NCBI GenBank assembly: GCA_017472225.1
Contig: JAFUQS010000077.1
Span: 1-35,800 of the forward strand
Direction: 5' to 3'
DNA length: 35,800 nucleotides
Source: Clostridia bacterium
Lineage (GTDB): Bacteria; Bacillota; Clostridia; Oscillospirales; Acutalibacteraceae
This document shows, in pieces, positions 1 to 35,800 of this stretch. The notes beneath the pieces were generated by a model. The model had not been told where the DNA came from, searched no databases, and saw only the letters and a list, made by a program, of their open reading frames with translations. How positions within the stretch are numbered: position 1 is the first letter of the stretch; each line of letters opens with the position of its first letter. The position numbers and the translations under genes were made by a program.

Positions 1-1
1 T

Positions 2-478
2 ATTGAGCAAGGCATCATCAATGAAGCTACTAAGAGCCGTATGGATGAACTTGAAGAGCAGAAAGACGAAATAAAGGTTGCTTTAGCTGAGGCTCGCTTG
101 AAAGAAAATCTCGGACTCAACAAGGAACGCATATTGTATTTTCTGCATCAGTTCACCGATATGGATTATACGGATCCTGAATGTCAGAAGCGGCTAATCA
201 AGACGTTTTTAAACTCAGTTTTTGTATATGATGATAAAGTTGTTTTGACCTTCAACTATTCCGGAGATAATCGAACTATCACCTTAACGGAAATTGACGC
301 CGGAGTAGAGCAGGGTGTTCGACTGCCCCGTGCGTTGAGCCACCAGAAAACGACAGATTCCGACAGGAATCTGTCGTTTTCAGTTATATTCGCCTTGCGG
401 CGAGTGATATTGCTTCGCAGTGATATTCGGCTTGCACCGAGTGATATTGCCTTACGGGCAGTTAAAGGGCGAATATAA
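2..478 (+). CDS. Serine recombinase (TnpX/large serine integrase type), C-terminal part; 5' end outside window
   Basis: The reading frame is open from base 2, so the gene starts before the window and only about 158 residues are visible. The coiled-coil-like stretch (MDELEEQKDEIKVALAEARL) followed by a segment with FLHQFTD, RLIKTFLNSVFVYDDKVVLTFNYSG is typical of the far C-terminus of large serine recombinases that mobilise clostridial transposons and ICEs; the catalytic N-terminus is not visible. The family match normally ends around VEQGVRLPRALSHQ. Here the frame continues about 45 codons more, through a terminator-like hairpin (351-376) and into a palindromic repeat, so the last part of the protein is probably not conserved. 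The gene marks region 1-3900 as mobile or once mobile. Family call from memory of the C-terminal pattern. Confidence 0.8.
   Translation: MEQGIINEATKSRMDELEEQKDEIKVALAEARLKENLGLNKERILYFLHQFTDMDYTDPECQKRLIKTFLNSVFVYDDKVVLTFNYSGDNRTITLTEIDAGVEQGVRLPRALSHQKTTDSDRNLSFSVIFALRRVILLRSDIRLAPSDIALRAVKGRI
351..380 (+). terminator. Terminator-like hairpin inside the recombinase reading frame
   Basis: A perfect 10-bp stem (CGACAGATTC at 351-360 with GAATCTGTCG at 367-376) encloses a 6-nt loop and is followed by TTTT. It lies where the recombinase would be expected to end, but the frame stays open through it. Similar CGACAA/TTGTCG hairpins recur at 627-652 and 1992-2012. Confidence 0.5.
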
Positions 479-552
479 TATCACTTCTGCGAAAGCAGAA
501 ATATCACTTTCACGAAGTGAAAATACCACTCCGCCAGCGGCGGAATATCACT
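382..552 (+). repeat. Nested palindromic repeat, copy 1 (complete, two-armed)
   Basis: Units AGTGATATT (or variants such as AGTTATATT) alternate with small GC-rich palindromes (CGCCTTGCGGCG, GCTTCGC, CGGCTTGCACCG, GCCTTACGGGC). After the centre (AGTTAAAGGGCG) the series continues with the reverse complement AATATCACT, again separated by palindromic spacers (TCTGCGAAAGCAGA, TTCACGAAGTGAAA, CCGCCAGCGGCGG). The whole element can therefore fold into one long imperfect hairpin or into a row of small ones. Two diverged partial copies lie at 2019-2119 and 3701-3801. I do not know a named family for it; a MITE- or REP-like element is the likely class. Confidence 0.75.
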
Positions 553-565
553 CAAAACTATGTAA

Positions 566-657
566 GAGTTCGAATTCATACGCCAAAACGCCAAAAATAT
601 CTTTTTTGTAGCCCATAGCCAAAAATCGACAAGTTTCGACAGAAGCTTGTCGGTTTT
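566..657 (+). repeat. Direct repeat A (~90 bp), partner of 1930-2017
   Basis: The stretch starting GAGTTCGAATTCATACGC, passing through ATATCTTTTTTGTAGCCCATAG and ending in a CGACAAG...CTTGTCGGTTTTT hairpin is repeated with point differences and small indels at 1930-2017. The terminal hairpin with its T-run is terminator-like. The pair flanks the two-gene module 797-1831, so it may mark duplicated ends of an inserted segment or repeated gene 3' ends. Confidence 0.65.
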
Positions 658-727
658 TTATTTCTTCACTCTTAACATCACAAATGCGAATATTTTCACC
701 GAAGTCGCAAAAAATGACGCTAATTTA

Positions 728-756
728 TTGAAAAAACAAGTCGTTTGTGCTATACT
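728..756 (+). promoter_or_regulatory. Sigma-A-type promoter for the 797-1831 gene pair
   Basis: TTGAAA at 728-733 and TATACT at 751-756 are separated by 17 bp. The predicted start near 763 leaves a ~34-nt leader before the ATG at 797. Confidence 0.65.
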
Positions 757-796
757 GCTTATGAGATATCAGGAATATATCATGGAGGAAAAGATA

Positions 797-1315
797 ATGA
801 AATCAAAAAAAGGTACCATTATTTTTGTAGTTGTTGTGGCAGCAGTATTGCTGGGCGCTTGGCTGTTCATGGGTGGTGCGGATGCTGAGCATATTGAGGA
901 CACCAACGGCCCGGAGGATATTTCTCTGGCGAGCATTACCCAAGAGGATATTTTGGGCAATGGTGTGCATACCAGCGTTGGCGGCCCCTACACCGAAAAG
1001 CACACTGTTTCTTACGGAGGTGTGACCATGAGCGACGGCACCAGATTTTACTCTGAAAAGTTCAGCGGCATCTGTGAGATCGATAATGGCACGCTGTTGT
1101 CCGGTTCCGATCTGGCGATTTACCTGTATGATTTTAGCGTGACTGCCGGCAATTTCCAGATATTTGTCGTGCTGGATGGCGTGATCGTGGGCACAATTGA
1201 ACCCGATTCTTTCGCAACATTCGAAATGTTGGATACGGATGGTGGTTACTATCAAGTGTTCCTCGCCGGTGAGAGCGCGGCGTTTGAATTTACTTCGTTT
1301 GAAATTGAAGCCTAA
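797..1315 (+). CDS. Hypothetical membrane-anchored or exported protein (172 aa)
   Basis: I do not recognise a family. The start at 797 was chosen because GGAGG lies 8 bases upstream (784-788), whereas the longer frame reaching back to 647 would cross the promoter at 728-756. Residues 1-6 are lysine-rich (MKSKKG), followed by a hydrophobic segment of about 18 residues (TIIFVVVVAAVLLGAWLFMG), which is either an N-terminal anchor or an uncleaved signal. The remainder (about 145 residues) is acidic and beta-rich-looking, with no cysteine pair or catalytic motif that stands out. The GC content is visibly higher than in the AT-rich gene at 2206. It is followed after 24 bases by a LOR protein gene, probably in the same transcript. 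It is cargo of the island next to the recombinase remnant. Confidence 0.7.
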   Translation: MKSKKGTIIFVVVVAAVLLGAWLFMGGADAEHIEDTNGPEDISLASITQEDILGNGVHTSVGGPYTEKHTVSYGGVTMSDGTRFYSEKFSGICEIDNGTLLSGSDLAIYLYDFSVTAGNFQIFVVLDGVIVGTIEPDSFATFEMLDTDGGYYQVFLAGESAAFEFTSFEIEA

Positions 1316-1339
1316 CAGACAATTAGGGAGGACGCCAGC

Positions 1340-1831
1340 ATGAAGCTTTACTACAAGAATAAGACCCTCTGCACTGAAAGTAACTACCTTTTGCTGGTGG
1401 ATGCCAGTGATGAAAAGAAATATGACGTCAAATGGCGGGGGTTGTTTTTGCGATATCTGCAGGTAATGGATTCGGATAAGAATGAACTGGCTCAGATCAG
1501 GCGGGAAAAGGGTCTGATGCCCCATTACGGTGTGTACATCAACGAAGAAAAGATTTTTGACCTCAAAAAAGAATTCCACCCTCTGATGCCTAAACATAGC
1601 ATTGAGGGCCGGGGTTGGCAGATACAGGATAAGGCTATGTTGCATGACTACGATGTGCTGGAAAACGGAGCGCCGGCACTTTCCGTATCACAGTGCTACA
1701 GGGATTGGGGGCGATCCTACGAGATCCAGATCGCAGACGGTGTTAACGAGCTGTATGCTGTCTGCGTGGCATTGACCATTGATGTGTGTATGAACGGCGA
1801 TAATTTCATGCGCCCCGGCAAGGACACATAA
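1340..1831 (+). CDS. LURP-one-related (LOR, tubby-C-terminal-like) family protein
   Basis: The 163-residue protein begins MKLYYKNKTL and shows the alternating short beta-strand pattern of LURP-one-related / YxjI-like proteins (DUF567): a first strand repeat, then YLQVMDSDKNELAQIRRE, then a region with VLENGAPALSVSQCYRDWGRSYEIQI, and a final hydrophobic helix (LYAVCVALTIDVCM). These proteins adopt the tubby-like 12-strand barrel around a central helix; their function in bacteria is mostly unknown. The ATG at 1340 has GGGAGG about 10 bases upstream. The gene is closely coupled to the anchored protein at 797-1315 and shares its higher GC content, so the two probably moved together. Family call is moderately sure; function unknown. 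Confidence 0.7.
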   Translation: MKLYYKNKTLCTESNYLLLVDASDEKKYDVKWRGLFLRYLQVMDSDKNELAQIRREKGLMPHYGVYINEEKIFDLKKEFHPLMPKHSIEGRGWQIQDKAMLHDYDVLENGAPALSVSQCYRDWGRSYEIQIADGVNELYAVCVALTIDVCMNGDNFMRPGKDT

Positions 1832-1929
1832 AATCGCATACATACGGCGTTATAATCAGTTCAACAAGCAATAGGTAATCGTGAACTGTGAAGAAGTATT
1901 CCGCTTCGAAGATTTTGAATTTATTGTGA

Positions 1930-2017
1930 GAGTTCAAATTCATGCGCACGACCGGAAGAAATATCTTTTCTGTAGCCCATAGTCAGAAAACCGACAAGTT
2001 TCGACTTGTCGGTTTTT
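1930..2017 (+). repeat. Direct repeat B, partner of 566-657
   Basis: Starts GAGTTCAAATTCATGCGC, contains ATATCTTTTCTGTAGCCCATAG and ends with CCGACAAGTTTCGACTTGTCGG plus a T-run, which is a clean intrinsic-terminator shape. It differs from copy A by scattered substitutions and a shorter hairpin loop. Palindromic repeat copy 2 follows immediately. Confidence 0.65.
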
Positions 2018-2018
2018 C

Positions 2019-2119
2019 AGTTATATTAGCCTTACAGCGAGTTTTATTGCTTCGCAGTGATATTGCGCTTCGCACAGTTTTATTCGCTTTGCGAGTTAAA
2101 AGGTGAATATAATATCACT
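2019..2119 (+). repeat. Nested palindromic repeat, copy 2 (left arm mainly)
   Basis: The order is AGTTATATT, AGCCTTACAGCG, AGTTTTATT, GCTTCGC, AGTGATATT, GCGCTTCGCA, then CAGTTTTATT, CGCTTTGCG, the centre AGTTAAAAGGTG and one inverted unit AATATCACT. It matches copy 1 in architecture but stops after one right-arm unit. Same orientation as copy 1. Confidence 0.7.
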
Positions 2120-2125
2120 TTTTCA

Positions 2126-2170
2126 CATCCGCACCCGATTGTAATTTTATATTAAGTCTGCTATAATCAT
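2126..2170 (+). promoter_or_regulatory. Duplicated promoter cassette, copy 1
   Basis: TTGTAA (2139-2144) and TATAAT (2162-2167) are separated by 17 bp. The surrounding ~45 bases (CATCCGCACCCGA ... CTATAATCAT) recur with only a few differences at 2826-2870. This copy drives the gene at 2206. Confidence 0.75.
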
Positions 2171-2205
2171 CACTACAAATAAGAATTTGTATAGGAGAGA
2201 GAAAG

Positions 2206-2598
2206 ATGTTTAGTTTTTTTAAAACAAGAAAAAATTCAAAGGCAACAAAAAATAATTCTGTATTTCAAGGAAAGGGATTTATTGATGTCACTAATTTTGA
2301 TGCAATGTCTCCAGACGACTCTCTTGGGTATGCGTGTGTCTGCGATATAGTTGTTTTTCAAAATGGTCTGATTGAAATTTTTTCGGATAATAATGAAAGA
2401 AATTTATTAGAAAGCTTTTCTGTTTTAAATATTGTTACAGCAAACAATAATATAAATAATTATGCTCCGGAGACTATGATGGGAGTTTCTGTGATAACAG
2501 AAAATAAGGGTTTGCGAATATTCTTTCAAACAAAAGAAAGTAAAATTGAATTTTGGAATGCACTTACTACTACATATGATAATCTCAAAGAAAGATAA
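2206..2598 (+). CDS. Hypothetical protein, AT-rich (130 aa)
   Basis: I do not recognise a family. The ATG at 2206 is preceded by AGGAGAGAG at good spacing and by the promoter at 2139-2167. The protein starts MFSFFKTRKNSK, then has a mixed hydrophobic/polar pattern suggesting alternating beta-strands (GFIDVTNF, YACVCDIVVFQNGLIEIF, SFSVLNIVT, GLRIFFQTKESKIEFWNAL) and a C-terminal helix. That pattern is compatible with a small PH-like or beta-sandwich fold, but this is only an impression. Codon use is much more A/T-rich than in the neighbours on both sides, suggesting a separate origin. A terminator-like hairpin follows at 2687-2720. Confidence 0.65.
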   Translation: MFSFFKTRKNSKATKNNSVFQGKGFIDVTNFDAMSPDDSLGYACVCDIVVFQNGLIEIFSDNNERNLLESFSVLNIVTANNNINNYAPETMMGVSVITENKGLRIFFQTKESKIEFWNALTTTYDNLKER

Positions 2599-2686
2599 TA
2601 TTTTATGTAAACAGATTCTTTGAAGATAAAAAAGTATTTGACAACTTTCAATTTATAGCTCTGTATCCATTTTGTATACTAAACAC

Positions 2687-2720
2687 AAAAATCCCGTTCG
2701 TGTCAGCGAATGGGATTTTT
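2687..2720. terminator. Bidirectional-type terminator after the 2206 gene
   Basis: AAAAATCCCGTTCG (2687-2700) pairs with CGAATGGGATTTTT (2707-2720), with one G-U pair and a 6-nt loop, giving an A-run on one side and a T-run on the other. Confidence 0.65.
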
Positions 2721-2825
2721 ACTTATTACTTATTATCTCTTCACTTTTCCTTCGTGCTTTCCTTTGGTACGGGATTTTTGGCGAGGTAATAAGTAAGAGG
2801 GAATAGTGAAGAAGTGTGAGCGGGA
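2721..2825. other. AT-rich interval with partial inverted repeat
   Basis: Together with flanking elements this is part of a ~390-base gene-free interval (2599-2987). TTACTTATTA (2726-2735) can pair with TAATAAGTAA (2788-2797). No plausible coding sequence was seen; it separates the terminator from promoter cassette copy 2. Confidence 0.4.
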
Positions 2826-2870
2826 CATCCGCCCCCGATTGTAATTTTATATTAAGTGTGCTATAATTAT
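2826..2870 (+). promoter_or_regulatory. Duplicated promoter cassette, copy 2
   Basis: TTGTAA (2839-2844), a 17-bp spacer and TATAAT (2862-2867), embedded in the same ~45-base context as 2126-2170. It would start transcription near 2874 and read the XRE regulator gene at 2988 with a ~115-nt leader. Confidence 0.75.
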
Positions 2871-2987
2871 GTAAGTTTATTTTGACATAGATTAACTCTA
2901 CCGTTGGTTGATTTCTCTCCACTCAACCAACAGTTCGTGTTTTTTTGCAGCTTGTTTATTTATACTAAAGATGAAAGGAGGAAAACT

Positions 2988-3599
2988 ATGGACCAAATCA
3001 AAATAGGGAAATTTATTGCCGTGTGCAGAAAAAAAGAGAACCTGACACAAGCACAGCTGGCGGAAAAATTGAATATCACCGACAGAGCAGTATCAAAGTG
3101 GGAAACGGGTAAAGCGATGCCTGATTCTTCAATAATGCTTGAATTGTGTGATGTTCTCAGAATCACCGTAAATGATTTATTAAGTGGGGAGGTAGTTTCA
3201 ATGGATAACTATAACAAAGAATCAGAAAAGAACTTAATGGAAATGGTCAAGCAAAAAGAAAAAGCCGATGAACGGCTGTTGGCTACTGAAACTGTATTGG
3301 GTGCGGTAGGTATAATTTTATGCTTGGCAATCATTTTTGTTGCATGTTATGTCCCGATGACGGATTGGCTCAGAATAGTGCTGTTTTGCATAGGCTTCAT
3401 CTTCATTTTTGTCATAGCTTTCTGCCTTTTGAAAATTGAACAGGTGGCGGGTTATTATGAATGTAAGCATTGTCACCATAAATATGTGCCGACATATAAT
3501 GCTGTGCTTTGGGCAATGCATACGGGCAGAACAAGATATATGAAGTGCCCGGAGTGCAACAAAATGTCATGGCAGAAAAAAGTAATCAGCAAAGAGTAA
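2988..3599 (+). CDS. Membrane-associated XRE-family regulator with C-terminal zinc ribbon
   Basis: The 203-residue protein has an XRE helix-turn-helix at residues 5-62 (GKFIAVCRKKENLTQAQLAE, then TDRAVSKWETG), a linker, two predicted membrane helices (about 102-121 and 128-149) and a C-terminal Cys4 zinc ribbon (CxxC at 159/162 and 187/190). This layout is common in Clostridia: a DNA-binding domain tethered to the membrane, probably sensing an envelope or redox signal, though targets are unknown. The start at 2988 is set by AAAGGAGGA just upstream; an upstream in-frame extension to 2904 has no such site. It is transcribed from promoter cassette copy 2 and ends before a strong terminator. It may regulate island genes through the two identical cassettes, which is inference only. 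Confidence 0.85.
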   Translation: MDQIKIGKFIAVCRKKENLTQAQLAEKLNITDRAVSKWETGKAMPDSSIMLELCDVLRITVNDLLSGEVVSMDNYNKESEKNLMEMVKQKEKADERLLATETVLGAVGIILCLAIIFVACYVPMTDWLRIVLFCIGFIFIFVIAFCLLKIEQVAGYYECKHCHHKYVPTYNAVLWAMHTGRTRYMKCPECNKMSWQKKVISKE

Positions 3600-3647
3600 A
3601 CGGAATTTGGCACATAAATTCCTTGCTTGTAAACGCTATAGGATAAA

Positions 3648-3698
3648 ACTACCCGAAGAAGAGAAAATAAAAACTCTTTTTCGGGTAGTAATTTTTAT
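3648..3698 (+). terminator. Intrinsic terminator after the XRE gene
   Basis: ACTACCCGAAGAAGAG (3648-3663) pairs with CTCTTTTTCGGGTAGT (3674-3689), followed by AATTTTTAT. The stem is about 16 bp with one internal mismatch. Confidence 0.8.
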
Positions 3699-3700
3699 AT

Positions 3701-3801
3701 AGTGATATTTTATTCGCCCTTAAACTGCCGAAGGCAATATCACTATGCGAAGCATAATATAACTGCATAGCAATACAACTCGCCGCAAGGCGAATAAAAC
3801 T
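3701..3801 (-). repeat. Nested palindromic repeat, copy 3 (inverted orientation)
   Basis: Reads AGTGATATT, then the reverse complement of the element centre (TTCGCCCTTAAACTGCC), then AATATCACT, ATGCGAAGCAT, AATATAACT, GCATAGC, AATACAACT, CGCCGCAAGGCG, AATAAAACT. It is thus the reverse complement of the left arm and centre seen in copies 1 and 2. Confidence 0.7.
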
Positions 3802-3852
3802 GCCCAAGTGTCCTTTAGAACACTTGAGCTAAGTTTCGTGGCTTTTTTCTCA
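3802..3852 (+). terminator. Terminator-like hairpin at the island edge
   Basis: CAAGTGT (3805-3811) pairs with ACACTTG (3820-3826). An outer GCC/GGC pair (3802-3804 / 3839-3842) could extend the structure, which ends in a run of T at 3843-3848. No gene reads into it directly, so its function is unclear. Confidence 0.4.
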
Positions 3853-3871
3853 TTTTCATTACTGCAACCTA

Positions 3872-3900
3872 TTGCATTTTATAACACCTTTTGATAGAAT
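3872..3900 (+). promoter_or_regulatory. Sigma-A-type promoter of the nagA operon
   Basis: TTGCAT (3872-3877) and TAGAAT (3895-3900) with a 17-bp spacer, about 30 bases before the nagA ATG. Confidence 0.55.
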
Positions 3901-3930
3901 TATATTATTATTTTTTGCGGAAGTGATTAA

Positions 3931-5073
3931 ATGAAAGCGATTGTAAACGGAAAAATTATTCTTAAAGACAGAATAACCGAAAACTGTGCCCTTCTTTATT
4001 CTGATGTGATTGAAGGAATTGTGCCCGGCGATAACATTCCGGAAGGCGCTGAGATTATCGATGCAAAGGGCGGTTATGTTTCGCCCGGACTTATTGATAT
4101 GCACATTCACGGATATCTTGGTAAGGATGTCTGTGACGGTGAGGAGGAGAGTATCCGCACAATTTCAAAGGGACTTCTGTCCAACGGTGTCACAGGCTAT
4201 CTTCCCACCACTATGACTGTGGACATGAAGGTTATCAGAAAGGCTCTTGAGGTTTGCCGCAATCTTAAAGAAGAAAGCAAAACCTGGGTCGGCAGTACGA
4301 TTTTAGGCTGCCACGCTGAAGGCCCATTTATAAGTGAAAGCAAAAAGGGTGCACAGGATGCAAAATATATCCTTAAGCCTGATGCGGAGTTTGTCAAGGA
4401 ATATGCAGATATTATCAAAACCATCACTCTTGCACCTGAGACCGATGAAAATGATTTTTCTGCAATTCGTGAAATTTGCCGTGATACCGATGTTGTTGTG
4501 TCAATGGGTCATACCTCGGCAGATTATGAAACTGCAATGGCGGGTGTTAATGCAGGTGTGAAGCATGTTACTCATCTTTTCAACGCCATGACGCCTCTCA
4601 GCCACCGTGCTCCCGGTGTTGTTACAGCGGCACTTAATGCAGATGTTAGCTGTGAGCTTATTGTTGATACCTTCCATGTTGACCCGTGCTTTTATGATAT
4701 GCTCTGGAAGCTGAAGGGAAGAAAGCTCTGCTTTATTACAGACTGCTTACCGGCAGGCGGACTTCCCGAGGGTGAATATACTCTCGGCGGACAGAAGATT
4801 ATCTATAAAGGTATTGTCTGTCGCCTTGAAGACGGAACTGTTGCGGGCAGTATATTGCATCTTAATAAGGGTGTATGGAATGTGTATACAAATTCAACCA
4901 TTCCGCTTCATGAGTGTGTAAATTGTGCTTCACTCAATGCTGCAACCGTTTTAGGTCTTGAAAAAACAAAAGGCTCACTTGAGATAGGTAAAGATGCTGA
5001 TATAATCATTACCGACTGTGAGTTTAATGTAGAAAAAACAATTATCGGAGGAGAGATCAGATATGAATCTTAA
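3931..5073 (+). CDS. nagA: N-acetylglucosamine-6-phosphate deacetylase
   Basis: A 380-residue amidohydrolase-superfamily enzyme that hydrolyses GlcNAc-6-P to glucosamine-6-P and acetate in the cytoplasm. Visible landmarks are the metal-binding HxH motif (GLIDMHIHG, His58/His60), the GCHAEGPFIS motif carrying the metal-bridging Glu, SMGHTSADY, VTHLFNAMTPL, and the catalytic Asp in FITDCLPAGG. Length is normal for NagA. The ribosome binding site is weak (GGAAGTG). The last 11 bases overlap the following ROK gene, so translation is probably coupled. No nagB (deaminase) is present in this segment. It ends the accessory island and begins a region with more typical codon use. The call rests on several invariant motifs and is secure. 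Confidence 0.95.
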   Translation: MKAIVNGKIILKDRITENCALLYSDVIEGIVPGDNIPEGAEIIDAKGGYVSPGLIDMHIHGYLGKDVCDGEEESIRTISKGLLSNGVTGYLPTTMTVDMKVIRKALEVCRNLKEESKTWVGSTILGCHAEGPFISESKKGAQDAKYILKPDAEFVKEYADIIKTITLAPETDENDFSAIREICRDTDVVVSMGHTSADYETAMAGVNAGVKHVTHLFNAMTPLSHRAPGVVTAALNADVSCELIVDTFHVDPCFYDMLWKLKGRKLCFITDCLPAGGLPEGEYTLGGQKIIYKGIVCRLEDGTVAGSILHLNKGVWNVYTNSTIPLHECVNCASLNAATVLGLEKTKGSLEIGKDADIIITDCEFNVEKTIIGGEIRYES

Positions 5074-6439
5074 AGTAAAAGCAAAACTTGACCCGAAATT
5101 TCAGCCCTTGTCAATTGTTTGCCGTGAAATGCGTGAAGCTACCAAGGAAAACGGACAGGACATAATCATTGCCGCTGAAAGAAATGACGGATACACCTCT
5201 ACATATAAAACCCGTATCTTCTGTGACGGAACAGGCCACGATGAGGAAAATTTCCGTTTTGTTGAGCGTATCGCAAAATCAATTTTGTGGGTAGTCGGCG
5301 GATATAAGCTTATTATCGCCGGCAGCGAAACAGTCGGCAATAAAATCAAAGAAGCTTTTTCTGATGGCGGACTTCGTAATTTTGATTTTCATTATATGGA
5401 AAAGGTATACGAGCACCCCTTTGAGGTTGAAATTTGCGCTTTAGAAGATGCTCCGAAGGATAAATCATCAGCCGCTCCCGTAGGCAGACATCTTGACGGC
5501 TGCCGTATCGGCTTTGATGCAGGCGGAAGTGACCGTAAGGTAAGTGCTGTTATTGACGGCAAGAGCGTTTATTCCGAAGAAGTTGTCTGGTTCCCTAAGC
5601 TTAATTCAGACCCGGAATATCACTATCAGGGTATTCTTGAAGCTATGAAAACTGCCGCTTCAAAAATGCCGAGAGTTGACGCTATCGGTGTATCCTCAGC
5701 GGGTATTTATGTCAATAACCGCATAATGGCTGCATCACTTTTCATCAAGGTAAGTGATGAGGATTGCGACAAGCGAGTTAAGAATATGTACATTGATATT
5801 GCAAAGGAAATCGGTGAGGATATTCCTCTCGAGGTTGCAAATGACGGTGATGTAACTGCTCTTGCAGGTGCAATGGACCTTAATGACGATTCTGTTCTCG
5901 GTGTTGCTATGGGTACAAGTGAGGCAGGCGGATATATTGACCCTCAGGGCAACATTACAGGCTGGCTCAATGAGCTTGCTTTTGTACCCGTTGATTTCTG
6001 TGAAGAAGCAATGGTTGATGAGTGGTCAGGCGATTATGGCTGCGGTGTAAAGTATTTTTCACAGGATGGCGTTATCAAGCTTGCACCTTATGCCGGAATT
6101 GAGCTTGATGAAAGCCTTTCACCTGCTGAAAAGCTGAAGGTTGTTCAGAACCTTATGAAAGATGGTGATGAGCGAGCTGCTCTGATTTACGATACCATCG
6201 GTGCATATTTCGGCTATGCAATTGCCTATTATACCGAGTTCTATGACATCAAACACGTTATTATTATGGGACGTGTTACCTCGGGTGAAGGCGGAGTAAT
6301 TCTTCTCGAACGTGCTCAGGAGGTGCTTGATAAGGAATTCCCCGAGCTTGCAAAGAAAATTAAGCTTCACATTCCTGACGAAAGCTCACGCCGTGTCGGT
6401 CAGTCTGTTGCAGCAGCAAGTCTTCCCAAAATCAAATAA
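5063..6439 (+). CDS. ROK-family sugar kinase with N-terminal extension
   Basis: The 458-residue protein has a ROK/ASKHA kinase domain from about residue 148 (CRIGFDAGGSDRKVSAVIDG, phosphate-1 loop), with the catalytic Asp in EVANDGDVTALAGA and the phosphate-2 region GVAMGTSEAGGYID. The usual ROK zinc motif (CxCGxxGC) is not evident; the corresponding area reads SGDYGCGVKYF. About 145 residues precede the kinase domain and contain no motif I know (it begins LKVKAKLDPKFQPLSIVCRE); ordinary ROK kinases are about 300 residues. The ATG at 5063 follows GGAGGAG and overlaps nagA by 11 bases. Operon context suggests phosphorylation of GlcNAc, glucosamine or a related sugar, but substrate cannot be read from sequence. 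Confidence 0.85.
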   Translation: MNLKVKAKLDPKFQPLSIVCREMREATKENGQDIIIAAERNDGYTSTYKTRIFCDGTGHDEENFRFVERIAKSILWVVGGYKLIIAGSETVGNKIKEAFSDGGLRNFDFHYMEKVYEHPFEVEICALEDAPKDKSSAAPVGRHLDGCRIGFDAGGSDRKVSAVIDGKSVYSEEVVWFPKLNSDPEYHYQGILEAMKTAASKMPRVDAIGVSSAGIYVNNRIMAASLFIKVSDEDCDKRVKNMYIDIAKEIGEDIPLEVANDGDVTALAGAMDLNDDSVLGVAMGTSEAGGYIDPQGNITGWLNELAFVPVDFCEEAMVDEWSGDYGCGVKYFSQDGVIKLAPYAGIELDESLSPAEKLKVVQNLMKDGDERAALIYDTIGAYFGYAIAYYTEFYDIKHVIIMGRVTSGEGGVILLERAQEVLDKEFPELAKKIKLHIPDESSRRVGQSVAAASLPKIK

Positions 6440-6445
6440 AGTATG

Positions 6446-6478
6446 AGGGGCTGTAAAATTTTTACAGCTCCTTTTTTC
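6446..6478 (+). terminator. Terminator of the nagA-ROK operon
   Basis: GGGGCTGTAAAA pairs with TTTTACAGCTCC followed by TTTTTT (6447-6477). Confidence 0.8.
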
Positions 6479-6507
6479 TCAGCAATTTATTAAAAATAAC
6501 TTTATTG

Positions 6508-6536
6508 TTGAAAAACGTCGTAATGTTTGTTATAAT
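6508..6536 (+). promoter_or_regulatory. Promoter of the CooC/HgdBC/ACS-like operon
   Basis: TTGAAA (6508-6513), 17-bp spacer, TATAAT (6531-6536); predicted start about 30 bases before the first ATG at 6573. Confidence 0.7.
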
Positions 6537-6572
6537 TATTTTAAGAAACTTAATTTGTCAGGAGAGGAATAT

Positions 6573-7340
6573 ATGGAAAACAGCAACGCAACAATAATTG
6601 CCCTTTCGGGTAAGGGCGGAGTGGGTAAAACCTCAATTTCTGCCGCAATTGTCAAGCTCCTTGTGGAAGCTTATCCCGATAAGAAAATTCTTGCAATTGA
6701 CGCTGACCCCGCTGTGGGACTTTCAACGGCTTTGGGCATTGATGTTGAAACTACTATTGACGACATCAGAAAAGAGATAGTTTCAACAGTTGAGGATGGC
6801 AACACCAAGGCGGCTATTGAGCTTTTGGGTGATGCGAGATATAAAATTTTTGATGCTCTTGTTGAAACTGACGGCTTTGCCTTTATCGCCGTCGGCAGAC
6901 CTGAAAGTGCGGGATGCTATTGTAAAATCAATTCATATCTTAAGGAAGTAATCAGTATACTTTCAAATGACTTCGATTATGTTGTTATTGATGGTGAAGC
7001 AGGCATCGAGCAGATCAACCGCAGAGTTATGGAAAAGGTGACCCATCTTCTTCTCATAACTGATGCAAGTAAAAAGGGTACACAGGTCATCACAACCATC
7101 AAGAGCGTTGCAGATGAGCTTGTGATGTATAAAAAAATCGGTGCAATTGTCAACAGACTTCCCGATGAAAGTGTAATTGAGCATATCAACACAAACGGAA
7201 TTCCTGTGTTGTCATATATTGAAAACGATAAAAATCTTGCCATTTATGACATTGAGGGCAAAAATATCATCGGCTTGCCCGATTCCTCCAATGTTGTCAA
7301 GGGTGTGAAAAAAGCTCTTGAAGAGCTTGAGATTTTGTAA
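6573..7340 (+). CDS. CooC/AcsF-type P-loop ATPase (metal-cluster maturation)
   Basis: A 255-residue MinD/ParA-superfamily NTPase with a deviant Walker A (GKGGVGKT, residues 13-20), a Walker A' region (AIDADPAVGLSTALG) and a CYC motif at Cys115/Cys117 in the sequence GRPESAGCYC. In CooC and AcsF this CxC binds Ni or Zn at the dimer interface, and the proteins insert nickel into CO dehydrogenase or acetyl-CoA synthase. The ATG at 6573 has GGAGAGG upstream; a TTG at 6555 in the same frame is less likely. It is the first gene of a six-gene operon with acyl-CoA-dehydratase-type proteins and an ACS-like domain protein, so its client is likely one of these. General family certain; the CooC/AcsF subgroup is supported by CxC. 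Confidence 0.85.
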   Translation: MENSNATIIALSGKGGVGKTSISAAIVKLLVEAYPDKKILAIDADPAVGLSTALGIDVETTIDDIRKEIVSTVEDGNTKAAIELLGDARYKIFDALVETDGFAFIAVGRPESAGCYCKINSYLKEVISILSNDFDYVVIDGEAGIEQINRRVMEKVTHLLLITDASKKGTQVITTIKSVADELVMYKKIGAIVNRLPDESVIEHINTNGIPVLSYIENDKNLAIYDIEGKNIIGLPDSSNVVKGVKKALEELEIL

Positions 7341-7350
7341 GGAGAAGGCT

Positions 7351-8556
7351 ATGAGAGATTTAAAACATCTTTATGAGTTCGAAAATCTGTTGCAGGAAGC
7401 AAACAATGAGCTTGTGCAGAAGGCTAAATCTGAAGGCGGAATTGCTCTTGGTTATACCTGCTATCACATTCCCGAGGTGCTGTTGAATTGCGGAAACTGT
7501 TTTTCTGTCAGACTCAGAGCACCCCGTACCGGTTCAATGGATATTGCGACCTATTACATGAGCAATTTCCTTTGCGGCTATTCAAAGGCTATTCTTGAAC
7601 GTGCTATTGAAGGGGGATATAATTTCCTCAATGCTTTGCTCGCTTCTGAAACCTGTTCCGAAATGAACAGAACGGCTGAACATTTCGAGCTTCTTGATCT
7701 GGTGCCCAACGAAAAATTTTTCATCACCTTTATGGATATGCCCTTCAAGGTGGAGGAGCATACTCTTAAGCACTATGTTAAGCAGGCAAGGCTCAAAATT
7801 CTTGATATGCTGACCTCAGTTTACGGGGTTGACACCTCTGATGAAGCACTTCTGAAGGCTGTTCGGGAGCATAACGAGGTTTGTCGCCTCATGACAGAAA
7901 TAGGGGACTACCGCAAGGAAGAAAATCCCCGTATAACAGGTTATGAATATCATATTCTTAACCTTGTTACATATTGCTGCCCGAAGTCACTTATTCTGCC
8001 CGCACTCAGAGAAACCGCCGAGGAGCTGAAAACAAGAGAACCTGATGTGAAGAAAAACTACAGGGCAAAAATTGTGGTTGTCGGCTCTGAAATGGATGAC
8101 CCGGATTTCACTTCGCTTATTGAAGACAGCGGAGCTTTGGTTGTTGCTGACAGATATTGCTTCGGTGCACTTCCCGGAAGACAGGAAATTGTAATAAATG
8201 AAAACGAAGATGTGCTCACTCAGATTTGTCTGCACTATCTTAAAACAAGTCAGTGCCCCCGTTTTATGAGTCACGAAAAAATTCAGGAGCGCAGAGATTA
8301 TGTGAAGCAGCTTGTTGATGAATATCATGCAGACGGTGTTATGTATGAGCAGCTGAAATTCTGCGAATATTGGGGCTATGAAAGAGCATTGGCTTCCTAT
8401 GTTATGAGTCAGGATTACGGAGTTCCGACTGCTGCTGTTGACCGTCAGTACACCGCTTCTGCCTCAGGACAGCTTCGCACAAGAGTGCAGGCATTTGTGG
8501 AAAGCCTTGAAATCAAGAAAATTCAGAAGGAAAGGCAGGAAAAGAAAAATGGCTGA
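7351..8556 (+). CDS. 2-hydroxyacyl-CoA dehydratase-type (HgdB/BcrC-like) iron-sulfur subunit, short form
   Basis: A 401-residue member of the HGD-D family, which binds a [4Fe-4S] or double-cubane [8Fe-9S] cluster and accepts electrons from an ATP-driven activator. Key features are GYTCYHIPEVLLNCG (Cys37 in the C-x3-P-E context), TCSEMNR (Cys102) and KFCEYWGYE (about Cys338), the three expected cluster ligands. Start at 7351 follows GGAGAAGG; the upstream ATPase ends 10 bases before. It overlaps the next subunit by 8 bases. Family members include 2-hydroxyglutaryl-CoA dehydratase, benzoyl-CoA reductase and double-cubane cluster proteins that reduce small molecules. No CoA-transferase or dehydrogenase gene is nearby, so the substrate is not predicted. 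Confidence 0.85.
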   Translation: MRDLKHLYEFENLLQEANNELVQKAKSEGGIALGYTCYHIPEVLLNCGNCFSVRLRAPRTGSMDIATYYMSNFLCGYSKAILERAIEGGYNFLNALLASETCSEMNRTAEHFELLDLVPNEKFFITFMDMPFKVEEHTLKHYVKQARLKILDMLTSVYGVDTSDEALLKAVREHNEVCRLMTEIGDYRKEENPRITGYEYHILNLVTYCCPKSLILPALRETAEELKTREPDVKKNYRAKIVVVGSEMDDPDFTSLIEDSGALVVADRYCFGALPGRQEIVINENEDVLTQICLHYLKTSQCPRFMSHEKIQERRDYVKQLVDEYHADGVMYEQLKFCEYWGYERALASYVMSQDYGVPTAAVDRQYTASASGQLRTRVQAFVESLEIKKIQKERQEKKNG

Positions 8557-10078
8557 CCTCGGAAAGCTCTATAAAGAGCATACGGCTATATTGAAGCACA
8601 GAGAATGGCGTGGCTTCAGGGACACAATGTATGACTACTACCGTTGGCTTGTTACCTGGAAGGATATGTTTGTTATGGTGCTCAAGGCACCGATTTCCAC
8701 AGTCAAGGGCTTGTGGAGATATCGTTGGATGGCATCATATCTTACAACTCCCGCTTTTGTTGACCGTCATGTTGCAGGACTTCGTGGACCTCATCTCAGA
8801 ATGGCTCATCTGCATTATAATATGATTGTCAAGCACGCAACAGGTCTTATAAACACATCCTTTGTTGCCGATGAAAAAATAAATCCGGGCAACAAGCTTT
8901 CAAAGAAAATCGTTCTTATGGATGAAATAGTTCCCAATGAGGTATTTTCCGGCTTTCCGAACCTTATTCCGATACCGTTGCAGACCATGCCGATTTTCCT
9001 TTCCTCAATGGTTGACCAGCAGATTACACCGCCTTATCTTGAACAGACGGAAAGCTTCGGTGTTCCCGCCGATGTCTGTCCCTTGCCAAGCTCCGAAGCA
9101 GGTGTTGCAATTGAAGATGATTATCCGAAAATGGGCTGCTGCATGATTTCATCGAATATGCCTTGTGACGGTTCAATTATGAATTCATCTTTTCTTGACA
9201 GGCGTATCAATCTTCCCACCCATTGCTTCAATGTACCGCTTCGCTATAACGGTGAGGATGTTCAGGAATATGCCGTTGATGAAATCAAATCACTCATTGA
9301 GTTCATTGAAAAGCAGACGGGTGAAAAATTTGATTGGGATGCTTTCTTCAGTGCCATGAAGAACTATAATAAGCAGCTTGAATATGAACTTCAGAAGTGG
9401 GATATCAACAAAACACCTTATCCGCAGATGACAGGTGCAGCCTTCTGGCTTTACAGAATTTATTATTTTAACCTTTCAGGCGGTGTTGATAAGCGTTTCC
9501 TTAAGGTTGACGAAAAAGTCAACAAGATAATGATGAAGGCATATGAAAAGAAAACTCCCGTGTCAAAGGAAATGAGACACAGAGCTGTGGTCTGGAGCTG
9601 CCCTGCAAACTATTACACATCCTTTTCAAATTGGCTTGAAAACTGTTGGGGTATGAATGTTGTTATGGATATGGAAACCATGATTTCATATCTTGAATTT
9701 GATACCGAAGATAAGGAACAGGCACTCAAGGATCTTGCAAAAACCTATCAGCGTTCAATCATGCGTAAGCATACAAAGGGTGGCTATCGCAATGTTGTTG
9801 ATGAATTGTGGCGCATTGTGGAAGAGTATAATGCTGATACGGTTATTATGTATGATCAGATTTCATGCAAGGGTATGGACGGACTTGTCGGTATTTTTGA
9901 TGATCAGGCAAGAGAGCGTAACATCAATTTCATCTGGGTTAAGCAGGACCTTATGGACCCCCGCACAATTTCAAGAAGAGATATGCGAGAACAGGTGAAC
10001 AAGTATATGCAGACAGTTTTGCAGGAGGAGCCTCTTGATGCTTCACTTGTAGATTTTGAAGACGATTTAGCTTGGTAA
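8549..10078 (+). CDS. 2-hydroxyacyl-CoA dehydratase-type (HgdB-like) subunit, long form
   Basis: A 509-residue second HGD-D-type protein. Cluster-ligand candidates are DVCPLPSSEAG (Cys177), NMPCDGSIM (Cys206, following a GCC pair at 197/198) and ISCKGMDG (Cys440). About 120 residues precede the first conserved block, longer than usual; they are rich in aromatic and basic residues (for example DYYRWLVTWKDMFVMVLKAP). The ATG at 8549 lies inside the end of the previous gene (8-base overlap), with AGGCAGGAAAAG as ribosome binding site; the frame extends further back but no better start exists. Together with the 401-residue protein it probably forms a heterodimer comparable to HgdA/HgdB or BcrB/BcrC. 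Function of the pair unknown. Confidence 0.85.
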   Translation: MADLGKLYKEHTAILKHREWRGFRDTMYDYYRWLVTWKDMFVMVLKAPISTVKGLWRYRWMASYLTTPAFVDRHVAGLRGPHLRMAHLHYNMIVKHATGLINTSFVADEKINPGNKLSKKIVLMDEIVPNEVFSGFPNLIPIPLQTMPIFLSSMVDQQITPPYLEQTESFGVPADVCPLPSSEAGVAIEDDYPKMGCCMISSNMPCDGSIMNSSFLDRRINLPTHCFNVPLRYNGEDVQEYAVDEIKSLIEFIEKQTGEKFDWDAFFSAMKNYNKQLEYELQKWDINKTPYPQMTGAAFWLYRIYYFNLSGGVDKRFLKVDEKVNKIMMKAYEKKTPVSKEMRHRAVVWSCPANYYTSFSNWLENCWGMNVVMDMETMISYLEFDTEDKEQALKDLAKTYQRSIMRKHTKGGYRNVVDELWRIVEEYNADTVIMYDQISCKGMDGLVGIFDDQARERNINFIWVKQDLMDPRTISRRDMREQVNKYMQTVLQEEPLDASLVDFEDDLAW

Positions 10079-10091
10079 AGGAGAAAAAGAT

Positions 10092-10892
10092 ATGAAATAT
10101 TTTGGCGGATGTGATGTTGGCTCAACATACACAAAATGCGTTATTCTTGATGAAAACGGCAAAATGGTTGCCAATGTGACAAACAGAAGTAAAATCAATC
10201 CCGTTGCAAGTGCGGAAATTGCCTTGGGTGATGCGATTTCACAGGTTGACGGTCTGAATTCGGCTGAACAGCTCAGTTACCTTATCGGTACGGGCTACGG
10301 CAGAAACAAGGTGCCCTTTGCTGATGAGAATATTTCCGAAATCAGTTGTCATGCCATGGGTGTTCATGTAACAAATCCCGAGGTAAAGGCGATTATCGAC
10401 ATCGGCGGACAGGATGTCAAGGGTATTTCAATTGACACCGACGGAACAGTTAAAAACTTTGCAATGAACGATAAATGCGCTGCAGGTACAGGCCGCTTTT
10501 ACGAAGCAATGGCCAATGCTTTTGAAATGACATTGCCCGAATTTTCAAAGCTTTCGCTTAATGCAAAAAATACAATTCCCATCACTGCGCAGTGTACCGT
10601 TTTCGCAGAAAGCGAGGTTATTTCTCTTGTGGGTGAGGGTAAGCCTATGGATGAAATTGCCGCCGGTATTCAGCTTGCAGTTGCAAAGCGATGCTTTGTT
10701 ATGGCAAAAAAAGCCGGAGCTGTGGACAGTATCACACTCACAGGCGGTTGCGCCAAAAATGACGGACTCAAAAAGGCAATTGAAAAGGTACTCAAAATCA
10801 AGGTTGTTGAGCTTGGCACCGACCCTCAGCTTATGGGCGCATTGGGTGCTGCTGAATATGCAAGACAAAAAGGACTTGCAAAGGAGAACTGA
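10092..10892 (+). CDS. Acyl-CoA dehydratase activator-type ATPase (HgdC/BadF/BcrA family)
   Basis: The 266-residue protein is an ASKHA-fold ATPase that holds one [4Fe-4S] cluster at its homodimer interface and uses ATP to drive low-potential electrons onto HgdB-type partners. The nucleotide-binding loops DVGSTYTK (8-15) and DIGGQDVK (103-110), the cluster ligands Cys129 (KCAAGTGRFYE) and Cys168 (AQCTVFAESEV), and LTGGCAKNDGL near the C-terminus are all present. Length is normal for HgdC. Its ATG follows AAAGGAGAAAAAG, 13 bases after the upstream stop. It is the dedicated reductase for the two preceding subunits. Confidence 0.93.
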   Translation: MKYFGGCDVGSTYTKCVILDENGKMVANVTNRSKINPVASAEIALGDAISQVDGLNSAEQLSYLIGTGYGRNKVPFADENISEISCHAMGVHVTNPEVKAIIDIGGQDVKGISIDTDGTVKNFAMNDKCAAGTGRFYEAMANAFEMTLPEFSKLSLNAKNTIPITAQCTVFAESEVISLVGEGKPMDEIAAGIQLAVAKRCFVMAKKAGAVDSITLTGGCAKNDGLKKAIEKVLKIKVVELGTDPQLMGALGAAEYARQKGLAKEN

Positions 10893-10893
10893 T

Positions 10894-11049
10894 ATGGAAA
10901 TAATTTTAATAATTCTGGCAGTTATTCTCTGCCTGTTCGTTATCACCTTCGCAATTTATTGGTTCAATCTTGATATGAAGCTCATTCGTGTGGTATATGA
11001 TTTTCTGCAGAAGCATTACGATAACATGAAAAGGGATAAGAAGCTCTGA
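10894..11049 (+). CDS. Small single-pass membrane protein (51 aa)
   Basis: The ATG at 10894 follows AAAGGAGAACTGAT and sits 1 base after the activator stop; the stop codon overlaps the next start (TGATG). The protein begins with a hydrophobic helix of about 24 residues (MEIILIILAVILCLFVITFA and on to IYWF), then an amphipathic basic tail (about DMKLIRVVYDFLQKHYDNMK) ending RDKKL. No known family. The spacing makes it a real operon member. It could tether the iron-sulfur system to the membrane or couple it to an electron donor, which is speculation. Confidence 0.75.
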   Translation: MEIILIILAVILCLFVITFAIYWFNLDMKLIRVVYDFLQKHYDNMKRDKKL

Positions 11050-11747
11050 TGGATTTTTTCAATTCGTTAATAGATGAAACATTATCTGCAACAGCCGGAC
11101 TTGAGAAAACTTCATTTGCTTATGACGAAGGTGATGCATGGAAGGATGTCGGCTACAATCAGGTGGTTCTGCAGCGTGACAGTGCATACGAGCTTGACGG
11201 TATCGGCTTCAATCTTATCACATCAGCTTCGGTGAAGGATGAAATTATTGTTGTCGGTGATGAGCTTAAAAATATCGGCAGCAACCGTAAATTCGCAAGA
11301 ATTTCCATTGTGCAGATTGATGACATTGCTGAAGATCAGAAAGCATATGATCTGATAAGAAAAATTGAGTATGTTAAATACCATTATTTTCCCGACGGCT
11401 ACATGATAAGAACATCATCACGCTCACACAAAGAGGTTGTGAGAGTTTCAAAAGCTGCCATTAACAGTGGCATTGAATTCAGGAATGTAGGAAATCTTCT
11501 TATCAGCAGATATAAGCAAATTAAGCAAGTCAGGGGAGTAAAGGTGATTTTCATCAGTGACCCTACGGCAGATTTCAAAAGGCTTGAGACTCTTGCTCAA
11601 AGGAATAATCAGATAACAGAAACCCTTAATCATGTTATGAACAGTGTTAATTTTGATTGCAGCACCTGTAATCTGAAGCCTGTGTGTGATGAGGTTGAGG
11701 GAATGAGAGAGCTTCACTTCAAAAGTGCTGCAAATGGAATGGGCTGA
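11049..11747 (+). CDS. Acetyl-CoA synthase (AcsB/CdhC) central-domain-like protein with C-x2-C-x5-C
   Basis: A 232-residue protein. The segment GYMIRTSSRSHKEVVRVSK, then FRNVGNLLISRYKQ and VRGVKVIFISDP resembles, by memory, the stretch of acetyl-CoA synthase beta subunits (CdhC/AcsB) where EGFMHLNQRD..WCRVSK, then HIGKIL and VQVTIITDP occur. The A-cluster catalytic domain that follows in true ACS is missing; instead the protein ends with FDCSTCNLKPVCDEVEG (C-x2-C-x5-C), which could be a reduced cluster site or a zinc site. It is the last gene of the operon and its start overlaps the small membrane protein stop. Presence of a CooC/AcsF-type ATPase at the front of the same operon supports an ACS-like relationship. 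Function unknown. Confidence 0.65.
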   Translation: MDFFNSLIDETLSATAGLEKTSFAYDEGDAWKDVGYNQVVLQRDSAYELDGIGFNLITSASVKDEIIVVGDELKNIGSNRKFARISIVQIDDIAEDQKAYDLIRKIEYVKYHYFPDGYMIRTSSRSHKEVVRVSKAAINSGIEFRNVGNLLISRYKQIKQVRGVKVIFISDPTADFKRLETLAQRNNQITETLNHVMNSVNFDCSTCNLKPVCDEVEGMRELHFKSAANGMG

Positions 11748-11775
11748 TTGCCTTTGCGCTTTCAAAGCAACTATT

Positions 11776-11834
11776 TAAAAAGACAGATTTACCCGGCGGC
11801 AAAGCGTGTCGCTGAGAAAAATCTGTCTTTTTTT
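11776..11834 (+). terminator. Terminator of the CooC/HgdBC/ACS-like operon
   Basis: AAAAAGACAGATTT (11777-11790) pairs with AAATCTGTCTTTTT (11818-11831), with a 27-base loop that itself can fold. The T-run continues to about 11834. Confidence 0.8.
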
Positions 11835-11926
11835 ATGGTTCTTGGCTGCCGTTCATTCAATTTTTGAAAAACCTTAACATTTAAATATTTTTTTACATTT
11901 GAGAAAAAACTTTTTTGTGTTTTCCC

Positions 11927-11955
11927 TTGTAAATATTGAATTGCTGTGATACAAT
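11927..11955 (+). promoter_or_regulatory. Promoter of the giant exported protein gene
   Basis: TTGTAA (11927-11932), 17-bp spacer, TACAAT (11950-11955). It predicts a leader of about 210 nt before the ATG at 12171. Confidence 0.65.
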
Positions 11956-11961
11956 GTAAAT

Positions 11962-12170
11962 AATTGTAATACTATGGGCGTTTATGTTCAAAAGCCATGG
12001 TATATGAGAAGAAAAACTCTTAGGGGGCTTGATATTTTATGCTCAAAAATCTTCCCGCAATTTATTACGGGAAAAACAGCTCAGGCTGTTGATTTGCCGA
12101 TTTTTTTCGGCGCAAAGCTTCAGCGTATAAATTTAGTTTATACATATAAATTCAAACGGAGGAAAACTTT
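11962..12170 (+). promoter_or_regulatory. Long structured 5' leader of the giant gene
   Basis: Four simple hairpins can be drawn: TTCCCG/CGGGAA (12052-12057 / 12068-12073), ACAGC/GCTGT (12076-12080 / 12085-12089), GCCGA/TCGGC (12096-12100 / 12107-12111) and GTATAAA/TTTATAC (12125-12131 / 12137-12143). None matches a riboswitch I recognise. The region ends with a strong GGAGG (12159-12163). The structures may stabilise a long, abundant transcript or regulate translation. Confidence 0.45.
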
Positions 12171-15100
12171 ATGAAAACCACAAAAAAAGTGCTGAGTGTT
12201 CTGCTCGCTGTGATTATTATGATGTCCAGCATGAGCGTTTGCTTTGGCACAGTTTCATTTGCGGCTACTGATGCAACAAACGATTTCATTGCAGCAGTTC
12301 AGTGCGATGCTATGAAGAATTTTGTAGCACCGACGCCGACAACAAGCGGCAATAAGGAAAGCAGCTCCAATGAGTATAAGCTGACTTACACTTATAAGGC
12401 TGCAAGTTACGCTCATTACACTCAGATGGTCAAGGTTTTAAGCACCTTTGACGCAGCATACAAGAGTATTCTCACCAACAAGCAGTTAACACACAACAAC
12501 GGTGCTAACTGCGCCAACAAGCAGGATTGGTGTACAGATGAAGCTGATGTTAAAGCTGCTTTAATAGCCAATATCGGCAGTAGCTATAATACGCTTGTAT
12601 CAAATTATAACCTTGATGATTTTCTTGGTTGCGTTCTTAGTAAAGACGGCGTTGCTTACAGAAACGAACAAAACGATAGCCATAACTCATGGGATACTTG
12701 CAAAACACCTACAAGAGTAAAAAATATTTTTGTTGTAACAACAGATCTTCTTTCATATCTTAAGCACTTCTCAGATGTTGATTATATTGATCTTGATTCT
12801 GTCGATCTTACCAATACATATACATTCACTATGTGCAGACAGAATTATACAACCGGATTGTTTGGAGCTACTCAACACCATCACTCTGCTTTGAACACAA
12901 CTACAGAAGGCAGCTCAATTGCTGCAAGCAATGCTGCAACAACCAACAGAGCAGTTCTCACAGCAATGGAGGATGTTCTTGAAAAATATGCTGATTACCT
13001 TGACGAAACAACAATGAAGGGTATTCACGCTATTGAAACAGACCCGGATAAGCTCAATGCTGTTGCAAAGGAGCTTGAAGATGCACGTGCCGCTGTTACA
13101 ACTGCTTACGGCACCAATGCAGAAACAATATATAATCATTTCTTCAGCAGCAGTATTACTTACAGTGCTGTTCCTACACTCGTAACTCTTATAAAGGAAT
13201 CAGCTGTTGTTGCAGGCTACAAAGAAACCTGCGAAACAATTGAAGCCGATTACGAAAAGTATGCAAACGAAGAATATAAGACATATAATTCAACACAGGT
13301 CAACGCTCTTTACAATGAGCTTAAAACAGCTTACGATTTCTATAACAGCGCTGACGATGCATACAAAAGTACAATAGCAAGCTATTACGGCATTGACGAT
13401 ATTATCGGTGATGTTCCCGATGCTATTGATGCACTTCTTGCTTATTACTATGAAATCTTCCTCGGCTCAATCAAGGAAAGAGCATTCGGTGATAACAATA
13501 ACGGTTACATCAGTGAATATTCCTCATGGACCGTTGAAGATATCGACAATGATGTTATCACATCAGCAGATATTCTTACAGCAATCAATGAAGTAACTCT
13601 TGATATTGACACTCTTGATAAAGATGCAACAGAAAATGATATTCAGAGCTATTTCGGCATGAGCAAGACAGCGCTTATTGAAAAGCTTACTGAAGTTAAA
13701 ACTCACCTTGAAGAGCTCGGCTATTATGCAGGTCTCAACGATGAGCTTTATGAACAGTACGCAACATTCACAAATAACATTTCAAGTGTTATTGATGCAG
13801 ATTCATCGAAGCTTTTCAGCGTTCTCAGCGGCTATGAGCAGTGGTACACAGACCTCAAGGCCTTCTTTGTAACCTGGGAAACTGAGGTTGGTCAGTATAA
13901 GGACCTTCTTATGGACGACCTCAAGGCTACAATGTTTGACTATATGGAAGCTGCTTATGTAGCACTCCAGGCAAGAGTTGAAACTCAGATAAATGACGCT
14001 TACGGTCTTTATGAAGTATATGTTGACCTTTACGGCCACAACGTAACAATGCAGTCATTGACCTATTTCAACACACTTAAAAAGGCAATCACCGCAATTG
14101 AAGATGATGCCTACAATTGGATGAAGGACAATTCTCAGTACGGCGAAATCAGTCAGGATGCAATCACAAAGTATGATGCACTTCAGACTCTTTTCTCATA
14201 CTATGAGACCTTTGTTGCCAACAGAGGCTTCGACACATATCAGCAGACAACAATTGACACCGTCAGAGAAGACACAATTGATGACATTGCCCGTGAAAAC
14301 GCTGATATTGACAGCGACGATATCGGTGAATATGAAGTAACCGATGAAAACATTGAAAATGTTATCGATATTCTTGAAGCTGCTCTTGCAGACGAAGAAA
14401 TCAAGGCACTTCTTGGTACACTTGTAAACAAGGATGAAGACGGCAACCCGACAGGCGAACCCTTTGACCTTGCAGCTCTTATAAGCGGTCTTATTGAAGG
14501 TATTTACACTGACGATGCCATTAACGGAATCGTTCAGATGCTTTATCCCATCGTTGCAAAGGCATTCCTTGATGTTTGGGAAGGAATCAACCCGAAGATT
14601 ACAATCTATGATATGGAAACCGGTGTTGCTATTGCCCCCTCAGCTGATGTTGACGTTTACCTTGAGCTTTACGATGTTGACAGAGCAATTGCAAATGCAG
14701 GTATCGCTCTTTCACCGGCAATGCTTGCAGAAAAAATGGCTTCAAACAGCGAATATGCAACCAAGTTCCCCGAGGTAATCAACACACTTGCATCTATATC
14801 CGCAAAAACACGTTATGATGCCGAGGGCAATTATGTTGACCCGTGGAAGAACGAAGCTCTCTTTGTTGACGCTGTTGACGAAGACGGCAACAAAATAATT
14901 GACGAAGAAACCGGCGAGACAAAGCAGGTTTATGCTCTTGATTGGGGTATTGACGAAGCTGAAGATAAGAGAGCGGCATTTATTGATGCAGCCTGTGCAG
15001 CTCTTTCAGGTCTTGAACCTCTCCTTCATGCACTTATCCTCAACCAGAGATATGCAAACGGTGAAGAAACCGATACTAAGCCAAGAGGTGATAAGATCGG

Positions 15101-18100
15101 TACCGGCTTCGGTGATGCAGCAGCATCAGGTTTAGGTGCACTTCTTGGCGACCTTACGGTAACTGTTGATCCCATCACTCTCGTTCTTGAAATCAGCGCA
15201 AATGACGGTTATGACAATGTTCTTGCTCCGATTTTTGAAGCACTCGGTCTTACTAATATTCCTCACAGTGAGGATATGAAGACAACAAAAGACTTCTTTG
15301 AAAAGGGCTTCTTCGGAATGATTGATCAGCTTATCAATAAGATTTCCGCAAATCCCCTTGAAACAATACTCAGCATTGTTCCCAACCTTGTTTATGCCCT
15401 TGAAGCCGACCTTGTTGCTCCTCTTCTTGACCTTCTTGCAATTGACATCAACTACTATGCTGATGCTTATTACGATGCAGAGGTTACAAGCGGTATTCTT
15501 GACAAGGCTATGAAGTCTGAAGAACCTATTGCTATCAATGTTGGTCAGATGCTCAACCTTGAAGATATGGGCGTTAACCTTTCCGGCGGTCTCGCAGGTA
15601 TTCTTGAAATGCTCGGAATTGAAATTCCCATGCCCGACGTTTCAGTCCTTGCAACAGCAGGTAAGCTTACATGGGTTGACACCAACAGAAGCGCATGGAC
15701 TTACACATATCAGCCCGCAGGCACAACAGGTAAGGCAGCTCACATTGAAGCCAACAAGGCTGATGTGCTCGAATACCTTGTTAAATATGTTCTCGGAAAC
15801 CTTGACGGAATCCTTTCAGCATTCAATGTTGACACAAGCACACTTGCCGAAGCTGTTGCACAGATTCTTGACAATGTTAAGAACAATCCCGACGGTGTTG
15901 TTGCTGCAGCAGTTGAGCTTTTCAATCAGCAGTATTATGATACTCTCGAAAACTATGAGTGGTATGACGGCACAAACTATGTAACCGGTACTGTTGAAGG
16001 CTTCACACCCGCAACTCAGATTTATCTCAATCCCGAAAACGATTGGACAAAGGAAAAGGCTACATACCTTTATAATAACCTTGAAGCAATTGTAAATTCA
16101 ATCATCACAACTGCAGGCTCAGAGCTCAACATTGAAGCTGAGCTTCAGAAGGCAATCGGCGGTCTTTATACAAATGCAAATGTAACTGCTCTTGCTAAGC
16201 TTCTCGGCAACCTTGACCTTAACGCACTTGTTGCAGGTGAAGAAACAGAAGGCGAAGAAGCTTCTGCAGATATTGACCTCAACGCTCTTGTCAAAGACCT
16301 TGTAGGTATTGACTTTGGCACATTCGCAAAGTACAAGGATATCGCAGATGATTACAGCTGGGGCTTCACAGACGGTGACAGCGAAGGCTTCGTTACTGCA
16401 CTTGTTGATATTCTTGCTCCCTTCAAGCCTGTCCTTGACTTCATTCTTACAGGCGAAAACCTTGAAATTACATTTGACACAGATAAGGTTACACTCTTAG
16501 GCTACGACGGCTACAACAACGCATTCGTACCTCTTCTTGAGGCTCTCGGCTGCGATGTTAAGGCTCTCAGCGCTGACGACAATGCACTTGAGGTTATCCT
16601 CAACGCTCTTGTTGCAAAGATTGACACCCTTACAACAAACGACCCTGCAAATGATAAGGACGGTACACTTTATGCAATTATTGAACTGCTTCCCGGTGTT
16701 CTTTACTTCCTTTCAAGCAACGGTCTTTCAACAGCAGTAAGAAATCTTCTTCAGCCTGTATATGTAATTCTTGACACAATCAGACCTATCTACGATGTAG
16801 ATATCAACGAACTGCTTGCCGGAATCGAGGTTAACGGTGAGAGTCTCGGTCTTGATCTTGACCTTCTTAACACAAACTTTGTTATTGACCTCGTATCAAA
16901 GCTCACAAAGCTTAACCTTACAGGTCTTAAGACTGTTATCTACGATGTATGTAAGGTAATCGGCACTGAATATGAATCAATCAGCACACTTGAAAATCAG
17001 GATGTATGGAAGAAGGGTGCTTACAGCGCAAGCTTCGACCAGGCAGATATTCTCACAGTAATTCTTTCTTATGTGCTTGAATGGATTACAGTTGATGAAA
17101 ATGCTCAGGCTCTTGATGAAATGCTCGGCACAGACGGTATCATCGATGCGCTTGATACAGTTTTCGCTGACATCGAAATCACCTATAATTCACCCGATTG
17201 GATGTATTGGTTCAGCACTCAGGAAGAATTCGACGCTTATGTAAACGGCGGCACAGAAATTCCCTCAACCCTTGCAGCTCTCACATATCCCAACGATTGG
17301 TCAGACGAAACTGCACAGTATCTTGCTGACAATATTGTTGAACTTGTTGATACAGTTGTAGGTCTTGTAAGCGAAGACTATGATACACTTGCTGCTCTCA
17401 TTGAAGCTAATGTAAATGTCTTCACAACAGAAAATCTTGATAAGCTTGTTGAGCTTATTACTGACCTTCTCGGTCAGATTGATGCAAATCTCATCGAAGC
17501 TGCCGGCAGACTTCTTGATGTTGATCTCAACGGTCTTACAACCTATAAGGCTCCCGAAGGCATCGACACTGCATCAGAATTTGCTTCAGAGCTTTCAAAT
17601 GTACTCACAACATATGCAAAGGGTCTTGTTGAATGGCTCTTCCTTGGCAATGACTACAGATTTGCTAAGAAGTCAGACAGCACAGACACAATCGTTATCA
17701 ACGGCGGTGAAGGCTACGCTGAAGGCCTTGCACTTATCCTTGAAGCTCTTGACTGCAAGAATCTTCCCGCAGCAGACGGTGAAACAACAGAAATCGTAAA
17801 TGCAGTTCTTGCTTCACTCGCAAGCCGTGTTGAAGAAATCCTTGCTAACCCTGTAGAAGAAGTTCTTGACCTTCTTCCCAATCTTGTATACTTCCTTAAC
17901 GCAAACGGTGCAGGTGTTGCAGTTGACAATCTTCTCCAGCCCGTATATGCACTTCTCACAAAGCTTGAGACATTCGGTGTTGAGCTTGACCTCAACGAGC
18001 TTCTTGGCTTTGAGCTTAAGGATCTTTCACTTAACGCTGTTCTCACAATCGTAGAAGAAAAGGTTGGTCTTGACCTTTCAATGGTTAAGGAAATTCTTGT

Positions 18101-21062
18101 TGATTTCTGCATCGGCACAATCGTTTCCTATGATTCAGTAAGCGTTAACCCTGCATATAAGATGACAGGCTTCTCAAGAAAGGATGTTATCACGGTTGTT
18201 CTCACAACAGCACTTCTTGTTGTTGAAAATGAACAGAATGCAGCAAAGCTTGATGAACTCATCGGCACAGAAATCGTTTCAGCACTTAAGAGCGTATTTG
18301 AAAGCGCTCCCGTAAGCTATGTAACACCTGATTGGGATTACTGTTGGGCTGAAGACGGTATTGATTACGACAACGCAACTGTTGAAGTTATGGAATATGC
18401 TATTACATATCCCAACAACTGGACAGAAGAAAGCGCAAAATATGTTGCCGATAACCTCGGACCTATCGGTGATATGATTGCAGGTCTTATTGACAGTAAC
18501 TACGACTCACTTGGTGCTCTCGTAAACGATAAGGTTAAGATTTATACAGGTGAAAACATCAACGCTATTGTTGATGCCATCACAAACCTTCTTTCCGATA
18601 TTGATGCAAAGCTTCTTGAAGCTGCAGGTATTCTTCTTGATGTTGACCTTAACGGTCTTGCAGCATATGAAGCTCCCGCAGGCGAAATGACTTCAGAAGC
18701 ATTTGCAGCTGAGCTCACAAAGGTTCTTACAACATACGCAAACGGTCTTGTTGAATGGCTCTTCCTCGGCAATGACTTCACATTCTTTGTTGACGATGCA
18801 AACGCTGACGGCATTTACGGTGAAGGCGAAGATATCATCACAATCAACGGCGGCCACGGCTATGCTGAAGGTCTTGCACTTGTTCTTGAAGCTCTCGGTT
18901 GCGAAAATCTTCCCGATGCTTATGACACAACAATGTCAACAGAAGAAATTGTAGGTGCAGTTCTTACCTCTGCAGTAAATCGTGTTGACGAAATTCTTGC
19001 AGATCCCGTAACAGAAGTATTTGACCTTCTTCCCAACCTTCTTTACTTCCTCAATGCTAACGGTGTGGCAGCAGCAATTGATAATCTTCTTGGTGCTGTA
19101 AACGCTCTTCTTGTTAAGCTTGAAGCTTTCGGCGTTGAAGTTGATATCAACTCACTTATCAATATTGAAGAGCTTCTCGGCATTGAAAAAGATCTTTCAA
19201 TCAGCCTCGACAATCTCACAATTGCAGCAATTCTCGAGCTTGTTTCTGAGCTTACAGGTCTCAAGCTTACAGCTCTTGAAGATGTACTTGTCGGCTTTGC
19301 CCTTGGTGAAGTTAAGGCTTACGGCTCAGTAAGCAGAACAGATATTACATATAAAATGTATTATCATGATGACTTTGCAAAGTATGATATGATTACAGTT
19401 CTTGCAACATGTGTAATCATGGCAGTTGAAGATGAAGCAAATGCAGAAAAGCTCAAGGAGCTCTTAGGTGAAGATATCTACACAGTAATTCTTAACCTGT
19501 TCAATATGGGCGAGGTTCCTGTTCAGGAATTTGATTGGAAGTTCACCGATAAGGCTGACACAGGTTATGCATTCTCAGCTATCGAAACCTCAGACCTTTA
19601 TAAGAATCACAAGTACGGTCCTCTTTACACAGAAGAGATGGCACAGTACATTGCAGACAATATCGGCGAATTCGTTGACAATGTTATCTATCTTCTCGGC
19701 ATCAACATCAACGGCACAAGCGTTGACAGCCTTAAGGAGCTTATCAACGAAGTCGTTAATGGCTCACTTTATAACAGTGCAAATGTAATCGCAATTCGTG
19801 ATGCACTTGCCGGTGTTCTCGAAAACCTCGGAAACATGGAAGGCGGCGAACACATCAAGGCAGTCCTCAAGTCCTCACTCGGTGTTGACATTGATGCAGT
19901 TGCTAAGGTAAATGTTCCTGAATTCGAAGAAGACAGAGCTAAGTTCACCAAGTATCTTTGTGAGGTTCTTGAACCCTTGTATCCCGTTCTTGAGTGGGTA
20001 CTTGCAGATGAGGATATCGCATTCTTTGTTGACGAAAACAAGGATGACGCCATTAAGCTCTTCGGTGCAGAAGGCTACGCTTACGGTATCATTCCTCTTC
20101 TTGAGGTTCTCGAATGTGAAAACATTCTCACTCCCGATGAATACTATTCAGCAGTTGAAGCAGACGGCAATGTAGTTATCACAGCAATTCTCAATCCGCT
20201 TCTTGACAGAGTAGATGTAATTATGGAAGATCCCGCTGAGGCAATCCTCTCCATGCTTCCCAATCTTATCTACTTCATCAACTCAAACGGTGTTGATACA
20301 GTTGTTAAGAATACACTCAATGCAGTTTACGCACTTCTCAATGCAATTGAGCCCATTGCAAAGATTGATCTTTATGAGCTTATCGGTATTGACCTTGAAA
20401 CTCTTACCTTTGAAAAGCTCTTCCAGATGGCTCTCGATATGATTGCTGATGCAACAGGCTATGAATTCAGTACTCTTGATGCAAGTGCAGTTGCAGAGCT
20501 TACCGTTGGTACTCTCGTATCTTACGATTCAAAGAACGGTAAGACAGCATACAAGATGATTTACCAGTCAGAATCCTCAAAGGCTGAAATGGTAACCGTT
20601 ATAATGCGCTTGATTGTAACCTTCATCATGCATGAAAACAATCGTGAAGCACTCATCGGTCTTCTTAAGGATTACCTTGGAATGACAGAGGACGCTGAAA
20701 AGTATGTAAGAGGCGTGCTTGACATGATTGCATCATGTGCAACCGAAACCTATCTCGGTATGGATAAGGCTCTTGCAACACTTTACTATATCTTCTACGG
20801 TACAGATATTGCAGTTGGTGAAACTGCAGACGGTCTTAAGGATGTAAACGCTAAGTGGCAGCAGATTCTTAAGGATATGGGTAAATCAGATGACCCGAAC
20901 GAAAAGACTCTCGGTAATGCTCTTGCTGACTTCCTTGACACATACTTTGAAGATATTGTTACTTCCGAAGGTATTGCACCTAACGGCTTAATCGCATTCT
21001 TCCAGAAGATTATTGCATTCTTCCAGAAGATCATTGATTGGTTTAAGAATCTTTTCAACTAA
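12171..21062 (+). CDS. Giant exported repeat protein (2963 aa), function unknown
   Basis: Begins with a clear signal peptide (MKTTKKVLSVLLAVIIMMSS, cleavage near SFAA at about residue 31). Residues ~35-930 are a helical, low-hydrophobicity region with no family I recognise, containing YEKYANEEYKTYNSTQVNAL-like helices. From ~930 to ~2890 about five degenerate units of 375-470 residues follow, each with a GYxxxxxPLLEAL-type block, a LPNLVYFLNANG-type block, and a W(S/T)xExAxYxADN block. The composition is strongly acidic (Asp/Glu) with few basic residues, and few cysteines. The C-terminus ends in an amphipathic tail (LIAFFQKIIDWFKNLFN). No LPxTG, SLH or dockerin motif was seen. The ATG has GGAGG 7 bases upstream and it is a monocistronic unit. 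Adhesin, surface-layer-like or scaffold roles are possible; none is demonstrated. Confidence 0.9.
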   Translation: MKTTKKVLSVLLAVIIMMSSMSVCFGTVSFAATDATNDFIAAVQCDAMKNFVAPTPTTSGNKESSSNEYKLTYTYKAASYAHYTQMVKVLSTFDAAYKSILTNKQLTHNNGANCANKQDWCTDEADVKAALIANIGSSYNTLVSNYNLDDFLGCVLSKDGVAYRNEQNDSHNSWDTCKTPTRVKNIFVVTTDLLSYLKHFSDVDYIDLDSVDLTNTYTFTMCRQNYTTGLFGATQHHHSALNTTTEGSSIAASNAATTNRAVLTAMEDVLEKYADYLDETTMKGIHAIETDPDKLNAVAKELEDARAAVTTAYGTNAETIYNHFFSSSITYSAVPTLVTLIKESAVVAGYKETCETIEADYEKYANEEYKTYNSTQVNALYNELKTAYDFYNSADDAYKSTIASYYGIDDIIGDVPDAIDALLAYYYEIFLGSIKERAFGDNNNGYISEYSSWTVEDIDNDVITSADILTAINEVTLDIDTLDKDATENDIQSYFGMSKTALIEKLTEVKTHLEELGYYAGLNDELYEQYATFTNNISSVIDADSSKLFSVLSGYEQWYTDLKAFFVTWETEVGQYKDLLMDDLKATMFDYMEAAYVALQARVETQINDAYGLYEVYVDLYGHNVTMQSLTYFNTLKKAITAIEDDAYNWMKDNSQYGEISQDAITKYDALQTLFSYYETFVANRGFDTYQQTTIDTVREDTIDDIARENADIDSDDIGEYEVTDENIENVIDILEAALADEEIKALLGTLVNKDEDGNPTGEPFDLAALISGLIEGIYTDDAINGIVQMLYPIVAKAFLDVWEGINPKITIYDMETGVAIAPSADVDVYLELYDVDRAIANAGIALSPAMLAEKMASNSEYATKFPEVINTLASISAKTRYDAEGNYVDPWKNEALFVDAVDEDGNKIIDEETGETKQVYALDWGIDEAEDKRAAFIDAACAALSGLEPLLHALILNQRYANGEETDTKPRGDKIGTGFGDAAASGLGALLGDLTVTVDPITLVLEISANDGYDNVLAPIFEALGLTNIPHSEDMKTTKDFFEKGFFGMIDQLINKISANPLETILSIVPNLVYALEADLVAPLLDLLAIDINYYADAYYDAEVTSGILDKAMKSEEPIAINVGQMLNLEDMGVNLSGGLAGILEMLGIEIPMPDVSVLATAGKLTWVDTNRSAWTYTYQPAGTTGKAAHIEANKADVLEYLVKYVLGNLDGILSAFNVDTSTLAEAVAQILDNVKNNPDGVVAAAVELFNQQYYDTLENYEWYDGTNYVTGTVEGFTPATQIYLNPENDWTKEKATYLYNNLEAIVNSIITTAGSELNIEAELQKAIGGLYTNANVTALAKLLGNLDLNALVAGEETEGEEASADIDLNALVKDLVGIDFGTFAKYKDIADDYSWGFTDGDSEGFVTALVDILAPFKPVLDFILTGENLEITFDTDKVTLLGYDGYNNAFVPLLEALGCDVKALSADDNALEVILNALVAKIDTLTTNDPANDKDGTLYAIIELLPGVLYFLSSNGLSTAVRNLLQPVYVILDTIRPIYDVDINELLAGIEVNGESLGLDLDLLNTNFVIDLVSKLTKLNLTGLKTVIYDVCKVIGTEYESISTLENQDVWKKGAYSASFDQADILTVILSYVLEWITVDENAQALDEMLGTDGIIDALDTVFADIEITYNSPDWMYWFSTQEEFDAYVNGGTEIPSTLAALTYPNDWSDETAQYLADNIVELVDTVVGLVSEDYDTLAALIEANVNVFTTENLDKLVELITDLLGQIDANLIEAAGRLLDVDLNGLTTYKAPEGIDTASEFASELSNVLTTYAKGLVEWLFLGNDYRFAKKSDSTDTIVINGGEGYAEGLALILEALDCKNLPAADGETTEIVNAVLASLASRVEEILANPVEEVLDLLPNLVYFLNANGAGVAVDNLLQPVYALLTKLETFGVELDLNELLGFELKDLSLNAVLTIVEEKVGLDLSMVKEILVDFCIGTIVSYDSVSVNPAYKMTGFSRKDVITVVLTTALLVVENEQNAAKLDELIGTEIVSALKSVFESAPVSYVTPDWDYCWAEDGIDYDNATVEVMEYAITYPNNWTEESAKYVADNLGPIGDMIAGLIDSNYDSLGALVNDKVKIYTGENINAIVDAITNLLSDIDAKLLEAAGILLDVDLNGLAAYEAPAGEMTSEAFAAELTKVLTTYANGLVEWLFLGNDFTFFVDDANADGIYGEGEDIITINGGHGYAEGLALVLEALGCENLPDAYDTTMSTEEIVGAVLTSAVNRVDEILADPVTEVFDLLPNLLYFLNANGVAAAIDNLLGAVNALLVKLEAFGVEVDINSLINIEELLGIEKDLSISLDNLTIAAILELVSELTGLKLTALEDVLVGFALGEVKAYGSVSRTDITYKMYYHDDFAKYDMITVLATCVIMAVEDEANAEKLKELLGEDIYTVILNLFNMGEVPVQEFDWKFTDKADTGYAFSAIETSDLYKNHKYGPLYTEEMAQYIADNIGEFVDNVIYLLGININGTSVDSLKELINEVVNGSLYNSANVIAIRDALAGVLENLGNMEGGEHIKAVLKSSLGVDIDAVAKVNVPEFEEDRAKFTKYLCEVLEPLYPVLEWVLADEDIAFFVDENKDDAIKLFGAEGYAYGIIPLLEVLECENILTPDEYYSAVEADGNVVITAILNPLLDRVDVIMEDPAEAILSMLPNLIYFINSNGVDTVVKNTLNAVYALLNAIEPIAKIDLYELIGIDLETLTFEKLFQMALDMIADATGYEFSTLDASAVAELTVGTLVSYDSKNGKTAYKMIYQSESSKAEMVTVIMRLIVTFIMHENNREALIGLLKDYLGMTEDAEKYVRGVLDMIASCATETYLGMDKALATLYYIFYGTDIAVGETADGLKDVNAKWQQILKDMGKSDDPNEKTLGNALADFLDTYFEDIVTSEGIAPNGLIAFFQKIIAFFQKIIDWFKNLFN
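14968..20850 (+). repeat. Five tandem ~1.1-1.4 kb coding repeats within the giant gene
   Basis: Approximate unit starts are 14968, 16381, 17575, 18698 and 19939. Anchors in each unit are the GY(D/N/A) block (about 15205, 16503, 17706, 18854 and 20067) and the LPNLVYFLN-type block. Units 3 and 4 are the most alike, also at DNA level (both encode GLVEWLFLGND and EGLAL(I/V)LEAL), indicating the latest duplication. Unit 1 is the most diverged. Boundaries are estimates from visual alignment. Confidence 0.75.
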
Positions 21063-21080
21063 TCACTTGAAATAACTGCT

Positions 21081-21111
21081 TGTGGCACACTTCCCAAGGA
21101 AGTGTGCCACA
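21081..21111. terminator. Strong hairpin downstream of the giant gene
   Basis: TGTGGCACACTTCC (21081-21094) pairs perfectly with GGAAGTGTGCCACA (21098-21111) around a 3-nt loop. There is no T-run directly after it, so it may protect the mRNA 3' end rather than terminate. Confidence 0.6.
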
Positions 21112-21142
21112 GTTACATTCAGATAAACGGTAGTTTAAATAT

Positions 21143-21186
21143 AAAAAATCACTCTGCAGCAATTATGCCGGCAGAGTGATTTTTTT
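21143..21186. terminator. Bidirectional terminator between convergent units
   Basis: AAAAAATCACTCTGC (21143-21157) pairs with GCAGAGTGATTTTTT (21171-21185). A-run and T-run flank the stem, so it serves the giant gene (+) and the mannosidase operon (-). Confidence 0.85.
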
Positions 21187-21199
21187 AATTTCAGATAGT

Positions 21200-23584
21200 T
21201 CAGTTTGCGGAATAATAAAAATAATTTGCAATGTTAAGCGGCTTCAAGCGATAGAAAAGTCTGAAAAGCTTTTTCCTGAGGCTTTGTTTTTTAAATTCAA
21301 TGTTGTTTGCACAGGTTATGCGATATTCTGAGGGTGGTTTATCAAAAACAACCACCTTTTCCTCGCCCTCAGCCAAGCAGAAATAATTTTCATCGGGCAA
21401 TTTATCGCTTTCAATGAAAACATTATAGGCGAAGACATTACTTCTGAGAATCATTTTTGTTCCCTCGAGCCTTGCTTCAATTTTTGCTTTTTTCAGCTTG
21501 AGTGTGGCGGGGGATGTGAATATTTCTGTGATTACCTTATCCATGAAGCGAAGCTGCATAACAGTCTGAGCTTTCACCTTGATTTCGTCAACTCTTTTGA
21601 AGCTGTTGGGCTCAAGAGTAATATCATATTCTCTTTCTTCTTGGGGATAATTTAAGCTTACCGTAAGGTGAAGTGAGACCTCACTCAAAGTGTCGTTATG
21701 AGCAAAAATTATTGCTTTGTTTTTTTCTTTTCTGCAGCTTACAGTCACAGGAGCGAAAAATTCCTTTGCTTTATACTGCAGTGCCTTGGGAACACCTTCA
21801 AAGTCTACAGAGGACCAGCTCGGGCAGTTCCATACATCGTTATATTGCCAGAAAAGTGAACCGTTGCAGCGGCCTTTGTTCTGCCTGAAATGAACTGTTG
21901 CATTTTTTATGCATTCAGCCTGAACAATTCCTGTAAGATAGGGTAAATCCTCAAAGTGTTTTGGAAAATCGAACATTTCGGTGAGATAAAAAAGCATTTT
22001 TTTGTTTCCGCCAATGCACTTCTGATGTCTGTTGAAGGCATCGGAGGTTATGCTGAAATCCTTTTCATCGGCGAAGGTTTTGATTGCCTTCATTGACGGG
22101 AGTGACTCAAGGCCAAATTCGGATAAGAATCTTGAATACCTCGTTGTGTAATAATCAAGCTTTTTGAGTCCGTGCCACACATTCCACATATGAGTGTCTC
22201 CGGTGTCGTCACTCGAACACTCCTTGAAGCATTCACTGCCTGTCGGTGAAGTCGGAATATATGAAATATCAGTCAGATTTTTGAGAAAATGGGGGAGAGT
22301 ATGATAGAAAAATTCCTCATAGGACTTCATAAGCTTAGCAGCTTTCGGCATATAGGAAAACATGGTTTCAATTTCATTGTTTCCGCACCAAAGTGCAAGT
22401 GAAGGATGTGTGGTCAGCCTTGAAACATTGGCTTCAACTTCCCTCAGAACATTTTCTTTGAAATCATCATCGTAAAAAGGATAGAGCTGACAAGCGAAGC
22501 AAAAATCCTGCCACAAAAGAATACCTCTTTCATCGCATTGGCTTATTAAATAATCACTCGCATAGCTGCCGCCACCCCAGATTCTCAGCATATTGAAGCC
22601 GGAGCGTTCCGCAAGGTCAAGATAATAGTCGACGGTTGAATTGTCGCTGTCCTCATAAATTGCGAAAAAAGGGATGAGGTTAGCACCCTTGGCAAATATT
22701 TTTTCACCGTTGAGAACAAAGCAGAAGTTGCTTCCGAATTCATCCTCGCTTCTGTCAAGAAAAATTGAACGAAGACCAATCCTTTTTTCAACAGCTTCCT
22801 CTTTATTTTCAAAAACAACGGTATAAAGAGGCTGTCTGTCCTTTTGTGAAAGCTCACGGGTATACCAGAGCTCGGGACTGTTTATTTCTGCCTGTCCGTT
22901 TTCATCAAAATCTGTAACCTTGCCGTCGGGATGAATCAGATAAATTCTGTCAGCATTTTCAGCAGAAACATTTATGACCGATTTTTCTTTTGTTGTGTTC
23001 TGTCTGATTTTTATGCCTTCAATTCTTTTGTTGAAGCATTTAAGCTCAATTTTTTCCGTAACACCGCAATAGGGAACACAAGGTCCCCAATCCCAGCCAA
23101 AGTGACAGCCGGGTTTTCTTATGTAGGGGATACCGTCCACACCGTTCGGATTTTTGGGCAGGGGATTATCCTTCTGCTTTTTTCGTATATAATTTACGGC
23201 AGATTTGAAGTGAAGTGTTATAGTATTTTCACCGATTCTGAGGTGATGCTTGATTTCTTCATCAACCGGTATATATGCATTATTGCTTTCAAAGGCTTTT
23301 TCACCGTTTATCAGGCAGGTGCACAGCGTGTCAAGTCCGCCGGCAATAAGATGAATATATCCGCACTCCATGTCTTCTTTTGAAACAGTGAAGCTTTTTG
23401 TGAATTCAAAATCATTTTCAGCAGTGGAAATACCTTCATTTTCATCACCCGAAATCAATGGATTTTTAATTGCTTCGTTTTTTATAAGATTGCCGAAGTC
23501 ACTTCCTGGAAGCACAGCAGAATATTCCTTGTTATCGGTGCAGTTTTTCATTTTCCAGGTGCCTTCAAGGTTAATTATATTCAT
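21200..23584 (-). CDS. GH2 beta-mannosidase
   Basis: A 794-residue cytoplasmic glycoside hydrolase family 2 enzyme (no signal peptide), expected to release mannose from the non-reducing ends of beta-mannosides. The N-terminal sugar-binding domain begins INLEGTWKMKN; HFGWDWGP (161-168) and FNMLRIWGGGSY (330-341) are typical of beta-mannosidases rather than beta-galactosidases. The acid/base Glu404 is in WCGNNEIE and the nucleophile Glu489 is in SEFGLESLP. Length (794) is slightly under the usual 820-860. Ribosome binding site GAGGAA. It starts 14 bases after the rsmF-like gene and is the last gene of the minus-strand operon, so it is co-transcribed with two rRNA methyltransferases, an odd metabolic pairing. 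Confidence 0.92.
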   Translation of the reverse strand: MNIINLEGTWKMKNCTDNKEYSAVLPGSDFGNLIKNEAIKNPLISGDENEGISTAENDFEFTKSFTVSKEDMECGYIHLIAGGLDTLCTCLINGEKAFESNNAYIPVDEEIKHHLRIGENTITLHFKSAVNYIRKKQKDNPLPKNPNGVDGIPYIRKPGCHFGWDWGPCVPYCGVTEKIELKCFNKRIEGIKIRQNTTKEKSVINVSAENADRIYLIHPDGKVTDFDENGQAEINSPELWYTRELSQKDRQPLYTVVFENKEEAVEKRIGLRSIFLDRSEDEFGSNFCFVLNGEKIFAKGANLIPFFAIYEDSDNSTVDYYLDLAERSGFNMLRIWGGGSYASDYLISQCDERGILLWQDFCFACQLYPFYDDDFKENVLREVEANVSRLTTHPSLALWCGNNEIETMFSYMPKAAKLMKSYEEFFYHTLPHFLKNLTDISYIPTSPTGSECFKECSSDDTGDTHMWNVWHGLKKLDYYTTRYSRFLSEFGLESLPSMKAIKTFADEKDFSITSDAFNRHQKCIGGNKKMLFYLTEMFDFPKHFEDLPYLTGIVQAECIKNATVHFRQNKGRCNGSLFWQYNDVWNCPSWSSVDFEGVPKALQYKAKEFFAPVTVSCRKEKNKAIIFAHNDTLSEVSLHLTVSLNYPQEEREYDITLEPNSFKRVDEIKVKAQTVMQLRFMDKVITEIFTSPATLKLKKAKIEARLEGTKMILRSNVFAYNVFIESDKLPDENYFCLAEGEEKVVVFDKPPSEYRITCANNIEFKKQSLRKKLFRLFYRLKPLNIANYFYYSAN

Positions 23585-23598
23585 GGTAAATTCCTCAC

Positions 23599-24954
23599 TT
23601 AATTTGTTCTGAGCCCTTTCGGATAGTGGTTCTTTGCTCTGCCTGATACAACCTTGACACCACCAACACTGCAGCCGTCAACACAAACAACTGCCCAGCC
23701 GTTTTCAATATCAGTTTCAAATTCCTCACCGTGAAGATACTTTTTTATTTCAGCACTGTCGCAGGAAAGCTCAATTTTTCTTTTGAATAAGTGACCCATT
23801 GCCATGAAAAACTGATGATGCGGCTGAATATAGTTTTTTCTCACTTCACCTATCGTCACTCCGCAGGAAAATGCAGCTCCCTTTTTCACTTCAAAATCAG
23901 GTGTGAAATATACGGGGTTGCCGTTATACATTATCACATTTTCTTTGTCATATGAAGTCAGAACGCTGTCAAGAAAATCGGTTACTGTTTTATCGATTTT
24001 TTCTTCTCTCTTTTTCAGGGTGTAAGTATCCGGTTCCTTTTCAAGCTTGTTGTGAAGAACTGCCATAAATTGCCCCTCACCCTTTGATTTGTGAGGATAA
24101 AATCTTCTTGCAAGGTGAATGCTTTCGCAATCACAGCCTTCAAAAAATATACCGTCAGAGGTGTTTTCTTTCACACATTCTTTAACGGGAACAATTTCAA
24201 AGTCAGGATGAGAGCGAAGAAATGCGTCAACCGTCATCTCGTTTTCCTCCAAAGAGAAGGTGCAGGTTGCATAAACAATATATCCGCCTTTTTTTAACAG
24301 TACAACGGCATTTTCGAGAATTTCTCTTTGCCTTTGTGCGCATTTCTTCACATTGTCAAGGCTCCATTCATCAATGGCAATATCTTCCTTGCGGAACATT
24401 CCCTCACCGGAGCATGGCGCATCAACCATAATCATATCAAAATAGCCGGGAAAAGTATTTTTCAGCCTGTTCGTATCCATGCAGGTTGTTACCGTGTTTT
24501 TCAGGCCGAGCCTTTCAATATTGCCGGTGAGAATTCTGCATCGTGAGGGTATTATCTCGTTGGAAACAAGAATACCCTTTTCTCCAAGCTTATTTTTCAG
24601 TTGGGTGCTTTTTCCGCCGGGAGCAGCACACATATCAAGAATTTTCCAATCCGGCTCAATGTCGATACATTCTGCGGGAGCCATAGCACCGGGCTCCTGA
24701 ACATAAATCATTCCCGCATGGTGATAGGGGTGATTGCCGATTTTGTCATAATCAAGATAAAATCCGTTCGGAACATAAGGTATTTTTTCTTTTGAAAATG
24801 GATTCAGCCTTTCAAAAGCTTCAACACTTATCTTATCGGTATTGACACGAAAGCCTCTCACAGGAGAGCAGGTGAGCGACTTTTCATAATCGTCATAATC
24901 CTCTCCAAGGAGCTTTTTCATTCTCTGAACATAATCAATCGGTAACTTTTTCAT
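23599..24954 (-). CDS. RsmF/NOL1-Nop2-Sun-type rRNA m5C methyltransferase
   Basis: A 451-residue SAM-dependent RNA cytosine-C5 methyltransferase. SAM-binding block DMCAAPGGKSTQL, the PCSGEGMF motif with the first catalytic Cys, and YATCTFSLEENE with the second catalytic Cys are all present, followed by a C-terminal domain of about 170 residues as in RsmF/YebU-like proteins. The chosen start (ATG at 24954) has GGAG 6 bases upstream, overlapping the end of rsmE by 20 bases; an in-frame ATG at 24972 is an alternative without a good site. The likely target is 16S rRNA, though which cytosine is not predictable here. Confidence 0.9.
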   Translation of the reverse strand: MKKLPIDYVQRMKKLLGEDYDDYEKSLTCSPVRGFRVNTDKISVEAFERLNPFSKEKIPYVPNGFYLDYDKIGNHPYHHAGMIYVQEPGAMAPAECIDIEPDWKILDMCAAPGGKSTQLKNKLGEKGILVSNEIIPSRCRILTGNIERLGLKNTVTTCMDTNRLKNTFPGYFDMIMVDAPCSGEGMFRKEDIAIDEWSLDNVKKCAQRQREILENAVVLLKKGGYIVYATCTFSLEENEMTVDAFLRSHPDFEIVPVKECVKENTSDGIFFEGCDCESIHLARRFYPHKSKGEGQFMAVLHNKLEKEPDTYTLKKREEKIDKTVTDFLDSVLTSYDKENVIMYNGNPVYFTPDFEVKKGAAFSCGVTIGEVRKNYIQPHHQFFMAMGHLFKRKIELSCDSAEIKKYLHGEEFETDIENGWAVVCVDGCSVGGVKVVSGRAKNHYPKGLRTN

Positions 24955-25705
24955 CTTTTTCTCCGTTAACATTCATTTCAATGTGAAGCATACACATTCC
25001 CACTGCAGTTATTGCGGCAGTTTCCGTACGAAGTATTCTTTTTCCCAAGGACACCGTTTCAACGCCGTTTCCTGTTGCAGCCTGAATTTCTCTTTCTTCA
25101 AATCCACCCTCAGGTCCTATAAGTATACCGAGTGACATACCGCTTCTGATTTTTCCGAGAGTATCTTTAGTTGCTGCCATTCCTTTTTCATTTTCATATG
25201 GGATAATAAACAAATCAAGCTCTTTTGATTTTTCAATAGCTTTCCTGAATGAAATAACATCACTTACCTCGGGAATTTTATTCCGTTTGCTTTGCTTTGC
25301 GGCACTTTCAGCGATGGATTGCCATCGGGCAATTTTGCTTTTTCTTTTTTTATCATCAAGCTTAACAACACATCGGTTCATTTCCACGGGAATTATTTCA
25401 TGAACGCCAAGCTCAACAGCCTTTTGAATTATGAGCTCCATTTTGTCAGATTTCGGCAGTCCCTGAAAAAGATAAATTTTCACAGGCAGCTCGGTATTCT
25501 GAAAATTTCTCTCAATTATTTTTGCAACGGCAGCTTCATTTTCAAATTCTTCAAGACGGCACAAATCACTGCTTTTGCCGTCGCTTACAAGAAATGTATC
25601 ACCGATTCGCATACGAAGAACATTTCTGATATGATTGAAATCTGAATCTGTTATATAGCAGTAATCGCCATGCCTGTTATTTTCACTGACAAAGAAGTTA
25701 TACAT
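24935..25705 (-). CDS. rsmE: 16S rRNA (uracil-1498-N3)-methyltransferase
   Basis: A 256-residue SPOUT-family methyltransferase. It begins with the PUA-like N-terminal domain (NFFVSENNR, FNHIRNVLRMRIGDTF) and ends with the knotted SAM site (LGILIGPEGGFEEREIQAA and VSLGKRILRTETAAIT), which are the two standard RsmE motifs. The ATG at 25705 is preferred, with GGGGTG 6 bases upstream; a GTG at 25714 is in frame. The gene heads a three-gene minus-strand operon (rsmE, rsmF-like, mannosidase). Confidence 0.95.
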   Translation of the reverse strand: MYNFFVSENNRHGDYCYITDSDFNHIRNVLRMRIGDTFLVSDGKSSDLCRLEEFENEAAVAKIIERNFQNTELPVKIYLFQGLPKSDKMELIIQKAVELGVHEIIPVEMNRCVVKLDDKKRKSKIARWQSIAESAAKQSKRNKIPEVSDVISFRKAIEKSKELDLFIIPYENEKGMAATKDTLGKIRSGMSLGILIGPEGGFEEREIQAATGNGVETVSLGKRILRTETAAITAVGMCMLHIEMNVNGEKDEKVTD

Positions 25706-25737
25706 TGTTTTCACCCCAACTGAAAAGCATATTTCAT

Positions 25738-25766
25738 ATTATACCAAATAAATATTGAATTGACAA
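25738..25766 (-). promoter_or_regulatory. Promoter of the rsmE operon
   Basis: On the minus strand TTGTCA (25761-25766) and TATAAT (25738-25743) are separated by 17 bp, about 33 bases upstream of the rsmE ATG. Confidence 0.75.
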
Positions 25767-25849
25767 TGGTGATGAGCCTATTCATAAAAAATGTTATGCA
25801 GTTTTCCGTTAACTTTAAAGAAAATATTAAAAATACTATACAATCTTGA

Positions 25850-25879
25850 TTGGAGAGAATTTTTGTGTTATTATATAAT
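25850..25879 (+). promoter_or_regulatory. Probable promoter of the exported hydrolase gene
   Basis: TATAAT at 25874-25879 is a consensus -10; the best -35 is TTGGAG at 25850-25855 (18-bp spacer), which is weak. It diverges from the rsmE promoter. Confidence 0.45.
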
Positions 25880-25938
25880 AGCATATATAGAATGCTATTT
25901 TGCTCCATTTGTTTTTTCTGGAAGAACGGAGGTATTTT

Positions 25939-27495
25939 ATGAACAGAAAACTTAAGGCTGTGCTTTCAGCTTTACTTGTGGTGCTTACTCTTGTAACAAG
26001 CGTTGGTTTGCCCCTTTGCGCTTCTGCGGCTACATATGAAAACGATTTGCCTATCGTGTATGTGCAGGGACGTGACAGAACCATTTATAACAAGAACGGC
26101 AAGAAGATTATGCCCTTCTCAACAGATCCCGAGGATTTGATTATGAAAGAGTCTGACAGGCTTCTTGCAGCCTTCAGCAGCAGTGTTCTTCAGAAAAATT
26201 GGGATATTTACTGTGATGAGCTTGTTGCCGTTGTAAGTGAAGTATATAAGGATGTTACCCTTGATAATAACGGTGAGGCCTCCGACGGAAGCTATGTTAA
26301 GGCTAATGCCACACCCACTGCCAAAACATCAAATTTCGGCCTTAACGATTATGTGTTTAATTATGACAGCCGTCTTGATCCATGGACAGTTGCAAAAGAA
26401 CTGAGAACCTATATCAACAATGTTCTTAAGGCAACAGGTAAAAGCAAGGTTCAGCTTGTGTCAAGATGTCTCGGAACAAACTATGCTGCCGCATATCTCA
26501 CAAGATATAAGAGTGAGGCAAAATCGAAAATTGACACCTGTGTGTTGTATGTTCCGTCTGCAAAGGGTACCATAATGGTAAGTGAATCCTTCAGCGGTGA
26601 ATTTAAATTTGATCCTGACCTTATAAATACATATGTTAACGAATATATGGAAGACAGTGAAATGACAGAGCTTCTGAAGGCTGTTGTTTCCGTCACCTAT
26701 TCAATGAGTATTCTCAGCCTCGGAACAAATGCCGTTGAATCTGTTTATCAGCAGATTGCTGACAGAGTTGTGCCTGAGCTTATTCTTGCAACCTACGGTA
26801 CAATGCCTTCATATTGGAGCATGGTAGATGATGAGCATTATGATAAGGCAAAGTCACTTGTTTTGTCAGGCAAGGAAGAAGAATATGCCGGTCTTATTGA
26901 GAAAATTGACAGGTATCATAACAAGGTTATGATAAATCTTGACAGCACTCTGCTTTCGCTCAGAAATTCGGGCATGAAGGTTGCTATTATTGCAAAGTAC
27001 AACACAGCCTTGGCTCCGCTTTTTGAAAGCAGTAATGTTCAGGCAGACGGTCTTGTTGAGCTTTCAAGCCTCTCCTTCGGTGCAACTGCCGCCGATATGG
27101 GCAAAACACTCAGCAAAGCATATCTTGATGATGTAAGCCTCAGCGGTGCAATTGATTATGTTTCCGATGACCTTATAATTGACTCATCAACCTGTCTGTT
27201 CCCGGATAATACATGGTTTATTAAGGATTCGCCTCACGGTGCCTTCAAATCATCAATGAATAACCTTATTTTAACTATTGTCCGTCAGAAAAAGCAGATG
27301 ACCGTGTGGGATAATGAAAAATATCCTCAGTATCTGCAATACAACAGCAATAATACATTAACACCTATTTCGGCTGCAACACCGGGTGATGGTGCAGAAA
27401 GCAGCGGAGGTTCAACAAATATACTGAGCACGATTATCAATTTCTTCAGCAAAATCATCAATGTTATAAAATCATTGCTCGGAATAGGAAAATAA
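25939..27495 (+). CDS. Exported LCAT/PGAP1-like alpha/beta hydrolase with Cys at the nucleophile position
   Basis: A 518-residue exported protein. Residues 1-30 are a signal peptide (cleavage near ASA-A). The body has the layout of lecithin:cholesterol-acyltransferase-like hydrolases: an early strand LPIVYVQG, a nucleophile elbow VQLVSRCLGTNYAAAYL (Cys177 where Ser is usual), ATYGTMPSYWSM (283-294), VQADGLVELSSLSFGA with candidate Asp370, and KDSPHGAF with candidate His433. Cys177 is encoded by TGT. The C-terminus, after a Gly/Ser linker (about 483-492), is an amphipathic tail (ILSTIINFFSKIINVIK). The ATG at 25939 follows GGAGG. A Cys-containing triad could make an acyltransferase or thiol-type hydrolase, or an inactive binder. 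Substrate unknown. Confidence 0.75.
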   Translation: MNRKLKAVLSALLVVLTLVTSVGLPLCASAATYENDLPIVYVQGRDRTIYNKNGKKIMPFSTDPEDLIMKESDRLLAAFSSSVLQKNWDIYCDELVAVVSEVYKDVTLDNNGEASDGSYVKANATPTAKTSNFGLNDYVFNYDSRLDPWTVAKELRTYINNVLKATGKSKVQLVSRCLGTNYAAAYLTRYKSEAKSKIDTCVLYVPSAKGTIMVSESFSGEFKFDPDLINTYVNEYMEDSEMTELLKAVVSVTYSMSILSLGTNAVESVYQQIADRVVPELILATYGTMPSYWSMVDDEHYDKAKSLVLSGKEEEYAGLIEKIDRYHNKVMINLDSTLLSLRNSGMKVAIIAKYNTALAPLFESSNVQADGLVELSSLSFGATAADMGKTLSKAYLDDVSLSGAIDYVSDDLIIDSSTCLFPDNTWFIKDSPHGAFKSSMNNLILTIVRQKKQMTVWDNEKYPQYLQYNSNNTLTPISAATPGDGAESSGGSTNILSTIINFFSKIINVIKSLLGIGK

Positions 27496-27497
27496 AT

Positions 27498-27547
27498 TTA
27501 AGTTGGCTGGAGTCGAACCATATCGGGTTCGGCTCACGACAACTTAA
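27498..27547 (+). ncRNA. Structured RNA element upstream of the thioredoxin gene
   Basis: An outer stem TTAAGTTG/CAACTTAA (27498-27505 / 27540-27547) encloses a second stem GAGTCGAACC/GGTTCGGCTC (27510-27519 / 27526-27535, one wobble) with a 6-base loop. It begins 3 bases after the hydrolase stop and directly precedes a terminator hairpin. It is not a tRNA. Possibly part of a 3' end or an attenuator. Confidence 0.4.
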
Positions 27548-27549
27548 AT

Positions 27550-27579
27550 GAGCATATCAGGATTGATATGCTCATTTTT
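27550..27579 (+). terminator. Terminator or attenuator 14 bases before the thioredoxin start
   Basis: GAGCATATCA (27550-27559) pairs perfectly with TGATATGCTC (27564-27573), loop GGAT, followed by ATTTTTA. Only about 14 bases separate it from the ATG at 27594 and I see no promoter in between. Confidence 0.7.
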
Positions 27580-27593
27580 AAAGGAGAGTGTTT

Positions 27594-27917
27594 ATGTCAT
27601 ATATTGAGCTTTTTGAAGATAATTTTTCACAGGAAGTAGTGCAGGAGCAGAGTATGCCTGTACTTGTTGACTTTTGGGCACCATGGTGTCAGCCATGCCA
27701 AATGCTTTCACCGATAATAGAGGAGCTTGCAGATGAGCTTGATGGCGAAGTTAAGGTTTGTAAGCTTGACTGTGATGAAGCAGGGGAGATTGCCATGGAA
27801 ATGGGAGTTATGTCAATTCCGTGCCTTGTACTTTTTGTCGGTGGCGAGGAGAAAAACAGAATTGTCGGACTTCATTCAAAGGATGATATCCTTGATTTTA
27901 TCCGTAACAATAAATAA
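27594..27917 (+). CDS. Thioredoxin
   Basis: A 107-residue cytoplasmic thioredoxin-fold protein for dithiol-disulfide exchange. The active site is FWAPWCQPCQM (WCQPC instead of the more usual WCGPC), and the cis-Pro loop reads MSIPCLVLF, where the residue after the cis-Pro is Cys instead of Thr. Length is standard for TrxA. The ATG at 27594 follows AAGGAGAG; an in-frame GTG at 27588 overlaps that site and is unlikely. It has no promoter of its own that I can see between it and the terminator at 27550-27579, so it probably depends on read-through from the hydrolase unit. A TrxA-like paralogue with altered redox potential is possible. Confidence 0.93.
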   Translation: MSYIELFEDNFSQEVVQEQSMPVLVDFWAPWCQPCQMLSPIIEELADELDGEVKVCKLDCDEAGEIAMEMGVMSIPCLVLFVGGEEKNRIVGLHSKDDILDFIRNNK

Positions 27918-27930
27918 GTCACAAAAGCAT

Positions 27931-27967
27931 GGCTGCTACCAACAGGTAGCAGCCGGAATTTTTTTTA
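27931..27967 (+). terminator. Terminator after thioredoxin
   Basis: GGCTGCTACC (27931-27940) pairs perfectly with GGTAGCAGCC (27945-27954), loop AACA, followed by GGAA and eight T. It also lies just past the stop of the minus-strand gene. Confidence 0.9.
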
Positions 27968-29203
27968 TTCTGTTGCAAGATCGAAAACTCTTTGGGTTGA
28001 GTTGCCGTCACAGGCAGACATAAACCTTTCCCTGAAAGCAACAACCTTTTCCTTGTTAAAGCTGTTTTCTGCATTAAGAATTGCTTGGGCAAGTTCTTCT
28101 GTATTCTTCACAATTTCACCGGGAACAAAGCTTTCATAATCGTAATAGAAGCTTCTTCCAGTGTTATATTCCTCTAAATCATATGCATAAAAAATCATAG
28201 GTCTTTCAAAAAGTGCATATTCAAAAATTAAAGAGGAATAGTCAGAAATTACGATGTCAGAAAAGCAAAGTGCCGATGAAATCTGAAATTCCTTTGAAAT
28301 GTCGTAAACGAAGCCTTGCAGCTCGTCCGGTAAATCTTTCAGTGAAAAGCTTTTAGCAACATGGGGATGCAGCTTCACAAGGACTGCATATTCATTGCCG
28401 ATAAGCTCTTTTAAAAGGGAAAAATCAAGCACATTTTCATTATATGATGTTCTTATGCTGTTCCCTCTGAAGGTCGGCGCCCAAAGGAGGAGCTTTTTGC
28501 TTTTAAGCTCGGGATACTTTTTCAAAAGCTCACCTTTTTGTGCAGACACAAATTCTTTGCTGAAAAACACATCTGTTCTTGGCACACCCAAGGACTTAAC
28601 CTTTGAAATTTCACTTCCGAAGGCTTCTGCGTAAATGTGATTGATTTGTGGAGACGAGGTCGTAATATATGTATAGGTTTTATGAACATTATATTTTTCA
28701 AAAAAATTGCTTTTCAGTCCCCATGAAGACTCCTTCGTTGAATATCCCCATTTTTTGAAAGCTCCGCATGCATGATAAATCTGAAAAAGCCTCGTTCCCT
28801 TTCGGGGATAATTCGCATAGGCGGGCAGGTAGTAATCATAAAGAAAAGTGCATTTTGATGTGGCATAGGAAATCTGAAACTTGATTTCAATCAGTATTTT
28901 TTTCAATTCATTTTTATAAATCACATCGCTGCTGTTTGCTGATTTGAAAATAAATTCCGTCACATAGCCTTTTTGTTCTGCAAGGCTTTTCAGACTTTCG
29001 TATTCCGGAGGAACAGAAAAATCGTTGTTGGCAACAAAAAGAAGCTTTCTTTTTTTTACGGGCAAAAGGCAGGAGATTTTATATATTACTTTCCACAGGA
29101 AGAAAAGGAAGCTGTTAAGCTTATTCCGATATTCTTCTTTAGCAAGATATCTGAAGTAATGCTCATTTAGTTTTTTCTTTATTCGTTCTTTCACTGAAAA
29201 CAT
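27965..29203 (-). CDS. CDP-glycerol/ribitol glycerophosphotransferase family protein (TagB/TagF-like)
   Basis: The 412-residue protein belongs to the teichoic-acid polymerase/primase family that transfers glycerol- or ribitol-phosphate from CDP-alcohols to cell-envelope polymers on the cytoplasmic membrane face. Landmarks are YHACGAFKKWG (His144 block), LWAPTFRG (240-247), KLHPH (277-281) and SDYSSLIFEYALFERP (320-335). The N-terminal ~45 residues are basic and hydrophobic, fitting peripheral membrane association. The start is ambiguous: the ATG at 29203 has AAGGGGG only 1 base upstream, while a GTG at 29194 has the same site at a 10-base spacing. No other teichoic-acid genes are adjacent; it is a lone gene with its own promoter. 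Confidence 0.9.
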   Translation of the reverse strand: MFSVKERIKKKLNEHYFRYLAKEEYRNKLNSFLFFLWKVIYKISCLLPVKKRKLLFVANNDFSVPPEYESLKSLAEQKGYVTEFIFKSANSSDVIYKNELKKILIEIKFQISYATSKCTFLYDYYLPAYANYPRKGTRLFQIYHACGAFKKWGYSTKESSWGLKSNFFEKYNVHKTYTYITTSSPQINHIYAEAFGSEISKVKSLGVPRTDVFFSKEFVSAQKGELLKKYPELKSKKLLLWAPTFRGNSIRTSYNENVLDFSLLKELIGNEYAVLVKLHPHVAKSFSLKDLPDELQGFVYDISKEFQISSALCFSDIVISDYSSLIFEYALFERPMIFYAYDLEEYNTGRSFYYDYESFVPGEIVKNTEELAQAILNAENSFNKEKVVAFRERFMSACDGNSTQRVFDLATE

Positions 29204-29222
29204 ACCCCCTTAACAAGTTTCT

Positions 29223-29251
29223 ATTATATAATAAGAATAAGTTTTTTGCAA
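29223..29251 (-). promoter_or_regulatory. Promoter of the CDP-glycerol transferase gene
   Basis: On the minus strand TTGCAA (29246-29251), 17-bp spacer, TATAAT (29223-29228). Confidence 0.7.
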
Positions 29252-29265
29252 GGCAGGGGACAACG

Positions 29266-29295
29266 AAAAAAGGACTCTCCTTAAAGGAAAGTCCT
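29266..29295 (-). terminator. Terminator of rpmB
   Basis: On the minus strand AGGACTTTCCTT pairs with AAGGAGAGTCCT (one wobble), followed by a T-run (plus-strand A-run at 29266-29271). It separates rpmB from the promoter of the next minus-strand gene. Confidence 0.75.
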
Positions 29296-29315
29296 ATATC
29301 ACCAATTTCGTCTGA

Positions 29316-29504
29316 TCAGATGGCACGAGTAACCTTACCGGAACGCAAGCAACGAGTGCAAGCATAAACTCTCTTAGGTGAGCCGTTTACAATAGCCTTT
29401 ACACGCTTTACATTGGGTTTCCAGGTTCTGTTTGAACGTCTGTGTGAGTGGGAAACTTTGATACCGAAGGATACATCCTTACCGCAATAATCACATTTTG
29501 CCAT
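29316..29504 (-). CDS. rpmB: 50S ribosomal protein L28 (zinc-ribbon form)
   Basis: The 62-residue protein begins MAKCDYCGKDVSFG, contains VSHSHRRSNRTWKPN and KRVYACTRCLRSGKV, the standard L28 sequence. Two CxxC pairs (Cys4/Cys7 and CTRC near residue 49) mark the zinc-binding (C+) variant. The ATG at 29504 has AAGGAGG 8 bases upstream; the longer frame from a GTG at 29513 overlaps that region and is rejected. Single-gene transcript with its own promoter and terminator. Confidence 0.97.
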   Translation of the reverse strand: MAKCDYCGKDVSFGIKVSHSHRRSNRTWKPNVKRVKAIVNGSPKRVYACTRCLRSGKVTRAI

Positions 29505-29551
29505 GTGTCGCACCTCCTTAGAAATATAAATAAACTACATAAGCAAAAGAT

Positions 29552-29580
29552 ATAATAGCAGAAAAGAATTGAAAAAGCAA
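29552..29580 (-). promoter_or_regulatory. Promoter of rpmB
   Basis: On the minus strand TTGCTT (29575-29580), 17-bp spacer, TATTAT (29552-29557). Confidence 0.6.
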
Positions 29581-29657
29581 GTCTTTTTTTAAAAAAAATA
29601 TATTTATTTTGAAGTTTACTCAGATTTCATAAAAGGATAAAAAATTCCTGAAGAAAG

Positions 29658-29686
29658 TTGACAATTTATTATAATCAATTTATAAT
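29658..29686 (+). promoter_or_regulatory. Consensus promoter of the LRR protein gene
   Basis: TTGACA (29658-29663) and TATAAT (29681-29686) with exactly 17 bp between them, a perfect sigma-A consensus, which suggests strong expression of the small exported protein. Confidence 0.85.
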
Positions 29687-29719
29687 ATTATAAAGTACAC
29701 ACATGGAGGTTATGTCGGT

Positions 29720-30325
29720 ATGAACAAAACATTAAAGAAATCACTTTCGATTATATTAGCAACGCTTCTTTGCTTTTCTTGTTTTGCCGTAACAGGCTTT
29801 GCAGCAACACAGGGTGCTTTAACCTTTGAGGTAACAGACGGCTCTGCTGTGCTCACTGCTTGTGATGTTAATGCTTCGGGTGCAATTGTTGTTCCGTCTG
29901 TTGTTGAAATCAAGGGCAAATCCTATAATGTCAAAGCTATCGGGGATTCAGCCTTTGCCGGCTGCACAAAAATTACATCTGTTTCAATTGCAGAGGGTAT
30001 CACTTCAATCGGTTCAAAAGCTTTTGCAAATTGCACGGCACTTACTGATGTTTATGTCCCGCAGACACTTTCAATCTGTCAGTACACCGCCTTCAGCGGC
30101 TGCGGCACTGTAACAGTTCACTGCTATTCGTCAAATTATCAGTTCTTCACTGTTTACGGACTTAGTGAAAATGTTAAAATCGATATTCTTGACAGCGAAG
30201 AGGAGTCCGGCTCCGCAGGAACAAGCTCAGGACTTACAAACACTATTGTTGAGCTTATAAAGAGAATTCTTGTGGCAATTCTCAGCCTGTTTATGGGTAA
30301 GAGTACACAGACAGCAACTGCCTGA
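29720..30325 (+). CDS. Small exported BspA-type leucine-rich-repeat protein
   Basis: A 201-residue protein with a signal peptide (MNKTLKKSLSIILATLLCFS, cleavage near GFAA at about 29), then two to three LRR_5/BspA-like repeats (VKAIGDSAFAGCTKITSVSI, then ITSIGSKAFANCTALTDVYV, then a degenerate CQYTAFSGC), a Ser/Gly/Glu linker (EEESGSAGTSSG) and a hydrophobic C-terminal helix (TIVELIKRILVAILSLFMGK). Such repeats often mediate surface binding in gut bacteria, but most are far longer. The C-terminal helix parallels the tails of the giant protein and the hydrolase. GGAGG lies 11 bases before the ATG. It is monocistronic, with a consensus promoter and own terminator. Confidence 0.85.
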   Translation: MNKTLKKSLSIILATLLCFSCFAVTGFAATQGALTFEVTDGSAVLTACDVNASGAIVVPSVVEIKGKSYNVKAIGDSAFAGCTKITSVSIAEGITSIGSKAFANCTALTDVYVPQTLSICQYTAFSGCGTVTVHCYSSNYQFFTVYGLSENVKIDILDSEEESGSAGTSSGLTNTIVELIKRILVAILSLFMGKSTQTATA

Positions 30326-30345
30326 TAATGCAAATATTTTAATTG

Positions 30346-30377
30346 TCACTCGGATTTATTATCTGAGTGATTTTTTT
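30346..30377 (+). terminator. Terminator of the LRR gene
   Basis: TCACTCGGAT (30346-30355) pairs with ATCTGAGTGA (30361-30370) with one wobble, followed by seven T. Confidence 0.85.
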
Positions 30378-30402
30378 GGGACTCTGATTTTATAAAAAAG
30401 TG

Positions 30403-30431
30403 TTGATTTTTTGGTTTTTATAATGTATAAT
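30403..30431 (+). promoter_or_regulatory. Promoter of recA-recX-rimO
   Basis: TTGATT (30403-30408), 17-bp spacer, TATAAT (30426-30431). An overlapping second TATAAT lies at 30419-30424. Confidence 0.65.
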
Positions 30432-30439
30432 GCAACTAA

Positions 30440-30453
30440 CGAACATTTGTACG
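30440..30453 (+). promoter_or_regulatory. LexA (SOS) box upstream of recA
   Basis: CGAACATTTGTACG fits the Gram-positive LexA operator CGAAC-N4-GTTCG with one deviation. It sits just downstream of the -10 element, where bound LexA would block transcription of recA and the genes behind it. Confidence 0.75.
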
Positions 30454-30472
30454 ATAAATGGAGGAATAAATT

Positions 30473-31582
30473 ATGGCAGACAAAAACAGTGCTTTGAAAG
30501 AAGCTCTCGTTCAGATTGAAAAGCAATACGGAAAGGGAGCAATCATGCGTCTCGGTCAAAGCACCGAGCTTAATGTTGAAGCTATTTCAACCGGCTCAAT
30601 CGGTCTTGATGTTGCAACGGGAATCGGCGGTCTTCCCAAGGGAAGAATTGTTGAAATTTACGGTCCTGAATCATCAGGTAAAACAACCCTTGCCCTTCAT
30701 TGTATTGCTCAGGCTCAGAAGGCCGGCGGCGAAGCCGCTTTTATTGATGCCGAACACGCACTTGACCCTGTTTATGCAAAGGGACTCGGCGTTGATGTTG
30801 ACTCCCTTCTTGTTTCGCAGCCCGATAACGGTGAGGATGCTCTTTCAATCACAGAGGCTCTTGCCCGTTCGGGAGCTCTTGATATTATTGTTGTTGACTC
30901 TGTTGCAGCCTTGGTACCGAGAGCTGAAATTGAGGGTGAAATGGGTGACAGCCATGTGGGTCTTCATGCAAGACTTATGTCACAGGCTTTAAGAAAGCTT
31001 ACAAGTGTTGTTGCAAAGTCTAACACTCTTGTTATTTTCATCAATCAGCTTCGTGAAAAGGTCGGCGTTATTTACGGCAACCCCGAGGTTACAACCGGTG
31101 GCCGTGCGCTCAAGTTCTATTCATCAATCAGAATTGATGTCAGAAAGATTGAACAGCTTAAGGCTCCCGGCAATGAATTTGTGGGCGCAAGAACAAGGGC
31201 AAAAATTGTTAAAAACAAGGTATCTCCTCCGTTTAAAGAGGCAGAATTTGATATTATGTACGGAACAGGTATCTCCAAGGTTGGTGAGCTTGTTGACCTC
31301 GGTGTTAAGTTTGATATCATCAATAAGAGTGGCGCATGGTTCTCTTACGGTGAAACACGACTCGGTCAGGGCAGAGACAATGTCAAGCTTCTGTTCCAGA
31401 GAGAGCCTTCACTTGCCAATGAAATTGAAGAAAAAATCCGTCAGCATATGCTTGGCATGAAAAAAGGTACCTCGGAAGAGAAAAAGGATGAAAAGCCTGT
31501 TGTCTCAGCTCCCTCAGCACCGAAAAGAAGTGCAGGCTCTGTCAGAGCGAGAATAGACATTGCTGTTGATGATGACGAATAA
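30473..31582 (+). CDS. recA: Recombinase A
   Basis: The 369-residue RecA mediates strand exchange in homologous recombination and stimulates LexA self-cleavage. Walker A is GPESSGKTT (64-72), with [10 protein letters not shown], Walker B-type [15 protein letters not shown] and the L2-flanking sequence [17 protein letters not shown]. The C-terminal tail is acidic (AVDDDE at the end), as usual. ATG with GGAGG at good spacing. The stop overlaps recX by one base (TAATG), so recX is translationally coupled. Confidence 0.99.
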
Positions 31583-32199
31583 TGATTTTAACATATAAAA
31601 AGGGAAAAGGGGACAAAATCCATATTTCACTTGACGGTGAATATTTTATGACCGTTGATGAAATGTATTTTGAATCTCTTTATCTCAGAAACGGTCAGGA
31701 AATAGACAGGGAAGGCTTCCTTGAGCTGAAAAGCCTTATTGAAGTGCGAAGAGCTTATAACTATGCCGTTTCACTTCTTTCAAGAAGGGACCACAGCTAT
31801 AAGGAGCTTCTCACAAAGCTTAAAAATAAGGGCTACGGTGAAGGTGCTGAGGAAGCTCTCGAAAAGCTGTGTCAAAGTGGTTATATTGATGATGAACGCT
31901 TTGCAAATTTATATGCGAGAGAGCTTATAAATTTAAAAGGCTTCGGCATAAAAAGAGTAGAACAGGAATTATACAGAAAAGGTGTCGACAGAGACATTAT
32001 CAGAGAGGTTCTTGACTCTGCCGATTTCCCTGAAGAACGACTGACTGAAATTATAAGACGCAAGTATATACGAAATCTTAATGATGAAAAGGGTGTCAGA
32101 AGAACGATAAATTCACTTATTCGTTTAGGCTATTCCTATGGTGAAATCCGTTCGGCCCTTGAAGAAGTAAACAACGAATTAGAGGTATTTGATGAGTAA
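31582..32199 (+). CDS. recX: Regulatory protein RecX
   Basis: The 205-residue protein modulates RecA filament activity. It has the RecX three-helix repeats: RRAYNYAVSLLSRRDHSYKE, LCQSGYIDDERFANLYAREL and GIKRVEQELYRKGVD, with a C-terminal third repeat around RRTINSLIRLGYSYGEIRSA. The N-terminal ~55 residues form the small beta-rich extension seen in Gram-positive RecX. Start overlaps the recA stop; the gene end overlaps rimO by 8 bases (ATGAGTAA). Confidence 0.93.
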   Translation: MILTYKKGKGDKIHISLDGEYFMTVDEMYFESLYLRNGQEIDREGFLELKSLIEVRRAYNYAVSLLSRRDHSYKELLTKLKNKGYGEGAEEALEKLCQSGYIDDERFANLYARELINLKGFGIKRVEQELYRKGVDRDIIREVLDSADFPEERLTEIIRRKYIRNLNDEKGVRRTINSLIRLGYSYGEIRSALEEVNNELEVFDE

Positions 32200-33529
32200 G
32201 GTTGCTATGATAGGCTTAGGCTGTCCGAAAAATCAGGTTGACGGTGAAATGCTTTTGTCCGCTTTGGTGAATGAAGGCTTTGAAATCACTGCAGAGCTTG
32301 AAAGTGCAGATGTTGTTATTGTCAACACCTGCGGTTTTATTGACGATGCCAAAAAAGAGGCAATTGATAATATTTTATATGTTGCCGATTTGAAAAATGA
32401 AGGCATAATAAAGGGTCTTGTTGTCACAGGCTGCCTTGCAGAGCGTTATCAGAGCGAAATTTCCACGGAAATTCCCGAGGTCGATGCAGTTGTGGGCATC
32501 GGTGCCAACGGCGATATTGCAAAAATCTGCAAGGATGTTCTGAAGGGTAACAAGGTTAATACCTTCCCGTCAAAATATTGCCTTTCACTTGAAGGTGACA
32601 GAATTCTGACAACGCCTTCTCACTATGCTTATCTGAAAATCGCTGAAGGATGTTCAAACTGCTGCACCTACTGTGCCATTCCTTCAATCAGAGGCAAGTT
32701 CAGAAGCCGTGAAATGGAAAATATCATTTCCGAAGCGGAAAAGCTTGCGAAAGAGGGGATCAAAGAGCTTATTGTTGTGGCGCAGGACACCACACGCTAC
32801 GGCATTGATTTATACGGTGAATATAAGCTTGCTTCACTTCTTAAAGAGCTTTGCAGAATTGACGGCATTGAATGGATAAGAATTCTTTATTGCTATCCCG
32901 AATGTATCACCGATGAGCTTATTGAGGTTATGGCAAGTGAAGAAAAAATCTGCAATTATATTGACCTGCCCTTGCAGCACGCAGACGGTGATGTTCTGAA
33001 GCGTATGAACAGAACAGGTGACGAAAAAAGTCTTACTGAGCTTATAAATAAGATAAGAGCAAAAATTCCCGATATTGTAATCCGCACTACCTTTATTACA
33101 GGCTTTCCCGGTGAAACCGAGGATAATTTTGAAACGCTTTCACGCTTTGTCAATAATGTAAAATTTGACCGTCTCGGCTGCTTTGCTTATTCTCCGGAGG
33201 AGGGTACCTTTGCGGCAAAAATGGAAAATCAGATTGACGATGAAGTGAAGGCTCACCGCAGCGAAATAATTATGCAGCAGCAGTATGAAATCTTTGCCGG
33301 AAAACAGGAAAGCAAGGTCGGAAAAGTTATGACGGCAATTGTTGACGGCTTCGATGAAGAAAATATGCTTTATATGGGAAGAACCTATATGGATGCTCCC
33401 GAGATTGATTCAAGCGTGATAATTTCAACGGAAGATGAGCTTTATGAAGGTCAGCTTGTGCAGCTTAAAATCATCGGTGTTGATGACTGCGACCTGGTCG
33501 GTGAGGTCATCGGTCAGGATATTATATAA
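32192..33529 (+). CDS. rimO: Ribosomal protein S12 methylthiotransferase RimO
   Basis: The 445-residue radical-SAM enzyme adds a methylthio group to the conserved Asp of ribosomal protein S12. The N-terminal UPF0004 cluster ligands are Cys11 (GCPKN), Cys47 (NTCGF) and Cys81 (GCLAE). The radical-SAM triad is Cys154/158/161 in EGCSNCCTYCAIPSIRG. A C-terminal TRAM domain covers about the last 65 residues. The sequence IGLGCPKNQVD favours RimO over MiaB. ATG at 32192 follows AGAGG; it overlaps recX by 8 bases, placing rimO in the LexA-controlled transcript. Confidence 0.95.
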   Translation: MSKVAMIGLGCPKNQVDGEMLLSALVNEGFEITAELESADVVIVNTCGFIDDAKKEAIDNILYVADLKNEGIIKGLVVTGCLAERYQSEISTEIPEVDAVVGIGANGDIAKICKDVLKGNKVNTFPSKYCLSLEGDRILTTPSHYAYLKIAEGCSNCCTYCAIPSIRGKFRSREMENIISEAEKLAKEGIKELIVVAQDTTRYGIDLYGEYKLASLLKELCRIDGIEWIRILYCYPECITDELIEVMASEEKICNYIDLPLQHADGDVLKRMNRTGDEKSLTELINKIRAKIPDIVIRTTFITGFPGETEDNFETLSRFVNNVKFDRLGCFAYSPEEGTFAAKMENQIDDEVKAHRSEIIMQQQYEIFAGKQESKVGKVMTAIVDGFDEENMLYMGRTYMDAPEIDSSVIISTEDELYEGQLVQLKIIGVDDCDLVGEVIGQDII

Positions 33530-33542
33530 ATCTGAAAAACGA

Positions 33543-33571
33543 TTGACAAAATCCAAACCGGTGTGTATAAT
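33543..33571 (+). promoter_or_regulatory. Promoter of the cysE-cysS operon
   Basis: TTGACA (33543-33548), 17-bp spacer, TATAAT (33566-33571), a perfect consensus in front of the T-box leader. Confidence 0.85.
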
Positions 33572-33579
33572 ATATTAAG

Positions 33580-33832
33580 TGAATATTCAAATGCGTTAAA
33601 AGGGAGAAGTAATCACATCCCCTTCATCTTAAGAGAGGAACTGCAAGGTGAAAGTGTTCCGTTGAAGAAGTGATGAAATGCACCCGTCAGCACCTGAGGG
33701 GAATTCAGTATCCGAGGGCGTAAACCGGCGTTAACGGTTAAGCTATTTTAATGTAGCTGAGTGATAAGTCAGAGTGGAACCGCGTGTTTTGACGCCTCTG
33801 TACCGTTTTTTCGGTGCAGGGGTTTATTTTTT
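33580..33832 (+). promoter_or_regulatory. T-box leader, predicted cysteine-specific (UGC specifier)
   Basis: The 14-base T-box AGAGTGGAACCGCG is at 33771-33784, ahead of a terminator stem CCTCTGTACCG/CGGTGCAGGGG (33795-33805 / 33812-33822) with T-run. Upstream Stem I features include AGAGAGGAACTGC and GGTGAAAG (around 33634-33655). The likely specifier is TGC at 33679-33681 (in GAAATGCACC), a Cys codon. Uncharged tRNA-Cys would stabilise the antiterminator and turn on cysE-cysS. T-box identity is certain; the specifier is inferred from position and gene context. Confidence 0.9.
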
Positions 33833-33851
33833 TGCTTTAAGGTGATAATAT

Positions 33852-34490
33852 ATGTTTGAACGAATGAAGGAAGATTTGCAGTGCGTAAAGGACAGAGACC
33901 CTGCTGCACGTTCAAATCTTGAAATAATGCTTCTCTATCCCGGCTACAGGGCTGTGAGAATGTATAGAAAAGCACATTATTTTCATAAGCACAAGATGTA
34001 TTTTCTTGCCCGTGCAATTTCCCAAAGGGCAGTTAAGAAAACAAATATTGAAATTCATCCCGGTGCTGAAATAGGCAGAAGATTTTTCATCGACCACGGC
34101 ACGGGAGTTGTAATCGGCGAAACTGCCGTAATCGGTGATGACTGCACGATATATCAGGGTGTTACCTTGGGCGGTACCGGTAAAGATCACGGAAAGAGAC
34201 ATCCTACTTTGGGCAATAATGTTCTTATAGGAGCCGGTGCAAAGGTTCTCGGCCCGTTTAAAATCGGCGATAATTCAAATGTTGCTGCAGGCTCGGTGGT
34301 GCTTTCTGCAATACCCGAAAATTGTACGGCTGTCGGCTCACCTGCAAGAGTTGTCAAGCAAAACGGAAGAAGGGTTGACAGGCTTGACCATATTCATACC
34401 CCTGACCCTGTTTCTCAGGAAATCTGTGCATTAAAATCAAAAATAGAAAAGCTTGAAAAGCATATAAAACAATTGGAGGAAGAAAAATGA
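33852..34490 (+). CDS. cysE: Serine O-acetyltransferase
   Basis: The 212-residue hexapeptide-repeat (left-handed beta-helix) enzyme makes O-acetylserine from serine and acetyl-CoA, the first step of cysteine synthesis. Visible: the N-terminal helical part through YRKAHYFHKHKMYFLARAIS, the signature HPGAEIGRRFFIDHGTGVVIG with Asp81-His82, GVTLGGTGKDHGKRHPTLG with His117, and VAAGSVVL. A C-terminal helix of charged residues (about 195-212) is coiled-coil-like. It is the short EpsC/CysE type typical of Gram-positives. A weak start site (AAGGTGATAATAT). Its stop overlaps the cysS ATG (ATGA). Controlled by the Cys T-box. Confidence 0.96.
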   Translation: MFERMKEDLQCVKDRDPAARSNLEIMLLYPGYRAVRMYRKAHYFHKHKMYFLARAISQRAVKKTNIEIHPGAEIGRRFFIDHGTGVVIGETAVIGDDCTIYQGVTLGGTGKDHGKRHPTLGNNVLIGAGAKVLGPFKIGDNSNVAAGSVVLSAIPENCTAVGSPARVVKQNGRRVDRLDHIHTPDPVSQEICALKSKIEKLEKHIKQLEEEK

Positions 34491-35800
34491 AAATTTTCAA
34501 CACACTCACAAGAGAAAAAGAAGAGCTTATCCCCATCAAAGAAGGCGAATACAAAATCTATGCCTGCGGACCTACGGTTTATAACTTTATCCACATAGGC
34601 AATGCAAGACCGCTTTGCGTGTTTGATGTAATGCGCCGTTATCTCGAATATAGAGGTAATAAGGTTAATTTTGTTCAGAATTTCACCGATATCGATGATA
34701 AAATTATCCGCAGAGCAAATGAAGAAGGTGTAACCTTCAAGGATATTTCAGAAAAGTATATTGAAGAATTCTGGACCGATGCCAAGGGTATGAATATCCG
34801 TGAAGCCACAACACATCCGAAGGCAACAGAAAATATCGATGAAATCATCAACATCGTATCGACCCTCATTGAAAAGGGTTACGCTTATGAAGTTAACGGT
34901 GATGTTTATTTCAGCACAAAGAAGTTTGATGAATACGGTAAGCTTTCTCATCAGCCTCTTGAAGACCTTGAGGCAGGTGCAAGAATCAATGTGGGTGATG
35001 TTAAAAAAGAACCTATGGACTTCGCTCTCTGGAAGAGTGCAAAGCCGGGCGAGCCTTATTGGGAATCACCCTGGGGTCACGGCAGACCGGGCTGGCATAT
35101 CGAGTGCTCAGCTATGGTCAGACGTTATCTCGGTGAAACAATAGACATTCATTGCGGCGGTCAGGACCTTATTTTCCCGCACCATGAAAATGAAATTGCA
35201 CAGAGTGAATGCTGCAATGGTGTACCTTTTGCAAAATATTGGATGCATAACGGCTTTATCACAGTTGATAAGGTTAAGATGTCAAAGTCACTCGGCAATT
35301 TCTTTACAGTCCGTGATGTAGCTGAGCAGTACGGCTATGAGCCTATCCGTTATCTGATGATTTCCTGTCAGTACAGAAGCCCCATTAACTACAGCTTTGA
35401 TGCAATTGCGCAATGCAAGGCTTCACTTGAAAGGCTTTATACCTGCCGTGACAACCTTGATTTTGCTCTCAAAAATGCAAAGGAAGAAGCAGGTGAGAAG
35501 GACTCAGAAATCATCGCTCTTATTGACGGCAAGAAGGAAAAATTCATTGACGCTATGGAAGACGACCTTAACACAGGCGAGGCTCTCGGTGCTGTGTTTG
35601 AGCTTGTCCGTGACATCAATACAAATGTTAATGACGGCATTCAGTCAAAGGCTCTTGTTGAATATGCAATTGCCGTATTCGATGAGCTTATGAATGTTCT
35701 CGGTCTTCTTTATAATCGTAAATCAGGCTCAAGCCTTGACGATGAAATTGAAGCACTTATTGCACAGAGAAATGAAGCAAGAAAAAACAAGAATTGGGCA
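34487..35800 (+). CDS. cysS: Cysteinyl-tRNA synthetase, 3' end outside the window
   Basis: The visible 438 codons are about 93-95% of a normal ~465-residue CysRS. Class I signature FIHIGNAR (HIGN, 36-39), zinc ligand Cys27 (YACGPTVYN), further ligands in GWHIECSAM and PHHENEIAQSE, and KMSKS (264-268) are all present. The frame remains open to base 35800, so the end is cut by the window. The ATG overlaps the cysE stop by 4 bases and follows TTGGAGGAAG. The cysE-cysS pair under one T-box couples cysteine synthesis to its charging. Confidence 0.98.
   Translation, partial: MKIFNTLTREKEELIPIKEGEYKIYACGPTVYNFIHIGNARPLCVFDVMRRYLEYRGNKVNFVQNFTDIDDKIIRRANEEGVTFKDISEKYIEEFWTDAKGMNIREATTHPKATENIDEIINIVSTLIEKGYAYEVNGDVYFSTKKFDEYGKLSHQPLEDLEAGARINVGDVKKEPMDFALWKSAKPGEPYWESPWGHGRPGWHIECSAMVRRYLGETIDIHCGGQDLIFPHHENEIAQSECCNGVPFAKYWMHNGFITVDKVKMSKSLGNFFTVRDVAEQYGYEPIRYLMISCQYRSPINYSFDAIAQCKASLERLYTCRDNLDFALKNAKEEAGEKDSEIIALIDGKKEKFIDAMEDDLNTGEALGAVFELVRDINTNVNDGIQSKALVEYAIAVFDELMNVLGLLYNRKSGSSLDDEIEALIAQRNEARKNKNWA

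Follow-up and report, generated by a model that had tools for sequence, protein, structure and literature searches.

The stretch of DNA analysed here, referred to below as the window (35,800 nucleotides of contig JAFUQS010000077.1 from a Clostridia bacterium), carries an operon of six genes, A to F, whose sequence points to an iron-sulfur reductase powered by ATP. We propose, with a probability of about 55%, that this enzyme is an ATP-driven reductase working at very low potential, that it belongs to the superfamily of benzoyl-CoA reductase (BCR) and the double-cubane proteins, that it is held at the membrane and that it has its own shared maturation helpers, the products of genes A and F.

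The six open reading frames lie on the + strand exactly where the original prediction had placed them, neighbouring genes overlapping by up to 8 bases (B/C) or standing at most 13 bases apart (C/D). The promoter-like site at 6508..6536 (+), TTGAAA-17-TATAAT with a TG before the -10 element, has 11 of the 12 consensus bases, a consensus match only, in a region with 23 such sites against 12.9 in shuffled sequences. The terminator-like hairpin followed by a T run at about 11777..11834 (+) is revealed by its folding energy (-32.4 kcal/mol, z -8.7) and escapes the consensus-based scan because its outer loop is too long; a further terminator-like hairpin, a consensus match, is located 5' of the operon at 6445..6473. 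The order A-B-C-D-E-F is repeated in 20 of 22 related loci, the remaining two (L015 and L018) stopping inside the operon, and this recurrence sets the arrangement above chance. The carriers are gut and other anaerobic bacteria, and a complete operon is present in Clostridium gasigenes DSM 12272 (L009). The original prediction had named two outcomes that would speak against it, a last gene outside the acetyl-CoA synthase (ACS) family together with an HgdB-like pair orthologous to a characterised dehydratase, or a lack of conserved gene order, and neither came up. No constant seventh gene was found, and no flanking family occurs in more than 6 of the 22 loci, so that the substrate cannot be read from the genomic context; these flanks, where a 2-hydroxyacyl-CoA dehydratase would be expected to have CoA-transferase and dehydrogenase genes, were annotated in part.

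The core of the enzyme is formed by B (7351..8556, +) and C (8549..10078, +), which match the HGD-D profile with E values of 6e-91 and 3e-49, and by D (10092..10892, +), an HgdC/BcrAD-type activase matching BcrAD_BadFG (E 4e-56) and scoring 213.4 bits against the TIGR00241 domain cut-off of 125.4 for acyl-CoA dehydratase activases. The HgdB-like pair and HgdC-type activator noticed earlier are thus borne out by the profiles. Six cysteines of B (37, 75, 102, 270, 302 and 338) are invariant in 35/35 sequences with nearly the spacing of the double-cubane ligands of BzdN, used as reference (PMC11971306), and are predicted to hold an [8Fe-9S] double cubane. In C, Cys177, Cys206 and Cys440 correspond to the catalytic-cubane ligands of BzdO, are likewise invariant in 35/35 sequences and are predicted to bind a site-differentiated [4Fe-4S] cluster. 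The signatures of a double cubane, an active-site cubane and an activase are all present, in line with the ATP-driven low-potential reductase originally suggested, and the enzymes closest to B-C are reported to act at potentials outside the range usual in biology (PMC11971306). The B alignment excludes L008/L063, L015 and L018 (both cut), L082 (where the contig ends inside C) and L104-L106, and that of C excludes L025, L015, L018, L082 and L104-L106. C also has an N-terminal extension (about residues 1-150) which is family-specific and lies outside its Pfam match. Two genomes, G501 and G510, contain four and five HGD-D matches, and the extra HGD-D pair of G259 (L064) has only about 25% identity to B.

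Gene E (10894..11049, +) encodes a 51-residue protein that has one transmembrane helix at its N-terminus, where hydropathy averages 3.5 over 19 residues, and a YxxNxDxK segment conserved in 22 sequences. Its profile finds E in the complete type-I loci examined, including that of L076, and in none of the six type-II loci. The reductase is probably tied to the membrane. If E holds B-C there, the enzyme may act on a hydrophobic substrate or one bound in the membrane, and for a membrane substrate the plasmalogen synthase PlsA/PlsR, reported as a BCR/HAD-family reductase of membrane lipids (PMC12838417), provides a precedent. PlsA/PlsR differs in having activase and reductase domains fused, and the description that served for this comparison mentions no counterparts of A, E and F. 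A PlsA-type lipid reductase, considered because of E and compared by description only, was set aside: in 17 of 21 carriers B and C are the only two HGD-D matches.

Gene A (6573..7340, +) encodes a P-loop ATPase matching CooC (PDB 3kje, E 7e-16), in which KGGVGKT and the CYC motif (C115, C117) are kept in 22/22 sequences and in 10/10 further ones; its original assignment to the CooC/AcsF type holds. What sets it apart from CooC is its company, as A adjoins F (11049..11747, +) at 32 of the 35 F loci, a contig edge cutting the operon short in the remaining three, and no CODH-family gene was found in 16 of 21 carriers. A and F look common to several B-C-E enzymes, a feature which is new and was not foreseen originally. 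B-C loci number four in G500, three in G723 and two in G812; F is single-copy in all ten genomes searched, as is A at above 50% identity, and G795 and G685 contain further A copies at 30-36% identity together with a full ACS. The E profile matches beside five of six extra B-C sets (L060, L061, L062, L076 and L078); none was found by it at L077, although C of that set has the N-terminal extension. Since the extra set of L076 adjoins a complete operon in back-to-back orientation, little can be concluded from its own lack of A and F, and L060 is a 6.2-kb contig with little readable flank. In L103 the F-A pair is flanked on either side by a B-C-D set, and F is present in all seven genomes in which the C extension was found.

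F had been described as resembling the central domain of ACS, and this is confirmed with a refinement: it consists only of the ACS middle domain and a C-x2-C-x5-C loop. The CdhC profile is matched barely above its cut-off (24.2 against 24.0 bits), profile-profile comparison by hhalign gives 97.5% (E 7e-12), and structure comparison (VIA-align on Foldseek's best 1000 chains) finds the ACS middle-domain fold, the model being weak at residues 191-232 (block-mean pLDDT 44-77). Compared with AcsB/CdhC, F is devoid of the N-terminal domain and of the C-terminal domain for the distal nickel, ending 4-16 residues past the motif (30 sequences), and its three cysteines are spaced otherwise. The A-cluster motif C-x2-C-x8-C-x9-C, present in 28/28 ACS, is absent from F, where C-x2-C-x5-C occurs in 35/35 sequences and the fourth place is taken by His in 31 and by Arg or Gln in four. 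Detailed counts refer to 30 of the 35 F, the other five (L103-L107) having been checked for the motif. The local hhalign alignment stops short of the cysteines, which come into register only under lax or global settings and with low confidence, so we do not claim a cubane site common to F and ACS.

F could just as well carry electrons or be a subunit that binds CoA. Under this alternative, possible though unlikely in our estimation, F would be a working subunit which binds the CoA thioester or supplies several B-C enzymes with electrons through a [4Fe-4S] cluster, and A would serve only to mature F. The ACS middle domain has been reported in contact with CoA (PMC12289521), the RVSK...G segment of ACS is retained in F, R132 being present in 30/30 sequences, B, C and D come from a family acting on CoA esters, and acyl-CoA dehydrogenases are encoded upstream in the divergent relatives L103 and L107. 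Against it, F stays single-copy where B-C pairs multiply. Of the five larger proteins it varies most across the related loci, with 33-61% identity to its counterpart in the window compared with 81-96% for D, and in trees built from 19 loci its history differs from those of C and D in L017, L020 and L026. The profile alignment also puts a Met opposite ACS Trp418.

A role for nickel is possible, considering CYC in A, CooT behind F and HypA near F. A CooT gene (PF10133, E 7e-15) follows F on the 3' side in L003/L063, although CooT-like genes turned up at no more than two separate loci, in one case 7 kb away from A; HypA lies 3 kb behind F in L079 and 5 kb in L009. Near both L079 and L009 an IsrA-like enzyme stands beside HypA and may be its real client. 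As a genome-wide marker of nickel use HypA gave no clear answer, being above cut-off in 15 of 26 carriers and escaping detection in the genome to which the window belongs, which is 91% complete. A speculative and rather doubtful extension would be a new class of nickel-dependent reductases in which the active-site cubane of C carries nickel: ATPase A would build a Ni-[4Fe-4S] unit on the ACS-derived scaffold F, with its terminal cubane-like Cys loop, and the unit would then be transferred, one scaffold serving several membrane-tethered reductases.

We consider it improbable that the operon encodes an amino-acid-fermentation dehydratase or a class I BCR to which two unrelated genes were added. 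The superfamily, the cluster ligands and the kind of activase are all alike, and BzdNO/BzdPQ (PDB 8s02; PMC11971306) is reported to combine a subunit with six double-cubane cysteines, one with three cubane cysteines and an HgdC-type ATPase; two activase genes, the number known from class I reductases, are present in the divergent type (L057, L103, L105, L106 and L107). However, the window has one activase instead of two and adds the C extension, A, E and F, and the A-F gene order is kept too strictly to suit an addition of unrelated genes. The catalytic His of BCR, adjacent to the cubane (BzdO His131), is missing, CDGS replacing CxxH in C and no His being invariant among 35 C sequences. Furthermore, all NCBIfam equivalog cut-offs are missed by far: BzdN (93.9 of 453.8 bits), BcrB (26.3 of 486.6), BcrA (183.6 of 578), HadC, the 2-hydroxyacyl-CoA dehydratase beta subunit (83 of 700), and the double-cubane protein DCCP (NF040772, 142.8 of 350), which is still the nearest NCBIfam match of B. 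DCCP with its reductase (PDB 6eno, 7yyl) is similar as an ATP-driven reductase of small molecules, but is reported to be a homodimer (PMC11971306), whereas here there is a distinct second subunit and further proteins. The acyl-CoA dehydrogenases upstream of L103 and L107 make their absence from the window compatible with acyl-CoA substrates.

The C1-type enzyme also envisaged originally is not supported. In the form of a substitute for CODH/ACS, making or splitting acetyl units by means of ATP-driven electrons where organisms lack that enzyme, it is highly improbable: an ACS-related protein does accompany a CooC-like ATPase in genomes mostly free of CODH (no PF03063 match, the CODH/HCP family, in 16 of 21 carriers, the window's own genome included; CODH or HCP in the other five) and of full-length ACS (none in 25 of 31), but F is without the dinickel domain and the fourth cubane cysteine, six of the 31 carriers have both ACS and F, which argues against simple replacement, and the neighbours identified in the partly annotated flanks are flavin ene-reductase-type enzymes, aldehyde:ferredoxin oxidoreductases and acyl-CoA dehydrogenases, not C1 genes. 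Acetogenesis without canonical CODH/ACS, reported for a Lachnospiraceae bacterium (PMC7000372), was considered as context for the operon and would fit such a substitute.

For the membrane-held reductase with shared helpers we propose the following mechanism, in which the electron path is modelled on characterised relatives. D would hydrolyse ATP and pass electrons from ferredoxin or flavodoxin to B. The double cubane of B would store these electrons and deliver them to the [4Fe-4S] cluster at the three cysteines of C, at which reduction or dehydration of the substrate would take place. E, probably together with the N-terminal extension of C, would keep B-C at the membrane. A and F may represent an accessory pair, with catalysis taking place elsewhere: the CooC-type ATPase and the stand-alone ACS middle domain with its three-cysteine site would serve every B-C-E enzyme in the cell by loading or repairing one of its metal or Fe-S components, which may be nickel. 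No need for helpers like A and F is known in the double-cubane enzymes DCCP and BzdNO, so that this maturation role has no precedent.

A limited literature search found no role described for the ACS middle domain outside acetyl-CoA synthesis; the helper role of A and F, if true, would mean that this domain is active there. A branch of low-potential reductases that is tethered to the membrane, present several times in a genome and served by its own pair of helpers akin to CODH/ACS proteins would widen the substrate reach of such enzymes.

The operon consists of six co-oriented genes at 6573-11747 of the window, itself a complete contig (35.8 kb) from a genome of 2.3 Mb: A (CooC-like ATPase), B and C (HGD-D subunits), D (HgdC/BcrAD-type activase), E (51-residue membrane protein) and F (acetyl-CoA synthase (ACS) middle domain plus a Cys loop). 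A promoter-like site and a terminator-like hairpin are predicted on its 5' side, and a strong terminator-like hairpin (z -8.7) lies 3'. A conservation scan with one genome per species returned 22 loci with relatives of F, and the gene order on which the original prediction depended proved to be conserved, A-B-C-D-E-F lying on one strand in 20 of them; the contigs of the other two (L015 and L018) stop within the operon. Any other recurring gene family of the flanks reaches at most 6 of the 22 loci. Many of these records are animal-gut MAGs going by their titles, and the named strain among them is Clostridium gasigenes DSM 12272 (L009). One record titled Bacteroides sp. (L024, JAMPEQ010000009.1) is the same 89,409-base contig as G021:C32, from a genome of the window's family, and its title is probably wrong. 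The distribution of the operon is patchy. With the window's own genome counted each time, F is present in 3 of 100 genomes sampled from the family; for the N-terminal part of C the figures are 7 of 391 from the class and 1 of 398 from the phylum. The 5' neighbours (3931-6439) are amidohydrolase-family and ROK-family genes, amino-sugar metabolism by their look, closed by the 5' terminator-like hairpin before the operon; the 3' neighbour (12171-21062) encodes a secreted-looking protein of 2963 residues with internal repeats by eye and without a Pfam match.

Pfam profiles agreed with the earlier family assignments: both B and C match HGD-D, and D matches BcrAD_BadFG. Six cysteines of B (37, 75, 102, 270, 302 and 338) and three of C (177, 206 and 440) are invariant in 35/35 aligned sequences. 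Those of B are spaced much like the six ligands of the double cubane in BzdN (36/73/100/263/293/327), and the three cysteines of C correspond to the catalytic-cubane ligands of BzdO (95/128/380), as given in excerpts of PMC11971306. Since both proteins score far under every NCBIfam equivalog cut-off compared, and C lacks the catalytic histidine of benzoyl-CoA reductase, the predicted architecture of B-C is that of an ATP-driven reductase of this superfamily outside all NCBIfam-modelled members.

The product of gene A matches CooC (3kje) with an E value of 7e-16, and its KGGVGKT and CYC motifs occur in 22/22 loci and then in 10/10 additional ones; the corresponding CxC-type site of CooC binds metal, according to an excerpt of PMC6006190. 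As no CODH/HCP-family gene (PF03063) was found in 16 of 21 genomes carrying the operon, the window's among them, A probably serves something other than CO dehydrogenase (CODH) there.

Three genomes hold extra B-C pairs, G500 at four loci, G723 at three and G812 at two. The six extra sets comprise B-C-E (L060, L062, L076 and L078), D-B-C-E (L061) and B-C (L077). None has its own A or F, the flanks covered being about 2-10 kb except in L060, a 6.2-kb contig, and in L076, where a complete operon stands back to back with the extra set. Further HGD-D matches occur in G501 and G510; those at G510:C27:6484-8360 are split into several pieces along a single contig and may be the decayed remains of another B-C pair. 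By searches beyond the loci, F is single-copy genome-wide in 10/10 genomes, as is A above 50% identity; G795 and G685, both with a full ACS, have further A copies at 30-36% identity. Of the 35 F loci, 32 have A directly next to F and the other three are interrupted by contig ends, and all seven genomes found via the N-terminal extension of C (motif REWRG...D...YRW) also have F. Taken together, these observations suggest, as the simplest reading, an enzyme B-C(-E) that is activated by D and served by A-F as a common accessory pair. F could instead be a CoA-binding or electron-carrying subunit; the ACS middle domain is reported to contact CoA (PMC12289521). The structural model of F is poor around its Cys loop.

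E consists of a single, strongly hydrophobic helix (19 residues with a mean hydropathy of 3.5) and then a conserved segment, and it lies 3' of C in five of the six extra sets; in L077 the extension of C is present and E was not found. L057 has neither. We infer that E tethers B-C to the membrane. L057 belongs to a divergent cluster type from another class, ordered B-C-D1-D2-F-A there and in L103 and L107 and partial in L104-L106, and a profile of E found it in none of these six loci. In L103 the F-A pair sits between two B-C-D sets.

In trees of 19 loci, C and D of L017, L020 and L026 are placed in the clade of the window (support 0.994 and 0.996), and their B and F fall outside it, the window and L005-L007 standing alone (0.954 and 0.992). 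These three operons are mosaics: the operon has been reshuffled, and F is unlinked to any single C lineage. No description of a combination of ACS-, CooC- and HgdB/HgdC (double-cubane)-type genes was found in the titles and excerpts retrieved from open-licence PMC literature, where a search for the three Pfam numbers together gave no paper.

Some loci have metal-handling neighbours. CooT is a nickel-binding CODH accessory. In G500/RUG089 the F locus (L003:2232-2667, L063:14042-14477) has a small His-rich ORF that overlaps the 3' end of F, then CooT (PF10133, E 7e-15) and then an old-yellow-enzyme-type flavoprotein. A similar pair of a His-rich ORF and a CooT-like gene lies at L076:4007-4480 (E 9e-4 and 2e-6), at distances of about 3.7 kb to the extra B-C-E set and 7 kb to A. 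HypA, of which no copy was detected in the genome of the window, lies behind F at 3 kb in L079 and 5 kb in L009, adjoining flavoproteins with the domain make-up of IsrA, a putative isoprene reductase for which nickel is proposed (excerpt of PMC10134865). These IsrA-like proteins (L079:13233-16518; L009:2386-5097 and 12958-16096) share 47-50% identity between the two loci, two copies flank the operon of C. gasigenes, and they may be the clients of HypA. The CooT and HypA neighbourhoods are only hints of metal handling.

We infer the functions of all six products, and propose a mechanism whose electron path is modelled on characterised relatives. ATP hydrolysis by D would place an electron on B, whose double cubane would pass it to the cubane of C, where the substrate would be reduced, with E holding the enzyme at the membrane. 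From their sharing and ancestry, A and F would insert or repair a metal or Fe-S component, either in B-C or in F. Flavin ene-reductase-type enzymes (near L063, L076 and L081) and aldehyde:ferredoxin oxidoreductases (near L080, L081 and the divergent L104) are occasional neighbours, and acyl-CoA dehydrogenases lie upstream in L103 and L107; these neighbours point to reductive acid, enoate or acyl-CoA metabolism.
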